A DNA stretch of 64,000 nucleotides from Flavobacteriales bacterium (GTDB lineage: Bacteria; Bacteroidota; Bacteroidia; UBA10329), in contig WGMW01000008.1 in the NCBI GenBank assembly GCA_016124845.1, positions 124,001 to 188,000 on the forward strand, given 5' to 3'. Below the pieces are notes generated by a model. That model was not told where the DNA came from. It did not search any database and saw only the letters and a list, made by a program, of their open reading frames with translations. Positions 1 to 64,000 of the stretch are shown here, piece by piece. The position numbers and the translations under genes were made by a program. Positions within the stretch are counted from its first letter, which is position 1, and each line of letters starts with the position of its first letter.

Positions 1-336
1 GCTAAAGCGGTGGATAAAGGTGATTTCAGATTGATCGCTGAGAAGATCGATCTGGATGATTCTTCCGCAATCAAAAACCTATGCTTCGACCTGAAAAAGG
101 AAAATGGTCTGGTTGCGCTTCTTGGTGTTATTTCAAACGGAAAACCAGGACTTCACTTGGTGATCAGCCAAGATCTCGTGGACTCGAAAGGTTGGAAAGC
201 AGGAGAACTTATCAGACCGCTGGCCGCGTTGATCAAAGGTGGCGGTGGCGGTCAACCAACGTATGCATCAGCAGGTGGAAGCGATGCGAATGGATTGGCC
301 AAAGCGTTTGACCAAGTGTCAACTATCTTGAAATAA
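1..336 (+). CDS. alaS: Alanyl-tRNA synthetase, C-terminal end (5' truncated by window)
   Basis: The reading frame is open from base 1 and ends at TAA 334-336, so this is the 3' end of a longer gene; the GTG at base 10 is an internal codon, not a start. The last ~40 residues carry the glycine-rich GGGGGQPTYASAGG stretch followed by a helix, which is the typical end of the AlaS DHHA1/C-Ala region. AlaS charges tRNA-Ala in the cytoplasm, and the C-terminal part helps tRNA binding and oligomerisation. About 110 of an expected ~870 residues are visible. The gene is convergent with the next one, with only 7 bases between stops and a small palindrome (TAAGAC-A-GTCTTA) across the junction. Confidence 0.9.
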   Translation, partial: AKAVDKGDFRLIAEKIDLDDSSAIKNLCFDLKKENGLVALLGVISNGKPGLHLVISQDLVDSKGWKAGELIRPLAALIKGGGGGQPTYASAGGSDANGLAKAFDQVSTILK

Positions 337-343
337 GACAGTC

Positions 344-1318
344 TTACCAACCGATCTCGGAGAACAGAACCTCTTGCTGGTACTTCTGTTTTCCATGCTG
401 GCTGAATTCGGTGAAGGTGAGTTTCTGACCTTCCCAATCAAATTCTATGAAACCGAAATTGTGGCGGCCGTAGCGGGATTTTCCAAGACGATACGGATTC
501 TGGTTCAAACCCATCACGTTATTTCCGTGAGTCAGACCGCTTGAAGTGAAATCGTAGATCGGATAACTGATCTGATCGTATTTGCGTTTTGATGTTTCCG
601 TAAAATGAACATCACCGCTAAGGAAAACCACGCCTTTCACTCCAGTTTCTCCAATGAGTTTGATCATACGTTCATGCGACTTCGGGAACTTGGCCCAGTT
701 CTCAAATGAAGGAACTTCGGCCACAAATTGAATGCTTGACCCAATGACATTGATCTTTGCATCGGAGTTTTTCAATTCATCTTCCAACCACTTCCATTGT
801 TCCTCGCCCAACATATCTGTTTCAGGTCCAGGGTCTTCTCGATTGAAGCGCGTGTCCAACAGAATGAACTTCACTTTTCGTTCACCTGAACTGTATTCGA
901 AACTGTTGTAGATCCCTTGTCGCTTCCAACGGGGGTCATCCTCTTTCGCTCCGAAAAAATCCAGAAAAATTTTTCTGCTCTCCTCTTTCTGAGGAAAATC
1001 CTTACCAATATTATTTGCCCCGAAATCATGATCATCCCACGTTCCAATGGTCGGACACGCTTCTTTAAGCAGATTGTAATTCGGGTTGGCCTGCATCATG
1101 GCATATCGCTCAGCCAAACTCTTTCCTGAATTGCCAATGTCTCCATAGACAATGTCACCGAGCCACACCCAAAGCTGCGGTTTCTTTGACACCACGCTTT
1201 TCCAGATGTTCTGTTTGGTGAACTGAAAGCTGCACGAACCGAAGGCAAAACGATCTATCTCCTGTGCCTTTCCAACAAAAGTGGATAGAAATACTGCGAG
1301 AAAAAGGATATTTTTCAT
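344..1318 (-). CDS. Secreted PhoD-like alkaline phosphatase / metallophosphatase
   Basis: 324 residues with a signal peptide (MKNILFLAVFLSTF...KAQ). The order of motifs fits the PhoD-like family: FGSCS near residue 27, LGDIVYGD near 54, GTWDDHDFG near 93, LLDTRFNRED near 155 and the late metal-binding SGDVHFTE near 236. PhoD-like enzymes hydrolyse phosphomonoesters or diesters outside the cytoplasm using Fe/Ca. No T9SS sorting domain is seen, so a periplasmic location is likely. It is divergent from the secreted hydrolase at 1370, sharing a ~50-base promoter region. The substrate cannot be told from sequence. Confidence 0.85.
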   Translation of the reverse strand: MKNILFLAVFLSTFVGKAQEIDRFAFGSCSFQFTKQNIWKSVVSKKPQLWVWLGDIVYGDIGNSGKSLAERYAMMQANPNYNLLKEACPTIGTWDDHDFGANNIGKDFPQKEESRKIFLDFFGAKEDDPRWKRQGIYNSFEYSSGERKVKFILLDTRFNREDPGPETDMLGEEQWKWLEDELKNSDAKINVIGSSIQFVAEVPSFENWAKFPKSHERMIKLIGETGVKGVVFLSGDVHFTETSKRKYDQISYPIYDFTSSGLTHGNNVMGLNQNPYRLGKSRYGRHNFGFIEFDWEGQKLTFTEFSQHGKQKYQQEVLFSEIGW

Positions 1319-1369
1319 GCGAACAAATGTCGATTTAATTGTTTTAAATCACCGTAAAGTTTAGGCTAA

Positions 1370-2704
1370 ATGAAACTCGTTTTTGCTTCCCTGCTGGTTC
1401 TCGCCTGTTTTGTTCCGATGGCGCAGAATCTACCGATCGGACATCAATCCATCACTTACAATGATCCTTCGCGAAGCAACCGCGCCATTGCGTGCGAGGT
1501 TTATTATCCAGGAACTGCTTCTGGCGACAACGTGGCGGTTGCGGCAGGTGAATTTCCGTTGGTGGTGGTCGGACACGGGTTTTCCATGGCTGTTTCCGCC
1601 TATCAGAACTGGTGGGAAGAATTTGTTCCGAAAGGATACATCTTTGTGCTCCCAACAACCGAAGGCGGTCTTTTCACGGTGAGCCATGGGGATTTTGGAA
1701 TGGATCTCGCTTTCGTGGCGGAACAGATGCAGGCCGCGAACACAAACTCCAATTCGGCTTTCTACGGAAAAGTGAAACCACGGACGGCCATCATGGGCCA
1801 TAGCATGGGCGGTGGAGCCACCATTCTTGCGGCAGCCAACAATACCAACATCGATTGCATTGTGGGATTGGCACCTGCCGAAACCACGCCTTCAGCAGCC
1901 AGCGCAGGAGCGAATGTGAGCGTGCCAGCACTCATTCTTCACGGCAATCAAGATCAGGTTACGCCCGAAGCGGATCACGCGCTGCTCATCTACAACGGAC
2001 TGGCCTCGTCATGTAAATATTATGCGCGATTGACCGAAGGCTGCCATTGCTTTTATGCCAACTACAATATTTTCTGCGCCACGGGCGAGACGAACATTGG
2101 GACGCTTACCAGAGAGCAACAACAGCAATTGAGCTATGGTCTGGTCGGTCCGTGGCTCGATTATTTCCTCATGGACAATTGCCCTGCGTATGATGATTTT
2201 CTGACGGAACTGAATACGAATTCTGACCTCGGAACAAACCTGCTCGATTGCGCCAATGATGCCCCAATTATTACGGAAAACAGCGGCACACTTTCGAGCG
2301 ACAGCCAAACCAATTACCAATGGTATTTGAATGGAACTGCCATCCCGAATGCAGACCAGCAGACCTACTCCTACGCTCAATCTGGCACGTATCAGGTTGG
2401 CACCACCAATTTGGGAAATTGCCCAACACTTTCGAACGAAATCCAAGTTCAGATCACAGGAATTGTAGAACCGACCATTGGAATTACCCGACAGGTGAAT
2501 GACCGGATCTCTTTCCGATCAACGGTCGTTTTGCATAATGCACGGGCTGATTGGTTCGATCTTTCGGGTAGAATAATAGGCAATGAGGCCATTGCAAATG
2601 TTGGCAACAATGGGCTGTTCACGTTGACCAAACCACAGGTGGAAGGCGTGAAATTGCTTCGGGTAAGTAGCGATGAGACCATAAAAACGTGGCGACTTTT
2701 CTGA
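1370..2704 (+). CDS. Secreted alpha/beta hydrolase (chlorophyllase/cutinase-like) with C-terminal Ig-like and sorting region
   Basis: 444 residues. A signal peptide (ends near PMAQ) precedes an alpha/beta-hydrolase domain (~20-290). This has an oxyanion-region GHGFSM, the nucleophile elbow GHSMGGG with Ser near residue 145, an acid in LILHGNQDQVTP and the catalytic His probably in the LTEGCHCFY stretch. Family resemblance is to chlorophyllase/PET-hydrolase-type lipases. Residues ~290-365 look like one Ig-like module (YQWYLNG...YSYAQSGTY). The last ~75 residues resemble a degenerate T9SS type A sorting domain ending in KTWRLF, which suggests export by T9SS. Substrate unknown; ester hydrolysis is the family role. 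Confidence 0.8.
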   Translation: MKLVFASLLVLACFVPMAQNLPIGHQSITYNDPSRSNRAIACEVYYPGTASGDNVAVAAGEFPLVVVGHGFSMAVSAYQNWWEEFVPKGYIFVLPTTEGGLFTVSHGDFGMDLAFVAEQMQAANTNSNSAFYGKVKPRTAIMGHSMGGGATILAAANNTNIDCIVGLAPAETTPSAASAGANVSVPALILHGNQDQVTPEADHALLIYNGLASSCKYYARLTEGCHCFYANYNIFCATGETNIGTLTREQQQQLSYGLVGPWLDYFLMDNCPAYDDFLTELNTNSDLGTNLLDCANDAPIITENSGTLSSDSQTNYQWYLNGTAIPNADQQTYSYAQSGTYQVGTTNLGNCPTLSNEIQVQITGIVEPTIGITRQVNDRISFRSTVVLHNARADWFDLSGRIIGNEAIANVGNNGLFTLTKPQVEGVKLLRVSSDETIKTWRLF

Positions 2705-2718
2705 TCGGAAAAGCGGAA

Positions 2719-3876
2719 TTACCACTTTACGAATTGCTCCACATCATTCTTCATGATCTCTTTCCCTGAAAGGATAATGAGCCGCTCAACCACGTTGCGC
2801 AGTTCACGGATGTTTCCTGTCCAATCGTAGTCTTGAAGTTCTTTTAACGCATCTGCTTGAATGCGCTTTTTTGCAACGCCCTGCTCATCGCAGATCACGC
2901 CAAGAAAATGGTCAACGAGCAATGGAATATCATTCCTGCGGTCGTTCAATGCAGGAACCTGAATCAGAATCACACCCAAACGGTGGTACAGGTCTTCGCG
3001 AAAATTCCCAGCCTCGATCTCTTTTTTCAGGTCCTTGTTGGTGGCTGCAACCACACGAACATCTACCTGAATTTCCTTCTCTCCTCCCACTCTGGTGATC
3101 TTGTTCTCCTGCAACGCACGCAGCACTTTAGCTTGCGCTGAAAGACTCATATCACCGATCTCATCCAAGAAGAGCGTTCCACCTGTAGCTGTTTCGAAGT
3201 TTCCTTTCTTCTGTTTGATGGCTGATGTGAATGCTCCCTTCTCATGGCCGAATAGTTCACTTTCGATCAACTCAGATGGAATGGCCGCACAGTTCACCTC
3301 CACCAACGGCCCATCCGAACGACCGCTTTTCTCATGCAAGGCACGAGCTACCAACTCTTTCCCTGTTCCATTCGGGCCTGTAATAAGAACGCGCGCATCC
3401 GTTGGCGCTACCTTCTCGATCATATCCTTCACTTTGGCGATGCCTTCCGACTCACCGATCATCTCGTAGCTTTTGCTCACCTTCTTGCGAAGCTTCTTCG
3501 TCTCGGCCACGATCTCAGTTCTGTCCAACGCATTGCGCACAGAAACCAGTAAACGATTCAGATCCAATGGCTTGGGAATGTAATCGTAAGCTCCTTTCTT
3601 CAGCAGGTCAACTGCTGTTTCAATATCTCCGTGACCTGAGATCATCACCACTGGCGTATCTGGCGCCAACAGCAGAATTCGATCCAGCACTTCACCACCA
3701 TCCATCTTCGGCATTTTGATGTCGCAAAGGATTACATCAAACTTGCCGCCTTTCACTTTCACCACACCCGAAAGACCGTCTTCGGCCTCATCTACCTCAA
3801 ACTTCTCGTATTCAAGAATTTCTCGAATGGCATTGCGGATACTTCTCTCGTCATCAATGATCAGAACCTTAGGCAT
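2719..3876 (-). CDS. NtrC-family sigma-54-interacting response regulator lacking the HTH domain
   Basis: 385 residues: a receiver domain (~1-120; IDDER acidic pocket, phospho-acceptor Asp in CDIKMP near 52, conserved Lys in YIPKPLD) and a sigma-54 AAA+ domain (~140-375). The AAA+ domain shows Walker A GPNGTGKE, ELFGHEKGAFTSA, Walker B GGTLFLDEIGD and R-finger region FREDLYHRL. The usual Fis-type DNA-binding domain is absent: the protein stops about 10 residues after the AAA+ lid. The sigma-54-contact loop is GAFTSA rather than GAFTGA. Both traits are, as far as known, shared by a conserved Bacteroidota clade of this length. It probably activates RpoN-dependent genes without direct DNA binding; its kinase partner is not in the window. 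Confidence 0.88.
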   Translation of the reverse strand: MPKVLIIDDERSIRNAIREILEYEKFEVDEAEDGLSGVVKVKGGKFDVILCDIKMPKMDGGEVLDRILLLAPDTPVVMISGHGDIETAVDLLKKGAYDYIPKPLDLNRLLVSVRNALDRTEIVAETKKLRKKVSKSYEMIGESEGIAKVKDMIEKVAPTDARVLITGPNGTGKELVARALHEKSGRSDGPLVEVNCAAIPSELIESELFGHEKGAFTSAIKQKKGNFETATGGTLFLDEIGDMSLSAQAKVLRALQENKITRVGGEKEIQVDVRVVAATNKDLKKEIEAGNFREDLYHRLGVILIQVPALNDRRNDIPLLVDHFLGVICDEQGVAKKRIQADALKELQDYDWTGNIRELRNVVERLIILSGKEIMKNDVEQFVKW

Positions 3877-3898
3877 AGCGGTGAGTTTTAAGTGTCTT

Positions 3899-3906
3899 CA
3901 AAAATA
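3899..3906 (-). promoter_or_regulatory. -7 promoter box for the NtrC-type regulator
   Basis: Read on the minus strand this is TATTTTTG, a perfect match to the Bacteroidota -7 consensus TAnnTTTG, 22 bases upstream of the ATG at 3876. The -33 element is not clear. Inference from consensus only. Confidence 0.5.
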
Positions 3907-3920
3907 GAAAGCAGCTCGGG

Positions 3921-4853
3921 TCAGATGCGATCTTCCATCACTTGATGAAGCACGCCTTCTTTCAATGCGTAGCTTGATAGCAACAACCTTTCCAAACCGT
4001 TCAATGAAAGAATCCATTGCACCATGTAAGATGCCAAATGAATGGTATCAACACGCATTTCCACAAGGCCTGGAATTGCTTTTCGCGTTTCGTAATCGCA
4101 AGTTATCAATCGATCATGCAGTTGTTTCAGTTCATTCAGATCCAACTCTTCGCTTACAACAGAACTGGCCAGTTTTGGTGTTCCCTTTTCCGCCCAGATC
4201 ATTTCAATGAAACTATCGAAACTGCCAGAAGAACCGATCAAGGTCTTCACGCCAAACTTTCGACAATTCCGTAGAAGTTCTGGAAGTTGTTCCGAAAACA
4301 ACTCATCCAAATTCCGGAAATCTGATTTCTGCAAAGGATCATTCGGTTCGAGCATTTGCAGCACGCGCGAAATACCCAATCGGTAACTCTTCATCCACAG
4401 AACACCCGTTCTGTCGGCTATGATGAATTCGGTACTTCCGCCACCAATGTCCATGATCAGCATCGGCTCATCACCAAAGGGAATTGCCAGATTCACACCT
4501 TCATAGATCAGGCGTGCTTCTTCCATTCCATCGATCACCTTGATGTCCAAACCGAGTTCGGATTTCACCTCCGCAACAAACTCAGCCCCGTTGGAAGTAC
4601 TTCTGACCCCTGATGTAGCGAAGGCCAACGTCTTCTCGCAGTTGTGCTGCTTGATAATTTCCAGATACTCCGCCAACGCGCTTTTGGCACGCTGAATCGG
4701 CTCAGGAAGCAGTTTACCCGCGATCATGGCACCTTCCCCGATCTTGACCGCGATTTTGGTATTGAAAACGGTCTGGTAATGACCCGCTGGCAGCACATCC
4801 ACTATAAGAAGATTGAAGGTGTTCGTACCGAGATCGATGACAGCTACTCGCAT
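3921..4853 (-). CDS. ppx: Exopolyphosphatase / pppGpp phosphohydrolase (Ppx/GppA family)
   Basis: 310 residues from the ATG at 4853; an upstream in-frame ATG at 4895 would add 14 residues encoded by a repeat element, so 4853 is preferred. Ppx/GppA signatures are present: N-terminal ATP-grasp-like VIDLGTNTFNLL (phosphate 1), MDIGGGSTEFI (phosphate 2) near residue 130, and the conserved ATSGVRS segment. At ~310 residues it is the short, single-module form without the C-terminal HD extension of E. coli Ppx. It removes terminal phosphate from polyphosphate and/or pppGpp in the cytoplasm. Which substrate dominates is unknown. Confidence 0.87.
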   Translation of the reverse strand: MRVAVIDLGTNTFNLLIVDVLPAGHYQTVFNTKIAVKIGEGAMIAGKLLPEPIQRAKSALAEYLEIIKQHNCEKTLAFATSGVRSTSNGAEFVAEVKSELGLDIKVIDGMEEARLIYEGVNLAIPFGDEPMLIMDIGGGSTEFIIADRTGVLWMKSYRLGISRVLQMLEPNDPLQKSDFRNLDELFSEQLPELLRNCRKFGVKTLIGSSGSFDSFIEMIWAEKGTPKLASSVVSEELDLNELKQLHDRLITCDYETRKAIPGLVEMRVDTIHLASYMVQWILSLNGLERLLLSSYALKEGVLHQVMEDRI

Positions 4854-4856
4854 ATC

Positions 4857-4980
4857 TACCCCTCCTGACCTCCCCAAGGGAGAGGAAATCCACAATCATT
4901 TACCACACCACTATCCGCAAGAGTAACTTCCACGCAGCAGCTGCTCTCCTTTTGGGAAATGCCCTTTGGGCAGAAGGGTT
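4857..4980. repeat. REP-like palindromic repeat pair between ppx and the ABC permease
   Basis: The 127-base gap between genes is nearly filled by two imperfect GC-rich palindromes: CCCCTCCTGACCTCCCC with AAGGGAGAGG at 4858-4883, and ATGCCCTTTGGGCAGAAGGG at 4958-4977, separated by about 75 bases. The first is closely related to the element inside thyA at 57781. It resembles the REP-type repeats scattered in Bacteroidota genomes. A 114-residue minus-strand ORF covering it is judged non-coding. Confidence 0.7.
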
Positions 4981-6357
4981 TTAGTGATAACGGATCCATT
5001 TCCAAAGTTCTTTGTAGGAGATCTTTTTCCCGTACATCAGAATTCCCGTGCGGTAAATGCGCCCGGCCAACCATGTGGTGGCAACAAAGCCGATGACAAG
5101 CAAGCTCATCGAAAGAGCAAGTTCCCCTAATGGTACGCCTCCGAAAGGTATGCGAACCATCATGATGATAGGTGAGGTGAATGGAATCATTGAGAGCCAC
5201 ATAGCCAGTGTTCCATCTGGATTATTGATCACTACCTGAGACATCAAAAATGAAAAAATGATCGGGATGGTGATCGGCAGCATGAACTGCTGGGTATCTG
5301 CCTCATTGTCCACGGCCGAACCCACTGCGGCAAAAAGCGCGCTGTAGATCAAGTATCCACCCAAAAAGTAGAAGACGAAGCAACCGATAAGATACGCAAA
5401 TGGAATGCCATCAACTTTAGACAAAAACTCCTTTGCCGCATTAACATTCAATTCAGCACTTGATTCATCAGTCGCCACATTTGGTGTAAGTGTTTGATTT
5501 CTCGAAAGCACTTCCTCTAAATTTACACCCGAATTCTCCTCCATCAGTTGTCTTTCCACAAACACAACGGTTCCCGAATAGAAGGCGGTCGATAACGCGA
5601 CCCAGAGTACAAATTGAGTTAACCCAACCAGCGCGATTCCAATAATTTTACCCATCATCAACTCAAACGGTTTGACGGATGAGATGATAACCTCAATGAT
5701 GCGATTGGTCTTTTCCTCAATAACTCCCCGCATTACTTGAACGCCATACAAGAATATGAACATATAGATGAGAATACCGCTGAACATGCCAATGGCCATG
5801 CTTCGCTCCCTACTTTGATTCTTCTCCCCTATCTCATCGATTTTCAACGTAGCCAAACTAACGTGAGCTTCTTTCTTGACCCTTTCAATGGTCTCCATGT
5901 TCACCCCCAAACCCGAAAGCTTAATCTGTGACAAGGAGTTTTCAAGCGAGTTCTCGATATATCGAATCACCTGCAAACTTGGCTGCTTTTCATAGATCAA
6001 TTTGACTCCGTTTGTCGTGTTGAGAATCAAAGGATGGATGTACAGCACCGCATCAAAATCATCGGAACCTAATAATTCAGATTTAGCACTATCCAACCTT
6101 AACGAAGCCTCTGGTAACTTGAAATGAATGTTCTCTGTGTCCTCCAATTTCATGTGAAGCGGAGGCAGATCACTGAAAAGATGACTCTCATCGATCACAA
6201 GAATCGTGGTATCCTCATCTTCATTAAGTGCTATCCAGATGGGTACAATGAACATGGCGGCCATCAACACAGGGCCGAGAATCGTCATGATGACGAATGA
6301 CTTCTTGCGTACGCGGGTCAGGTATTCGCGCTGAATAATGAGTCCGATCTTGCTCAT
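4981..6357 (-). CDS. ABC-2 type transporter permease (NatB-like exporter)
   Basis: 458 residues. One N-terminal membrane helix (KKSFVIMTILGPVLMAAMF, ~18-43) is followed by a ~150-residue extracytoplasmic domain and then about five to six membrane helices in the C-terminal half (from GMFSGILIYMFIFLYG near residue 190). This is the ABC2_membrane_3/NatB plan. Its start overlaps the stop of the ATPase gene by 4 bases (ATGA), so the two are translationally coupled and form one exporter. Substrate unknown; relatives export sodium or antibiotics, or act on lipids. Confidence 0.85.
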   Translation of the reverse strand: MSKIGLIIQREYLTRVRKKSFVIMTILGPVLMAAMFIVPIWIALNEDEDTTILVIDESHLFSDLPPLHMKLEDTENIHFKLPEASLRLDSAKSELLGSDDFDAVLYIHPLILNTTNGVKLIYEKQPSLQVIRYIENSLENSLSQIKLSGLGVNMETIERVKKEAHVSLATLKIDEIGEKNQSRERSMAIGMFSGILIYMFIFLYGVQVMRGVIEEKTNRIIEVIISSVKPFELMMGKIIGIALVGLTQFVLWVALSTAFYSGTVVFVERQLMEENSGVNLEEVLSRNQTLTPNVATDESSAELNVNAAKEFLSKVDGIPFAYLIGCFVFYFLGGYLIYSALFAAVGSAVDNEADTQQFMLPITIPIIFSFLMSQVVINNPDGTLAMWLSMIPFTSPIIMMVRIPFGGVPLGELALSMSLLVIGFVATTWLAGRIYRTGILMYGKKISYKELWKWIRYH

Positions 6358-7298
6358 GCCGCTGCACCTTCTTTATTGTATTTCTCCACCGCCTGAATAA
6401 AAATATCGTTCATGCTCGGAATGATCTCGTGGAAACCTCTCACCTCAACTGCCCGCATGATATTTCCGAGCAATTGGTTGGTCGTTCCGCCATTCACCAA
6501 CTGGACCGTAGCATCCATGTGGTCGCCTTCTGGTCCGTGGCTCAACAGTTCACCGTAGGTACCTAACGAACTTCCAAGTTGCATCATCGAACCTTTGAAA
6601 TCGATGTTGTAAGTCTGCGTTCGGAAACGGTTTCTGATCTCGCTCACCTCGCCATCCAATATCACACGTGAGTTGTTGATCAACGCAATGTGGTCACACA
6701 ACTCCTCCACCGAACCCATGTTGTGGGTGGAGAAAATGATGGTTGTGCCTTTCTTTTTCAGTTCGAGGATCTCAGATTTGATGAGATTGGTATTGATCGG
6801 GTCGAAACCGCTGAACGGCTCATCAAGAATCAAAAGTTTCGGTTCGTGAAGTACCGTTACAATGAACTGCACCTTTTGGGCCATTCCTTTCGAAAGCTCT
6901 TCCACTTTCTTGTTCCACCAAGCCTCGATCTCGAACTTCTCGAACCAATATTTGAGTTTGGTCAGCGCTTCTTTCTTTGAAAGTCCCTTCAGCTGGCAGA
7001 GATAAAGTGCCTGTTCCCCCACCTTCATCTTCTTGTAAAGGCCACGCTCTTCAGGCAAGTAACCGATCTCTTGCAGGTGTTTTTGCTGAAGACGTTCGCC
7101 ACCGAACCAAAGACTTCCCGTATCGGGACCCGTAATTTGGTTGATGATGCGGATAAACGTGGTTTTCCCTGCACCGTTCGGGCCAAGAAGCCCAAAAATG
7201 GAACCTTCGGGAACACTGATGCTGATGTCCTCTATGGCCACATGACCTGCGTAGGCCTTGCTTACATTTTCAGCATGAAAAATTGGAGTGTTGCTCAA
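6354..7298 (-). CDS. ABC transporter ATP-binding protein (NatA-like, DUF4162 C-terminus)
   Basis: 314 residues. ABC ATPase motifs appear in order: Walker A GPNGAGKTT near residue 38, Q-loop region, signature LSKGMAQKVQ near 135, Walker B LLILDEPFSGFDP near 155 and the switch FSTHNMGSVEELCDH. The ~80-residue C-terminal extension after the ABC fold matches the DUF4162 region of NatA-type ATPases. It powers the permease encoded immediately downstream (4-base overlap). It lies 15 bases downstream of dnaJ on the same strand and may be cotranscribed with grpE-dnaJ. Confidence 0.9.
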   Translation of the reverse strand: MSNTPIFHAENVSKAYAGHVAIEDISISVPEGSIFGLLGPNGAGKTTFIRIINQITGPDTGSLWFGGERLQQKHLQEIGYLPEERGLYKKMKVGEQALYLCQLKGLSKKEALTKLKYWFEKFEIEAWWNKKVEELSKGMAQKVQFIVTVLHEPKLLILDEPFSGFDPINTNLIKSEILELKKKGTTIIFSTHNMGSVEELCDHIALINNSRVILDGEVSEIRNRFRTQTYNIDFKGSMMQLGSSLGTYGELLSHGPEGDHMDATVQLVNGGTTNQLLGNIMRAVEVRGFHEIIPSMNDIFIQAVEKYNKEGAAA

Positions 7299-7313
7299 AA
7301 CTGTAGTGAGTTC

Positions 7314-8474
7314 TTAGTTGTGAAAGTAGTCTTTCATTTTGTCAAAGAAACTCTTTTCGCCCTTGGCGGGATCGGGTCTGAAGTTCTCCGAGTTCCGCAA
7401 CTGTTCAAGCATCGATTTCTCTTCTTTACTGAGTTTTTTCGGAATCCAAACATTGGTATGGACCAGAATATCGCCCTTTGTTCCGTAATCGAGGTCAGGC
7501 AACCCTTTTCCTCGCAGACGAAGTAGCTTTCCACTCTGCGTTCCTGCATCCACTTTGATTCGCGCTTTACCGTCAATGGTCGGAACTTCGGCTGTTGTTC
7601 CCAAAGCGGCATCAATAAAACTGATGTACAGTTCGTAGTGAAGATTGCTGCCATCGCGTTTCAGCAGTGGATGTTCCTCTTCTTCCACAAGAACGATCAG
7701 GTCTCCAGGAACGCCACCTTTTGCACCAGCATTTCCCTTGCCACGCACGGAAAGTTGCATCTCATTTCCGACACCTGCTGGAATTTTCACCTCGATGACC
7801 TCTTCGCCTTTCACAATTCCATCTCCGTAGCAAGCGGTACACTTGTGCGCAATCGTACTTCCTTGTCCGTTACACGATGGACAGGTTGATGACGTCTGCA
7901 TCTGACCCAAAGGCGTGTTCATCACACGCGTAACCTGACCGCGACCACCACATGTTTGACAGGTGCTCATTTGGCCGTCCTCGGCTCCCGTTCCGCTGCA
8001 CTTTTTACAGCTCACGTACTTGTTCACCTTCAATTTTTTGGTCACACCGTTGGCAACCTCATCCAAGGTCAATTTTACGCGCACGCGAAGATTGGAACCA
8101 CGGTGAACCCGCGTTCTGCGGCCACCGCCACCACCACCGAATCCGCCTCCGAAGTGCCCTCCAAAAATATCTCCGAACTGGCTAAAGATGTCGTCCATGG
8201 ACATGCCGCCTCCACCGAAGCCACCACCGAAACCACCACCCGCTGCGCCACCCATTCCGGCATGGCCGAACTGATCGTAGCGGGCTTTCTTGTCGGCATT
8301 GCTGAGCACTTCGTACGCCTCAGCAGCTTCCTTGAACTTTTCTTCTGCCTCTGTATCCCCCGGATTTTTATCTGGGTGATACTTCACAGCCATCTTCCGA
8401 TAGGCCTTTTTTATTTCTGCGGCATCGGCATTCTTGCCAACGCCCAACACTTCGTAATAATCTCTTTTCGCCAT
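7314..8474 (-). CDS. dnaJ: Chaperone protein DnaJ
   Basis: 386 residues, full-length type I Hsp40. J-domain with HPD (KYHPDKNPG near residue 31), Gly/Phe-rich linker (~70-115), and four zinc-finger CxxCxGxG motifs ([32 protein letters not shown]) between ~155 and 215, followed by the two substrate-binding beta domains. DnaJ stimulates DnaK ATPase activity in the cytoplasm. It lies 11 bases after grpE in the same operon; dnaK is elsewhere. Confidence 0.97.
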
Positions 8475-8485
8475 TCTTCTTCCTA

Positions 8486-9046
8486 TTACGAACCTACCAC
8501 CACTTTGGCAAATCGGATCACCTTATCGTTGAGGAAGTAACCCTTCTCCACTTCATCGATCACTTTTCCCTTCATGTCATCGGATGGTGCTGGAAACTGC
8601 GTGACGGCCTCATGGAATTCCGGGTCGAATGTCTCTCCTTTGCTCTCCATCGGCTTCAGGCCCTTGTTGCCCAATTCCCTGACCAATTTGTGGTAGATGA
8701 GTTCCATTCCTTCTTTCACGCTTGGAACATCCGTGGCATTCTCCATGTTCGCGCGGGCACGCTCAAAATCATCGATGATCGGCAGCATCAGTTTGAAAAC
8801 ATCTTCCCCAGCGGATCTCATCAGATCTAAACGCTCCTTGGCTGTTCTTCTTCGGAAGTTCTCAAACTCCGAATACATCCGAAGATATTTATCATTCAGT
8901 TCGTTGTATTTCGCCTGAAGTTCCTGCAACGGATCTTTCGCTTCTTCTGGCTGGTTTTCTTCTAAGGTAGTATCTGAGTTTTCCTCAGCAGCTTTTACTT
9001 CCTCATTCTCCAATTCGGTCGCTTCCGTTTCCTTCTTCTTGCTCAT
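8486..9046 (-). CDS. grpE: Nucleotide exchange factor GrpE
   Basis: 186 residues from ATG 9046; a start at 9064 would add only MNKFEP and is less typical. An acidic, probably disordered N-terminus (~1-45) precedes the long coiled-coil helix ([20 protein letters not shown]) with the family signature EFENFRRR, then the C-terminal beta domain ([10 protein letters not shown] end). It releases ADP from DnaK. It is first in the grpE-dnaJ operon. No CIRCE element was seen upstream. Confidence 0.95.
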
Positions 9047-9144
9047 AGGTTCAAATTTGTTCAACCGCCTTTATCAAATAGCCTGCCTTGGTTGTTCTTG
9101 GGACAAATTGGCAGACAAACCGTCAGTTTACGCGGCCGCAAAAG

Positions 9145-9173
9145 TAAAAAAGGCAGGATGCTCTCCCGCCTTT
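9145..9173 (-). terminator. Rho-independent terminator after the TlpA-like gene
   Basis: On the minus strand AAAGGCGGGA-GAGCA-TCCTGCCTTT forms a stem with one bulge and is followed by a T run. It lies about 24 bases after the stop at 9197, separating this gene from grpE. Confidence 0.7.
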
Positions 9174-9196
9174 GTCAATTTTATTCGATTCAGGAA

Positions 9197-9730
9197 TCAG
9201 TTCCCAAGCAGCTTCTGAAGCTCTGCGTGAAGATTGGCACCACGCAGATTCCTGGCGATGATAACGCCTTCCTCATCGAGCAGGAAGTTACCTGGTATGG
9301 AGTTCACTCCATAGGTTGCTGCACCCGCGCTGTTCCAACCGCCAAGGTCGCTCACATTCGTCCAATCAAGACCATCTTGCTGAATGGCGTTCACCCACGC
9401 TTCTTTATTCTTGTCAAGTGAAACTCCGTAGATCTCGAAACCTTTATGATTGAACTTTTCATAAGCGTTCACCACGTTTGGGTTTTCAATCCTACACGGA
9501 CGACACCAAGAAGCCCAGAAATCGACCAGAACCACTTTTCCGCGCAGCGAGGAAAGGCTTATTTCTTTCCCATCAGGATTTTTGAATTTTAGTTCAGGGG
9601 CAATATCGCCAATGTTCAATCCCACCTTCTTTTCCTGAACAACGGTCTTGCCTTTGTCATCGTTTCCAGCTAATACCATAGCGGTACTGATCAGCAAACC
9701 AAAAGCGGCCAAGAATCCTATCTTTTTCAT
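9197..9730 (-). CDS. TlpA/ResA-like thiol-disulfide oxidoreductase
   Basis: 177 residues from ATG 9730; upstream codons back to 9793 run through the promoter and are excluded. A signal peptide or N-terminal anchor (MKKIGFLAAFGLLISTAMVLA) is followed by an AhpC-TSA/thioredoxin fold with redox motif WASWCRPCR near residue 77 and the cis-Pro region NSIPGNFLL near 150. It probably reduces or oxidises periplasmic cysteines, for example for cytochrome c maturation or stress. It is a single-gene transcript with its own promoter and terminator. Confidence 0.88.
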   Translation of the reverse strand: MKKIGFLAAFGLLISTAMVLAGNDDKGKTVVQEKKVGLNIGDIAPELKFKNPDGKEISLSSLRGKVVLVDFWASWCRPCRIENPNVVNAYEKFNHKGFEIYGVSLDKNKEAWVNAIQQDGLDWTNVSDLGGWNSAGAATYGVNSIPGNFLLDEEGVIIARNLRGANLHAELQKLLGN

Positions 9731-9745
9731 TTTCAATATTTTGTG

Positions 9746-9753
9746 CAAAGTTA
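9746..9753 (-). promoter_or_regulatory. -7 promoter box for the TlpA-like gene
   Basis: Minus strand reads TAACTTTG, a perfect TAnnTTTG match, 15 bases upstream of the ATG at 9730. It supports the downstream start choice. Confidence 0.55.
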
Positions 9754-9869
9754 AAATTGGAAATTCATTTTCAGCTTGGTCGGAAGTCAACAACCATACC
9801 GAATTTTAGTTGGCTGGTTATGTTAAAGAGCGTACCACATCAACTTGTCAACTTAACAAACGCCACCAA

Positions 9870-11174
9870 CTAAAGTCTTTTAATGTTCGCCCCGATCGCA
9901 TTCAGTCGCGTATCGATATTCTGATAACCACGATCGATCTGCTCAATATTGTGAATGAGGCTCTTTCCTTCAGCCGACAAGGCCGCAATCAGCAATGAAA
10001 CCCCTGCGCGGATGTCCGGGCTTGTCATCTGAATTCCGCGCAGCGGAACTTGATGGTCCATACCGATTACCGTAGCACGGTGTGGATCGCAAAGAATGAT
10101 CTTCGCTCCCATGTCAATCAATTTATCCACGAAGAATAGGCGGCTCTCAAACATCTTCTGATGAATAAGCACGCTTCCTTTTGCCTGCGTAGCAACCACA
10201 AGTACGATGCTCAAAAGGTCTGGTGTGAAACCTGGCCAAGGCGCATCTGCAACCGTCAAAATGGAACCATCGATAAAAGATTCGATCTCATAATGTTCCT
10301 GCGATGGAATGTACAGGTCATCGCCTTTCAATTCCATCTGAATTCCCAACCGCTCGAAAATGGTCGGGATGATTCCCAGATCGGGATAACTCACATCCTT
10401 GATCGTGATCTCGGAACGCGTCATGGCTGCCAAACCGATGAATGAACCGATCTCGATCATATCTGGCAGACAACGATGATCTGTACCTCCTAAAGACTCA
10501 ACTCCATCAATAACCAGAAGATTGGAACCAACACCCGAGATCTTCGCTCCCATTCTGTTGAGCATTTTGCATAGCTGCTGCAAGTACGGCTCGCAAGCCG
10601 CATTGTAAATGGTCGTTCGGCCTTTGGCCAGAACCGCTGCCATTACAATATTGGCCGTTCCAGTTACCGAAGCTTCATCAAGCAGCATATAGCAACCTTG
10701 CAAATTGGAAGCTTCTACTTTGTAGAACTGCTCCTCTGCCATGTACACGAACTTGGCTCCCAACTTTTGAAAACCAATGAAATGTGTGTCGAGTCTTCTT
10801 CTTCCGATCTTGTCTCCGCCCGGCTGCGGAATATATCCTTTGCCGAAACGCGCCAGCATTGGACCAACTACCATGATGGATCCGCGTAAGCCCGAACCTT
10901 TTTTCTTGAAATCCTCCGAATGGAGATATTCAAGGTTCACATCATCTGCCTGAAACTCATAGGTGTCTTCATTCAACTGATTGACCTTCACATTCATATC
11001 TCGAAGCAGATCGATCAACTTGTTGACATCCCTAATGTTGGGAATATTGGAAATAGTGACCTTCTCAGGTGTGAGGAGAACAGCACAAAGAATCTGTAAG
11101 GCTTCGTTCTTGGCGCCCTGTGGAATCAGTTCACCACTCAGTCTATTACCGCCAATAATCTCAAATGAAGCCAT
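9870..11174 (-). CDS. murA: UDP-N-acetylglucosamine 1-carboxyvinyltransferase (Asp-type MurA)
   Basis: 434 residues, full-length EPSP-synthase fold. It transfers enolpyruvate from PEP to UDP-GlcNAc, the first committed step of peptidoglycan synthesis. Seen: substrate-contacting GAKNEALQ near residue 20 and the active-site loop PGGDKIGRRRLDTH. In E. coli the loop Cys (C115) is the acid catalyst and the fosfomycin target; here that position is Asp (residue 121). Asp-type MurA enzymes are known to be active and fosfomycin-insensitive. The start overlaps the stop of the DUF4290 gene by one base (11174). Confidence 0.95.
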   Translation of the reverse strand: MASFEIIGGNRLSGELIPQGAKNEALQILCAVLLTPEKVTISNIPNIRDVNKLIDLLRDMNVKVNQLNEDTYEFQADDVNLEYLHSEDFKKKGSGLRGSIMVVGPMLARFGKGYIPQPGGDKIGRRRLDTHFIGFQKLGAKFVYMAEEQFYKVEASNLQGCYMLLDEASVTGTANIVMAAVLAKGRTTIYNAACEPYLQQLCKMLNRMGAKISGVGSNLLVIDGVESLGGTDHRCLPDMIEIGSFIGLAAMTRSEITIKDVSYPDLGIIPTIFERLGIQMELKGDDLYIPSQEHYEIESFIDGSILTVADAPWPGFTPDLLSIVLVVATQAKGSVLIHQKMFESRLFFVDKLIDMGAKIILCDPHRATVIGMDHQVPLRGIQMTSPDIRAGVSLLIAALSAEGKSLIHNIEQIDRGYQNIDTRLNAIGANIKRL

Positions 11175-11809
11175 TATCCGTTGCGTCTTCTGTTGTTATT
11201 CTTCTTACGCTTGCGCCCTTTGCGCTGTCGATTGTTATTATTGTTGCGCTGAGTGGTATCGATCAATTCTTTGGCCAACGACAGCTCTGTTCCCTCTGGC
11301 AACGTGATTTTGCCACCTGAAAGTTCTCGAAGATCTTTGATGATCACTCGGTCATCTACCGAATCGCGGTTCCAGTTGAGATAAGAGCGCTTCATGATGT
11401 CTGCGACAGCCACACCCATTTTGATGCGTTCTTCCTCATTTTGCTCCTCGGCAACCTTGGCGATCATGTGCTCCAAAATTCTACCGTAGTGGCGATATGA
11501 TATCTCACTGTCCGGATATGGAATTCGGTCTGGGCCTGTTTCAAAATCCTCACGAAGTGGTTTTGGGAATGGAGAATCAACATCCAATTGAAAATCCGAA
11601 ATGATGAACATGTGATCCCATAGCTTATGCGTCAGATCCTCATTCGCTCTCAGGTATGGATTTACCTGTCCCATCACTTTAATAATGGAATTTGCCGCCC
11701 GATTCCGTTCCTCACGGTTCTCGATTGTCTTTGCAAACTCGATCATCTTCTGAATGTTGCGGCCATACTCGGGAATCTGCATCGTTTCCCGTGCCGTGTT
11801 GTATTCCAT
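11174..11809 (-). CDS. DUF4290 family protein
   Basis: 211 residues from ATG 11809, chosen because GGAGGAAGG lies 7 bases upstream and the family usually begins MEYN; an ATG at 11833 would add eight residues. Mostly helical (~1-170), with conserved-looking IPEYGRNIQ and WDHMFIISDFQLDVDSP, and a very basic Arg/Asn/Lys-rich tail (~185-211: RKGRKRKKNNNRRR) that could bind nucleic acid. DUF4290 genes sit directly before murA in many Bacteroidota, as here. Function unknown. Confidence 0.85.
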   Translation of the reverse strand: MEYNTARETMQIPEYGRNIQKMIEFAKTIENREERNRAANSIIKVMGQVNPYLRANEDLTHKLWDHMFIISDFQLDVDSPFPKPLREDFETGPDRIPYPDSEISYRHYGRILEHMIAKVAEEQNEEERIKMGVAVADIMKRSYLNWNRDSVDDRVIIKDLRELSGGKITLPEGTELSLAKELIDTTQRNNNNNRQRKGRKRKKNNNRRRNG

Positions 11810-11868
11810 CTGCAATCCTTCCTCCAAATTCATGTATGTGCGTTTAATGCGTGCAAATTATAAAAGCC

Positions 11869-11902
11869 CCCTCAATCCCCCAAAGGGGGAAATTCCTTGC
11901 TT
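11869..11902. repeat. REP-like palindrome upstream of DUF4290-murA
   Basis: CCCCCTCAATCCCCC followed by AAAGGGGGAAATTCC forms a short GC-rich hairpin of the same general type as the elements at 4857 and 57781. It lies between the divergently placed terminator of ahcY and the start of DUF4290. No open function. Confidence 0.6.
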
Positions 11903-11945
11903 ATCGCTGACCTTCCGGAAATAGAATTGGAAGGGAACCAATATG

Positions 11946-11980
11946 AAAAATCCGCGATGTTCTGAACACCACGGATTTTT
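11946..11980 (-). terminator. Rho-independent terminator after ahcY
   Basis: Minus strand: AAAAATCCG ... CGGATTTTT, with an inner pairing TGTTC/GAACA, beginning 27 bases after the ahcY stop. The closing T run is on the transcript's 3' side. Confidence 0.75.
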
Positions 11981-12007
11981 ATTCTGAATAGAAGATCAGA
12001 AAACTTC

Positions 12008-13321
12008 TTAGTAGCGATAGTAATCTGGTTTGTAAGGTCCATCCACCGTTACACCGATGTACTTGGCCTGCTCTTCGCTCAGCTCTTCCAACTCAACACC
12101 GATCTTGGCCAAATGCAATCTTGCCACTTTCTCATCCAAATGTTTTGGAAGCATGTAAACCTTGTTTTCGTAAGCCGAAGCGTTTGTCCAAAGCTCCAAC
12201 TGAGCCAACGTTTGGTTTGTGAATGAGTTTGACATTACGAACGATGGGTGACCAGTAGCGCAACCCAAGTTCACCAAACGACCTTCGGCCAGAACGATGA
12301 TGTCGTTTCCATCTACATTATAAAGATCGACCTGCGGTTTGATGACATCTTTGGTCTGACCGTAATTCTTGTTCAACCAAGCCATGTCAATTTCGTTATC
12401 GAAGTGACCGATGTTGCAAACGATGGTCTTGTCTTTCATCGCTTTGAAACTCTCACCCGTGATGATGTCTTTGTTTCCAGTAGCGGTAACCACAATATCA
12501 GCACGAGGAACAGCATTTGCCATGCTCTTCACTTCGTAGCCATCCATTGCCGCTTGAAGCGCACAGATAGGATCGATCTCTGTAACGATAACACGAACGC
12601 CTGCTCCACGCAATGAAGCGGCAGAACCTTTACCAACATCTCCGTAACCGGCAACAACGGCAACTTTACCTGCAAGCATAATGTCTGTTGCTCTGCGGAT
12701 GGCATCTACCAACGACTCTTTACAACCGTATTTGTTATCGAATTTCGACTTGGTAACCGAATCGTTGATGTTGATGGCAGGAAGTGGAAGTGTTCCATTC
12801 TTCATTCGCTCATACAATCTGTGAACACCCGTGGTAGTTTCCTCAGAGATTCCACCGATCTCTTTCACCAATTCCGGGTAGCGGTCAAGTACCATGTTGG
12901 TAAGGTCGCCACCATCATCAAGTATCATGTTCAATGGCTGTCCATCTTCAAACGCGAAAAGCGTTTGCTCAATACACCAATCGAATTCCTCTTCGTTCAT
13001 TCCCTTCCATGCAAAAACTGGAATACCGGCAGCAGCAATGGCAGCAGCGGCATGGTCCTGAGTTGAGAAGATGTTGCAAGAAGACCAAGTGACATCCGCA
13101 CCCAATTCAACCAACGTTTCGATAAGAACTGCTGTTTGGATTGTCATGTGCAGACAACCCGCAATGCGTGCTCCTTTCAATGGTTTGCTTGGGCCATATT
13201 CTTCGCGAAGCGACATGAGACCAGGCATTTCTGCCTCAGCCAAACGGATTTCTTTTCTTCCCCACTCTGCGAGGGAAATGTCTCTGACCTTGTACTTCAA
13301 TTGTTCTGTTGTATTGCTCAT
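12008..13321 (-). CDS. ahcY: Adenosylhomocysteinase
   Basis: 437 residues from ATG 13321 ([14 protein letters not shown]); the in-frame ATG at 13351 lies inside the promoter box and is rejected. It hydrolyses S-adenosylhomocysteine to adenosine and homocysteine, closing the methyl cycle. Seen: N-terminal substrate domain ([17 protein letters not shown]), NAD-binding Rossmann motif [10 protein letters not shown] near residue 225, and the C-terminal ending KPDYYRY typical of the family. It has its own promoter and terminator. Confidence 0.97.
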
Positions 13322-13348
13322 TGCGTTTGTTTGCTTTAAAACGGGCGG

Positions 13349-13356
13349 CAAAGGTA
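13349..13356 (-). promoter_or_regulatory. -7 promoter box for ahcY
   Basis: Minus strand reads TACCTTTG (TAnnTTTG), 27 bases upstream of the ATG at 13321. Confidence 0.55.
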
Positions 13357-13385
13357 CGATATAGCTTAGAATTAGCCAATTACGT

Positions 13386-15227
13386 CTATTGCTTCACCAC
13401 CTTTCGTATTGTTGCTCTGCCATCCTCTGTTTTCACTTTCAAAAAGTAATTTCCTGCGGAAAGACCCGACACATCCAATGTAGTGCTTCCAGCGTTCTGC
13501 GTAATCTTCATTTCTACCAACTGTCCACGCGAATCGAACATGGAAATGAAAGCATTTGTTCCGCCTGCAACCGTCAAATTATTCGAACACGGATTCGGAT
13601 AAATATCGATGTTAGCTTCGCCTGAACTGGAAAGACCTGTCACCATGCCTTGCCCTTCCACCACTTCCAGCATCTGATTGGCAGTCACATTACGATAACG
13701 GTCCAGCCCGCCACCGTACCAGATCACATCCACAGAATCAACCATTGTGTTCTGTGCCAAACCGAAATGGGCCACTTGCCAATGTTGGGAACTGAAGCTG
13801 CTTTCACCACCTATCTCGCGCATGTACGATTGCCCGTTCACATAAATAATCACTTTTGTTCCAATACCGTTGGTGTTGTTCTGCACACCCACTGCTTTTA
13901 CCTGTAGCCAGTTCTGCTGTGGTGAATCATTCCTGTAAAGAAAACTCTTGCTTGTTCCACCGATGGAATCGGTAATGCCAACGAACACATCGAGGTCGCC
14001 ATCCTTATCATAGTCGCAATACGCTAATGCCCGGGAAACATACGTATCGGCAACTCCTGTCTCAAAGGAAACATCCGTGAAGTTTCCAAAACCATCATTG
14101 ATGTACAATTTATTTGAGTCGAGAGCGGGATGCGGATAATCGTAAGAAAGCGATCCATTGGCTATCATCACATCCTCATCCATATCATTGTCAATATCGA
14201 GAAATCCGACTCCCCATCCGACCTTCCAATGGCGCATGCTCATGTCCTGTAACCAAACAGAATCGTTATGCAATCCTACATTCACAAGTTCATCTTCGTA
14301 GCCTGATAGCGAGCTCACCATGAATTTATCGTCTCGGATATTGGTGGTGTAATAATCGAAAACGCCATCGGCATTCACGTCCGTTCGGGCAACACCCATT
14401 CCGTTCATTTCCATGTCGAGACCCAAACTATGGCTCACCTCTACAAATGGAACCGATGGCCCATCGTTTCTGAACATTCGGTTTGGTGATTTACCAACAA
14501 AAAAACCGAAGTCATTTGACACAAAAAGGTCGGGATCGTGATCGTTGTCAAAATCGGTAACTATAACCCCAAGGCCACAACCGCTTGTATCATCAATACC
14601 GACCAAACTCGCTTTAGAAGTGAACGTTCCATCTGCATTGTTCTCATAGTAGAAATTTGCCTCAGAATCTACTGTTGCCAGACCATTTACCAACGTCATA
14701 TTCATATAACGTGACCAATTGCAAACAAACAGATCGAGCCAACCGTCCATGTTCAGATCACCGAAGGTTGAAGAAAAACTGTTTGCCGTATCTTCCTTAC
14801 CAGCCCATTCAATGACGTGTGCAAATGTTCCATCTCCATTATTCATGAAGAGATAGTTTGGATGCGTGCGAAAAGTGGTAACGAAAATGTCATTCCAACC
14901 ATCCCGATTGAAATCACCTGTAGTGACTCCATCCGTGTTGGCTGAGGCAACGACAGAAATACCAGAAGCAGATGTCTGATCCGAAAAAGTACCATCACCG
15001 TTATTTCTGTAAAGTGCATCTGCTCCACTTCCTCCAGTTAGATAGAGGTCGTACCACCCGTCATTATTGTAATCGAACCAGGCCGCGCCACCTTGTCCAG
15101 ACATATCGTTGTCGCAAAGAACAGCATGATGATAAATGCCAACGCTTTGAGAAACCTCAGTAAGCACCTGTGAATTAACATTTGAACCGACCTGAAGAGC
15201 GGTGAGTACGAGTATCAGTTTTTTCAT
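13386..15227 (-). CDS. Secreted FG-GAP/VCBS repeat protein with ASPIC/UnbV domain and T9SS sorting signal
   Basis: 613 residues with a signal peptide ([20 protein letters not shown]). From ~35 to 430 there are about seven FG-GAP/VCBS-type repeats rich in D-x-D-x-D-G calcium loops ([36 protein letters not shown] and so on), predicting a beta-propeller. Residues ~435-530 match the ASPIC/UnbV domain ([13 protein letters not shown]...[12 protein letters not shown]). The last ~75 residues are a T9SS type A sorting domain ([12 protein letters not shown] ... [11 protein letters not shown]). It is predicted to be surface-exposed or released. Ligand unknown. Confidence 0.9.
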
Positions 15228-15243
15228 TTAAAGAACCGAAAGA

Positions 15244-18200
15244 CTATCTAAAGATAGTTATCGTTCCCATTTTGGCGAATTCCTTACCTGTGTACCAAGT
15301 AAGATGAATTTGATAGGAATATGCACCTTCCTGAACGGGTTTACCAGATTCCCTGTGTGTACCATCCCAATACTCGGTCACATCATTGGTTTCCCAGACA
15401 AGTTTGCCCCAACGGTCGAAAATCTGAATATGCCAATCGACTATTCCTTTCTCCTTTATCTCAAAGACATCGTTGATGCCATCGTCATTGGGCGTAAATG
15501 CAGTTTGAATGAAGAAGGTCTCCTGTTCCCAAACTCTGAAGGGAATTGTGATGGTATCAGGACATCCGATCTCTCTCATTACGATCAATTGCACGTCAAA
15601 CAGCCCTGAATCTTGGAAGATGCCCACCGCATCAAGGATACTGTCAACAGTATATCCATTGCCAAAATCCCAGAAGGAGTATTCGGGTACGATATTCAAA
15701 CTGGTATTCCAGAATTGCATGGTCGTATCCGGTAATTGCAAAGCCACGCTGTCAGGATAGAAGTCTGCGATCGGATGCGCCCTTACCTCAACAAAAACCT
15801 TGGCTGAATCCACGCATCCGAACCGATTGGAAACAGTCTGCGTCACCACATACCAACCTGGTTCATCAAACGTGTAATCAAATTCATCATTTATATCTCC
15901 TTGCTGCGGAATGGTAACATCCTTGTCTGAGAAGTGATATTCCCAAGCATCAATATTTACATCAAAATGAGATGAATCGTGAATCGTGATGGGAAGATCC
16001 GTACAGACTATAGTGTCCATCCCAAACCCAGCAATTGGAGATGCGTGGACCAGAATAGTGACCGGAGTTGCCTGTGCTTGGCAGCCATCTTCCGAGAAAA
16101 CGGTCAGGTTGACGATATAGGTTCCTGAATCATTGAATGCATGAAATGGGTTTTGAAGATCGCTTGTATTGAAGGTTCCGGAATTCCCATCTCCAAAATC
16201 CCATTGCCAAGATGCAGCATTCACAGAATTGTCATAAAACCGAAGATCGGAGGAATCGCAAACCTCTGTAGGCGAAACATTGAAACCTGCAACTGGTATC
16301 ACCCATGGGGTTATCATGTTAGGTACAACCACTGTATCGGTAAAAACCGTATTCGAAGCGGCTAAGGTCACAGTATACGGGCCAGTTCCAGTGAAGGTGT
16401 GCGTAGGATTTTGCAAAGACGAAGTATCGCCATCTCCGAAATCCCAGTACCATGTTACAGGATTCCCCTGAGATGTATCTGTAAATGCGACCTCTGTAGA
16501 GCCACATTGTGAATCTTCCGTGTAAGTAAAACCACCATAAACATATGGAGGCAGAATGATGTCTACAGGAACATTGCAGATGGCAGAACAGCCAAAAGTA
16601 TCTGTAACCTCCACACTTGCGCTGTAGGTTCCCGTACTTCCGTAAAGATGCGAAGGGCTTTGATCGGTAGCCGAGCCACCATCACCGAACTGCCAGAAAT
16701 ACTCAAATGGGGGTGTAGCAGCGGTTACATCTGCATTGAAGCCAGTCTCTGCTCCCAGATAACTGTTAGTGACATTGCTGCAATCGATAACCGGATTGAG
16801 ATGAACGATGACCGTGATTACATCCGAAGTGACCGTTGGCACGGTCGGGCATGGATATGAGCTGGTCATGGTCACTTTGACCTGATCGCCATCACTAATA
16901 AAGTTGGGTGTGAAAGATGTTCCTGTTCCGCTTGATGCCCCATTGACAAACCACTCGAACGTGGGGCTGCTGCCGCCAGCGTAAGGAACTGCTCCGAAGG
17001 TGATGGATTCACCCTCACATATCTCTGTAGATGTGGCTGTGATGAAAACATCCGGCTCTACCACAGGCATCACCACAACGTAGTGGGTATCTGGCTTTGC
17101 CCAACCGCAACATGGAGACTGGGTCTGCAACGTGACCATGTATGTGCCTACATCGTTGTAGGTGTGCGAAGGAGCACCCTGGCTACTTGTGTTCTGATTC
17201 CCTGAGTTCGGATCCCCGAAATCCCATCTAAAACCAAGCACGTTGAAACTTGTAGGCCAAGTGCTTGAAAAATTCACAACGTCACCTGGGCAAATGGTGT
17301 CTTGCGCTTGAATTGTTGGAAGATACGGTGTTCCATCAATGAAAATGTTGACAAAACCCGAATGAAAATAAGGCACACCGTTGGAGACCATTGTCAGATC
17401 CTGAGCTCCCATGGTTGTGTATTGAACACTTGTACTCTGACCTACGGTGTTCTGTGGAACGGTGGTACCTTCGTAGAACCACTCTATGATTCCATTTGCA
17501 TTGGTGGTAAAATTGATGTCAGAGTAGGTGCAAGCAGTTGACTCCATCAGAACATCAGGCTCAACGTTGGCCGCCAGACTCGATTGGGTCACCTGTATTC
17601 CTATTGGTTCCTGATATAAAGGAAGGCTTTCTCCTGGAGCTCCGTTTCCTCCATTTCCTCCTCTTCCACCTCGAGAACCAACTCCACCGGCCCCACCCCT
17701 TGAACACGGTCCGGCATTTCCATCCTGTTGCTCACCTCCTGGTCCTCCTTGTCCCCCTAAACCGCCAAGTCCTCCAGGGTAACCTCCCATTCCTGCAACA
17801 CCTGGAAGACCGGACTCCAAAACACAATCATTAAGACTTCCCCCAACGCCATTGTTGGTAATGTAAATTCCGAAAGAACCACCTCCGCCACCTCCGCTGG
17901 TTGCTCCGTGGCCACCTTCTCCACCTTCACCACCTCCGCCTCCACCAGCACCGGTACCTGGATTAGCGAAAGGCAGCACTCCTACTCCTGCAGAACCTGA
18001 TCCACCTCCACCTCCGCCTCCGGAACCAGGCTCACCATTCTGACCATAGGTTCCATGGCCTGGCACAAAAAAACCTCCCGCGTGAGAGGAAACACCATCT
18101 AGACCATCGGCTCCATCAGCACCATCTTGTGAGGCATTGATACCTGCAGTTCCGTTGGCAGTTCCACCACTGTTGCAATCACCAAATGTGCTACATGGAT

Positions 18201-18990
18201 CGTTTATGAGATATCTGAATCTCAACCCTGGCATTCCTCCAGCTCCTGCATACAGTCCTGTACCTGCTTGTCCTGGAAACCCATCTTTTCCGTTTGCATT
18301 GGAAAACAGGGAAAAACCTTCTCCTTCCGGACCTCCATTTCCTCCATCACCGCCAGCAGCAATTCCGCCAGACCATCCGTTCCCGCCAGCTCCCCCTGCA
18401 TTCGGCTGATTGGAACAATTGGCTCCATTCTGTCCTGGTTGTCCGTCTTGACCGACCAAACCATCTCCCCCTGGCACTCCTTCAATTCCATCACCACCGT
18501 TACCTGCCGTAACACGAATCCTATCCAAGGTATATTGAGAACAGCCGTTGAGATAGATTCCGCAGGTTGAACTACTTGGTTCAACTGCATCATCAACAAT
18601 GACAGAAAGATCATGAAGATGAAAATCCGAAATATCGATGGCCGCCAAGGCGAAGATACTTACCGATGAAGGTGCCGTGGCATCTCTGTGGAAGATGGTC
18701 GGTATGTTATTGGATTTGACCCAAGTGGACGGATCATATGAACCATCGATCGTGACCCCATTAACAAGAAACAGCGTATCGGAAAGTGGATAGGTTCCTT
18801 GCGCCATACGGATCTGATTGAGCCCGGGACCAACCATTGACATGGCATTTTGAATGTTGGTTGGTGCGGCTTTGGTACCGCTTCCAGAACCATTGGGGGT
18901 AACATAAATGATATTGCACTCTTGAGCAGCAGCCCCTAAAGAACCCGCAATCATCAATAACGCTATCAGGAAATTCCTCGCCTTTATCAT
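15244..18990 (-). CDS. Giant secreted glycine-rich PKD protein with gliding-motility-associated C-terminal domain
   Basis: 1248 residues. Signal peptide (ends GAAAQ); ~25-160 resembles a DUF1565/right-handed beta-helix start (YVTPNGSGSGTKAAP); ~165-470 is a Gly-rich tract with GxxGxxG and GGx triplets (GGMGGYPGGLGGLGG). Then come ~570-1150 with at least five PKD-like modules (WDFGDGDTSSLQNPTHTF and similar) and a final ~90-residue type B T9SS domain (FTPNDDGINDVFEI ... FDRWGKLVW ... GTITIFR). Its start overlaps the stop of the upstream paralogue by 4 bases. It is probably an adhesin or surface-matrix protein. The Gly tract could fold as a polyglycine-II bundle, which is inference. Confidence 0.88.
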   Translation of the reverse strand: MIKARNFLIALLMIAGSLGAAAQECNIIYVTPNGSGSGTKAAPTNIQNAMSMVGPGLNQIRMAQGTYPLSDTLFLVNGVTIDGSYDPSTWVKSNNIPTIFHRDATAPSSVSIFALAAIDISDFHLHDLSVIVDDAVEPSSSTCGIYLNGCSQYTLDRIRVTAGNGGDGIEGVPGGDGLVGQDGQPGQNGANCSNQPNAGGAGGNGWSGGIAAGGDGGNGGPEGEGFSLFSNANGKDGFPGQAGTGLYAGAGGMPGLRFRYLINDPCSTFGDCNSGGTANGTAGINASQDGADGADGLDGVSSHAGGFFVPGHGTYGQNGEPGSGGGGGGGSGSAGVGVLPFANPGTGAGGGGGGEGGEGGHGATSGGGGGGSFGIYITNNGVGGSLNDCVLESGLPGVAGMGGYPGGLGGLGGQGGPGGEQQDGNAGPCSRGGAGGVGSRGGRGGNGGNGAPGESLPLYQEPIGIQVTQSSLAANVEPDVLMESTACTYSDINFTTNANGIIEWFYEGTTVPQNTVGQSTSVQYTTMGAQDLTMVSNGVPYFHSGFVNIFIDGTPYLPTIQAQDTICPGDVVNFSSTWPTSFNVLGFRWDFGDPNSGNQNTSSQGAPSHTYNDVGTYMVTLQTQSPCCGWAKPDTHYVVVMPVVEPDVFITATSTEICEGESITFGAVPYAGGSSPTFEWFVNGASSGTGTSFTPNFISDGDQVKVTMTSSYPCPTVPTVTSDVITVIVHLNPVIDCSNVTNSYLGAETGFNADVTAATPPFEYFWQFGDGGSATDQSPSHLYGSTGTYSASVEVTDTFGCSAICNVPVDIILPPYVYGGFTYTEDSQCGSTEVAFTDTSQGNPVTWYWDFGDGDTSSLQNPTHTFTGTGPYTVTLAASNTVFTDTVVVPNMITPWVIPVAGFNVSPTEVCDSSDLRFYDNSVNAASWQWDFGDGNSGTFNTSDLQNPFHAFNDSGTYIVNLTVFSEDGCQAQATPVTILVHASPIAGFGMDTIVCTDLPITIHDSSHFDVNIDAWEYHFSDKDVTIPQQGDINDEFDYTFDEPGWYVVTQTVSNRFGCVDSAKVFVEVRAHPIADFYPDSVALQLPDTTMQFWNTSLNIVPEYSFWDFGNGYTVDSILDAVGIFQDSGLFDVQLIVMREIGCPDTITIPFRVWEQETFFIQTAFTPNDDGINDVFEIKEKGIVDWHIQIFDRWGKLVWETNDVTEYWDGTHRESGKPVQEGAYSYQIHLTWYTGKEFAKMGTITIFR

Positions 18991-21900
18991 CTTCTTGAAA
19001 TCACCAACGGAAGCGAGTGAGTCTCGTCTCCCGAACGTAATTGAATGACGTATGTTCCCGCAGAAAGTTGTTCTATGTCCACGTCAAATCTGTTGGAACC
19101 AACGCTAACCTTCAAGACTCGCCCCATGACAACCTTGCCCATAGGGTCGATCACATTGAATGAGACTGTAGACCTTTCCTTTGAGTCTATCAAGATGTTG
19201 AACCGCTCTGATGTTGGATTTGGGAAAATCACAGGTCGCAACTGAGACCTCAGTTCTGAAATGCCAACATTTACTGAGGAGGGCAAAGTGATCGAATCGA
19301 TGCAGCCATAGTTGTTACTTACGACCAAAGTGACATAGTAAGAACCATTGGAGCTGTAAACATGAACAGGGCTTTGATCCGTACTGGTATTATCTGAACC
19401 TGAGGATGGATCTCCGAAATCCCAATACCAACTATCCGCAAAAAGTGAATTATCAGAGAAATGTACCGTATCGCTACCTGTTTGCGGATTTACCTCATAG
19501 CTATAGAAATTTGCAACCGGTGTGGGGTTTACAACCACTTGGTCATATACCACGGCTGAGTCATTTCCGTTTCCTGCATAGATCCAAAGTGCCACATCGT
19601 ACGTTCCTGCAGTTTGATACGTATGAACAGGGTTCTCCACAGAAGAACCGCTTCCATCCCCGAAACTCCAAAAATTGGTGACCGCATTCTCACTTTGGTT
19701 TGTAAAATGAACTTCCAATGGCGCACAACCGACCAATGTATCGACCGAAAATGCTGCAGAAATACTTGGAGAGATGGTCATAAAAGTTTGACATGAAACC
19801 GAGCAGCCCAATGAGTCATAAACATCTACTGTTGCGGTGTAAGTACCTGGGTTCTGATATACGTGCTGAACCGTGTCCCCGAACCCAAGAAGACCGTCTC
19901 CGAACGACCAATAGAAACTGAAAGGAGCCAATCCTCCAAATGTAACCTCTGATGTGAAAAATGTAGGCTCCCCTGACAGAAAAGAGTCAGCTGCGCAAGT
20001 TATCTGTGGAGCCGGAACAACGGTGACGGGAATGGTATTCGACATGGCCGTTTGACCGGCAGCACAACCTAATGAAGAAGTTACTGTACAAGAGACCACG
20101 TCACCGTCAGCAAGTTGATCTGTGGTAAGAACAGGGGCATCAGCTCCTATGGGGCTACCATTCACATTCCACTGATAGGAAGGGGACTGACCAACATTCT
20201 GAGCCGAAGCGGTGAAGGTGACCTGTGAACCCACACAAACTGTATTGGTCGTGTCTGCAAACTGCGTCTGTACCGAAATTGCCGGTGGAATGATCGAATC
20301 AACAACAATCATGACAGTATCCGTGAATGACTGTCCACAGCATTCGGTTTCTGTGGTAAGTGTAAGCTGATATACACCTGCTGAATCCCAGGAAACTCCT
20401 AATAGATCATAATAATTGGGACCGTTGTAAATAACCGTGTCTCCTTCTATATTGACCAATTCCCAGATGTAGTTATTTGCCGAAATGGAGCTATTGAAAT
20501 CTGACACGTCTCCAACGCATAGCTGGGTAGACCCCGTTTGGATCTGCGGATTGAGAGGAGGCACCTCTGAGTAAATGTCCACAAAATCCGTGTAGGTGAA
20601 TGCAATTCCGTTTACCAACAGCGTGAATGTCTTGAATCCGGGAGTGGAAAAAGTGGCAACCACTTCCTGTCCAAAGGCCGTTGAAGGATTTGCTCCTGAG
20701 CCAAAGAACCACTGAATGGTTCCGGAAATGTCGGTACTGAACCTGACGGGAGAATTCGTGCAGCCTCCAAGTTCCACATTAACTGTAGGTTGAGAAAGAC
20801 CATAAATATTTTGCAGAACCAACGGTTGACCACCGGGATGCTGATACAATTCACTCGAAATCCCATTGGATCCAGCACCTCCATCACCTCCTTTACCTCC
20901 ATGGCCTCCTTCACCTCCATCTCCACCAGCTCCTATATGACAAGCGGTAAATTTCGCTCCACCCTCACCTCCATGCCCTCCTTGGCCACCATTTCCACCA
21001 ATTCCACCAAGACCGCCAACCCCAGGAAATCCACTGGCCAGCTCACAGTCTTTTAACACTCCGTTGAAACCATTGTCCCAAGCAAAAATTGCGAATGAAC
21101 CACCTCCGCCTTGGCCACCACCACCTGCGGTTCCTCCGCCTCCGCCCTCACCGCCACCACCGCCACCGGCACCGGTTCCATTGCTATTACTTGGAATAGT
21201 ATCATCAATAGGCCACGGAATGTACGTGTAGAGCTGGCCTCCATAAGAACCACCTCCACCACCGCCTCCGCCTCCGGAGCCGTTTTCACCATCTGTGCCA
21301 TCAGACCCTACTCCCGGAGTAAAAAATCCTCCTGTGAGACTGTAAGTCCCGACCACACCCGGGATCCCGTCCAGTCCATCCGCTCCATTATCTCCATACT
21401 GCCCGTTATTTGAGGGAGTCTGGTCGCAAGAAGTAGAAACTATTGATGTGAAATTACCCATCCCACCGTTTCCACCACTGCCAAATCCGAGACCTGAACC
21501 ATCCTGCCCCAGATAGCCTGTAAACGCCTGTCCTCCACTCGGCCAAACATAGGTTCCACGTTCTCCACCGTTCCCACCATCTCCGCCAGCAAAGCTCCCT
21601 GGAAATGAACAGCAGCCACCGCTGCCGCCCTGTCTATTTCCTGAAGAATGCTCATGGCCAGCCTCTCCCTCTTGGCCGTTCACTCCAATGGCTCCAAGTG
21701 TTCCAAAGGAACCTGCCACTCCATTTCCACCATTACCGGAAATGACAGAACACCTCACGATCTGATAGTCTGAGCAATTATTGAGATAAACCCCATAGGT
21801 GGTAACACCTTGACCAAAACCATTGTCTGTCCGAATGGTCAGGTCCTGAATCCGGAACCCTGATTTACCAATGCATTCAATAGCTATAAGCCGCGGAGGC

Positions 21901-22286
21901 GACATTTGAGGGTTTGACGGGTCTCGGTAGATGGTACTAATGGCCGAATTGTCTTTCACCCATTGCGAGTTAAACCCTCCTATGAGCTGCGCGTTATTCG
22001 GAATTTGAAGAGCTGCAGTAAGAACATACGTACCACCTTGGATGTAAACCTTATTGGCATTGCCGCCCAACATTCCGATTCCTGTCAGAAGGTCGGTAGG
22101 GTCATTCGCAGTTCCTGCGGAAGAAGGAAGCCCTGTAACCGAAACATAGATGACATCGGAGTAGTTGGTACTTCCAAGCCCGCTACAGGTTTGACCCTGT
22201 GCAGAGAACGACCAAAGAAACGCCATCAGGATAGGCAGTTTCATCAAGAAACTTTGAAGGCTATTTTTCAAATTCAATCTACGCAT
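18987..22286 (-). CDS. Giant secreted glycine-rich PKD protein with T9SS type A sorting domain
   Basis: 1099 residues; a paralogue of the next gene. Signal peptide to ~32 (FLWSFSAQGQ); beta-helix-like start (YVSVTGLPSSAGTANDP) to ~170; Gly-rich tract ~180-490 (GGFGSGGNGGMG-type repeats with runs of up to nine Gly); Ig/PKD modules ~500-1010 (YWSFGDGLLGFGDTV, NFWSFGDGSGSSVENP, WYWDFGDPSSGS). The C-terminal sorting domain ~1015-1099 (VIFPNPTSERFNILI ... LSAGTYVIQL) is type A, whereas the paralogue has type B. First of a two-gene overlapping operon, transcribed away from pcrB. Confidence 0.88.
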   Translation of the reverse strand: MRRLNLKNSLQSFLMKLPILMAFLWSFSAQGQTCSGLGSTNYSDVIYVSVTGLPSSAGTANDPTDLLTGIGMLGGNANKVYIQGGTYVLTAALQIPNNAQLIGGFNSQWVKDNSAISTIYRDPSNPQMSPPRLIAIECIGKSGFRIQDLTIRTDNGFGQGVTTYGVYLNNCSDYQIVRCSVISGNGGNGVAGSFGTLGAIGVNGQEGEAGHEHSSGNRQGGSGGCCSFPGSFAGGDGGNGGERGTYVWPSGGQAFTGYLGQDGSGLGFGSGGNGGMGNFTSIVSTSCDQTPSNNGQYGDNGADGLDGIPGVVGTYSLTGGFFTPGVGSDGTDGENGSGGGGGGGGGSYGGQLYTYIPWPIDDTIPSNSNGTGAGGGGGGEGGGGGTAGGGGQGGGGSFAIFAWDNGFNGVLKDCELASGFPGVGGLGGIGGNGGQGGHGGEGGAKFTACHIGAGGDGGEGGHGGKGGDGGAGSNGISSELYQHPGGQPLVLQNIYGLSQPTVNVELGGCTNSPVRFSTDISGTIQWFFGSGANPSTAFGQEVVATFSTPGFKTFTLLVNGIAFTYTDFVDIYSEVPPLNPQIQTGSTQLCVGDVSDFNSSISANNYIWELVNIEGDTVIYNGPNYYDLLGVSWDSAGVYQLTLTTETECCGQSFTDTVMIVVDSIIPPAISVQTQFADTTNTVCVGSQVTFTASAQNVGQSPSYQWNVNGSPIGADAPVLTTDQLADGDVVSCTVTSSLGCAAGQTAMSNTIPVTVVPAPQITCAADSFLSGEPTFFTSEVTFGGLAPFSFYWSFGDGLLGFGDTVQHVYQNPGTYTATVDVYDSLGCSVSCQTFMTISPSISAAFSVDTLVGCAPLEVHFTNQSENAVTNFWSFGDGSGSSVENPVHTYQTAGTYDVALWIYAGNGNDSAVVYDQVVVNPTPVANFYSYEVNPQTGSDTVHFSDNSLFADSWYWDFGDPSSGSDNTSTDQSPVHVYSSNGSYYVTLVVSNNYGCIDSITLPSSVNVGISELRSQLRPVIFPNPTSERFNILIDSKERSTVSFNVIDPMGKVVMGRVLKVSVGSNRFDVDIEQLSAGTYVIQLRSGDETHSLPLVISRR

Positions 22287-22449
22287 AGAAAATGCTGCCG
22301 CAAGATCGGCATTGGTTCGAGTTTATCCAAACAATGAATGGAGTGGATTTACAAACCTTTCAACGGCTTAAGAACACAAGGGTTGCTCAACACCCAAGTC
22401 AAAGTCCAACATTTGTCTTCCGAGTTCCTTTTGGGCAAATTCCATCAAC

Positions 22450-22482
22450 TTGGTAAGAAACCACCGCCATTCCGTAAGTTTG
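22450..22482 (+). promoter_or_regulatory. Promoter for the pcrB operon
   Basis: TTGG at 22450-22453 and TAAGTTTG at 22475-22482 are spaced 21 bases apart, matching the Bacteroidota TTTG/TAnnTTTG arrangement. The ATG at 22494 would then have a leader of only a few bases, which argues against the long upstream ORF extension from 22338. Confidence 0.55.
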
Positions 22483-22493
22483 CAATCCGAAAC

Positions 22494-23222
22494 ATGGTAC
22501 TTGACCGTTTGCATAGCGCCAAAGCCGAAGGAACACGTTTGTTCTCATTGTTGATCGACCCCGACAAAACCGAGGGAACCGATCTTGAGCGAACGGCCAT
22601 CAATGCTCAACACGCGGGTGTAGATCTACTTTTCGTGGGCGGCAGTCTTCTGGTCAACGACCGATTGTTCGACACCGTTCAGATCATCAAGGCCAACTGC
22701 GATATTCCTGTGGTGCTTTTCCCTGGCGATAATATGCAAGTGGTTCCGAATGCAGATGCCATTCTTTTGCTGTCGGTGATTTCTGGAAGAAATGCTGAGA
22801 TGCTGATCGGCAAACACGTGGTGGCCGCACCAAGATTGAAGAACAGCGGGCTGGAGATCATCCCAACGGGATACATGCTTATTGACAGCGGCAAACCGAC
22901 CACCGCTTCTTACATGAGCAACACCAATCCGTTGCCACATGACAAGGATGATATTGCAGCCTGCACGGCCATGGCAGGCGAAATGCTCGGCATGAAAACC
23001 ATTTTCATGGATGGTGGCAGCGGTGCATTCAATGCTGTTTCTGAAAGCATGGTGAAACGCGTGGCACAGCACGTGGATGTTCCGTTAATTATTGGTGGCG
23101 GACTGAAAACCCCCGAAATGGCCAAAGCGCGTTTCGATGCAGGTGCAACGGTTGTAGTGGTTGGCAATGCCATCGAACAAAATGGCTCATTGCTTGCCGA
23201 AATGGCAAGTGCCAAATTCTGA
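22494..23222 (+). CDS. pcrB: Geranylgeranylglyceryl/heptaprenylglyceryl phosphate synthase (PcrB family)
   Basis: 242 residues from ATG 22494; the frame is open back to 22338, but those codons overlap the promoter. A TIM-barrel prenyltransferase with metal/phosphate signature LLIDPDK near residue 20, GGSLL, the substrate-region IPTGYMLID near 130 and the C-terminal phosphate loop IIGGGLKTPEMAKA near 205. The family joins a polyprenyl diphosphate to sn-glycerol-1-phosphate. In Bacteroidota the enzymes are GGGPS-like, but the lipid's role is unclear. First gene of a four-gene operon, 3 bases before the YkoF-like gene. Confidence 0.9.
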   Translation: MVLDRLHSAKAEGTRLFSLLIDPDKTEGTDLERTAINAQHAGVDLLFVGGSLLVNDRLFDTVQIIKANCDIPVVLFPGDNMQVVPNADAILLLSVISGRNAEMLIGKHVVAAPRLKNSGLEIIPTGYMLIDSGKPTTASYMSNTNPLPHDKDDIAACTAMAGEMLGMKTIFMDGGSGAFNAVSESMVKRVAQHVDVPLIIGGGLKTPEMAKARFDAGATVVVVGNAIEQNGSLLAEMASAKF

Positions 23223-23225
23223 GAA

Positions 23226-23501
23226 ATGAAAGTTACACTTGAAATTACGATGTATCCGTTGACCGATGGGTATAAAGAACCTATCAAGGATTTTCTGCGG
23301 GAACTGAACAAATGCCAACGAATTGAGGTGATCACCAATGGTGTAAGCACGCAGGTTTTCGGAGAATACGATGATGTAATGGCCGCGTATACCTCTTCGC
23401 TCAAACCGACCTTCCAATCGGAATTGACCGTTGCGGTGGTCTCAAAGCTCATCAACACACATTTGCCGCCCGACCGCTGGGACACATCGCAATGGACCTG
23501 A
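23226..23501 (+). CDS. YkoF-like thiamine/HMP-binding protein
   Basis: 91 residues, a single alpha/beta domain of the YkoF/MTH1187 thiamine-binding type: LEITMYPLTDGY at the start and the typical GVSTQVFGEYDDVM near residue 40. Relatives bind thiamine or its pyrimidine moiety. There is no signal peptide, so it is cytoplasmic. It lies between pcrB and a PnuC-type transporter. Together with the TPP-riboswitch-controlled receptor at 32.5 kb it suggests vitamin B1 salvage; this is inference. Confidence 0.7.
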   Translation: MKVTLEITMYPLTDGYKEPIKDFLRELNKCQRIEVITNGVSTQVFGEYDDVMAAYTSSLKPTFQSELTVAVVSKLINTHLPPDRWDTSQWT

Positions 23502-23505
23502 GCCG

Positions 23506-24075
23506 TTGAATTCACTCCAACGCATCTTCGAACCGCGTTTTTGGTCCACCGACCGAATTGTTGAAGCCGTTGCGGTCATTGCCAGTTTCCTCTACACCTT
23601 CCTGTACATCAAAGAAAGTGCTTGGTGCTGGCCGTTCGCATTCATAGGTTCTGCGCTTTTCACCTACCTGTGCTACGCACGAAGGATTCTGGCGGAAAGC
23701 TTTCTCCAGTTCTTTTATGTGCTGATGGCAGTCTACGGCTACATGACCATGGGAAACCAATGGCAGGCCAATGTTTGGAGTTGGCAGAGCCATCTCATTT
23801 GGATTGCCATCGGTACGGTCGGCATGTTCATTTCCGCCTTCTTGCTGAAGAGATTCACAACCGCGCAAATGCCGCTCGAAGACAGCTTCACCACGGTTTT
23901 CAGCCTGATCGCCACATGGATCATGGTGAATTATGTACACGAGAATTACCTGTATTGGATCGTTATCGACCTTGTTTCGGTGCATCTGTATTGGAAGAGG
24001 AAGCTTTACTTCGGTTCCGCGCTTTTTGTAGCATACACCATTTTGGTCACCGCAGGTTATTTCAGATGGATGTGA
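23506..24075 (+). CDS. PnuC-family vitamin transporter (nicotinamide riboside or thiamine type)
   Basis: 189 residues from TTG 23506, five bases after the YkoF stop. An ATG at 23431 in the same frame would overlap ykoF by 71 bases and is unlikely, but the true start is unproven. About seven membrane helices (VEAVAVIASFLYTFLY, AFIGSALFTYLCY, SFLQFFYVLMAVYGYM, LIWIAIGTVGMFI, FTTVFSLIATWIMV, YLYWIVIDLVSVHLYW, ALFVAYTILVTAG). The WIVIDLVSVHLYWKR segment is typical of PnuC/PnuT. PnuC carriers move unphosphorylated vitamins and depend on a cytoplasmic kinase for trapping; a kinase-like gene follows. Confidence 0.85.
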   Translation: MNSLQRIFEPRFWSTDRIVEAVAVIASFLYTFLYIKESAWCWPFAFIGSALFTYLCYARRILAESFLQFFYVLMAVYGYMTMGNQWQANVWSWQSHLIWIAIGTVGMFISAFLLKRFTTAQMPLEDSFTTVFSLIATWIMVNYVHENYLYWIVIDLVSVHLYWKRKLYFGSALFVAYTILVTAGYFRWM

Positions 24076-24106
24076 GGATGGGTGCGAATTACGAATTGAT
24101 GCGAAT

Positions 24107-24661
24107 ATGACGAATCGGGATTCTTTGAGTAGGAAAATCGGTATCGTTGCGCTTGTCGGACCCGAAAGCACAGGTAAAACCACGCTGGCGCAAGAATTAG
24201 CGGTTCATTACAATGGAAGTTTCGTGCCTGAATTTTCGCGTGAATTTTTGGAAGCACGGGATGGAAAGTACACTCAGGCCGACCTCCTCACCATTGCCAA
24301 AGGACAGCTTGGCCTTGAAAATGAGGCCATCCAAAACGGAAAAGAACCTATTTTCTGCGATACCGATGTCGTAGTGGTAATGGTCTGGCACGAGTTCAAA
24401 TACAATGAAAAAAGCGCAGCTCTTGAAGCACTTTTCAAGCAACAGCCAAAACGAAAATATCTGCTCACCTATCCCGACCTTCCTTGGCAGAATGATCCGC
24501 TGCGCGAAAATCCGAATGACCTCAACGCTCTTTTCGAACTCTATGACGCCACATTGAACAGGCTGGACGTTGATTATTCCGTAGTGAAAGGAACTGGTTC
24601 TGCCCGGTTGGAAAATGCAATTGACCTTTCAGAATCAAGTTTCACAGAGATAGATCCATAA
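24107..24661 (+). CDS. NadR-like ribosylnicotinamide kinase domain ATPase
   Basis: 184 residues, P-loop kinase of the NadR C-terminal (AAA_28) type: Walker A GPESTGKTT near residue 18, PEFSREFLE near 40 and the FCDTDVVVVMVWHEF segment near 87. There is no nucleotidyltransferase domain and no HTH, unlike full-length NadR. Next to a PnuC carrier it most likely phosphorylates the imported vitamin and traps it. Nicotinamide riboside is the usual substrate; thiamine is an alternative because of the YkoF-like neighbour. Last gene of the operon. Confidence 0.82.
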   Translation: MTNRDSLSRKIGIVALVGPESTGKTTLAQELAVHYNGSFVPEFSREFLEARDGKYTQADLLTIAKGQLGLENEAIQNGKEPIFCDTDVVVVMVWHEFKYNEKSAALEALFKQQPKRKYLLTYPDLPWQNDPLRENPNDLNALFELYDATLNRLDVDYSVVKGTGSARLENAIDLSESSFTEIDP

Positions 24662-24697
24662 ACCAAAACTCGCATAAACACCTTCGGAAGCACTTAA

Positions 24698-25729
24698 TCA
24701 ATCATTTTCCCATTTGGCCAAATAAGGGTCATAGGAACAGCGCAATGGTTTGGACAAGTCATCATCTACATCAGAAACAAATGCACGGCAATCAGTACAG
24801 ATATAGCGGAACTCACAATCCTTGCACACTAAAATTTGATCTTTGGTCATTTTCCCAAATCGTTTGAACTCCTCAATCTTGAGGATGGAGTCAAAGCGTG
24901 TAGAATGGGCATTCCCGAACGAATGCCCCATTGATGGGCAATTCTTAATATTTCCATGTACATCCACGGAAATTTTCCCATTCAAACAGGAGTTAAAGTG
25001 TTTTGCTTCTGAAAACAAATCTCTGTTGACCACAAATCCATCTGGATGAATAAATCCGCAATGGTCTGAAGATGTGATCCTATTTGTGATCTGGTAAACA
25101 GGACACTCTTCTCGTTCGTTTGATAGCAGTTGGTTTGAGTAAGCCGAATGAATGATGATCTTTACCAATGCTGGAAATTTCCGGGACAACACCCTTCCTA
25201 TTTGGGTGTTTTCATGACCAATGTTTGCAATTATCAATTCTACATCCGTAAATCCTTCACTCTGGGCATGACCAAGGATCGTTTCAATCTCTACGGTAGG
25301 AATCATCTCGAAAAAGCGCAATTGTAACGCTTGACAGTTTAGTTCCGATAACTGCTTTAGAATATATTCAAACGGATGTCGCGAATTGCTGTCCGAGTCT
25401 ATTATGGCATGAGTGACCGGGCTCGGTGATTCCCATTGAAATTGCATTTGGGGGAACACGCGACTTTCCTCCTCCGTACACCAAAAGCCGTATTCCCGGC
25501 TTTCCAAGACCTTCAGTTGCTCCAACAACTTTACTCCATTTGGCTTCTGAGAAATTCGTTGAATGTCATTAGAACTCAAAAACCTTCCGTCCGTTATTTC
25601 TTCGAACAATTCATTTGAGATAAACACATATTCGGAACGCTGGAGGTCGCAGACAATGGCGCGAACCGCACCCTTCACAGGAACGCAGCACGCGAACAAC
25701 CGGAACCCTTTCTGCACTTCATCCTTCAT
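24698..25729 (-). CDS. gwsS: Grasp-with-spasm system SPASM-domain peptide maturase (GwsS-like)
   Basis: 343 residues. The N-terminus (FRLFACCVPVKGAVRAIVCDL) and overall layout match the SPASM-only maturase of the Bacteroidota grasp-with-spasm RiPP system. A barrel-like central part (~90-240) lacks the CxxxCxxC radical-SAM cluster. The SPASM cysteines are present at the end: CLNG...NCPSMGH (~255-275) and CKDCEFRYICTDCRAF...RC (~305-332). It probably binds Fe-S clusters and helps modify or recognise a peptide together with the ATP-grasp ligase. It starts 11 bases inside the preceding small ORF, so translation is coupled. Last gene of the operon. Confidence 0.82.
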   Translation of the reverse strand: MKDEVQKGFRLFACCVPVKGAVRAIVCDLQRSEYVFISNELFEEITDGRFLSSNDIQRISQKPNGVKLLEQLKVLESREYGFWCTEEESRVFPQMQFQWESPSPVTHAIIDSDSNSRHPFEYILKQLSELNCQALQLRFFEMIPTVEIETILGHAQSEGFTDVELIIANIGHENTQIGRVLSRKFPALVKIIIHSAYSNQLLSNEREECPVYQITNRITSSDHCGFIHPDGFVVNRDLFSEAKHFNSCLNGKISVDVHGNIKNCPSMGHSFGNAHSTRFDSILKIEEFKRFGKMTKDQILVCKDCEFRYICTDCRAFVSDVDDDLSKPLRCSYDPYLAKWEND

Positions 25730-25943
25730 TGTTGAAGGGATTCCAATGCGTAAAATCCAATGTATTTGAGTACCTCCTGATAAATTGTCCTGTCAATTGA
25801 TTCCTTTTTCCTGAACTGTCACTTTCTATGGTTCGGAACACTGGTTCATCTTTCATGTCGACAGCAAATGAATAGAGCATGCAGTAGGAGACACTTGTCC
25901 TGTCTTGTCGTTCGCTCAATATCAATTCAAACTCAGGTATCAT
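25719..25943 (-). CDS. Small protein between the two RiPP maturases, possible precursor or partner
   Basis: 74 residues. The start overlaps the ATP-grasp stop by 4 bases (ATGA) and the end overlaps the SPASM gene by 11 bases, so it is translationally coupled to both and likely real. The first half (EFELILSERQDRTSVSYCM) looks like two beta strands. The second half has an acidic Ser/Thr-rich stretch (FRTIESDSSGKR) and ends in FTHWNPFNNEG. Graspetide precursors carry Thr/Ser/Lys acceptors with Asp/Glu donors, which this peptide has, but I do not recognise a repeated core. It could instead be an accessory recognition protein. Confidence 0.65.
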   Translation of the reverse strand: MIPEFELILSERQDRTSVSYCMLYSFAVDMKDEPVFRTIESDSSGKRNQLTGQFIRRYSNTLDFTHWNPFNNEG

Positions 25944-26926
25944 TCTCGGTCTATCAGATATTCTGCAATTGTCTTTTCAATCGGGAACTCACAATCTGTA
26001 CTTAAAGCATCAAACTGACCGATCGGGTTCACTTCCAAGAAGTAGTATTGGTCATCCTCAGACAGAACCATGTCTATCAGCCCGAAATTCAGGTTGAGAC
26101 CACCCATCAGGTTAAACAACTTTGCAGAAATGGTTTCCGGAAGCTCGAATGGTACAACCCTGTTCGGGAGTGAATGGTCATACTGCCTGAAATCCGTACG
26201 TGTCTTTGGATTATTCTGTGAGAAGATGGCACCACAGAAAATCCTGTTTCCAACAACACAGATTCTCAGATCCACTTTTTTCCGAACCTCTTGTTGGAAT
26301 AGAGACGGGCCAATGTGTTCCGGTAGATTCCCTATTGAATCCGCAGTTACTTTCAGAGTGGGGTGGGCATAATGCTTGTCATCTCGCTTGAAATTGAAAC
26401 TGTTGTAAATGGCCTTGCTTATCATGCCTTCATGGCATTCCTCAAAAAAGGATGCGATATCCTTCCGTGTGTTCAGTATGCGTGTTTCAGGTATGATTAG
26501 TTCAGCAGTTTTTGCTTTTTCAAGTACCATCAATTTGTTGGTCTCGTACCGAAACGGATTGCCCAAGTGTCGTTTGGTCATCAATAGTCCGTTTATCCAA
26601 CTATTTATGGATGTCCATTCCCATCGTAGAAAAGCTGTGGCAGACCTTCCGAGATCAGTATTCTCGAATTCAGTCTTAGATTGTTGTTCTACATCTACGA
26701 GATCTCCGCCACGGAACCATACTGAATGGATTTCAGATAATGTAACCTTTATATTACTGCTTTTAAGAACGATTTCTGAATACCTACCGGCAATGTTGGC
26801 GCTGCAAAATCTTAAATTCTTCTCAGCATGAAATGGTATTCTTACATGTTCAGCCCCAAAATGACTGAGCCAATCAATGACCTTGTTGGTGCTATGGTCA
26901 TACGGTTGGGATAGGAGAACTATCAA
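25940..26926 (-). CDS. gwsG: Grasp-with-spasm system ATP-grasp peptide maturase (GwsG-like)
   Basis: 328 residues of the MvdD/MdnC-like ATP-grasp ligase family: N-terminal VLLSQPYDHSTNKVIDW, SVWFRGGD near residue 70, an ATP-grasp core ~120-300 and the metal-binding FLEVNPIGQFDAL near 300, where family members have EVNPxGQ. These enzymes form ester or amide links between side chains of a ribosomal peptide (graspetides). The substrate would be encoded nearby. The gene is 40 bases after the 172-residue gene and 4-base overlapped with the 74-residue ORF. The region looks more A/T-rich than its flanks, by eye. Confidence 0.88.
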   Translation of the reverse strand: MIVLLSQPYDHSTNKVIDWLSHFGAEHVRIPFHAEKNLRFCSANIAGRYSEIVLKSSNIKVTLSEIHSVWFRGGDLVDVEQQSKTEFENTDLGRSATAFLRWEWTSINSWINGLLMTKRHLGNPFRYETNKLMVLEKAKTAELIIPETRILNTRKDIASFFEECHEGMISKAIYNSFNFKRDDKHYAHPTLKVTADSIGNLPEHIGPSLFQQEVRKKVDLRICVVGNRIFCGAIFSQNNPKTRTDFRQYDHSLPNRVVPFELPETISAKLFNLMGGLNLNFGLIDMVLSEDDQYYFLEVNPIGQFDALSTDCEFPIEKTIAEYLIDRE

Positions 26927-26966
26927 TGTGCTTATAGTGAGAATTCATTCCAATCACTAATTCCTA

Positions 26967-27485
26967 CTAATTATTTTTTGATTTGGAATAATCAATCCAA
27001 TCACCTCGATTCCAAATACTGCGTGAAGCCACTTTGCCAGATGTAAATGAGATTACCCTTCTAACTGTTCTCAGATTCTCATCCCAGTAAAACTCAATAT
27101 AAGTGCGATATGCCATAAACATGTTTTTTCCAAGATATGAGATGTCTCTAAACGTCACGCTTGTCCTAAACTCTTCAACTCTGACAAGCGTATCTATTCG
27201 GGCAGAGTGATGTTGAAAGTCGAGATTGGATATTGCTTTTTTAATGTCATCTATATTGGCAAACCTACTATTGATTAAGCGTGAAGTGTCCAACACGAAC
27301 AACATTAACGTTGAGTCCTCCATATTGCCATATATCAAAGCGTTATGAACTTTAAAGGCTTCTATCCTATGATCTTCAAATAATTCGCTGCTTCTGTAGA
27401 AATCAACCAAGTCATTGGGCTGGGTAAAACCTGCACAATTCAACATGAATACAAGTATTATGCAGGTTGAAATGTTCCTAATCAT
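26967..27485 (-). CDS. Unrecognised secreted protein in the RiPP operon
   Basis: 172 residues from ATG 27485, which overlaps the upstream stop by 8 bases; the frame is open to 27668 but that part lies inside the upstream gene. A signal peptide with lipobox-like end (IILVFMLNCAGF) suggests a lipoprotein or periplasmic protein. The rest is a mixed alpha/beta domain without a family I recognise (LMLFVLDTSRLINS, YRTYIEFYWDEN). Its place between the large C-terminally odd protein and the ATP-grasp gene suggests a part in the same pathway, for example handling of the exported product. Function unknown. Confidence 0.7.
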   Translation of the reverse strand: MIRNISTCIILVFMLNCAGFTQPNDLVDFYRSSELFEDHRIEAFKVHNALIYGNMEDSTLMLFVLDTSRLINSRFANIDDIKKAISNLDFQHHSARIDTLVRVEEFRTSVTFRDISYLGKNMFMAYRTYIEFYWDENLRTVRRVISFTSGKVASRSIWNRGDWIDYSKSKNN

Positions 27486-28383
27486 AGCCACAACCTGGTC
27501 CTTCAGTAGGAGGCGCGCCTTCGCCTGAAAAGGTTCTACACCAACCATGGGATGTGTAGAACCTTGTGTCACTTCCCTTGTTGGAAGTACCTTCAGTATG
27601 CCACTTGGTATTGGGTTTTCGTTCACGTCCGATAGGTCTTCCAATGTGTGACATGTCTCCCCCGCCAATCATCATTTCACTGCCTCCGCCATTACAATTA
27701 CATTCTTCTATTCGCACCGATGAACCCAAAATTCCAACATTCTTCGGCACCCACCCGAACACCACTTTTCCGGCAACCACAGCCAGACTGCCGATGAGGG
27801 CAGAAAGAAACACCAATGACGTGGACATGGAATCGGTCGCGTTGACCTGATAATAGTCGAACTGCGCCCCGAACATGGCCGCATCGACCCAATAGGGAAT
27901 GTTCGATGTGTCAATGGCCGAATTGGTGGTCAGATAAGGGCTCCAGGACCCGGATGTGGCGATCTGGTCTCCCCAATACTCCGCATCTGCCTCTCCAAGT
28001 GCCAATACCATCTGCAGACGGCCGGCATTGCCCTTGAGATGGGAGGCCGCCCCTGATGCATCGAACAGGCGGTCGAACTGATTGCCCAACGACACGGCCG
28101 GCACTCTCTGTAGGGAGCTGAGAAAGGGAGAAGAGCCCCCATTGTCGATATAGCCGTTGATGGCATTGGCGATGGAGGCACGTGTGGTATTCTCGCCTTC
28201 TGCGCTTGAAAGCTCCGTATAGACAGTTGACATGTAATCATATACGGCATCAATCAGATCATCAATGGTCACACTACCGGGACCTCCGGCACCGATGGAT
28301 GTGATGATGGCATCAAGCCCGTCCTTATGCTGCTGCGCCAAGGTGGCGTACGGGTTCACGTAATCTATCTTTGAATCGCTCAT
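27478..28383 (-). CDS. Unrecognised protein with Gly/Cys-rich C-terminal tail, first gene of the RiPP operon
   Basis: 301 residues from ATG 28383 (MSDSKIDYVNPYATL); codons upstream to 28461 run through a G9 tract and are excluded. Residues ~1-185 are a soluble, mostly helical domain with no family I know. A hydrophobic segment follows (LVFLSALIGSLAVVAGKVVFG, ~188-208). Then comes a tail of ~90 residues rich in Gly, Cys, Thr, Ser, Asp, Glu and Lys (EECNCNGGGSEMM; WHTEGTSNKGSDTRFY; GEGAPPTEGPGCGYD). The tail could be the substrate of the ATP-grasp ligase, making this an unusually long precursor, or it could be a structural surface protein. Coupled to the next gene by an 8-base overlap. Confidence 0.7.
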   Translation of the reverse strand: MSDSKIDYVNPYATLAQQHKDGLDAIITSIGAGGPGSVTIDDLIDAVYDYMSTVYTELSSAEGENTTRASIANAINGYIDNGGSSPFLSSLQRVPAVSLGNQFDRLFDASGAASHLKGNAGRLQMVLALGEADAEYWGDQIATSGSWSPYLTTNSAIDTSNIPYWVDAAMFGAQFDYYQVNATDSMSTSLVFLSALIGSLAVVAGKVVFGWVPKNVGILGSSVRIEECNCNGGGSEMMIGGGDMSHIGRPIGRERKPNTKWHTEGTSNKGSDTRFYTSHGWCRTFSGEGAPPTEGPGCGYD

Positions 28384-28441
28384 GGTTGTTTCTGTTTTGT
28401 TGAGTGAAGTTCGGGAAATATTTTTCGGAATTCCAACTTTC

Positions 28442-28450
28442 GGGGGGGGG
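28442..28450. repeat. G9 homopolymer tract upstream of the RiPP operon
   Basis: Nine consecutive G on the plus strand, 59-67 bases upstream of the ATG at 28383 and about 125 bases before the divergent atoE-like gene. Such tracts are prone to slippage and can change promoter spacing. Phase variation is a possibility, not shown. Confidence 0.8.
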
Positions 28451-28575
28451 TAAGTTTTCAACGATCAATCAACAGGTGGCTGTTCATTTCCTGTGATTCC
28501 CGAAAGACACAGAACTCTCTGCACAACGCCATCATTCGAAAATTCTCTGTGCAATAAACTCTGCATATTTGATGC

Positions 28576-29964
28576 ATGAGTTTCTCATCAGCTATTGAAA
28601 AAGCCTTCCGAGCGCTACTTCCCGCCCCGTTCACCATTGCGGTGGTTCTGACCATTATTACCATGTTGTTGGCATTCGGATTCACATCCTCAGAGGCCAC
28701 AGGTTTCAATCGGGTTATTGAGGTTTTCGGGTTTTGGGAGAACGGCATTTGGAACAGCGGGCTCATGGTATTTGCTATGCAGATGATGCTGATCCTGGTG
28801 CTCGGACATACGCTTGCGTTGACCAAACCTGTCGATGCTATCATCAGCTACGCCACACGATTCTGCACCAACTCGGCCAATGCCGCAGCGATTGTTACGC
28901 TGCTTACGGTACTTGTTGCACTGTTCAATTGGGGACTTGGACTGATCTTCGGAGCGATTCTGGCAAGGAAAGTCGGGGAACATGCGGTACAGAAAGACAT
29001 CGACCTGAACTATCCGTTAATCGGTGCTGCGGGTTATTCTGGGTTGATGGTCTGGCATGGAGGCATTTCGGGATCGGCACCGATTAAAGTGGCTGAGAAA
29101 GGGCACATTCATTCATTGATGGAAGGAATCGTCTCACCCGAGCAATTGCAACTCCTTCCCGACCCTGTTTCATTTTCGGAAACCGTTTTTGGGAACATGA
29201 ATCTCGTTGCCATTCTACTTGTGATCATTGTCCTTCCCACATTCATGTATTGGATGGGAAAACGCGCATCCATCGGTAGTTATCTGCCCATTTCCAAACC
29301 CGATCTGAAACTGGAATCGGTGGATGTTTCGGGTGCTGAAAAACTGGATCACTCCAAGTATTTCGGTCTTGCCATCGGTGCGGTCATAACCATTTATTGC
29401 ATGTATCAGGCTGCTCATATTTTCCCCGAAAAGGGTTTCGGTTTCATCACCCCGAATTACATCAACCTGCTGCTGCTCGGTCTCGGATTGTTGCTGCACA
29501 GAAGTTTTTTCCGATTCCTGAAAGCCATTGATCAAGCCATTGGTGGTGCTTCTGGAATACTGATTCAATTCCCGCTCTATTTCGGCATCATGGGCATTAT
29601 GAACAGTTCCGGGCTGGTGCAGCTGTTCTCAGATTTTTTCGTGAACATTTCCAACCAGACCACCTTCCCGATCTTCACGCTTATCAGCGCGGGAATCGTG
29701 AATATTTTCGTTCCGAGCGGTGGCGGACAATGGGGTGTTCAGGGACCGATCATCCTTCAGGCTGCTTCCGAATTGGGTGTGAGCATTCCCAAAAGCATCA
29801 TGGCATTGGCCTACGGTGATCAACTCACAAACATGCTTCAACCTTTCTGGGCATTGCCTCTCCTCGGAATCACCGGGCTGAAAGCCAAAGAAATACTGCC
29901 ATATTCCGTTGCATTGATGGGTGTTGGAGGAGTTCTGTTTATCACGGTTTTATTTATTTTTTAA
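28576..29964 (+). CDS. atoE: Short-chain fatty acid transporter (AtoE family)
   Basis: 462 residues, about 11-12 membrane helices, of the short-chain fatty acid:H+ symporter family (AtoE). Recognisable segments: start IEKAFRALLPAPFTIAVVLT, CTNSANAAAIVTLLT, GAAGYSGLMVWHGGISGSAP (~155), the conserved NIFVPSGGGQWGVQGPI near residue 380 and YGDQLTNMLQPFWALPLLGI near 415. It imports acetoacetate/butyrate-type acids across the inner membrane. Monocistronic, divergent from the RiPP operon, with CTCTGTG-type repeats on both sides. Confidence 0.9.
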   Translation: MSFSSAIEKAFRALLPAPFTIAVVLTIITMLLAFGFTSSEATGFNRVIEVFGFWENGIWNSGLMVFAMQMMLILVLGHTLALTKPVDAIISYATRFCTNSANAAAIVTLLTVLVALFNWGLGLIFGAILARKVGEHAVQKDIDLNYPLIGAAGYSGLMVWHGGISGSAPIKVAEKGHIHSLMEGIVSPEQLQLLPDPVSFSETVFGNMNLVAILLVIIVLPTFMYWMGKRASIGSYLPISKPDLKLESVDVSGAEKLDHSKYFGLAIGAVITIYCMYQAAHIFPEKGFGFITPNYINLLLLGLGLLLHRSFFRFLKAIDQAIGGASGILIQFPLYFGIMGIMNSSGLVQLFSDFFVNISNQTTFPIFTLISAGIVNIFVPSGGGQWGVQGPIILQAASELGVSIPKSIMALAYGDQLTNMLQPFWALPLLGITGLKAKEILPYSVALMGVGGVLFITVLFIF

Positions 29965-30028
29965 TTGCACAGAGATAATATTGAGTTTTGGAGACACACA
30001 GAGACAGTTTTCTTTCGGTGATTCATTT

Positions 30029-30067
30029 CCTCTGCGCATCTCTTTTTCTCAAAGAATCTCTGTGTAA
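30029..30067. repeat. Left direct repeat flanking the GxxExxY gene
   Basis: About 39 bases: CCTCTGCGCATCTCTTTTTC then TCAAAGAATCTCTGTGTAA. A near copy lies at 30460-30500 on the other side of the gene, in the same orientation. Shorter related CTCTGTG/CACAGAG pieces occur at 28510-28560 and 29966-30003. Confidence 0.75.
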
Positions 30068-30079
30068 AACCACCATATA

Positions 30080-30454
30080 ATGAGAAGCGAAGATGGACTC
30101 ACAGGATTGATCATCGGTGCGGCAATTGAAGTTCACCGAGAATTGGGTCCGGGACTTTTGGAGTCCGTTTATCAATCATGTTTGGTGATGGAGTTGAAAG
30201 AACTCGGACTCAAAGTGGAAACAGAAATCCCCATGCCTGTTATTTACAAGGGAATGGAATTGGATCAAGGATATAGAATCGACCTATTGGTCGAAAATGA
30301 GGTTGTCGTTGAACTGAAAATCGTAGAAAAACTTACCGATGTTCACACCGCCCAGATTCTGACCTACATGCGGCTGGGCAAGTATCCAAAAGGACTTTTG
30401 ATCAACTTCAACATGAAACTTCTCAAAAACGGAATCAAACGCTTCGTCATCTAA
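30080..30454 (+). CDS. GxxExxY protein (PD-(D/E)XK nuclease-like)
   Basis: 124 residues. The GxxExxY motif is seen in GPGLLESVYQ near residue 30. A nuclease-like core follows: E in LKVETEI, D in YRIDLLVENEVVVELKIVEKL (D...ExK, near 77-88) and a Q near 98 (HTAQILTYMRL). The family is common in Bacteroidota and other phyla, often as single genes near repeats. Its role is unproven; nuclease activity is predicted from the fold only. Flanking direct repeats suggest it moves or spreads as a small cassette. Confidence 0.88.
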   Translation: MRSEDGLTGLIIGAAIEVHRELGPGLLESVYQSCLVMELKELGLKVETEIPMPVIYKGMELDQGYRIDLLVENEVVVELKIVEKLTDVHTAQILTYMRLGKYPKGLLINFNMKLLKNGIKRFVI

Positions 30455-30459
30455 AAACC

Positions 30460-30500
30460 TCTCTGTGCATCTCTATTTCTCAAACAATCCCTCTGTGTAA
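30460..30500. repeat. Right direct repeat flanking the GxxExxY gene
   Basis: TCTCTGTGCATCTCTATTTC then TCAAACAATCCCTCTGTGTAA, alignable with 30029-30067 with a few substitutions and a 2-base insertion. It begins five bases after the gene's stop and ends 14 bases before the Nramp start. Confidence 0.75.
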
Positions 30501-30514
30501 GAAATCCTAATTCC

Positions 30515-31786
30515 GTGCAAGGAAACCGACTCACCAACTTCTTGAAAACCCTTGGCCCGGGGATTCTATTTGCCAGCACGGCCATCGGTGTTTCGCACTT
30601 GGTGCAGAGCACGCGGGCGGGAGCCAATTTCGGGTTTGCACTGGTCGGATTCATCATAGCGGCCAACCTATTTAAATACCCGTTTTTCGAATTTGGAAGT
30701 CGCTACGCCAATGCCACAGGAGAAAGCCTGATCGATGGCTACAAGCGCATCGGCAAGTGGATGCTTTGGCTCTATTTCCTCATCACCATCATCAGCATGT
30801 TGTTTGTTTCAGCAGCCGTTGGAGCGGTCACTTCGGGTTTCCTTCAGAACCTTTTCGGAATCACCTCGTGGGGAATTTACGCCACCATCGCGCTATTTTC
30901 CGTGTGCATTCTCATACTCGCCAGCGGACAGTACGGTCTTCTTGACAAACTCACCAAGATCATCGGTTCGGTGCTGTTGCTATCCACGGTTTTTGCATTT
31001 GTGCTTGCGCTGAACAAAGGCCCGAATCCGCAACTGCCAGATTTTGTTCCTCCCAGCATTTGGGATGAAGGCAGCATGCTTTTCATAATTGCATTGATGG
31101 GCTGGATGCCAACAGCGGTAGACCTCAGCGCCTGGAACAGTCTGTGGACGTTGGAGCGCATCAAGGAAACAGGCTATCGCCCTAGCATGAAGGAAACTCT
31201 GGCCGATTTCAATCTCGGTTACATCGTTTCGGCTGTGCTGTCGCTTTGCTTCGTTACGCTTGGTGCGAATATGCTTTACGGAACGGGAACCGAACTACCC
31301 GACAGCAGCGGTGCTTTTGCCAATGCGGTTGTTGGGCTTTACACCAATTACATCTGTGGCTGGAGTTATTTGATCATCGCAACCGCAGCGTTCAGCATCA
31401 TGTTCGGAACATGCATTGCGGTTTTTGATGGCTTCGCCCGTAGTTTTGAACGGACGATCGAATTGCTTTTTCTTCCTGAAAAGAAAAATCTGAGTACGAA
31501 AAGAGCTTACAATTTGTCGCTGGCGGTCATCGGAATCGGAGCGTTTCTCATCATCTTCCTCCTTGGCAAACACATTAAAGTATTGGTTGATCTGGCCACG
31601 ACCATCAGTTTTCTCATCGCACCGCTTATTGCCATCGTCAATTTCCGTTTGGTGACCGGAAATCAGATTCAGAAGAAAGACCAACCTGCTGTGTGGCTCA
31701 AAATGCTGAGCTGGGCAGGAATCGTGTTCCTGAGCGGGTTTGCAATATGGTTCTTGGCAATTAAGCTTGGAATCTATAATGTCTGA
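30515..31786 (+). CDS. Divergent Nramp-family metal transporter lacking the DPGN and MPH motifs
   Basis: 423 residues, GTG start, ~11 membrane helices. Overall family match is clear from LGPGILFASTAIG, RAGANFGFALVG, FFEFGSRYANATGESL and AFSIMFGTCIAVFDGFARS. In classical Nramp the metal site uses TM1 DPGN and TM6 MPH. Here TM1 reads AIGVSHLVQST at that place and TM6 reads GWMPTAVDLSAW, so both motifs are replaced. The protein may belong to a clade with a different substrate or mechanism. It overlaps the convergent DUF579 gene by 26 bases at its 3' end. Confidence 0.85.
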   Translation: MQGNRLTNFLKTLGPGILFASTAIGVSHLVQSTRAGANFGFALVGFIIAANLFKYPFFEFGSRYANATGESLIDGYKRIGKWMLWLYFLITIISMLFVSAAVGAVTSGFLQNLFGITSWGIYATIALFSVCILILASGQYGLLDKLTKIIGSVLLLSTVFAFVLALNKGPNPQLPDFVPPSIWDEGSMLFIIALMGWMPTAVDLSAWNSLWTLERIKETGYRPSMKETLADFNLGYIVSAVLSLCFVTLGANMLYGTGTELPDSSGAFANAVVGLYTNYICGWSYLIIATAAFSIMFGTCIAVFDGFARSFERTIELLFLPEKKNLSTKRAYNLSLAVIGIGAFLIIFLLGKHIKVLVDLATTISFLIAPLIAIVNFRLVTGNQIQKKDQPAVWLKMLSWAGIVFLSGFAIWFLAIKLGIYNV

Positions 31787-32405
31787 GATAGCCGACATCC
31801 ACTGCCGTGATCTCCTTGATGAAGTGTTCTGGCTTTAAAATATTATCGCAGTAGGCGATCTCCACCTCTCTTTCACAATCGTGCACAAAAACATCACCCG
31901 ACCCGACCAACTGTCTTCCTGCGTAGATGCTTTTCATTCGACCTGTGGTTCCTTCTCCCCAGCCTGTAGGCGCATCAACAAGAACAACATCCCATTTCTG
32001 GTCAGCAATATCTGAAGGGAATTGCATTGATAGCTTTTCCTGATTCTGAAGAAGCTCTTTCCATTGTTCGATCTTCGTATCATAGGCCACTAAGTAGGCT
32101 TCAATTCCTGCGATACGTTTTTTGATCTTACGTAACCAGAAATCATCGTCCTCAATAAAAACGGTTCTTCCACCAAGATTGGAATTCATCCAAAAAAGGC
32201 TGTCGTTTCCTACTCCAAAAATCAGAAGTTTCGAATCCGATTTCTTTCTTATCTCTTTCCGAATGGCCAACATCTGCTCAACTGTCAACTGGGTCCCCGT
32301 CAATCTCCTCATCAACTTTATGAGCCATGGCCAACCGGTGCGGCCAGCGAGTTTCGTTACCGTTTGCGCCAACCAGAAACTGAACTTTGCCCGAAACTGT
32401 TCCAT
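31761..32405 (-). CDS. DUF579 / glucuronoxylan 4-O-methyltransferase-like protein
   Basis: 214 residues. Its core matches the plant DUF579 (IRX15/GXM) methyltransferase family by motif order: LLIFGVGNDSLFWMNSN near residue 61, GGRTVFIEDDDFW near 79, AYDTKIEQW near 108, WDVVLVDAPTGWGEG near 140, GRMKSIYAGR near 157 and DVFVHDCEREVE near 172. GXM enzymes methylate the 4-O of glucuronic acid on xylan using SAM. The bacterial substrate is unknown, perhaps a glycan uronate. No signal peptide; the basic, hydrophobic N-terminus may associate with membrane. Single gene, not in a visible glycan cluster. Confidence 0.75.
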   Translation of the reverse strand: MEQFRAKFSFWLAQTVTKLAGRTGWPWLIKLMRRLTGTQLTVEQMLAIRKEIRKKSDSKLLIFGVGNDSLFWMNSNLGGRTVFIEDDDFWLRKIKKRIAGIEAYLVAYDTKIEQWKELLQNQEKLSMQFPSDIADQKWDVVLVDAPTGWGEGTTGRMKSIYAGRQLVGSGDVFVHDCEREVEIAYCDNILKPEHFIKEITAVDVGYLRHYRFQA

Positions 32406-32498
32406 CCTTCTTTTAACGAATCATTTGTAAGTGGAACGCTAAACTAAGCAGATTCTGAGGTTGCGAACGCATAAACTTTCTTCAGACCAAACTAATCG

Positions 32499-32506
32499 TA
32501 ATTTTG
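32499..32506 (+). promoter_or_regulatory. -7 promoter box for the TPP-riboswitch transcript
   Basis: TAATTTTG, a perfect TAnnTTTG match, ending five bases before the first base assigned to the riboswitch. The RNA would therefore start essentially at the aptamer. Confidence 0.6.
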
Positions 32507-32510
32507 CCGC

Positions 32511-32583
32511 CAATCGGGGGTGTCCGAAAATCGGGCTGAGATCATACCCTACAACTTGATCCAGGTAATGCTGGCGTAAGGAA
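32511..32583 (+). promoter_or_regulatory. TPP riboswitch (THI element)
   Basis: Conserved THI-box pieces appear in order: GGGGGTGTCC (P2), CTGAGATCATACCC (P3/P2 closing with CUGAGA), CTTGATCCAG and GGTAATGCTGGCGTAAGGAA (P4/P5 and 3' core; consensus GGNUAAUGCCNGCGUAGGGA). The 3' end lies one base before the ATG at 32585, and the only SD-like sequence (GGAAG) is inside the aptamer core, so ligand binding should block ribosome access rather than cause termination. It controls the downstream TonB receptor. Confidence 0.92.
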
Positions 32584-32584
32584 G

Positions 32585-35038
32585 ATGAAAACACAACTAT
32601 TTACGGTGGCGCTATGCCTGTGCGCTTTACAAATGCGGGCCCAATCCATATCAGGAACAGTTTATTCTGCGGCTGACAGTTCGGCCATTCCGGGCGTGAA
32701 TGTTTCGGTGAAGGGAACTTACAGCGGAACGTTTACCGACAGTGAAGGCAAATTCAACTTGCGGTACGGCAAAAGCGATTCGCTTACGCTGCTGCTGAGT
32801 TTCATCGGTTACGATGACAAGGAAATAAACACGGCCTCTGGAACGAATGAGCTACAATCGATCTACCTGAAACCGACATCTTACCAGAAAGATGAGGCGG
32901 TGGTGCTATCAACTCGCGCCAGCCACAACACGGCAACTGCTTACACGGATGTAGATGAAAAAACCATCAAAGAGCGGAATTATGGTCGCGACATTCCTTA
33001 TGTGCTGCAACTGGAACCAAGCGTGGTGACCACCTCAGATGCCGGTGCTGGGGTCGGCTACACAGGAATACGAATCCGTGGTACAGATCCAACACGCATC
33101 AATGTGACTTTGAACGGTGTTCCTGTCAATGATTCTGAATCGCACGGAACATATTGGGTCGATTTTCCCGACCTCGCATCCAGTCTGAGCAATATTCAGG
33201 TGCAGCGGGGCGTGGGAACCAGCAGCAACGGAGGCTCGGCATTCGGTGCCAGCCTCAATATGCAAACAGGAACGCTCCACAAAAAGTGGTATGTCGATAT
33301 CATCAACGGTTACGGCTCGTTCAACACGTGGCGACATACGATCGCGGGCGGCTCTGGACTGATCGCCAACAAGTTCACCATCGATGCCCGATTGAGCCGG
33401 ATCTCATCAGACGGCTATGTAGACCGCGGAAGTTCCAGTCTTTGGTCACTCTACGCTTCGGCTGCGTACCATGGCAAAAAGACGTTGATTCGTTTCAACG
33501 TGCTTTCGGGGTTGGAAAAAACCTATCAGGCATGGTACGGAACACCCGAAGCGCGCATTACAGGCGACATTGGCCAGCTGAACGCCTACATAGAGCGGAA
33601 TGACCTGTCTCATGCGGAAGCAGACAATCTCAGAAACAGCGACCGCAGGTACAACTATTACACGTACAAGAACCAGATCGACCATTACCGACAGGATCAT
33701 TACCAACTGATCCTTTCGCACGAGTTCAACCAGCAATGGAATTTCAACCTGACGGGACATTATACCCGTGGTTACGGCTATTATGAAGAACAGAAATTGG
33801 GTGAGAATCTTTCTGATTATGGATTGCCATTTGTGATCCAGGGAAACGATACGACCAAAACTTCGGACATCATCCGCAGGCGTTGGCTCGACAACCATTT
33901 TTATGGTGCCACATTCAGTTTGAACTACAATTCTGGCAAACGGTTCTCGGCCACGTTCGGTGGCGGTTTCAATCAATATCTGGGTAAACATTATGGTGAA
34001 GTTGTAGGAACGGATTCCGATGCCTACGAGTCCATCCATCATCGTTATTACGAGAACAATGCTCGTAAGAACGACATCAATATTTATGTGAAGGCAACCT
34101 ACTTCGTACATCCGAAAGTAAGCCTGTTTGCGGACCTTCAGCACCGGACCATTGAATACAGTTTCTATGGACCGTTCGCTTCCATTTTCGGAGATGTATC
34201 GATGCAGCAACAACTGTTGAACTGGCATTTCTTCAATCCGAAATTCGGCATCAACTACGAGATGAACAGCCGCAACCGTTTCTACACGTCCATTGCCATG
34301 GCCAACCGAGAGCCCGCACGAACCGATCTTGTGGAAAGTACGCAACTCACACGCCCGAAACACGAAACGCTCTACGATTGGGAATTGGGCTATCAGAGAC
34401 GGTCGCGTACGTATTCGGTCGGCATCAATGCCTTTTGGATGATCTACCACAATCAGTTGGTACTGACAGGTGCCATCAATGATGTGGGTTCGTATACGCA
34501 CCAGAATGTGGATTGGAGCGACCGCTACGGATTGGAGCTGACGGCCAATTGGAACATCATCAAAAACCTGAATATTTCAGGAAACTTCACTTGGAGTCAG
34601 AACAAGATCTGGGATTTCACAGAATATGTGGACGATTATGACAATGGTGGTCAGGTGGCCATTCATCATGGAACAACCGACATTGCCTTCTCACCGAATT
34701 ATATTGCTGCGGGCAACCTTACCTACGAACCGATCAAGAAGCTCCGCGCATCATTCATCACCAAATATGTAGGCAAGCAGTTCTTGGACAATACATCAAA
34801 TAGCGACCGCATGCTGAAAGGCTACGTTGTAAATAACGTTCAAGTGAGCTACAGCATCAGTTGGAAATTCTTCAAGGAGATCGGCTTGGGACTACAGTTG
34901 AACAACATCTTCAACCAATTGTATTCTTCCAACGGATATACATTCTCGTATATCTACGGAGGTCAAACCACCACGGAGAATTTCTACTATCCGCAAGCGG
35001 GTTTCAACTTTATGACGATGCTGACCCTGAAGTTCTGA
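32585..35038 (+). CDS. TonB-dependent outer-membrane receptor, TPP-riboswitch controlled (probable thiamine receptor)
   Basis: 817 residues. Signal peptide (ALQMRAQ end), an N-terminal carboxypeptidase-regulatory-like domain (~20-105: SISGTVYSAADSSAIPGVNVSV), the plug (~115-235: YVLQLEPSVVTTSDAGAGVGYTG, RIRGTDPTRINVTLNG) and a 22-strand barrel ending in FNFMTMLTLKF, with the final aromatic typical of outer-membrane proteins. The riboswitch directly upstream implies import of thiamine or a thiamine precursor, like the THI-box-controlled OMR1 receptors described in Bacteroidota. The inner-membrane partner may be the PnuC-type carrier at 23.5 kb. Confidence 0.9.
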   Translation: MKTQLFTVALCLCALQMRAQSISGTVYSAADSSAIPGVNVSVKGTYSGTFTDSEGKFNLRYGKSDSLTLLLSFIGYDDKEINTASGTNELQSIYLKPTSYQKDEAVVLSTRASHNTATAYTDVDEKTIKERNYGRDIPYVLQLEPSVVTTSDAGAGVGYTGIRIRGTDPTRINVTLNGVPVNDSESHGTYWVDFPDLASSLSNIQVQRGVGTSSNGGSAFGASLNMQTGTLHKKWYVDIINGYGSFNTWRHTIAGGSGLIANKFTIDARLSRISSDGYVDRGSSSLWSLYASAAYHGKKTLIRFNVLSGLEKTYQAWYGTPEARITGDIGQLNAYIERNDLSHAEADNLRNSDRRYNYYTYKNQIDHYRQDHYQLILSHEFNQQWNFNLTGHYTRGYGYYEEQKLGENLSDYGLPFVIQGNDTTKTSDIIRRRWLDNHFYGATFSLNYNSGKRFSATFGGGFNQYLGKHYGEVVGTDSDAYESIHHRYYENNARKNDINIYVKATYFVHPKVSLFADLQHRTIEYSFYGPFASIFGDVSMQQQLLNWHFFNPKFGINYEMNSRNRFYTSIAMANREPARTDLVESTQLTRPKHETLYDWELGYQRRSRTYSVGINAFWMIYHNQLVLTGAINDVGSYTHQNVDWSDRYGLELTANWNIIKNLNISGNFTWSQNKIWDFTEYVDDYDNGGQVAIHHGTTDIAFSPNYIAAGNLTYEPIKKLRASFITKYVGKQFLDNTSNSDRMLKGYVVNNVQVSYSISWKFFKEIGLGLQLNNIFNQLYSSNGYTFSYIYGGQTTTENFYYPQAGFNFMTMLTLKF

Positions 35039-36721
35039 TCAGTACAGAACAATCTTGGAAGACAACTGCTGACCAGCTGAAGAAACCTTCACGAAATAGA
35101 GCCCTTCGGACAGACCGAGTGTTTGTTTATCCAAACTGATGCGCTGCCGACCGATCGAACAATTGGCGGACGATCGATAGACCTCTTGCCCCATTTCGTT
35201 CAGTAGAACCACCTGAAACTGGTCTCTTTCTGTTACATCAAATGCCAGATTGATGGTTCCATTCGTTGGATTCGGGTAAACCTTGAGCGGGTTCGGTGCT
35301 AAGCCATTCTGTTCTTCAATACCAGCGGTGAGCGGCTCCTCCACATACTGAATGTAAGTGACATACATCTCGTCTTCCGTTGTAAGACCGAAATAGATCG
35401 TATTCTGTCCTGGATTCGTAAACGTAGCTTCATGAATCAACCCATTGGTAAAATTCACTTCAAGCAGTTCATCATCAAACGTTCTGAAAGGCGGGTGCTG
35501 CCAATCGTAATATCCCTGATCGAAACTGTAGGTATCATCGTAATGACCATTATAAATGTTATCGCCCTTCGTTCCATCTGGGTTTCTCATCCAAACTTGA
35601 AAATCTTGCCCTGTTTTGTGCGTGTGCGCCATAATGGACCAGATATACCATGTATAGGTTGTATCCGTTTCGTACTGGGTGATCCTGTAAACCGAATCGG
35701 TGGTACCTGGAGGAATGACCAAGGCCGAAGGATCGTTACCTCCATAATACACGGGGCTTGATTTCATTTCCTCTTGAGCCGTGCCAGATGGTTGCGTATA
35801 CACATTCATGTAGAACTCGCCCGCAAGAATGGAATCCGAACTGTAATTCGGCAAGTGATAGTTGAGGTCCAGGACCACATTCGCATTCCAGAAAAACGCT
35901 GCCCCTTCCGGAAGCACCACGTCTTGACTATTTGGCCATTGACCGATGATGTCTGCCGTGTAATAAACACCCGCTGCATCAAGAATACTGTTCACCGGTC
36001 TGAGGCCGGGAGCAAAATTCGTGTCTTGATTGGGGTAGTATCGATAAAGTGCCGTATGATGTCCGAAATCGTTGATCTCGATATTCACGCGGTTCACCTC
36101 GGTCGGATCCGTAAGGTCTGTGCTGTATTTGTAGAAAAACTCCCTCTCTTCAAGCGGAGCCAGAAAGAACGGTCCGTAATGGATCTGAATTCCTTCGGAT
36201 GGGTCTGGAATGGGAAGCGGCTCCATTCGCGACATACCCATCGTTCCATTGTAGTAATCAGACAACAGCTGCGGATCGACATAATCAGAAACAGTATCAG
36301 CCCCAAATAGAATCCATTGACGCACCATTTCAATGTCCTCGTATGCAAGATGCGGGCTGTTCTGTGGCATCTGCGTTCCCATTGCCTGAACCAGATGACT
36401 GACCGGGTCAATATCCGCAGCGATCTTGGCGAAAAGGAAACTTCTTTCGGGGTAACCTGGATCTACCAGCTTCAAACCGGCACTTACCGCGGCAGGATTC
36501 ACGGGTACAACTCCGGCCAGTTCTGCATAGACCTCCGCAACCGTTCCAGACAGGTTCAGCTGTCCGCTGGGATTTGACCCACTGTGACAACCGATCGTAC
36601 AGTTATTGTTGAATATCGTCTTTACGCGTTCAAAGGACGTTTGCGAGAACGCCCCGTTTGCAAGAAAAAGTAAGCAGACTACGATTGAAACGGTTCGAAT
36701 TTCAGAAGCAAAACTTCTCAT
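35039..36721 (-). CDS. Secreted copper type II monooxygenase-like protein with cytochrome-like N-terminus and T9SS signal
   Basis: 560 residues. Signal peptide to ~27; a cytochrome-like module ~30-145 with an unusual C-x3-C-H (CTIGCH, 41-46) and candidate distal Met in MPQNSPHL. Residues ~165-465 resemble the PHM/DBM copper monooxygenase pair of domains, with all ligand positions apparent: HH 221-222 (FGHHTALY), H289 (LNYHLP), HxH 366-368 (MAHTHKTG) and Met 452 (TEDEMYVTY). The last ~75 residues are a T9SS type A sorting domain (VYPNPTNGTINLAF). It probably oxidises an extracellular substrate; electron donor unknown. Stops abut those of the TonB gene (no gap). Confidence 0.75.
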   Translation of the reverse strand: MRSFASEIRTVSIVVCLLFLANGAFSQTSFERVKTIFNNNCTIGCHSGSNPSGQLNLSGTVAEVYAELAGVVPVNPAAVSAGLKLVDPGYPERSFLFAKIAADIDPVSHLVQAMGTQMPQNSPHLAYEDIEMVRQWILFGADTVSDYVDPQLLSDYYNGTMGMSRMEPLPIPDPSEGIQIHYGPFFLAPLEEREFFYKYSTDLTDPTEVNRVNIEINDFGHHTALYRYYPNQDTNFAPGLRPVNSILDAAGVYYTADIIGQWPNSQDVVLPEGAAFFWNANVVLDLNYHLPNYSSDSILAGEFYMNVYTQPSGTAQEEMKSSPVYYGGNDPSALVIPPGTTDSVYRITQYETDTTYTWYIWSIMAHTHKTGQDFQVWMRNPDGTKGDNIYNGHYDDTYSFDQGYYDWQHPPFRTFDDELLEVNFTNGLIHEATFTNPGQNTIYFGLTTEDEMYVTYIQYVEEPLTAGIEEQNGLAPNPLKVYPNPTNGTINLAFDVTERDQFQVVLLNEMGQEVYRSSANCSIGRQRISLDKQTLGLSEGLYFVKVSSAGQQLSSKIVLY

Positions 36722-36830
36722 GAAAGAATAATTTTTAATAAACGGAGGTTGAAATTACACTACGAGTAGCAAATGACAAGCAAGAGCAAAACTTTTGCAT
36801 TACTTTGATTGCAACTAAAAACCATTGATC

Positions 36831-37721
36831 ATGATAAAACATCTACTTCTTTTTTCGGCTTTAGCATTCACTTTTAGTGCAAGCCTTGCTCAAATTACCA
36901 ATGGCGGTTTTGAAAACTGGACCTCTGGTCCGGGAAGCTGCGAAAGTCTGACGGATTGGGGAACCCTCAACGCAAACACCTACTTGGTCGGAATCTGCAC
37001 TACTCAAAAAGAATCGTCCAATGTCCACGGAGGCAGTAACGCCCTTAAGTTAGTGACGCAGCACGTACAGATAACTTTGCCTCCAGTTGACGAGATGGCA
37101 CCTGGAATCTGCACCAACGGTACCATCAACACGCAGACACAGGCCGTGGATGGAGGTGACCCGTTCACAGCAAGACCAACAGCATTTACGGGATGGTATA
37201 GGGCCGACCCCGTGAATTCAGATACATATTCGTTTTCTGCATTGTTGATCAACGAGACGACCGGTGATACCGTTGGCTCAGCTGAATGGAGTGGCAATAC
37301 GGTTGTCTCATCATGGACTCAGTTCAGTGCTCCCGTGACCTACTATTCTGCTGATTCTCCGACTCTTGTTCAAATTCTTTTGCTGTCAAGCAATACGAAT
37401 AACCCTCAAGAGAATAGCGTTGTGTATTTTGATGACCTTGATTACGAGACCATCACAGTTGGTATTGCCGAGGAGGATATTGCTGCAATTCAAGTTTATC
37501 CGAACCCCGTTGTTTCTGATGTCACTTTCAACCTTGGCAAACTCAACGGTGGAAAGCTCATCATCTCAAACATCATGGGACAACGAGTTTATGACCAGCA
37601 ATTGAATGCATCTCAGAATGTCATCTCAATGGATCGATTCACAAACGGCACGTACATCTACCGTCTTACAGACCTTGATGGTGCTTTCCTCAAAACCGGA
37701 AAGATCATTCTGGCGCGATAA
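36831..37721 (+). CDS. Secreted T9SS type A protein, carbohydrate-binding-like
   Basis: 296 residues from ATG 36831 (a TTG at 36825 is less likely). Signal peptide (SALAFTFSASLAQ). Residues ~22-210 form a beta-sandwich-like domain beginning ITNGGFENWTSGPG. This 'NGGFE..W' opening is common in secreted carbohydrate-binding-like or PCMD-type domains of Bacteroidota. Residues ~222-296 are a T9SS sorting domain (VYPNPVVSDVTFNLG ... FTNGTYIYRL). It is followed by a terminator-like hairpin. Ligand unknown. Confidence 0.82.
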   Translation: MIKHLLLFSALAFTFSASLAQITNGGFENWTSGPGSCESLTDWGTLNANTYLVGICTTQKESSNVHGGSNALKLVTQHVQITLPPVDEMAPGICTNGTINTQTQAVDGGDPFTARPTAFTGWYRADPVNSDTYSFSALLINETTGDTVGSAEWSGNTVVSSWTQFSAPVTYYSADSPTLVQILLLSSNTNNPQENSVVYFDDLDYETITVGIAEEDIAAIQVYPNPVVSDVTFNLGKLNGGKLIISNIMGQRVYDQQLNASQNVISMDRFTNGTYIYRLTDLDGAFLKTGKIILAR

Positions 37722-37743
37722 TTCACACATGTTTGTTTTAAGG

Positions 37744-37779
37744 ATGGGTAACTTGCGGCATGCGGGTTACCCATTTTCT
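37744..37779 (+). terminator. Terminator-like hairpin overlapping the ogt start
   Basis: ATGGGTAAC (37744-37752) pairs perfectly with GTTACCCAT (37766-37774) around a 13-base loop, followed by a T-rich stretch (TTTCTTTCT). It fits a terminator for the T9SS gene, yet the ogt ATG at 37760 lies inside the loop. Confidence 0.6.
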
Positions 37780-38227
37780 TTCTCCTATAGGGACGCTTGA
37801 GATAACGGAAACGAACGGAGCGATTTCCAAGGTTCTTTTCATTGAGGGTGAACCGAGCATCTTTCATTCAAGCGAAATTTTAGACCGATGCGTTCAGCAA
37901 CTTCAGGAGTATTTTGAAGGAACGAGAACGGTGTTCGATTTAATCCTGAACCCGGAAGGAACCGAATTTCAAAAGGCTGTTTGGATTGAATTGCAATCCA
38001 TTCCGTTCGGGAAGACCATTTCTTACTTGCAGCTGGCCAAACGCCTCGGTGACCCGAAAGTGATCCGTGCAGCAGGAACAGCCAATGGGAAAAATCCGAT
38101 CGCCATCATCATTCCGTGTCATCGGGTTATTGGTAGCGATGGAAGCCTGACAGGCTATGCAGGCGGTTTAAAACGGAAGCAATGGTTATTGGAACATGAA
38201 AGTTCTCAGGGAAATCTATTCAGTTAA
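37760..38227 (+). CDS. ogt: Methylated-DNA-[protein]-cysteine S-methyltransferase
   Basis: 155 residues, the small Ogt form. It transfers alkyl groups from O6-alkylguanine or O4-alkylthymine to its own active-site Cys. Seen: N-terminal FLSPIGTLEITE, helix-turn-helix arginine-finger region (VIRAAGTANGKNP) and the active-site IIPCHRVIG with Cys120. The ATG lies in the loop of a hairpin. No better in-frame start exists downstream because the N-terminal strand SPIGTLEI is needed. Confidence 0.93.
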   Translation: MRVTHFLSPIGTLEITETNGAISKVLFIEGEPSIFHSSEILDRCVQQLQEYFEGTRTVFDLILNPEGTEFQKAVWIELQSIPFGKTISYLQLAKRLGDPKVIRAAGTANGKNPIAIIIPCHRVIGSDGSLTGYAGGLKRKQWLLEHESSQGNLFS

Positions 38228-38278
38228 ACAAGGTTCTTCCCGCCTTAAGCCAATTTCAATTATCGGCCAATACAGAAC

Positions 38279-38800
38279 TTAGATTTGTGGAATTCCCATT
38301 TCCTGTCTATTAAACTTCGTATTCGATTCTATTTCATCAATCAGGTAAGGGAATCCAACTAAATGCATGTGTGCTTTAATTTGCTGATCCTTGCTCCTGA
38401 TTTTCAGTTCCAGACTGACCTTTCCAAAGGTGACAGACTCAATATCAACCCATTTCATCGTCTTTATCTTGCCGAGCATGGTGGTTTGTTCCAATTGATC
38501 CGGAGTAATCACCAATTTAAACACGATGCCTATTAGTAGCAACGGAATTCCAAGGCCGCTGGCCATTAGAAAAAGCATTAGAACAAATATGGTCTCATCA
38601 GGTTCACATGTCCATAATCCGTAAACTAAAACCGTGAGCCCGGCAATCGTAGCAAAACCTCCAATAATCGGGTACAAAACAGGAAGTCGAAGTATTTTAT
38701 TTCCCTTCTTATCTTCCTTTGGCTTTTTCTTGGAAGCTGCGACCAATAACGCCATTACCAGCGTGACCGCTAAAGGAGTTATGGCGCTCGAAATATCCAT
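38279..38800 (-). CDS. Membrane protein with bacterial-PH-like C-terminal domain
   Basis: 173 residues. One N-terminal helix (AVTLVMALLVAASKKK), a short basic linker, two more helices (VLYPIIGGFATIAGLTVLVYG and FVLMLFLMASGLGIPLLLIG), then a ~70-residue cytoplasmic beta-rich domain (LGKIKTMKWVDIESVTFGK) that looks like a bacterial PH-type fold. Not recognised as a named family; function unknown. It is 14 bases upstream-adjacent to the 119-residue gene on the same strand and may share a transcript. Confidence 0.65.
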   Translation of the reverse strand: MDISSAITPLAVTLVMALLVAASKKKPKEDKKGNKILRLPVLYPIIGGFATIAGLTVLVYGLWTCEPDETIFVLMLFLMASGLGIPLLLIGIVFKLVITPDQLEQTTMLGKIKTMKWVDIESVTFGKVSLELKIRSKDQQIKAHMHLVGFPYLIDEIESNTKFNRQEMGIPQI

Positions 38801-38814
38801 TTAAAACGCAAGGT

Positions 38815-39174
38815 TCAAATAACCTTCTTCTTCAGATAGTAGGTATTGAGTTGCATGCCGTCTCCAACAGCTTCTGTGGCTGACTGAATGGTATAGCCAT
38901 TGCTCAGAAAATCTGACAATGTTTGCTTCAGAACGAAGTCGCCATCACCATGATCGGCATCGGTCACTTCCACCTGATCGATCTTTCCTGCACCTTTCGA
39001 AACAAACACCACCGATTTGATATTGAAAAGCTCGTTCACGGGTTTCACCACTCGGATAATGGCCAGACTGTCGCTTTTGGATTCGGGGGCAGGGCCGCCA
39101 TTCCACGAACCAAGCATCAACCAACCGAAAATCATACTTGAAATGATGAGGAAACTGCGTAATTGAGTTTTCAT
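38815..39174 (-). CDS. Small exported protein of unknown function
   Basis: 119 residues with an N-terminal signal peptide or anchor (FLIISSMIFGWLMLGSWNG). The mature part is a small alpha/beta domain (IIRVVKPVNELFNIKSVVFVS ... LKQTLSDFLSNGYTIQSATE ... YYLKKKVI) similar in style to short domains found repeatedly in Bacteroidota lipoproteins. No family recognised. It precedes the PH-like membrane protein gene. Confidence 0.6.
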   Translation of the reverse strand: MKTQLRSFLIISSMIFGWLMLGSWNGGPAPESKSDSLAIIRVVKPVNELFNIKSVVFVSKGAGKIDQVEVTDADHGDGDFVLKQTLSDFLSNGYTIQSATEAVGDGMQLNTYYLKKKVI

Positions 39175-39230
39175 GACCGTGGAATTTGCGACTGAAATTA
39201 GGAAATGTATTTCCCAATATCAACAGCCCA

Positions 39231-39830
39231 TCAATTCCCGCAATTACAATGTTGATCCATTTTCACCTCTACGTTCGGAAGCAGAATCTTAATGTCCTCC
39301 TGCTCCGCTGCTGTCATCACAATAACCCGAAGATCGATCTCCTGAAGCGCATACATTTCGGCCATTGAGCCAGGCAAACCCGTGATATTGTTGCTCCACA
39401 TATCTATGTAGCGCAGCTTTTTCAGGTTCCCGATCTCCATAGGAAGTGTCACCAGTTCATTCTGACTGATGATGAGTTCCCGCAGGTCTTCCAACTGCCC
39501 GATCTCCGCTGGAAGCTCTTCAATTTTGTTCTTGTTGAGAATCAGCTTTTTAAGATTTTTTAACAGACCGAGTTCGGGAGGAATGGATTTCAGGCGGTTT
39601 CTGCTCAGATCCAACCATTGCAGGTTTGGAAACTCGGTGAACACTTCTGGAGGAACTTCCTTCAAGCGTTCTTTCAGTTTCAGGCTGTAGACGCTATCGT
39701 GCGGAGCGGCCAAAGCTTCCTCAAGCGTTGTGTATTGATAGACCTGAGTTTCAAGCGCATCCAACGTGTAATTCTGTCCAAATGAGTATTTGGAAAAAAT
39801 GACGAATAGGATAAGCGACAAATACCTCAT
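39231..39830 (-). CDS. Secreted leucine-rich repeat protein
   Basis: 199 residues. Signal peptide (YLSLILFVIFSKYSFGQ), then the typical Bacteroidota opening YTTLEEALAAPHDSVYSLKL and about five LRR units of ~23 residues (LQWLDLSRNRLKSIPPELG, LKKLILNKNKIEELPAEIG, LRELIISQNELVTLPMEIG, LRYIDMWSNNITGLPGSM), ending in CNC. Predicted to mediate protein binding outside the cytoplasm. It starts within the last 4 bases of ribF, so it is cotranscribed, although no functional link is obvious. Confidence 0.85.
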   Translation of the reverse strand: MRYLSLILFVIFSKYSFGQNYTLDALETQVYQYTTLEEALAAPHDSVYSLKLKERLKEVPPEVFTEFPNLQWLDLSRNRLKSIPPELGLLKNLKKLILNKNKIEELPAEIGQLEDLRELIISQNELVTLPMEIGNLKKLRYIDMWSNNITGLPGSMAEMYALQEIDLRVIVMTAAEQEDIKILLPNVEVKMDQHCNCGN

Positions 39831-40789
39831 AATATCTTTTCAGCTTCATTCTTATCGATCAGCAATCGTTCCTTCAACTGATCGACCGAATCGAACTTCT
39901 GTTCATCTCGGATGCGGTCTTTCAACTGAAGTGTGATCTTCTGACCGTACAATTCTTCATTCAGTTCAAAAATATGAACCTCAATTCTTCTTGCTCCTCC
40001 ATCAACGGTCGGGCGGGTGCCGATATTGAGCATGCCGTTGAATTTCCTTCCGCCCAATAAGACGTAGCAGGCATACACACCGTTGGCAGGAATGACCTTA
40101 TTTCTATCCTCCACCTGAACATTTGCCGTTGGATACCCCAAGGTTCTTCCCAGTTTATCGCCATGGATCACCGTTCCAGACAATTCATACATGTACGAAA
40201 GGTATTTGGCAGCGGTGGCCACATCGCCATGGCTTAACGCTGCGCGGATCTTGGTGGAACTCACCGCCACATCGTCAACATCTTGAGCCGAAATTTCCTC
40301 CACCTGAAAACCATAGAGCGGCCCTGACTCGCGCAAATGCTCAAAGCTTCCTTCCCTGTTCCTTCCGAAATGATGGTCGTAACCGATGACCAGCACACTC
40401 GTCCCCAATTTCTCCACCAGAATATCACGGATGAAATCGATGGAAGTTGTCCGCGAAAATTCGCGTGTAAATGGATGAATGATGAGGTTCTGAACTCCAG
40501 CCTCTTCCAACAGTTTTATCTTCTCATCCAACGTGGTAATGAGTTCCAAACCGTGGTCATCTGGAAACAGTACCATGCGCGGATGCGGATGGAAGGTCAG
40601 CAGCACACTTTCGCCATCGATCTTACGGGCAATCTCATTGATGCGGGCAATGATCTTGCGATGCCCGATGTGTACACCATCAAACGTTCCTGTGGTCACA
40701 ACAGCACCGTTCACTTTCTCAAACTCCTCAATGGAATGATAGACCTTCACGCGTTTTTCCTCACTTCGATGGGCGACAAAAATATCCAT
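39827..40789 (-). CDS. ribF: Bifunctional riboflavin kinase / FAD synthetase
   Basis: 320 residues. N-terminal FMN adenylyltransferase domain with GTFDGVHIGHRKII near residue 37 (HIGH-type nucleotide motif) and VIGYDHHFGRNREG near 130. C-terminal flavokinase domain ~185-320 with HGDKLGRTLGYPTANV (phosphate-binding) and the catalytic GVYACYVLLGG/NIGTRPTVDGG stretch. Converts riboflavin to FMN and FAD. Overlaps the LRR gene by 4 bases. Confidence 0.95.
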   Translation of the reverse strand: MDIFVAHRSEEKRVKVYHSIEEFEKVNGAVVTTGTFDGVHIGHRKIIARINEIARKIDGESVLLTFHPHPRMVLFPDDHGLELITTLDEKIKLLEEAGVQNLIIHPFTREFSRTTSIDFIRDILVEKLGTSVLVIGYDHHFGRNREGSFEHLRESGPLYGFQVEEISAQDVDDVAVSSTKIRAALSHGDVATAAKYLSYMYELSGTVIHGDKLGRTLGYPTANVQVEDRNKVIPANGVYACYVLLGGRKFNGMLNIGTRPTVDGGARRIEVHIFELNEELYGQKITLQLKDRIRDEQKFDSVDQLKERLLIDKNEAEKIL

Positions 40790-40889
40790 TTACACGGGCT
40801 ATAGGTGTCATTTTTGTACTCAAAAAGCACATCTCAACATGCTTGTCAACAAATTTTAAACACCCCTTGTCACCCTGATTTAAATGACC

Positions 40890-40897
40890 TACTTTCG
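40890..40897 (+). promoter_or_regulatory. Probable -7 box for atpD-atpC
   Basis: TACTTTCG, one mismatch to TAnnTTTG, with CTTGT about 20 bases upstream at 40866-40870 as a possible -33. The ATG is 46 bases further on. Confidence 0.4.
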
Positions 40898-40943
40898 CAG
40901 CCGAAAATTTCGAGCATATACCTCTGAATCAAAGCTAAAGTAA

Positions 40944-42446
<1,503 letters not shown>

Positions 42447-42462
42447 ACGACACAAGTTATAG

Positions 42463-42523
42463 GTTATTGGTTATTCGTTATCGGTGATTAACTCAATAAC
42501 TTAATAACGAATAACCCAATAAC
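42463..42523 (+). repeat. Intercistronic inverted repeat between atpD and atpC
   Basis: GTTATTGGTTATTCGTTAT at 42463-42481 is complementary, with one extra base, to ATAACGAATAACCCAATAAC at 42504-42523. The right arm ends one base before the atpC ATG at 42525. It would place the atpC start at the foot of a ~19-bp A/T-rich stem. It may be a repeated element or a translation control. Confidence 0.75.
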
Positions 42524-42524
42524 T

Positions 42525-42764
42525 ATGACACTCGAAATCGTAACACCAGACGAAAAGGTTTTTGAAGGAGAAGCACGTCACGTGCAACTTCCTGGCAAAG
42601 AAGGTCTTTTCGGCATCTTGAACAACCACGCACCAATTGTTTCAACCTTGGTAAAAGGAAAGATAAAGGTAGAAGCCGTGGATGGTGATGTTCAGTACTT
42701 CGATATCGGTGGTGGTGTTGTGGAGATGAACAACAATAAGGTCATCGTTCTTGCAGAAAAGTAA
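42525..42764 (+). CDS. atpC: F0F1 ATP synthase subunit epsilon (short form)
   Basis: 79 residues. Matches the N-terminal beta-sandwich of epsilon (LEIVTPDEKVFEGEARHV, GKEGLFGILNNHAPIVSTL, FDIGGGVVEMNNNKVIVLAE). The usual C-terminal helical hairpin, which can inhibit ATP hydrolysis, is absent. This short form is normal for Bacteroidota. Cotranscribed with atpD. Confidence 0.95.
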   Translation: MTLEIVTPDEKVFEGEARHVQLPGKEGLFGILNNHAPIVSTLVKGKIKVEAVDGDVQYFDIGGGVVEMNNNKVIVLAEK

Positions 42765-42788
42765 TCTTGCAAACAATAGAATTTCCCG

Positions 42789-42821
42789 AAACCCTGTTCG
42801 TTTGTGCGAACAGGGTTTTTT
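42789..42821 (+). terminator. Rho-independent terminator after atpC
   Basis: AAACCCTGTTCG - TTTGTG - CGAACAGGGTTT, a perfect 12-bp stem, followed by more T. It ends the atpDC transcript. Confidence 0.9.
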
Positions 42822-42894
42822 ATTGTTGGTTACTCTGTTCGAAAAATTGGAACATTGATTGATAGAGGTGCGTAAGCAATCGTAATTTTCGAGG

Positions 42895-43641
42895 ATGATG
42901 AGATTGAGAGTTCTGAGTTTACTGCTGGTTGTACTGGTCAGCGCTGCAAGTGTTGATGCACAGACCGCCAGACGAGTAAAATTCCCTTCTAAAGATGGTG
43001 TAACGATCACGGCCGACATGTATGAGGCCGACCCAAGTTACCCTTGGGTGGTGCTGTTCCATAAGGCACAATCGAGCCGTGGCGAGTTTCAACGCATTGC
43101 GCCAAAACTGAACAAACTGGAAGTGAACTGCATTGCCGTGGATCTGCGGTCAGGCAAAGAATCCAACTTCATTGTAAACGAGACCTTCGTGCTTGCCAAG
43201 GAAACTGGCTTGGGTACGGAATATCTTGATTCGGAACAGGATATGATCGCGGCCATCCAAAAGGCATTCATCATTGCCCGAAAGCCTGTGATCATTTTCG
43301 GCAGTTCGTACACGGCATCGCTTGCTATGAAACTCGGTCAGGAGATGTCACAGGTGGCGGCTGTTATCGCATTCAGTCCAGGAGAATATTTTGGCAACAA
43401 GTTGAATGTAATGGATGTGGCGCATCAACTCACCAAGCCAACTTTCATTGCTTGCAGTGCAGATGAGAAGAAGTATGTTAAACCGATTGCGGATGCGGTG
43501 CGAACAGACAAGAAGATATTCTTTGCTCCACCGAAGGGAGGCGCTCATGGGGCCGCCTGTTTAGATAAAGGCACCGAGGGTGAAACCGAATACTGGATCC
43601 AGATGATCAACTTCATCCAAACGGTGAAGAAAGAATATTGA
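42895..43641 (+). CDS. Secreted alpha/beta hydrolase-like protein
   Basis: 248 residues. Signal peptide (VLSLLLVVLVSAASVDAQ). Dienelactone-hydrolase-like fold: VVLFHKAQSSRGEF (oxyanion region), nucleophile elbow IFGSSYTASLA with Ser near residue 143, a probable Asp in CSADEKKYV and His in KGGAHGAACL near 223. The nucleophile motif GSSYTAS departs from GxSxG (the final G is A). Probably a periplasmic esterase of unknown substrate. Single gene, followed by palindromes. Confidence 0.75.
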   Translation: MMRLRVLSLLLVVLVSAASVDAQTARRVKFPSKDGVTITADMYEADPSYPWVVLFHKAQSSRGEFQRIAPKLNKLEVNCIAVDLRSGKESNFIVNETFVLAKETGLGTEYLDSEQDMIAAIQKAFIIARKPVIIFGSSYTASLAMKLGQEMSQVAAVIAFSPGEYFGNKLNVMDVAHQLTKPTFIACSADEKKYVKPIADAVRTDKKIFFAPPKGGAHGAACLDKGTEGETEYWIQMINFIQTVKKEY

Positions 43642-43645
43642 CCCG

Positions 43646-43671
43646 TAGAGACGCGATTTATCGCGTCTCTA
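43646..43671. repeat. Perfect 11-bp palindrome (TAGAGACGCGA type), copy 1
   Basis: TAGAGACGCGA - TTTA - TCGCGTCTCTA. It can act as a bidirectional terminator between the convergent hydrolase and MazG-like genes and belongs to a widespread repeat type. Confidence 0.8.
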
Positions 43672-43716
43672 TTTATCGCGGCTTCATTCATCCCATCTTT
43701 CTAAGACCATCATCAC

Positions 43717-43740
43717 GAGACGCGATGAATTGCGTCTCTA
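43717..43740. repeat. Palindrome GAGACGC...GCGTCTC, copy 2
   Basis: GAGACGCGATGAATTGCGTC plus TCTA; a degenerate second copy of the element at 43646, whose right arm runs into the MazG-like stop codon (43738-43740). This suggests the element's insertion helped set the gene's 3' end. Confidence 0.7.
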
Positions 43741-44064
43741 CCGCAATTTAGGATTGCTCTGATGACGGTCTGCATCGCGGGCCGTTTTCTTTTCAAGGTT
43801 CTTCTTGAGTGCCTCAGTTAGATCTACACCCGTCTGATTGGCCAGACACAACAGCACGAAAAGCACATCAGCCATTTCATCCCCAAGGTCCTTGTCTTTG
43901 TCACTTTCCTTTTCCGACTGTTCTCCGTAACGTCTGGCAATGATGCGCGCCACTTCGCCCACCTCCTCGGTGAGCATGGCCATGTTCGTCAATTCATTGA
44001 AATAGCGGACACCTGTGGTGTTGATCCATTGGTCAACGGTTCGTTGGGCCTGTTCGATGGTCAT
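43738..44064 (-). CDS. MazG-like nucleotide pyrophosphohydrolase
   Basis: 108 residues from ATG 44064 (MTIEQAQRTVDQWI); the frame is open to 44154 but without family similarity. The MazG/all-alpha NTP pyrophosphatase motif is present: MLTEEVGEVARI near residue 30 and GDEMADVLFVLLCLA near 62 (ExxE...ExxD Mg-binding helices). Such enzymes remove abnormal nucleotides. Divergent from the lipoprotein operon at 44142. Confidence 0.88.
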   Translation of the reverse strand: MTIEQAQRTVDQWINTTGVRYFNELTNMAMLTEEVGEVARIIARRYGEQSEKESDKDKDLGDEMADVLFVLLCLANQTGVDLTEALKKNLEKKTARDADRHQSNPKLR

Positions 44065-44141
44065 GTTTCTGTTATTCTGTTGACAAAGAAAGAAAACAAC
44101 CCATGATGACTCGATCTGAACCTGTAACTTAGGACTCCTCA

Positions 44142-45062
44142 ATGCGGACACCACGTCAATTCATCCTTTTTTTCGCGCTTGCCGCAATGTTCTTTGGCTG
44201 TTCCAAAGACCCGGAACTCGTTCCCGACAATAATGCCCCGTACTATGCTGAGGTTTCGGATCTGCTGATAGAGAATTACATCAACCGTGTGTTTATCGAT
44301 CAGATCGGGCGCGAACCGCTGGATGCAGAGATGAACTCGAACCGAGAGACCTTGAAAGCTGCCGATCTGAGTTTTGAAGCGCGTGAGGCGATGATCCTGA
44401 AACTGCAATCGAACACGGATTTCATTGAAGGCGACATTTCTTACAAGCATGCTTACTACAACCGTTTGTATGAGCAATGCAAGGCGCGTTTCATCGAAGC
44501 TGCCTCCAATGCAGAGATCCATGCAGTGATGGGGCCAATAGCCGGTGGAATTCTACCCGATTCATTGAACGGAAACTGGGAAGGTGTTTACGACAGGCAC
44601 GAACAGGTGGCCAAACTTCAGGCAATACTCGATTCCGAATCCGACTATTTCAATGGTGATATTGAGATCAAAGACATGTGTGCGGCCATGATCAACAATG
44701 CTGTTTATGACGAGATCAACATGAACACGTTCAATTTCGTGAACGCCAGTTTCGACAACCTCTTCTTCCGCTATCCTACACAGGCGGAATTCTATGCCGG
44801 GTTCAACATGATCGAATACAATCAACCGGCAACCATTCTTGGGAAACCGGGTCAGAACAAGAACGAATATGTTGACATTCTGGTGAACTCCCGCGAGTTC
44901 TATGAAGGATTGATCGTGTGGTCGTATAAAGTACTGTTGGCACGCGATCCATCAACCGCAGAAACAAATGATCTGATGGTTGATCTTTTTGTGGATCACG
45001 ACCTCCAGAAGGTTCAGCGCGCCATTATGGTGACGGATGAGTATGCACACTTTGAGCAGTAG
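44142..45062 (+). CDS. Helical lipoprotein, DUF1549/DUF4214-like, first gene of a surface operon
   Basis: 306 residues. Lipoprotein signal (FFALAAMFFGCSKD). Almost all-helical mature part. INRVFIDQIGREPLDAEM near residue 48 recalls the opening of planctomycete-type DUF1549 proteins. WSYKVLLARDPSTAETNDLM near 266 recalls the DUF4214 'LGRDP' helix. I assign no biochemical role. It stands before a shorter relative (45150) and a DUF1501 protein, an arrangement like the DUF1549/DUF1800-DUF1501 pairs found in Planctomycetes and Bacteroidota. Confidence 0.72.
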   Translation: MRTPRQFILFFALAAMFFGCSKDPELVPDNNAPYYAEVSDLLIENYINRVFIDQIGREPLDAEMNSNRETLKAADLSFEAREAMILKLQSNTDFIEGDISYKHAYYNRLYEQCKARFIEAASNAEIHAVMGPIAGGILPDSLNGNWEGVYDRHEQVAKLQAILDSESDYFNGDIEIKDMCAAMINNAVYDEINMNTFNFVNASFDNLFFRYPTQAEFYAGFNMIEYNQPATILGKPGQNKNEYVDILVNSREFYEGLIVWSYKVLLARDPSTAETNDLMVDLFVDHDLQKVQRAIMVTDEYAHFEQ

Positions 45063-45078
45063 GAAATGATGAAATTTA

Positions 45079-45153
45079 AACAGTCGATAGTTTATGGTCC
45101 ATGGTCGGTAGTCCACGGTCTGCGGACTATGGTCTATGGACTATGGACCATGG
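45079..45153. repeat. Repeat cluster of TATGGTCCATGG-type units, copy 1
   Basis: Interleaved units such as TATGGTCCATGGTC, AGTCCACGGTC, ACTATGGTCTATGG and ACTATGGACCATGG, partly palindromic. A second cluster lies at 45668-45760. The first cluster is readable in frame with the following lipoprotein gene. Confidence 0.75.
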
Positions 45154-45653
45154 CACGCAATAGCCGCCTCGATCATTCTGTTTTTCGGCTTGCACTGTTC
45201 CTTTTCACCCTTACCACAGCAGGCTGCCAGAAAGACAAACTCTATGAGGTCAACGAAGAGACGATCCTTCCTCCGAATGCGAACAAGACAAAACTGAAGT
45301 CCGATCAGCAGTACATCGCCATTCTTTACGCCAACCTTTTTCAGACGGCACTTTCAAGCGACAATCTATTTGAGGCAAGCGAATGCGTACTTGCCTTTGG
45401 CGACAAAGACCTGGTGCACGAAGTGCTCATCAGCAATTACATGAATTCGGGTGGCGTGATCCTGCCGAGTGAACAGGAAATGCGTGCGGACCTTGATGGT
45501 TTCATCACCGAAACATACAATCGGTTCCTTGTGCGCAACCCGACCGAGGCTGAGCGGCAGTTCTTCAAGAATTACATCAGCACACACCCCAATGTGAAGC
45601 CCGAACTGGTTTATTTCTCATTCGCCCTTTCTAACGAATACCAATACTATTGA
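45150..45653 (+). CDS. Small helical lipoprotein
   Basis: 167 residues from ATG 45150: MARNSRLDHSVFRLALF, lipobox FTLTTAGC, then a helical domain. The frame stays open to ATG 45066, right after the previous stop, but those 28 codons are the repeat cluster (reading YGPWSVVHGLRTMVYGLW), so the downstream start or a repeat-elongated signal peptide are both possible. The end (YNRFLVRNPTEAERQFFKNY ... LSNEYQYY) resembles the last part of the preceding lipoprotein. Function unknown, likely partner in the same surface complex. Confidence 0.7.
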   Translation: MARNSRLDHSVFRLALFLFTLTTAGCQKDKLYEVNEETILPPNANKTKLKSDQQYIAILYANLFQTALSSDNLFEASECVLAFGDKDLVHEVLISNYMNSGGVILPSEQEMRADLDGFITETYNRFLVRNPTEAERQFFKNYISTHPNVKPELVYFSFALSNEYQYY

Positions 45654-45667
45654 AAGATGAAGAGTCC

Positions 45668-45760
45668 ACAGTCCATGGTCCACGGACCACAGTACAAGGC
45701 GACAGGCCCGTATTCCATGTACATCGGACCATGGTCTATGGACTATCGACCGTGGTCTAA
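45668..45760. repeat. Repeat cluster of GTCCATGGTCC-type units, copy 2
   Basis: AGTCCATGGTCCACGGACC, then after a spacer CGGACCATGGTCTATGGAC and TATCGACCGTGGTC. Same unit type as 45079-45153, in the gap before the DUF1501 gene. Confidence 0.75.
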
Positions 45761-45778
45761 CATAATTCGTAACCATAT

Positions 45779-47113
45779 ATGAAAAGGAGAGGATTCATCA
45801 AAAAAGCAGCAGCGGCCACGGCCGGAGCATTTGCTGCGCCTTACATTCTCCCTTCGGGAAGGTTGTTCGCGGCCACGGGTTCGCAAATGGCGGAACATGT
45901 GGTTATGGTGATGTTTGCAGGTGGGGTGCGCCAGCAGGAAAGCATTGAACAGACCTACTTGGCGCAAAGCCAGCAAATTCAGGTGGAAGGAAACATCATG
46001 TTCAACATGCTTGACGGAGCACCACCAACGCAGAAGGTCGTGTTCGGAACAAACGGAAATCTGACCGGAGACACGCCCATTCCGCAGATTCTGGGTTCCA
46101 CCATTCAACAGCAGGGAACGCTTTTCAAGGAAGTGCGCAGCAGCCACGCAGGGCATTACGGAGGCATGAACGCCCTTCTGCAAGGCAATACGCTCTATTC
46201 GCAAGGCCTGCGCCAGAAACCGATCAATCCGACCATTTTCGAATACACGCGCAGGCATTTGGGTGCGCCTGCATCAAAAGTTTGGTTCGTGGGCAACGGC
46301 ATCGGCAATTCCACTCCGCTCATGAATTACAGTCATCATGCAGATTATGGGGCGCAGTATGGTGCCAATTTTCTTGCTCCGAGCATCACATTCGGAAGTC
46401 AATCTCCCGGTCAGGAACATCTCTCCAACGCCAAGGTGTATCACCCTGAAGAAGAACTCGACCCGATCTACCAAATGAAGTACTTCCTCGATAACAATTT
46501 TGAGAATGTTGGAGGAACGATCGACACCATTTACAACACGGAGGAAGAAAAGCAGAGCATCAAACTCTTCCTTCGGGAGATGTACAATTTGGGAGGAAAT
46601 ATTGCCAAGCCACCTGTTGACGACAACAACGACCTGAACACGGTCGCCTACACGGTGGAAGTGATGAAGTGGTTCAAACCGACCTTGACCGTGGTGAATC
46701 TTGGCGTGGTTGACACGTGCCACAGCAATTACACAGGTTATCTGGCTGCGCTCCACCGAGCAGACCATGCGGTCGGTCATCTGTGGAATCAGATACAGCA
46801 GATTCCGGAAATGGCCGGAAACACCATTATGCTGGTAACGCCAGAATGCGGTCGCAACCTGACGCCTAATCCGATAAAAGACACGAACGACTGGTATGCT
46901 TTTGACCATTCAGATGCCAACACACAGCGGGTTTTCACGCAGATGGTCGGGCCGAACGTACCTGCCAATCTGGTTCGTGGTGGCGTTGGAAACCAAATAG
47001 GCGAAACGGCCGACAACTGTCCGACCATTGCGGAAATACTCGGTTTTAAAGATGATGTGATGAACAGCGGATTGATCTCATCCACCGCACAATCATTGTT
47101 TGATAGGATATGA
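45779..47113 (+). CDS. DUF1501 family protein with Tat signal
   Basis: 444 residues. A twin-arginine signal (MKRRGFIKKAAAATAGAFAA) implies folding in the cytoplasm, perhaps with a metal, before export. The body matches DUF1501, an alkaline-phosphatase-superfamily relative: GGVRQQESIEQTYLAQ near residue 43, SHAGHYGGMNALLQGN near 121, VVNLGVVDTCHSNYTGYLAAL near 309 (in parts), AGNTIMLVTPECGRN near 346 and AFDHSDANT near 372. Known members accompany DUF1549/DUF1800 proteins. The precise activity is not known. Followed with 4-base overlap by the cytochrome-like lipoprotein. Confidence 0.85.
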   Translation: MKRRGFIKKAAAATAGAFAAPYILPSGRLFAATGSQMAEHVVMVMFAGGVRQQESIEQTYLAQSQQIQVEGNIMFNMLDGAPPTQKVVFGTNGNLTGDTPIPQILGSTIQQQGTLFKEVRSSHAGHYGGMNALLQGNTLYSQGLRQKPINPTIFEYTRRHLGAPASKVWFVGNGIGNSTPLMNYSHHADYGAQYGANFLAPSITFGSQSPGQEHLSNAKVYHPEEELDPIYQMKYFLDNNFENVGGTIDTIYNTEEEKQSIKLFLREMYNLGGNIAKPPVDDNNDLNTVAYTVEVMKWFKPTLTVVNLGVVDTCHSNYTGYLAALHRADHAVGHLWNQIQQIPEMAGNTIMLVTPECGRNLTPNPIKDTNDWYAFDHSDANTQRVFTQMVGPNVPANLVRGGVGNQIGETADNCPTIAEILGFKDDVMNSGLISSTAQSLFDRI

Positions 47114-48204
47114 GAATGAAGCTCGAAAATAATCCTCCGCCTCGTTCCTCGGCACCTCCTTTAAAAGGAGGATTGGCCCTCTTGTTCCACCTAAGGCGTA
47201 TGGCTCGAAAGTGGAGCTTGCGGAACATTTGGAGACGGGGGATTTCGCAATTCAGCACCTCCTTGTTTCTTTATCTCTTTTCTCTTCTCATCCTTTCCAT
47301 CTCCAGTTGCACCAAGGATGAGAAGAATCCGTTCGATGACCCGAACAATCTTCCGCCAGAGGACACCACCAATATCGAGAACATCGACCCGACCAGTTTT
47401 GTAGGCTTGCATCAGAACATCTTCAAACCGACCTGTGCCAATTCGGGCTGCCACGATGGAACCTTCGAACCTGATTTCCGCACCATCGAAAGTGCCTACA
47501 ACACGTTGGTCTATGCACCTGTGGTGAAGAACAATCCGGCAGGAACTTACCAGTACCGCGTGAAACCTGGCAGCCTTTCAGAATCCATCATCTGGCTACG
47601 CCTGAATGAGGACATTGACGGCATTTCGGGCATCATGCCGTTGGATGCCTACTACAATCCTGAATCGGAATGGAACGCCACCAAAGCCGAACATCTGAGC
47701 AACCTCAGCACATGGATCATGAACGGAGCAAAGGACATGTTCGGAAACGCCCCAACCGTAAATGATCAACAACCGGGTATTTCGGGCATTTATGCGGAGG
47801 CTGATGGAGTACCATGCAACGGGGCCGACAGAATTGAAGTGCCTATCGGTTCTCAGAATGTGAACGTTTGGTTCTCCGTTCACGACAAGGAAACAGCCCT
47901 TTCCGATTTCCCTTACACCAAGGTAAAGATGAGTGGGAGGATCGATCAGTTCGATTCGACAGCAACCGTGTACGATCTACAGTTACTTGGCTCGCCCGAA
48001 ACGCATCAGAACTTTCTTGGTGAGGCGGATGACTTCCAACACAAGTTCAGCTTCAATGTCGGTTCGTTCCCCGCCAATCTTGATACGACCTTTTATCTGC
48101 GTGTGTACCTGAAAGACCCCGTTCAGCCCGACACGACCGAAATTCCGCAGGACGGCAGCATGCTCTACATCAAAAAGTATTTCTCGTGGAAGTTCGTCAA
48201 CTGA
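47110..48204 (+). CDS. Cytochrome-c-like lipoprotein with repeat-extended signal region
   Basis: 364 residues from ATG 47110 (overlapping the DUF1501 stop). The lipobox LFSLLILSISSC is only at residue ~68, because residues ~7-45 come from a repeat element; an alternative start is ATG 47200. The mature part has one heme-binding-like C-x4-C-H (CANSGCHDG near 115) in a module typical of 'hemeprotein-like' Bacteroidota lipoproteins, with a candidate distal Met in GIMPLDAY. A beta-sandwich domain (~215-364: RIEVPIGSQNVNVWFSVHD) follows. Probably outer-membrane-anchored partner of the DUF1501 protein. Its stop overlaps the next start by 19 bases. Confidence 0.7.
   Translation: MRMKLENNPPPRSSAPPLKGGLALLFHLRRMARKWSLRNIWRRGISQFSTSLFLYLFSLLILSISSCTKDEKNPFDDPNNLPPEDTTNIENIDPTSFVGLHQNIFKPTCANSGCHDGTFEPDFRTIESAYNTLVYAPVVKNNPAGTYQYRVKPGSLSESIIWLRLNEDIDGISGIMPLDAYYNPESEWNATKAEHLSNLSTWIMNGAKDMFGNAPTVNDQQPGISGIYAEADGVPCNGADRIEVPIGSQNVNVWFSVHDKETALSDFPYTKVKMSGRIDQFDSTATVYDLQLLGSPETHQNFLGEADDFQHKFSFNVGSFPANLDTTFYLRVYLKDPVQPDTTEIPQDGSMLYIKKYFSWKFVN
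47133..47181. repeat. REP-like element inside the N-terminal codons of the next gene
   Basis: CCTCCGCCTCGTTCCTCGG followed by the palindrome CACCTCCTTTAAAAGGAGG. It is translated in frame as PPPRSSAPPLKGG in the ORF from 47110. It resembles repeats that in other genomes read APPLKGG. Confidence 0.7.
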
Positions 48205-48623
48205 TCATAGCGCTGTTGGCAGTTGCCTTCCTTGCATCTTGCAAGCAGGAACATTCAGACATCCCCGAGATCTCTGACCTGACCGTGGAGCCGATGAATG
48301 TGGCGGAATTCACCGATACGGTCATCATCAGTTTCAATTACTACGATTACAACGGTGACCTCGGCCACCCAGATCCCAACGTGGCGTCATTAAGCGTAAA
48401 GGACAGTCGCTTGCAATACGAAGACCTCTACCATGTGCAGCCGCTGGCACCTGTGGATGCAAAAGTGCCGATAGAAGGACGGCTTTCCGTTCGGTTGAAC
48501 AACCTTTTCATTCTGGGAAATGACTCCATTGAAAAACTTCAGTTTGAAGTAAAGATCCAAGACAGGGCTGGCAACTGGAGTAAGTTGGTTGAAAGCGACA
48601 CCATTACTGTTTACCGCCCTTGA
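48186..48623 (+). CDS. Small lipoprotein of the surface operon
   Basis: 145 residues, GTG start inside the previous gene. Lipobox ALLAVAFLASC near residue 18. The mature part is a single beta-sandwich-like domain (TVIISFNYYDYNGDLGHPDPN ... LQFEVKIQDRAGNWSKLV, quoted in parts) that looks like an Ig/cadherin-like module. No enzyme motif. Continuous overlap with neighbours suggests coupled expression. Confidence 0.72.
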   Translation: MEVRQLIIALLAVAFLASCKQEHSDIPEISDLTVEPMNVAEFTDTVIISFNYYDYNGDLGHPDPNVASLSVKDSRLQYEDLYHVQPLAPVDAKVPIEGRLSVRLNNLFILGNDSIEKLQFEVKIQDRAGNWSKLVESDTITVYRP

Positions 48624-48712
48624 ATTCGGAGCGGAAAAGTTCAATTATGAACATGACCTCAGCCACAGATTCTCAGATTTTCGCAGGTCCCTCAGAGCAG
48701 GTATCCGAAAAA

Positions 48713-51700
48713 ATGATGTGGTCAGTGTTGAGGCTTCTGCTCGTTTTTTCATTTTTCATCTTTCACCTTTCATCTTTTTCACAGACCACCTACCCGCTTG
48801 TTGGCAATATCACTACAAACGATTGCGAAGGTTATTTTACCGATAGCAATGGTGGATTGAACGGGGAAGATTACACGCATGGCGAGGATTACACCTTCAC
48901 CATCTGCGTACCGAATGCGATCAGCATTGAAATGACCTTTTTCGAGTTCTGCTCTGAGCAGGGATTCGACATCATGACCTTTTATGATGGTCCGAACACG
49001 AGTTCGCCACAGATCGGGTCGCCCGTTTCGGGTCAGAATCTCCCGCCTTCGGTCATTGCCACTTCCGGATGCCTGACCGTTCATTGGATCTCTGATCAGG
49101 CGGGTGTGGCCTGCGCTGGCTGGTTGGCCTATTGGGAAGTGGAAGTGGCGCAACCAGACCCACCGACAATCACCTTCAACCCGAGTGCACCCACGTGTAG
49201 CACCGAGGTGGTCGTCATGACGTTTGATACACCTGTTCCGTGCGATTCGGTCTATCCGGCAGCGTTTGCGGTATCGGGCGGACAGACCGTGAGCAGCATC
49301 AACCCACTCAACTGCAATGCAGGAGAAGGAACGCAGTACGAGGTCACCTTCAGCCCAGGGCTTGACAACAGCGCCACGTACGACCTGCAATTCACCTATA
49401 ACTATGCGGATGATTGCGACAATGAGTTCACCTTGGAGGCGGAAGGTTCACTAACGGTGAACGACTGTCCGTTGCAAGTGGAGGTTTTGGAAGAAAGCCC
49501 GACCGTTTGCTTGGGCGACTGCGTGGAGATATGGGCGGAAGTGACAGGTGGTGACCCAAACACCTACAATTACGCTTGGAGCAACGGGCTGCCCAATTCT
49601 CCGGGACCGCATCTGGTCTGTCCCACCACAAACACCACATATTCCGTGACCGTGAGCGATGCCGGACCTTCTGCCTCAGCTTCGGATCAGACCACCATCA
49701 CGGTCATTCAACCTCCGGTCATCGACCCTATTCCGGCCGTGTGTGAAAATGAAGCACCTTTTGCCATTTCAGCCACGCCATCCGGAGGCAGTTGGAGCGG
49801 AACGCACATCAACGACCCGATCGGTATTTTCAGACCTGATTCTGGAGACGGAACGCCTTGGACCTACTACACCGACCTGAACGGCTGCACGGATTCCATT
49901 CAATCCACCGTTTACCAGATATGGGCGGGTTACGATCAGGCGTCCTGCCCGAATGCCGCGCCATTTCAGCTTACCAATGGCTATCCCGCAGGCGGAACAT
50001 GGAGCGGCCCGAACACCACACCTGCCGGGATGTTCACGCCTTCATCGTCAGGAAGTTTCACCATTACGTATACTTCCGCAAACGGCTGCACCGACACCAA
50101 AGTTGTTGAGGTGGAGAACTTGGCCATGCCCTCCAACATTACGGTCTGCGAGTCAGACCCGCACTTCAATCTTACAGTCATTCCGTTCGGTGGTTCTTGG
50201 AGCGGAACGGGTATCACCAACTGGTATTGGGGCACGTTCGATCCTGCCACGGCCGGACCAGGAACGCACACCGTCACCTACACCATCAACGGTTGTTCGG
50301 GTACAGTTGACATTACGGTGAGCGAAATTGATGCGGGTGGCAACTACGTCATCTGTCCGCAAGAACCTTCCATCCAACTGAATGGTACACCTGCCGGTGG
50401 AACGTGGAGCGGCATCGGTGTTTCGCAAAGCGGCCTGTACGACCCGACCATTGCTCCTGACCTCACCAACGACACATTGACCTACTCGGTGAACGGCTGC
50501 ACCGACACCCGCATCGTGTATGTGCAACAGACCAACATCATCGATTCAGTGCGTGAATTCTGCCTGTATGACGACCCGCTGACGCTGAATTGGGCAGGTG
50601 TTCACCGCTATCCGAGTGGTGGCATCTGGTCAGGAATCGGGACAGACAACAACGGAGATGGCCATTTTACGCCTTCGGTTGCTGGAGGCGGCACCTTCAC
50701 CATTTACTATGAGGCCAACACGTGTGTCGATTCAATGGTGATGACCGTGCATGAAAACATCATGTTCGACACTTCGGTGTGTGAGGTGGGCGACCCGATT
50801 CAGTTGCAAGCATTGCCCGCTGGCGGAACCTGGGCAGGAGATGGCATCATCGACCCGACAGGGATGTTCGACCCGCAGCAAGTAGGAATCGGTCAGCATT
50901 GGGTCTATTATCAAGGGTCGAGCGGATGCTGGGATTCGTGCATGGTGGACGTGTATCAGCTACAACCCGCGCAGATCATCGGGTTGGAGAACACCTACTG
51001 TTTTGTGGATTCGGCCATTGCACTGATCGGAATTCCAAGCTTCGGGGTCTTTTCGGGAGATGGCATCACCGACACCATTTTCAATCCTTCGTTGGCGGGC
51101 GAAGGCATTCACCAAATTGCTTACGACCATGGCAGCGCGGGCTGCGAAGTGCATACCGACATGCTCGTTTCCGTTTCCGAACCCATCATGACCGATACGG
51201 TGGGCGGCTATCTCACCGTTTGCAAAGGCGATGCGGCAACCATCGGTGTAAGTGCCTCTGGTGGCAACGGCAGCAACTTCACCTATACGTGGAATCCGAA
51301 TGTTTCCTCATTTGCCACACAAGAGATCTATCCCGACACCACCACCACGTATCACATCACTACGTGGGATGGCTGCTCCGAACCTGTGGAAGACAGCATT
51401 TATGTGTATGTCAAGGAACCCTTCAGCACAACTTTTGAGACCAGCGACCCGCTGTGCTATGGTTCGCAAGGTTACGCCACTGCCCAAGTGGATCCGCCTG
51501 GAAGCTACAGCTACGAGTGGCATTCCTCACCACCCAATTTCATGAGCACCATCTACGCGCCAGCGGCCACCACATACCAGATCACCATTACCGAGCTGGA
51601 AAGCGGCTGCGAATTCGACACGAGTGTGACCATTCCGTACTTCCCCAATGTGGCGGCCTACTTTACGCCCAACCCGAACGGAGCCTGTCTGTTGGAATCG

Positions 51701-52204
51701 GACCCAACGGCCGAGTTCATCGACCTGAGCCAGGGCGCTGCCAGCGGAACGTGGGATTTCGGAGATGGCACTACCGAAGATTACCAGTACGGGGTGTACC
51801 CCACGCACACCTATCCCGACACGGGAAAATACACCGTGACGCTGCATGTGGAAAATGACTCGGGCACCTGCACGGATGAGTTTGATTTTGAGATGTGTGT
51901 GCAACCCGAATTCAAGCTGTGGATACCGAACGCGTTTACGCCCGATGGCGATGGACTGAACGATTACTTTGAGATCGTTTCATCCGGCATTGTGGAGTTT
52001 GAACTACAGATATCGAACAGTTGGGGTGCCAAGATGTATAAGATGAACTCCATTGACGACCCGCCTTGGGATGGCACCTACCACGGAAACCCCGTGCAGC
52101 AGGACCGCTACATTTATGAGGTAATTGCCAAAGGCCGCCACTTGGGCGGGGTCAAATTCTACAAGGGAAGCGGGTATATTCACTTGTATCGGCATGGGAA
52201 ATAA
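48713..52204 (+). CDS. Giant secreted protein: CUB-like start, GGxWSG repeats, PKD and gliding-associated C-terminal domain
   Basis: 1163 residues from ATG 48713 with signal peptide (LLLVFSFFIFHLSSFSQ); a TTG at 48620 would overlap the previous gene and add 31 poorly conserved-looking residues. Residues ~20-115 form a CUB-like domain (DYTFTICVPN, FDIMTFYDGPNTSS). From ~340 to 870 about seven ~75-85-residue Ig-like repeats share GG(S/T)WSG and a cysteine-bearing N(G/C)CTD strand. A PKD module (ASGTWDFGDGTTEDY) and a type B T9SS domain (IPNAFTPDGDGLNDYFEI ... YIHLYRHGK) finish it. Likely adhesin or scaffold of the operon's surface assembly. Confidence 0.85.
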   Translation: MMWSVLRLLLVFSFFIFHLSSFSQTTYPLVGNITTNDCEGYFTDSNGGLNGEDYTHGEDYTFTICVPNAISIEMTFFEFCSEQGFDIMTFYDGPNTSSPQIGSPVSGQNLPPSVIATSGCLTVHWISDQAGVACAGWLAYWEVEVAQPDPPTITFNPSAPTCSTEVVVMTFDTPVPCDSVYPAAFAVSGGQTVSSINPLNCNAGEGTQYEVTFSPGLDNSATYDLQFTYNYADDCDNEFTLEAEGSLTVNDCPLQVEVLEESPTVCLGDCVEIWAEVTGGDPNTYNYAWSNGLPNSPGPHLVCPTTNTTYSVTVSDAGPSASASDQTTITVIQPPVIDPIPAVCENEAPFAISATPSGGSWSGTHINDPIGIFRPDSGDGTPWTYYTDLNGCTDSIQSTVYQIWAGYDQASCPNAAPFQLTNGYPAGGTWSGPNTTPAGMFTPSSSGSFTITYTSANGCTDTKVVEVENLAMPSNITVCESDPHFNLTVIPFGGSWSGTGITNWYWGTFDPATAGPGTHTVTYTINGCSGTVDITVSEIDAGGNYVICPQEPSIQLNGTPAGGTWSGIGVSQSGLYDPTIAPDLTNDTLTYSVNGCTDTRIVYVQQTNIIDSVREFCLYDDPLTLNWAGVHRYPSGGIWSGIGTDNNGDGHFTPSVAGGGTFTIYYEANTCVDSMVMTVHENIMFDTSVCEVGDPIQLQALPAGGTWAGDGIIDPTGMFDPQQVGIGQHWVYYQGSSGCWDSCMVDVYQLQPAQIIGLENTYCFVDSAIALIGIPSFGVFSGDGITDTIFNPSLAGEGIHQIAYDHGSAGCEVHTDMLVSVSEPIMTDTVGGYLTVCKGDAATIGVSASGGNGSNFTYTWNPNVSSFATQEIYPDTTTTYHITTWDGCSEPVEDSIYVYVKEPFSTTFETSDPLCYGSQGYATAQVDPPGSYSYEWHSSPPNFMSTIYAPAATTYQITITELESGCEFDTSVTIPYFPNVAAYFTPNPNGACLLESDPTAEFIDLSQGAASGTWDFGDGTTEDYQYGVYPTHTYPDTGKYTVTLHVENDSGTCTDEFDFEMCVQPEFKLWIPNAFTPDGDGLNDYFEIVSSGIVEFELQISNSWGAKMYKMNSIDDPPWDGTYHGNPVQQDRYIYEVIAKGRHLGGVKFYKGSGYIHLYRHGK

Positions 52205-52739
52205 GTTCTTCTTTCTTGCCTCTCTGCTCGGATCTCTCCATTTGGGTACACAAGCTCAGGAACGTGGTCAGTCTATCCCTTGTGATCTTGTAATCAAAAC
52301 TTTAGACTCCAGCGATATTTACAACCCAAACGACCCCAATGTACTATTCGCAGAAATAGTCATCGACAGTCTTTCTGAGTGGAAGACCTTGGACACACTA
52401 ATGCTAAAGACCATCACCCAATTAAACGTTAGGGAAGACATGTATTTAGTTTCTGGGACGATTCCCCCATCGGATGAGTCGGCCAAGGAAATCTATGAGT
52501 GGACAATTTCAAAAGCTGCGGTTTACTACCATAGTTCAGACAATACCGAATTCGGAATAAGTCCGGATTACTATGAAATTTTAGCCGTAAGGCGAAAAAA
52601 AGGAGTTGTCGAGATCAAGGCCTCTGGCTATTGGAACAGTCAACCTATTCAATATGATCGAAGAAGAAAGGGGCGGTGGTATAGATTTACGATAGAGCGA
52701 ATCGGAAGAAATTGCGTGGCCCTTATTCGAATGAATTAA
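52194..52739 (+). CDS. Exported protein of unknown function
   Basis: 181 residues from ATG 52194, overlapping the end of the giant protein by 11 bases (an ATG at 52125 lies too deep in that gene). Signal peptide FFFLASLLGSLHLGTQAQ. The mature part is alpha/beta (LVIKTLDSSDIYNPNDPNVLF; YEILAVRRKKGVVEIKASGYW) with a basic stretch RRRKGRWYRF. Not recognised. Possibly the last gene of the surface operon. Confidence 0.65.
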   Translation: MGNKFFFLASLLGSLHLGTQAQERGQSIPCDLVIKTLDSSDIYNPNDPNVLFAEIVIDSLSEWKTLDTLMLKTITQLNVREDMYLVSGTIPPSDESAKEIYEWTISKAAVYYHSSDNTEFGISPDYYEILAVRRKKGVVEIKASGYWNSQPIQYDRRRKGRWYRFTIERIGRNCVALIRMN

Positions 52740-52740
52740 T

Positions 52741-52794
52741 CACTCCCTATCCTTCAAATCCATCAAAATAGTGCCAGGTCCATCGTTGATGAGT
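52741..52794 (-). pseudogene. Fragment of dtd 3' end, copy 1
   Basis: On the minus strand it reads LINDGPGTILMDLKDRE-stop, matching the last 17 residues of Dtd ([17 protein letters not shown]) at 53559. Only the 3' end is present, so it is a duplicated gene tail directly upstream of a DUF433 gene. Confidence 0.8.
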
Positions 52795-52812
52795 TGACTA
52801 TCTTTGTAAGTA

Positions 52813-53040
52813 ATGCAACTCAACGAACTTATTAGTATCGATAAGGACACACTTGGCGGGATTCCCGTGTTTGTTGGAACCCGTGTTCCTGTCGGATCGC
52901 TTTTCGAGCATCTGGAAAACGGTTACACGCTCGATCAGTTCATCGAGCAATTCCCTTCGGTGAAAAAAGAACAGGCACAACAAGTGCTTGAATTGGCCAA
53001 TCAAGCGTTGCTTTCAGGAAACTATGGTCAGGTGGCATGA
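52813..53040 (+). CDS. DUF433 antitoxin-like protein, copy 1
   Basis: 75 residues. DUF433 pattern: ISIDKDTLGGIPVFVGTRVPV near residue 7 (in parts), LFEHLENGYTLDQFIEQFPSV near 30. DUF433 proteins are often the antitoxin partner of PIN-like DUF5615 toxins, but no such toxin gene is adjacent here. Its C-terminus (LLSGNYGQVA) ends at a recombination junction where the tail of another DUF433 gene begins, so the original end may differ. Confidence 0.85.
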   Translation: MQLNELISIDKDTLGGIPVFVGTRVPVGSLFEHLENGYTLDQFIEQFPSVKKEQAQQVLELANQALLSGNYGQVA

Positions 53041-53120
53041 CCAATGATGAGATCATTGCCGATTTCCCAAGCCTGAAGAAAGAACACATTCAAGCCGCTT
53101 TGGAGTTCAGCAAAAGTTAG
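53037..53120 (+). pseudogene. 3' remnant of a second DUF433 gene
   Basis: From ATGACCAATGATGAG onward it codes MTNDEIIADFPSLKKEHIQA and on to FSKS-stop, identical in sequence to the last 28 residues of the DUF433 gene at 53284. It has no N-terminal half and is fused after the stop of copy 1, sharing the bases TGGCATGACCAA at the joint. Confidence 0.85.
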
Positions 53121-53123
53121 TCT

Positions 53124-53186
53124 GTCATGCCGAACTTGTTTCGGCATCTGTTATACAAGTAGATGCTGAAATGAATTCAGCATGAC
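53124..53186. repeat. Inverted repeat GTCATGCCGAAC...GCATGAC, copy 1
   Basis: Arms GTCATGCCGAACTTGTTTCG and AATGAATTCAGCATGAC (approximate complements) around a short centre. Part of the 361-bp tandem duplication; the second copy is at 53485. Confidence 0.75.
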
Positions 53187-53197
53187 CGAAGCTAACC

Positions 53198-53251
53198 TTA
53201 CTCCCTATCCTTCGAATCCATCAAAATCGTAACAGACCCATCGTTGATGAG
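53198..53251 (-). pseudogene. Fragment of dtd 3' end, copy 2
   Basis: Minus-strand reading [17 protein letters not shown]-stop; a second tail copy of dtd, 361 bases from the true dtd end and 457 bases from copy 1. It precedes the intact DUF433 gene at 53284. Confidence 0.8.
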
Positions 53252-53283
53252 TTGACTATCTTTGTAATGCAACGAAAATTCAG

Positions 53284-53481
53284 ATGGCGAGCTACTTGAA
53301 ATATATTTCGATCAACCCAGAGATTCGTTTTGGGAAACCATGCATCACGGGTACGCGCATCTCGGTAGGCGATATTCTCGGCTGGCTGGCAGCTGGCATG
53401 ACCAACGATGAGATCATTGCCGATTTCCCAAGTCTGAAAAAAGAACACATTCAAGCGGCTTTGGAGTTCAGCAAAAGTTAG
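53284..53481 (+). CDS. DUF433 antitoxin-like protein, copy 2
   Basis: 65 residues, complete DUF433 domain: ISINPEIRFGKPCITGTRIS near residue 8 and ILGWLAAGMTNDEIIADFPS near 31. It differs clearly from copy 1 in its N-terminal half, so the two genes are distinct family members rather than recent copies. No toxin gene is beside it. Confidence 0.87.
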   Translation: MASYLKYISINPEIRFGKPCITGTRISVGDILGWLAAGMTNDEIIADFPSLKKEHIQAALEFSKS

Positions 53482-53483
53482 TC

Positions 53484-53547
53484 TGTCATGCCGAACTTGT
53501 TTCGGCATCTGTTTTACCAGTAAATGCTGAAATGAATTCAGCATGAC
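53484..53547. repeat. Inverted repeat GTCATGCCGAAC...GCATGAC, copy 2
   Basis: Second copy of the element at 53124, offset by 361 bases, with a few substitutions (TTTTACCAGTAAATG versus TTATACAAGTAGATG). It lies between the DUF433 gene and the end of dtd. Confidence 0.75.
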
Positions 53548-53558
53548 CGAAGCTAACC

Positions 53559-54011
53559 TTACTCCCTTTCCTTCGAATCCATCAGAATGGTAACCGGCCC
53601 ATCGTTGATTAGTTCCACATCCATCATGGCTCCGAACACGCCACTTTGAACAGGCTTTCCTAACGTTTCGGCCAATTTGGCCTTGAACTGTTCGTACATC
53701 GGTTCGGCCTGCTCGGGGCGCGCGGCCTTGATGTACGATGGGCGGTTGCCCTTTTTGGTGCTGGCATGCAAGGTGAACTGCGAAACCACCAGTGCTTCTC
53801 CTCCGCTCTCTTCCAACGAAACATTCATCACGCCTTCGGCATCATTGAAAATGCGCATCCGCGCGATCTTGCCGCACAGCCATTCGGTGTCTTCCAAGGT
53901 ATCGGCCGCCTCTATTCCCAAAAGGATGAGAACTCCTTGGTCGATGCTGCCCACCACGTGGCCTTCGACCGTTACCGAAGCCCGTTTTACCCGTTGCAGT
54001 ACCACTCTCAT
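53559..54011 (-). CDS. dtd: D-aminoacyl-tRNA deacylase
   Basis: 150 residues from ATG 54011 ([17 protein letters not shown]). It hydrolyses D-aminoacyl-tRNA and Gly-tRNA-Ala mischarges. Seen: QRVKRASV, active-site [16 protein letters not shown] (family SQFTL) near residue 78 and the chirality-checking GPVTILMDS near 139 (Gly-cisPro). Complete. Two truncated copies of its 3' end lie downstream. Confidence 0.95.
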
Positions 54012-54064
54012 GCTGCAATGATAAACATGTTTCCGGCCTGACATCAAACCCCTGCTCAATTGCA

Positions 54065-54072
54065 TATTTTTG
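54065..54072 (+). promoter_or_regulatory. -7 promoter box for the exonuclease/GIY-YIG gene
   Basis: TATTTTTG (TAnnTTTG) ends five bases before the ATG at 54078, implying an almost leaderless mRNA and ruling out the TTG start at 54060. Confidence 0.5.
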
Positions 54073-54077
54073 AACCG

Positions 54078-55514
54078 ATGTCAAAACCCGGTGCCGATCA
54101 ACTTTCGCTTCCTCTTACGCAGTTTGCGATCGTTGATATTGAGACCACAGGCACCATCCACGATGGCAAGATCACGGAGATCGCCATCATCATCCACGAT
54201 GGAACACAGGAACTGGAGCGCTTTACCACGCTGCTGAACCCCGAACGGCCCATTGACCGCTACGTGGTGAAACTGACGGGCATTACTGACCAGATGGTGG
54301 CCGATGCACCTTTGTTCGCGGAGCATGCCGAACGCATTTTTGCCATGACGGAGAACCGCGTTTTTGTGGCGCACAACGTTTCGTTCGACTACGGTTTTCT
54401 GAAGAAGGAATTCGCGCAGCTGAAAATGGAGTTCAAGCGCGAAACGCTGGACACCATCGACATCTGCCGAAGGATCATTCCGGGGCTTCCCTCCTACAGT
54501 TTGGGAAAACTGTGCGCTACGCTGGGTATTGAAATGGACAGTCACCACCGCGCGTTGGACGACACGGCAGCCACGGCCACGCTGTTCCAGATGCTTTTCC
54601 AGCGCGATTCATCAACTGTGCTCAGTCGCATAAAACCCGACATGCCCGATGTGCGCATTCCGCCCAATCTGCCTGCCTCCGAACTTGAAAATCTGCCGAC
54701 AGGCGCGGGTGTCTATTACTTCTATGATGGGGACGACCAGATCCTGTATGTGGGCAAGAGCATCAACATCAAGAAGCGGGTGCTGAGTCATTTTCATCCG
54801 AAGGAGAAAAAGAAATGGGCTGAACTGTGGAAAAATGTGCATTCCATTTCGTTTGAGGAAACGGGCAGCGAACTGGTGGCGCTGCTGTTGGAATCGCAGG
54901 AGATCAAGAAGCTGCAACCGCCCATCAACCGATCGCAGAAGAAGCCTTATTTCCCGTATGGGATCTATGAGACGCGTGATGAGAACAACTACATCAACCT
55001 CAGCATCAAACGAAAAAAGAATCTGGAAGGCGACCCGCTGTTGGAAATACGCAGCTATTACGAAGGAAAGCGGCTCCTTTTGAAACAGGTAAAAAAGCAT
55101 GAGCTGTGTCAATGCCTGCTTGGGTTGCATAAGATCAACGGCAATTGTTTCCATTACCAGATCAAGAATTGCCGCGGTACCAAAATGGGTTATGAATCGC
55201 CCGAGGAATACAACGAGCGGGTGGCGCAGGCCAAGTCAGGGCTTGGCCTAACGATCGAAAACACACTTGTGATCGGTACTGGCCGAACGCAGGAAGAATA
55301 CTCGCTGGTGCAGGTGGAAGATGGCAAATACGTGGGCTATGGTTTTATTGAGAAAGATGAGGCCAACCAACCGCTGGAGCACATTTTGGAACACATCCGC
55401 CACCAGAATGACAACCCCGATACGCGAAATATCATCCGCGCGTATCTGGCCAAGAACAAGAAGGACAAGGTGATCCGCTATTATAAAACTTCCGACCACG
55501 GCCGGGATTTCTGA
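54078..55514 (+). CDS. DnaQ-like exonuclease fused to a GIY-YIG (UvrC-type) nuclease
   Basis: 478 residues. N-terminal DEDDh exonuclease ~15-180: [10 protein letters not shown] (D,E), [14 protein letters not shown] (D) and [11 protein letters not shown] (H,D). GIY-YIG domain ~205-290: [20 protein letters not shown] with the R/K-rich IKKRVLSHF and catalytic Glu in [16 protein letters not shown]. The remaining ~190 residues continue a UvrC N-terminal-like region without the UvrC RNase-H or HhH domains. Such Pol III epsilon/UvrC fusions (Cho-like) are known and probably act in DNA repair. Confidence 0.9.
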
Positions 55515-55549
55515 CTCACTTTTGTCAGGCTGAGCGGGGTTTAACTTTC

Positions 55550-55557
55550 TAAATTTG
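55550..55557 (+). promoter_or_regulatory. -7 promoter box for the secreted nuclease
   Basis: TAAATTTG, a perfect TAnnTTTG match, ending 17 bases before the ATG at 55575. A TTTG at 55521 is a little far to be the -33. Confidence 0.5.
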
Positions 55558-55574
55558 CGCGGCAACCCACCCAC

Positions 55575-56594
55575 ATGAAAACACAACGATTCAACCTCCT
55601 GTTGTTGGCCGCATGCGGTCTACTTTGGCAATTTGTGGCCTGTACGCCCAAAGAAACCCGCAAACCCATCGAAGTGGTGTTCTACAACGTAGAGAACCTG
55701 TTCGACACGATGGATGACACGCTAACGCTGGATGATGAGTTCCTCCCGGACAGTGCCAAGCAATGGACGGAAGAGCGTTACGACAAGAAACTGGCTGACC
55801 TCGCAAAGGTGCTGACCGCCATTTCGGTGGATGGACTTCCTGAAATTGTAGGTGTTTGCGAGGTGGAAAATCGCCAAGTGGTGGAAGACCTTTTCCACAC
55901 GGATTCGCTCGGCAAGGCCAATTTCAAAGTGATCCATGAGGACAGTCCGGATGCACGCGGCATCGATGTGGCGCTGGCCTACAACGCGGATGTTTTGAAG
56001 GAACTCTACCATGAGAAGCTTCGCTATTCATTCCCATTTGAACCCGAGACCACGACCCGCGACATCCTTTACGCCAAACTCCTTTCGGGAGATGATACGA
56101 TCCATGTGTTCGTGAACCATTGGCCATCCAGACGTGGCGGACAGGAAGCAAGCGAGCCGAAACGATTGAAAGCAGCAACTGTGCTTCGCACGAAGATTGA
56201 TTCGGTGCTGCTGAAGGACCGTAATGCCAAGGTCATCGCCATGGGCGATTTCAACGATTACCCGAACAACCGATCCATGACCGAGGTGATGAACTGCGAA
56301 CCCGGTGCCAACCAGATGCTCACCAATCTCACATACAACTTCCACCAGAATGGATTGGGCACCTACAACTATAAAGGCGAATGGGGCATGCTCGACCAGT
56401 TCATTGTTTCGGACGGGCTGCTACAGGCAACATCCGGCTATGCCGTGAATGATTCTTCGGCCACCATTTTCAAAGAAGATTGGATGCTCTACTTCCCAGA
56501 AAATGGCGAACCATCGCCTAACAGAACCTACGGTGGACCGAACTATTACGGTGGATATTCCGACCATCTTCCCATCCGTTTGATCCTTCGATGA
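55575..56594 (+). CDS. Secreted endonuclease/exonuclease/phosphatase family protein
   Basis: 339 residues. A lipoprotein-like signal (LLWQFVACTPKE) precedes the EEP fold: VVFYNVENLFDT near residue 33, VGVCEVENRQVVEDL near 93, DARGIDVALAYN near 127, FVNHWPSRRGG near 175 (catalytic His), MGDFNDYPNN near 218 and the final SDHLPIRLIL (Asp-His). All metal/catalytic positions appear intact. It probably degrades extracellular DNA or phosphodiesters to recover nucleotides or phosphate. Confidence 0.88.
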   Translation: MKTQRFNLLLLAACGLLWQFVACTPKETRKPIEVVFYNVENLFDTMDDTLTLDDEFLPDSAKQWTEERYDKKLADLAKVLTAISVDGLPEIVGVCEVENRQVVEDLFHTDSLGKANFKVIHEDSPDARGIDVALAYNADVLKELYHEKLRYSFPFEPETTTRDILYAKLLSGDDTIHVFVNHWPSRRGGQEASEPKRLKAATVLRTKIDSVLLKDRNAKVIAMGDFNDYPNNRSMTEVMNCEPGANQMLTNLTYNFHQNGLGTYNYKGEWGMLDQFIVSDGLLQATSGYAVNDSSATIFKEDWMLYFPENGEPSPNRTYGGPNYYGGYSDHLPIRLILR

Positions 56595-56668
56595 TCCGGA
56601 GGAAAAATTGTTGATACAAGACCACCTGCCGACCACGACCCGAAATTGCAAGTGAGTATCTTTAGTGC

Positions 56669-57310
56669 ATGTTTCGTTTACTGATAAAACCCGCGCTTTT
56701 ACTGGCTGTTGCAATTGCCATCGCTTCCTGCAACAAGGACGATGAAAATCCACAGAACGGAGATCCGACCGCATTTTATGTTGAATTCACGGCTGATGGA
56801 ACCACCATCCGCTACGAAAATGGCGTGGACGATTACGGGAATGGACCGGGAATCTCCACCTACGAGGATTCCATTGGAAGGCTGCACAGCGAGTTCACCA
56901 CCTTCATTAAAAGTGCGCTGGATTCTGACTATCTGAAGAACAATTTTACGATTCAGATGGTGAAATTCTTCAGCGATACGCTGATGCCACCATACAGCGC
57001 GAGTTTCGCCATGTTCGATGTGGGAACGTACGGTTACGGTTCCTACACGCTCGATAGTTCCACCGCTGGAATCGATGGCGTGGTGATCAGCTACATTGAC
57101 AGCGACAGCACGTTCTGGTCGAGCGATGTGCGGAACGGCAGCCAGGAAAGTTGGGCGAATTTCGAGATCACCTCGCACAAGGCATCTGGCGAGACACAGT
57201 TCGGAGGCAAGACGCAGGGTACGTTCAACTGCCGCGTTTTCAATGCAAACGGTGAGCACCTCGACCTGATGAACGGAAGTTTTTACGCACGTACCATTTA
57301 CCCGCAATAA
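56669..57310 (+). CDS. Lipoprotein of unknown function
   Basis: 213 residues. Lipobox AVAIAIASC near residue 21. The mature part is a beta-rich domain ([18 protein letters not shown] ... [17 protein letters not shown] ... [20 protein letters not shown], quoted in parts) like the many 'ATGTINGxxF' surface lipoproteins of Bacteroidota. No catalytic motif. It lies 7 bases upstream of thyA and may be cotranscribed. Confidence 0.7.
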
Positions 57311-57317
57311 CAGAAAG

Positions 57318-58139
57318 ATGAAACAGTACCACGACCTGATGCGCCACGTGATGCAGACCGGAGCCGATAAGGCTGATCGCACAGGAACGGGAACACGGAG
57401 CGTGTTCGGCTACCAGATGCGTTTCGACCTGAACGAAGGTTTTCCGGTTGTAACCACCAAGAAACTGCACCTCCGCTCCATCATTCACGAATTGTTGTGG
57501 TTCTTGAAAGGCGACAGCAACATCAAGTACCTGAAAGACAACGGGGTTTCCATTTGGGATGAATGGGCGGATGAGAACGGGGAACTCGGTCCCGTGTATG
57601 GTGTACAATGGCGTTCGTGGCCTACGGCCGATGGCAAGAAGATCGATCAGATCCAGAAATTGATCGATGGCATCAAGAACAATCCCGATTCAAGACGCCA
57701 TATTGTCAATGCATGGAACGTGGCCGAAGTGGAAAATATGGCGTTGCCTCCGTGCCACACCATGTTCCAATTTTATGTAGCCCCTCCTGACCTTTCCAAA
57801 GGGGAGAAAAAAGGAAAACTGAGCTGCCAACTCTATCAGCGTAGCGCGGATATTTTCCTCGGTGTCCCGTTCAATATTGCTTCCTACGCATTACTCACCA
57901 TGATGGTGGCACAGGTATGCGATCTCGGACTGGGCGATTTCGTTCACACCTTTGGTGACGCACATATCTACTCCAACCACTTTGAACAGGTTGAACTGCA
58001 ACTGAGTCGTGAGCTGCGCCCATTGCCGCAGATGAAGATCAATCCCGATGTGAAAGACATCTTCGGGTTCAAATTCGAGGATTTTGAATTGGTGAACTAC
58101 GATCCGCATCCACACATCAAAGGTGCTGTAGCTGTATGA
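57318..58139 (+). CDS. thyA: Thymidylate synthase with a repeat-derived insertion
   Basis: 273 residues, nine more than the 264 of E. coli ThyA. It makes dTMP from dUMP and methylene-THF. Seen: [11 protein letters not shown] near residue 21, [10 protein letters not shown] near 125, active-site [11 protein letters not shown] (Cys146), [20 protein letters not shown] near 169, HIYSNH and the C-terminal KGAVAV. Between FYVA and GKLSC the usual single Asp is replaced by [10 protein letters not shown] (156-165), encoded by a REP-like repeat in frame. The insertion is at a beta-hairpin turn, so activity is probably kept. Overlaps folA by 4 bases. Confidence 0.96.
57781..57812. repeat. REP-like element inside thyA coding sequence
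   Basis: CCCCTCCTGACCTTTCC followed by AAAGGGGAGAAAAAA. It matches the intergenic element at 4858 (CCCCTCCTGACCTCCCC AAGGGAGAGG) almost base for base and accounts exactly for the nine-residue length excess of ThyA. Confidence 0.8.
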
Positions 58140-58612
58140 TCACCATCATTGTAGCGGCCGATGAGAACAACGTCATCGGAAAGGACAACGACCTTATCTG
58201 GCATTTGCCGGACGACCTGAAATTCTTCAAACAGAAAACCAGCGGTCATCCCATCGTCATGGGGCGGAAAACCTATGAATCGGTCGGAAGACCGCTGCCC
58301 AACCGCACCAACATCATCATTACCAGAGATAAGGGCTTTCAGGCCGAAGGCTGCGTGGTGGTGAACGCATTGGATGAGGCACTTTCTGTTGCCAAGGATG
58401 ATGAGATCTTTATTGTTGGAGGTGCAGAGATCTACAAACAGGCGTTTCCAATCACCGACCGTATTTACCTCACACGCGTTCATGGCACGTTCGATGGCGA
58501 CCGTTTTTTCCCCGAACTCGGGAACGAATGGAAGGAAGTGGAAAGTGTATTGCATCCAAAAGATGAAAAACACGTATGCGCCTTTACCTTTAAGACCTAC
58601 GAAAAGCATTAG
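58136..58612 (+). CDS. folA: Dihydrofolate reductase
   Basis: 158 residues. Complete [33 protein letters not shown] (quoted in parts: [26 protein letters not shown]), with catalytic acid Asp near residue 27, [17 protein letters not shown] near 39, [12 protein letters not shown] near 95 and the [16 protein letters not shown] strand. It regenerates tetrahydrofolate consumed by ThyA, whose gene overlaps by 4 bases. Confidence 0.96.
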
Positions 58613-58647
58613 TTCATTTACTTTACAACCGATTTCAACCAATAATA

Positions 58648-59493
58648 ATGACCAAGAAATTCCAATTCTCCTTTGCCATTGCGCTTATTTCAGCTGCTGC
58701 ATTTTTTGCAGGATGTAAAAAGGTCGTGCACATGGATATTCGGGCCGCAAGTAACAGTTCGGTGGCCTTTGCAGCATATAACGATGTATTTGAACAGGTG
58801 AAATTGGCGTTGAGCTTTGGCGATGACCTGGATCAACGTCCGGCCACGTGGCTTCTGCCCGCTTCGGTACATGCCACCGCCACGGTAACGCCTGTTGGAG
58901 CAGCATTCCCCAAAACGCTGACCATCGACTTTGGCAATGGAACCGTTGGGATGGATGGCGTGAACAGAAGCGGTAAGATCGTAGCCACTTTCGATGGCCC
59001 TTTCGGTAGCGAAGGTGCATCAGCCGAAGTGCTGTTTGTGAATTACACTACAGGGCAATATACTCTTGCCGGCACTTACACATTTACCAATAACGGAACA
59101 GGTTCTGGAAAACCGACATACGCAGAAACCGTGACAAACGGTGTGATCTCTTGGGGAACACAGGAAGTGCTTTGGAATGCCTCGCTTACCAGAACATGGG
59201 CCGAAGGTGACACAACAGACCTTACCTCTGATACGCTTGCTCTTACGGGCTTGACCGATGATGTTTTTACATTGACAGGAACTGCAGAAGGAAATGATTC
59301 GAACACGCATCCGTTCACATTGGAGATCACTTCAGGTGTAAAACTTCCATCCAACTGCAAATACATTACCGAAGGAATGGTGGATGTATCTCCAGCCAAC
59401 TTCAACACGGGAAGTGTTGATTACGGAACGGGCGAATGCGACATCCAGGCCACCATTGAAGTAGATGGCGAAGTATTCAATTTTACGCTTTAG
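58648..59493 (+). CDS. Lipoprotein of unknown function
   Basis: 281 residues. Lipobox ISAAAFFAGC near residue 22. The mature part is entirely beta-rich with many Thr/Gly (VTPVGAAFPKTLTIDFGNGT, GPFGSEGASAEVLFV, FTLEITSGVKLPSNCKYITE) and a late cysteine pair. The style matches large families of Bacteroidota surface lipoproteins. No function assigned. Single gene, stop-to-stop with the minus-strand lipoprotein. Confidence 0.72.
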   Translation: MTKKFQFSFAIALISAAAFFAGCKKVVHMDIRAASNSSVAFAAYNDVFEQVKLALSFGDDLDQRPATWLLPASVHATATVTPVGAAFPKTLTIDFGNGTVGMDGVNRSGKIVATFDGPFGSEGASAEVLFVNYTTGQYTLAGTYTFTNNGTGSGKPTYAETVTNGVISWGTQEVLWNASLTRTWAEGDTTDLTSDTLALTGLTDDVFTLTGTAEGNDSNTHPFTLEITSGVKLPSNCKYITEGMVDVSPANFNTGSVDYGTGECDIQATIEVDGEVFNFTL

Positions 59494-59498
59494 TCAAA

Positions 59499-60059
59499 CT
59501 ATCTGAGTTCGATTTTGTAAATAATCCGATCATAACTCAATTCATCCGTGCATTCAAATTGAATTGTCTCAATCGTCTTCTGATTGCGGATTTGAAAATA
59601 TCGTTTTTCGAGAACTGTCTTTCTAACCTCTGGAATATTGAGCAATTCGTAATTGGTCAGAGCATCTAGCACCGCATCGATTGACTTTTGCGAACAATCA
59701 GGCAGATTGAAAATCGTTGTGGCAGAAAACTCAATGATTCTATTGCCTTCAGTTTTGGCAAATAACCCCGGCAAAGTACTTTCATCATTAAACCAGAAAA
59801 CCGGTTGGTTCAGATTTTTGAAATAATCAATACCTGTTGAATCAGGCATCCCATTACTTGATGACAAGTAATCCCAACTCCAAAAATCTTTGTTTGTTGA
59901 ATCTGATAAAGAAGAGTTTATCTTCAAATAAAGATTCTCGTAATTATAGTTTATCGGAATCAGCTCAATATTGATACTTTCTTGAACACTTTTATCATTG
60001 TGAGTTGATGTACAACCAATAAAAAGCCAAAACAGCAAAAGTAATCTCCTCTTTTTCAT
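59499..60059 (-). CDS. Lipoprotein of unknown function
   Basis: 186 residues. Lipobox LLLFWLFIGC near residue 15. Asn/Ser/Asp-rich mature part with mixed strands and helices; no family recognised. It begins three bases after the mqnD stop on the same strand, so it probably shares the transcript, but nothing ties it to menaquinone synthesis. It looks lower in GC than mqnD, judged by eye. Confidence 0.68.
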   Translation of the reverse strand: MKKRRLLLLFWLFIGCTSTHNDKSVQESINIELIPINYNYENLYLKINSSLSDSTNKDFWSWDYLSSSNGMPDSTGIDYFKNLNQPVFWFNDESTLPGLFAKTEGNRIIEFSATTIFNLPDCSQKSIDAVLDALTNYELLNIPEVRKTVLEKRYFQIRNQKTIETIQFECTDELSYDRIIYKIELR

Positions 60060-60062
60060 TGA

Positions 60063-60899
60063 CTACGTACTGACAAAAACCGAATGCTCCACACCAGGCA
60101 TTCCGAACTGTTTCCCTACCTCGTACATTTTTCGGATAGCGGCTTTGCCCTTTTCGCCAAGATCGAGTGAATATTGATTGACGTAAAGGTTGATGTGTGA
60201 ACGCATCACGGCCTCGTCCATTTCCTGCGCGTAGCATTTCACGTAATCCTTGGACGCATCGGGATGATCGAATGCGAACCGCACGCTTTGGCGCAAAAGT
60301 TCATCAAATTGTTTGCGGATGATCGGTTTCACCCTTCGGTGGATGGCTATGCCGCCCAACGGAATAGGGAAACCCGTTTGCTGTTCCCAAACCTCACCGA
60401 GGTCAGCAATTTTCACCAAGCCTTTTTCCTGATAGGTGAAGCGGTTCTCGTGAATGATGACACCTGCATCAACCTTCTCTTTCAGCACCGCGCTTTCTAT
60501 TTCAGAGAACAGGAATTCCTGCTTGTTCTGTGCTTCGGGATAAGCAAACGACATGAGGAAATTGGCCGTTGTGTTCTTGCCCGGAATCGCAATCTGTGCA
60601 GATCTGAGTTCATCCGAGGAGAGCATTCGTTTAGAAATGAGCAATGGACCGCAATTGTTGCCCAGCGCGCTGCCAGCATTCAGCAATTGGTAATGGTTGT
60701 GAACGTAAGCGTAGGCGTTGTAGCTGATCTTGGTAATGTCCAATTTGCCTTGCAGCGCCATGCGGTTGAGTTCTTCCACATCGGCAAGCACCACTTCCAG
60801 TTCAAAGCCGCCAAGGTTGATGCGGTTGTTGACCAGCGCATCGAAAATGAACGTATCGTTCGGGCAGGGCGAAAAACCCAGCGTGAGTTTAGAGGCCAT
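60063..60899 (-). CDS. mqnD: 1,4-dihydroxy-6-naphthoate synthase (menaquinone, futalosine pathway)
   Basis: 278 residues from ATG 60899 (MASKLTLGFSPCPNDTF); an ATG at 60941 adds 14 atypical residues. Periplasmic-binding-protein fold enzyme that converts cyclic dehypoxanthinyl futalosine to dihydroxynaphthoate. Seen: GFSPCPNDTFIFDALV near residue 7, DITKISYNAYAYV near 57, PGKNTTANFLM near 110 and the DAGVIIHENRFTY near 145 (active-site His). It works in the same pathway as mqnB 110 bases upstream. Confidence 0.92.
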   Translation of the reverse strand: MASKLTLGFSPCPNDTFIFDALVNNRINLGGFELEVVLADVEELNRMALQGKLDITKISYNAYAYVHNHYQLLNAGSALGNNCGPLLISKRMLSSDELRSAQIAIPGKNTTANFLMSFAYPEAQNKQEFLFSEIESAVLKEKVDAGVIIHENRFTYQEKGLVKIADLGEVWEQQTGFPIPLGGIAIHRRVKPIIRKQFDELLRQSVRFAFDHPDASKDYVKCYAQEMDEAVMRSHINLYVNQYSLDLGEKGKAAIRKMYEVGKQFGMPGVEHSVFVST

Positions 60900-61051
60900 C
60901 TTCGGAACGGATTTGAATGTGAGAAGGCAGAATTTTTTCACCAGATAAGGCGCGGAAACCGATAATAGCCATAGCTACTTGAGGCTTTCCGCAACGAAAT
61001 ATGGTGGAAAAAGACCAGTTCGTAACACAAAGTTCGTTTTGGAGATGACCT

Positions 61052-61687
61052 CTACGCTTCATCATTCAGCTTTTGGAGATAAACCGATACTTGTTGGTGA
61101 AGGTTCTTGATGGCCAACGGAATATTCCAATTGGCCGTGTTGCGTGGCTCTACCCTATTGGAAACGGAACGTAGCTGTACCCAAGGAATTCCGATTTTGG
61201 AACATACGTAGCCAACAGCCGCACCTTCCATACTTTCCACATCTGGGTTGAACTGTTCCTTCACCTTTCGGATGCTTTCGGCATTGCCATGAACACGGTT
61301 GACCGTGATTCCCGCCACGTTACGAAGCCCATTAACAGACACATCGGAACTGAACAAAAGGTCTTTCGTGTCCACCAATTTCATCTCATCGGCAGGGAGA
61401 AATTTACCGTGGTCTTCTGCACCCAGCTCCACCAATCGGTCGGTATGGACGTTAACGACCTCACCCAATTCAATCTCATCAGAAAACGAGCCTGCGATAC
61501 CGATGTTGAGAACAAGGTCGAATTCAGATGCAGTCAATTTCTGCGTAAGCGAAAACGTGGTAGCAACCATCCCAACACCCGTTACCAAGGTCTCAATCTG
61601 CAGCTTGGATTGATCAAACGCTGAAGTATCAGGAAGTTCGCCAGAAGTGGCGGCAACGATCAATATGCGTTTGGGTGCTTGCGGCAT
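61052..61687 (-). CDS. mqnB: Futalosine hydrolase
   Basis: 211 residues. Nucleoside-phosphorylase-like fold with GVGMVATTFSLTQKL near residue 37, LNIGIAGSFSDEIELGEVV near 60, and the C-terminal VESMEGAAVGYVCSKIGIPW near 150 (catalytic Glu in SMEGAA) typical of MqnB. It removes hypoxanthine from futalosine. A -7 promoter box lies four bases before the ATG. Upstream of mqnD on the same strand. Confidence 0.92.
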   Translation of the reverse strand: MPQAPKRILIVAATSGELPDTSAFDQSKLQIETLVTGVGMVATTFSLTQKLTASEFDLVLNIGIAGSFSDEIELGEVVNVHTDRLVELGAEDHGKFLPADEMKLVDTKDLLFSSDVSVNGLRNVAGITVNRVHGNAESIRKVKEQFNPDVESMEGAAVGYVCSKIGIPWVQLRSVSNRVEPRNTANWNIPLAIKNLHQQVSVYLQKLNDEA

Positions 61688-61691
61688 GCGC

Positions 61692-61699
61692 CAAAGTTA
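61692..61699 (-). promoter_or_regulatory. -7 promoter box for mqnB
   Basis: Minus strand TAACTTTG (TAnnTTTG) ends only four bases before the ATG at 61687, so transcription would begin at or next to the start codon. Confidence 0.5.
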
Positions 61700-61747
61700 G
61701 GCGATGCCCTAAGACTGGCATGCTGGTCATTGCTCAGAAAAGTCGGC

Positions 61748-61978
61748 AACTTTTGGTTCTTATTGGTCGATAGATGGACGCTATTGGTTCTTAGAAGGTT
61801 CTTATTGGTATTTAGAAGGAGGATATCTCCGTTGCGAAACGACCTATGACCGTTCAGAAACCGAATATGAGCCTTTAGAAACAAGATATGGGCGTTTAGA
61901 AAGAAGATATGAGGCTTTAGAAGGACCATATGACAGGAAAGAAGGACTATATGGCAGTTTGGAACGTCTGTATAAGCT
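61748..61978. repeat. Tandem array of eleven degenerate 21-bp units
   Basis: Units begin at 61748, 61769, 61790, 61811, 61832, 61853, 61874, 61895, 61916, 61937 and 61958, exactly 21 bases apart. The best-conserved inner units follow TTTAGAAnnAnnATATGnnn. The array fills the gap between the mqnB promoter and the stop codon of the DGQHR gene. Both strands stay open in one frame because the unit is a multiple of three (LExxYxx on plus, FLNxHIx on minus), but no suitable start exists on plus. Confidence 0.85.
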
Positions 61979-64000
61979 TATGGAGTGGGATAGAAATGAC
62001 CATAAACGTGTTTCAAGAATTTCACTTCCTCTTTGTTCAAACGTTTCTCCTTACTACCAGCATGCGCCCAAAGATTCCGATATGAATTGAAATAGGAAAT
62101 CCATTTGGTTTTTTCCGCTTGACTATTGAACTTACCTTCATTCGGTACCCGAATTGAAAAATCCTTTTCAAATGTTGTAAACGTGAGATTCTTAGCGGTC
62201 GGTTCTTTGGTCCAATATTTTTTGATAATCGTCTTATAATCATTTATGTTAAACATGTCGGTCCATTGGATGTCTTTTCTGCCAAGACCCTCTTTGTATT
62301 GACGTTCAATCTCTTCTTCTGCCCGTTTCAAGCATTCTCGCTTGATGTTTCCAATTTCAATGTCCCAATTACTTTCGAATAGAATCTTCAACTTTTCAAG
62401 CACCATTTTTTTCATATGCTTTTCAATTGCCTCACCGTATTTCCGTCCTTCGTCTTGAAGTTCTTCATCCTGTCTTTCCTTCCAATCAACAAGTTCAGGC
62501 GGATTGTAGTCATTGAATGTTGCATTAATCAAGGATTGGAAGTATCGTAACCAAACTATATCCCCACCTGTTCCATAGGATTTCAATATTGGCTCAGATT
62601 CTTTTGGATCGACATTGGAAAGCTGGTCTAAGAGAACCTTCAAGTACTTTTCTATAGCCTCAAATCGGTCTTGCACAGAAGATTTAATGGTCAGATAACC
62701 TGAATCGACCATGTGTTTGTTCAGGTCACCAATTAGCGTTACAAATGCATAAGAACCCCGATTTGAAATGATAAAATACTGTTCTCGTTCAAATATTTCA
62801 GGATAATTATCTTCGATAAACTCATAGCATCGGTTAATGAAACTGATTACGCTTTTTCTCGATTTCTCCATTTCCCGTCCGTGATCGCCATTGGTAATGT
62901 CATATAGACATGCGTTCACAGTTTCCTGCTTGTACTGATTACCCTTAACACTAGGAAGCAGACCAGACTTCAAGAGTGCATTGGCAAAAGGGCTTGCAGA
63001 CAAAAGTGCTTTGTCCTCCCCAAGCGAGATCTTGTTTTGAAGCGGACCTTGAGAGTTGGTGAGACCTTTAATGATTGATGATCTAAGGGCTTTCATTCGA
63101 CTATCAGCCCTATCTGATGCCCAAAATAAATCCTCCTCCAATGTTAGCCTTAGCGTTGGGCTGACGGCCTTTTGGTTTTGGTTGATGTCGAAGAAAATCT
63201 CCAACTGTTCAGTTGAGCTGAGGTTTATGAAAGCCACAACTGGAATGGTGTTGGTTTCGCTGAACTTTGTATCTGCATAACCATACAACCTATGCTGACC
63301 ATCTATCACATAAGCAATGGCGTAGGCATTTGGTATTTTCAGCATACCGAATCTTGAGTGTGTATCACCAGCTCGGTTAGACGGTTCAAACTGCAACTTA
63401 TGCTTCTTCTGACCGAAATTGATGATAATCGAGTTTGGGAAATACCCTCCCTCTGAAATGAATTTTGTAATTCCTTTTAATCTACTCGGCACCAGCAACC
63501 TCTGATAAGTTGGCATTTCAGATTCATTCGCTCGTGTTCGGTGAAGAATGAAACTCATTTTGAGTAAAGTGCTCGGTTCCAAGGAGAACATATAATACCT
63601 CTTGTTCCCCATTTCACCCTCAACAGCTGGGACTTCAATTTTATCTGTATTTATCAATTGATCCTTGAACAGCAATCCCAAAAACTGATATCGAGCTGCA
63701 CCTCGATAGTTTTTAATGAGACTATTGAGATAATCATGGGTACTATCATTGTAAAAGAAAGAACCTGTTTTTCTCAACCTTTGGATATCAACGCTTTCGC
63801 TATCAATCCGCAAGTTTCTAGTGGCGAAAATGTATTTCACTTTTAATTGCTTTCCGAAGACTTGCGAGATGGCTTTTCTAAAACCATCCAATCTCTTTTC
63901 TAAGCCTTCAAACTCTGTCTTCAGAGAATTGGTGCGCTTAGTCTTCTCCGCAGATCGGCACTCTACCAACACTACAGTTTCACCGTCAATGGCAATGACG
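61978..64000 (-). CDS. DGQHR-domain protein with HEPN-like C-terminus (5' truncated by window)
   Basis: At least 673 residues; the frame is open to base 64000 (…AIDGETVVLVECRSAEK precedes the GTG at 63972), so the start lies outside. The first visible residues look like the end of a PD-(D/E)XK nuclease core (D...ECR). The DGQHR motif (YVIDGQHRLYGY) is 224 residues after the GTG, followed by FFDINQNQKAVSP, as in DndB/DGQHR proteins. A helical middle part ends in YRNLWAHAG (Arg and His four residues apart, R-N-x3-H), the RNase motif of HEPN domains. DGQHR proteins are linked to DNA-modification and phage-defence loci. A single-chain nuclease/sensor is possible; neighbours to the right are not visible. 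Confidence 0.8.
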   Translation of the reverse strand, partial: VIAIDGETVVLVECRSAEKTKRTNSLKTEFEGLEKRLDGFRKAISQVFGKQLKVKYIFATRNLRIDSESVDIQRLRKTGSFFYNDSTHDYLNSLIKNYRGAARYQFLGLLFKDQLINTDKIEVPAVEGEMGNKRYYMFSLEPSTLLKMSFILHRTRANESEMPTYQRLLVPSRLKGITKFISEGGYFPNSIIINFGQKKHKLQFEPSNRAGDTHSRFGMLKIPNAYAIAYVIDGQHRLYGYADTKFSETNTIPVVAFINLSSTEQLEIFFDINQNQKAVSPTLRLTLEEDLFWASDRADSRMKALRSSIIKGLTNSQGPLQNKISLGEDKALLSASPFANALLKSGLLPSVKGNQYKQETVNACLYDITNGDHGREMEKSRKSVISFINRCYEFIEDNYPEIFEREQYFIISNRGSYAFVTLIGDLNKHMVDSGYLTIKSSVQDRFEAIEKYLKVLLDQLSNVDPKESEPILKSYGTGGDIVWLRYFQSLINATFNDYNPPELVDWKERQDEELQDEGRKYGEAIEKHMKKMVLEKLKILFESNWDIEIGNIKRECLKRAEEEIERQYKEGLGRKDIQWTDMFNINDYKTIIKKYWTKEPTAKNLTFTTFEKDFSIRVPNEGKFNSQAEKTKWISYFNSYRNLWAHAGSKEKRLNKEEVKFLKHVYGHFYPTP

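Follow-up and report, generated by a model that had tools for sequence, protein, structure and literature searches.

A grasp-with-spasm operon of a Flavobacteriales bacterium with a giant putative precursor, and a portable N-terminal domain linked to three classes of RiPP maturase

A five-gene operon of a Flavobacteriales bacterium probably makes a grasp-with-spasm (gws)-type RiPP from a giant precursor, in which an N-terminal domain (NTD) of ~214 aa would act as a portable carrier fused ahead of a leader-core tail; we put the probability of this reading at about 75%. Its enzymes place the operon in the gws kind, of which its precursor makes it a variant. It lies at positions 24698 to 28383 of a 64,000-nt stretch (here, the window) of contig WGMW01000008.1 (GCA_016124845.1, positions 124,001 to 188,000), and the host genome of 4.36 Mb is 98.9% complete in 65 contigs. 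The NTD is a previously uncatalogued domain that is in no library searched, and some of its relatives stand beside RiPP enzymes of three classes.

The operon, its maturases, and its small partners

Five consecutive minus-strand genes encode a 301-aa putative precursor (27478..28383), a 172-aa, probably secreted protein (26967..27485), an ATP-grasp peptide maturase with a TTG start (25940..26926), a 74-aa protein (25719..25943), and a SPASM-domain peptide maturase without a radical SAM domain (24698..25729). The first two genes overlap by 8 nt (27478 to 27485), the ATP-grasp and 74-aa genes by 4 nt, and the 74-aa and SPASM genes by 11 nt, while a gap of ~40 nt separates the 172-aa gene from the ATP-grasp gene; a single expression unit is therefore very likely, as the original prediction had it. 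The G+C content is a mosaic—55% in the NTD, 47.5% in the tail, 36.6% in the 172-aa gene, and 42 to 43% in the maturases—against a window mean of 47.6% (standard deviation, 3.7). No RNA elements were found in the operon, and promoter and terminator scans gave no more matches than chance.

The identification of the two maturases from the letters alone was borne out, since the adjacent enzymes both exceed the curated cut-offs of the gws equivalog models (ATP-grasp, 244.2 bits versus 230 for TIGR04192; SPASM, 268.8 bits versus 175 for TIGR04193). Each is the sole above-cut-off copy in the genome. The ATP-grasp protein aligns with the solved graspetide ligases 5ig9, 5ig8, and CdnC (7mgv), FLEVNP motif included, and with this motif retained the predicted chemistry is probably the formation of omega-ester or omega-amide macrocycles in the core. 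The SPASM protein keeps its SPASM cluster cysteines and has neither a CX3CX2C motif, which is absent from all 37 family members checked for it, nor a Radical_SAM match; its sequence therefore does not make it a radical SAM enzyme in its own right.

We surveyed 36 gws loci, 33 without an NTD and three with one (the window, L101, and L102), and in most of them the gene immediately upstream of SPASM encodes a small protein. That position is nearly always held by a small auxiliary protein, either of the LPL family or unrelated to it (Makarova et al., PMC8939145). The 74-aa protein is a positional match to this slot, with no LPL motif seen and no family match, and is presumed to be a maturase helper. 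A Cluster 23/DUF6624-like companion is described in almost all branch 5 loci (PMC8939145); a crude motif test for it was negative in most of the gws loci surveyed. The 172-aa protein has a hydrophobic N terminus by hydropathy (a probable signal sequence), no Pfam or NCBIfam family match, and only a weak PHROG match. Unrelated small secreted-looking proteins occupy its place in L102 and on contig C55 of the same genome, which fits a cargo-specific partner, possibly one that confers immunity. Among the three partners originally listed as unrecognized, the precursor and the 74-aa gene can now be placed, which leaves the 172-aa protein unassigned.

No Peptidase_C39 was found near the operon, in agreement with the earlier remark that a peptidase-exporter is missing, nor was one found anywhere in the ~99%-complete genome. 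A C39 peptidase is present in 8 of 14 control genomes; the common GG/C39 route therefore seems unavailable to this host.

A probable giant precursor with an exchanged tail

The substrate of the operon is most likely the product of its first gene, the 301-aa protein (MSDSKIDY...GCGYD), a role that is well supported by comparison with a paralogue of different C terminus and with relatives in which the NTD is joined to cores of the gws, lanthipeptide, and rSAM types. Its NTD comprises residues 1 to 214 (27742..28383, minus strand), ending ...AGKVVFGWVPK, as delimited by the family alignment, the end of DNA similarity to the paralogue, and G+C content. The remaining 87 aa (27481..27741, minus strand) form a variable tail, putatively leader plus core, which has no similarity to the paralogue's tail and sits where relatives have their cores. 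Within it, the presumed modified core is the C-terminal ~57 aa (27481 to 27651, minus strand), with Thr/Ser/Lys, Glu/Asp, and Cys, from a boundary that we infer.

The paralogue, on contig C55, is 77% identical over residues 1 to 223 and has no similarity beyond them. The DNA match begins 79 nt ahead of the start codon and extends down to 27743, at the end of ...GKVVFGWVPK (blastn alignment of 28462 to 27743, 73.8% overall and higher nearest the start codon), and the tail swap is exact at the NTD junction. The constant front and exchanged back of the two proteins follow the pattern of RiPP precursors that join a conserved N-terminal part to differing cores. The paralogue carries a tail, with no maturase adjoining. 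The upstream region common to both genes (28384..28462, minus strand, by blastn), a putative 5′ untranslated region or promoter duplicated along with the NTD, is at least as well conserved between them as the coding part, which suggests shared regulation.

A leader model built from 20 gws precursors was run over 254 small open reading frames (ORFs) at 14 to 39 kb of the window; the best E value was 1.2, and no missed short GG-type precursor emerged. Nor is there a conventional GG precursor within ~10 kb of the operon. The 301-aa protein itself had no NCBIfam match up to E = 1, hence none to an NHLP or Nif11 leader model. Its tail has no recognizable gws leader, scoring no better than shuffles, so that the limits of leader and core within it are unsure; its resemblance to the L101 tail is faint (58 of 2000 shuffles as high). 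The original prediction of an operon with no recognizable precursor thus stands for short GG-type ORFs and fails for the first gene, which is itself the likely precursor. Likewise, its proposal of a graspetide-like pathway with a new type of substrate is supported as to an unusual substrate on a gws operon and wrong as to the missing precursor gene.

Relatives of the NTD beside three maturase classes

The NTD had no match in Pfam, NCBIfam, PHROGs, PADLOC, or PDB, and no description of such a domain was found in the parts of the literature covered by our search. PDB matches to the NTD profile were rejected as chance level. AlphaFold models of two sequences (pLDDT, 37) were too poor to give a usable structure; they suggest mainly helices. 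With the window's NTD alone, relatives were found in 5 of 98 other genomes (E values, 2e-15 to 2e-8). A profile search of 395 genomes from the class found them in 24, with E values that are biased because some of the matches trained the profile. A phylum-wide sample gave just one weak match outside the class, and a narrow profile scan of genome contigs gave a match in one genome (G155, locus L101). A viral or plasmid origin was rejected, as no relative was found in viral contigs or plasmids.

Seven of 17 strong NTD loci adjoin RiPP enzymes (eight counting the weaker L100). In other Bacteroidota, the NTD precedes putative gws tails, lanthipeptide leader-cores, and rSAM-type tails, three linked chemistries as judged by sequence. 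The gws linkage recurs in L101/L085 (NTD, ATP-grasp, 69 aa, SPASM; L101 is MAG CAMDBK010000163.1, labeled Chitinophaga pinensis) and in L102 (NTD, a secreted protein of 166 aa, ATP-grasp, 75 aa, SPASM), where gene order is as in the window. Relatives of the 301-aa protein thus adjoin gws maturases in both loci, and this part of the expected co-occurrence of the unrecognized partners with the maturases held; the 172-aa and 74-aa proteins have only positional equivalents there, with no recognizable homologues. L102 (6022 to 15255) also contains two NTD precursors that hardly differ from each other, as do their secreted partners; one copy precedes a SPASM remnant (7675 to 7965) and then a different gws set, an apparent tandem duplication with maturase replacement.

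Class I lanthipeptide linkage was found in L016, L086, and L100, each adjoining LanB and LanC (LanB model TIGR03891: 225 bits in L016, 196 in L100), with no C39 homologue found beside any of them. In all three, a putative leader motif comes directly after the NTD (KLNLNKETISIL, KLTLNKEAIARF, and KLALNIETVSSL) and is followed by a Cys-rich core. LanA leaders of Bacteroidetes are reported to carry an LxLxKx5L motif (PMC7268733), which is exact in L016 and has F in place of the last L in L086; the motif in L100 and L091 was recognized by eye only. Matches to the class I leader model NF038153 at residues 233 to 252 (16.3 bits in L016 and 16.2 in L086; E = 0.008 to 0.009) do not reach the curated cut-off of 22. 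The rSAM/SPASM linkage is seen in L088, whose tail (GGYSLA...CIVVNNCDGGNCNYGC) matches a neighboring small precursor (GGFSLA...CVISNNCRGANCGEGC; E = 2.5e-4) and whose maturase is closest to the RiPP families TIGR04463, CefB, and Clo7bot. We count L018 with reserve, because there is hardly any tail on its NTD protein and its rSAM protein matches YydG only weakly (63.6 bits versus a cut-off of 300).

Among the gws loci surveyed, a short GG precursor, scored by pattern, occurs in 28 of 33 without an NTD versus 0 of 3 with one (P = 0.008), and a C39 homologue in 17 of 33 versus 0 of 3, a difference that is not significant (P = 0.23). In maturase trees, the NTD-linked enzymes fall in different places rather than in one clade, which argues for repeated recruitment of the NTD; well-supported branches force at least two changes in the SPASM tree and at least three in the ATP-grasp tree. 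The L101 enzymes are sister to those of L111 (support, 100/99 and 99/96), which has a free 80-aa precursor beginning MKRIEKDTLKSQFRKFKSYG; the L101 segment after the NTD reads KNDTLLKDFQKFKSQG (Smith-Waterman score, 47; 2 of 2000 shuffles as high). The arrangement in L101 suggests that an NTD was placed ahead of a gws precursor that already existed.

In L111, L118, L121, and L124, four gws loci that lack a C39 homologue, 80- to 90-aa precursors without the usual leader are preceded by genes of a repeated family of ~260 aa (MAAETQYTANTGxVTISTANSNLDGTGTL...VKSIxVKAQ), for which no convincing family match was seen. When these loci were pooled with the NTD loci, C39 was found in 0 of 7 versus 17 of 29 (P = 0.008), a post hoc figure, as the pooled C39 tests were formed after the data had been inspected.

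The NTD is not RiPP specific, because many NTD genes stand alone without a tail or RiPP enzymes (L089, L090, L093, L019, L020, and L015). A second cassette recurs in L089, L090, and L093, where the standalone gene is followed by one for an unknown protein of 230 to 490 aa and one for a secreted protein with repeats (xDIWxxKLxxxGxxxWQKxxGG). Members of an fn3-containing family of ~210 aa adjoin standalone NTD genes in one genome (L019:5591-6223 and L020:4504-5148) and, in a different genome, a gws locus (L127:7164-7793). L017 (1540 to 4651) has NTD genes in tandem whose Cys-rich tails differ and which each precede a gene for a small membrane protein, with no RiPP enzyme nearby; a possible phospholipase-like tail there was dropped for want of Pfam support. 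The weak homologues L105 to L107 have signal-peptide or lipoprotein-like N termini, a hint of an extracytoplasmic role.

A proposed portable carrier, its alternatives, and known systems

We propose that the first gene would supply a probably helical NTD followed by an 87-aa leader/core tail. In this tail, Ser/Thr/Lys and Asp/Glu side chains are probably joined through ester or amide bonds by the ATP-grasp ligase, acting together with the SPASM protein and the 74-aa helper. The NTD would be a portable carrier, repeatedly recruited ahead of ready-made leader-core units, and would most likely replace the double-Gly/C39-peptidase route by serving in export, delivery, or anchoring of the cargo, which would be cleaved at some stage. 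The secreted 172-aa protein may be the cargo-specific partner in processing or self-protection. More tentatively, the NTD may be a new trafficking domain with RiPP payloads, so that finished ring-containing peptides leave as C-terminal cargo by a non-C39 route, joining RiPP chemistry to the logic of polymorphic effectors.

The NTD could instead be itself a very long leader, an analogue of Nif11 or proteusin leaders that the maturases recognize and that has no separate carrier role. It does lie N-terminal to the core, and long, structured leaders exist (proteusin, PMC10858898). We consider this unlikely, because the usual leader-like segment comes after the NTD in L016, L086, L088, and L101, and the enzyme families whose substrates lie behind an NTD (ATP-grasp, LanB, and rSAM/SPASM) differ in their recognition; a domain that serves unrelated enzymes and is followed by a normal leader-like segment is better read as a carrier than as an ordinary recognition leader. 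NTDs without a core or enzymes, and the signal-peptide or lipoprotein-like starts of L105 to L107, also speak against a leader.

The conserved N-domain with swapped C termini, the tandem genes of L017, and the different small secreted or membrane proteins after different tails (C55, L102, and L017) would suit a polymorphic effector, with the NTD in trafficking, a small toxin as the tail, immunity supplied by the secreted protein encoded next, and the maturases decorating the effector or merely adjoining. This too is improbable in our view: no Pfam toxin domain was recognized in any tail scanned, L102 keeps the five-gene order of the window, and linkage to three RiPP maturase classes recurs with matching leader/core motifs. 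Still less probable is that the 301-aa protein is an unrelated neighbor and the true precursor lies elsewhere in the genome. Precursors can be unlinked from their enzymes, and the window tail is without a recognizable gws leader, but the genes overlap, no conventional precursor lies at 14 to 39 kb of the window, and NTD-maturase linkage recurs across three gws loci, with maturases that do not group as a single clade. A gws-type RiPP with the NTD as portable carrier is the reading we prefer.

RiPP mining usually seeks short precursors adjoining maturases and passes over large ORFs. An NTD common to gws, lanthipeptide, and radical SAM clusters would expose precursors in "orphan" clusters and give a search handle for new ones. 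It also raises a testable question, namely, by which route such peptides exit a host whose genome yielded no C39 peptidase.

Long-leader RiPP precursors of the NHLP and Nif11 types were reportedly described by Haft et al. in 2010. Proteusin (NHLP) and Nif11 precursors likewise join a long conserved N-terminal part to several maturase classes; the NTD differs in having no library match, in being about twice as long or more (proteusin leaders are often 80 to 90 aa or longer, PMC10858898), in the separate ordinary leader motif that follows it in relatives, and in existing as standalone genes. Bacteroidetes gws graspetide clusters (ATP-grasp "branch 5," PMC8939145) have the same two maturases, order, and small SPASM-upstream protein. 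Their precursors are mostly small with a GG motif, whereas the operon described here has a 301-aa precursor with a ~214-aa domain and no model-recognized GG leader, no C39 exporter, and no DUF6624-like protein seen by the crude motif test. Compared with Bacteroidetes class I lanthipeptides (PMC7268733), L016, L086, and L100 have a leader motif of this kind and a Cys-rich core beside LanB/LanC but place an NTD ahead of the motif, with no C39 homologue found adjoining. Polymorphic toxin and effector systems share the constant N-domain, exchangeable C terminus, and variable downstream partner; in the NTD system, no toxin domain was recognized, and several tails instead resemble RiPP leader-cores beside maturases.
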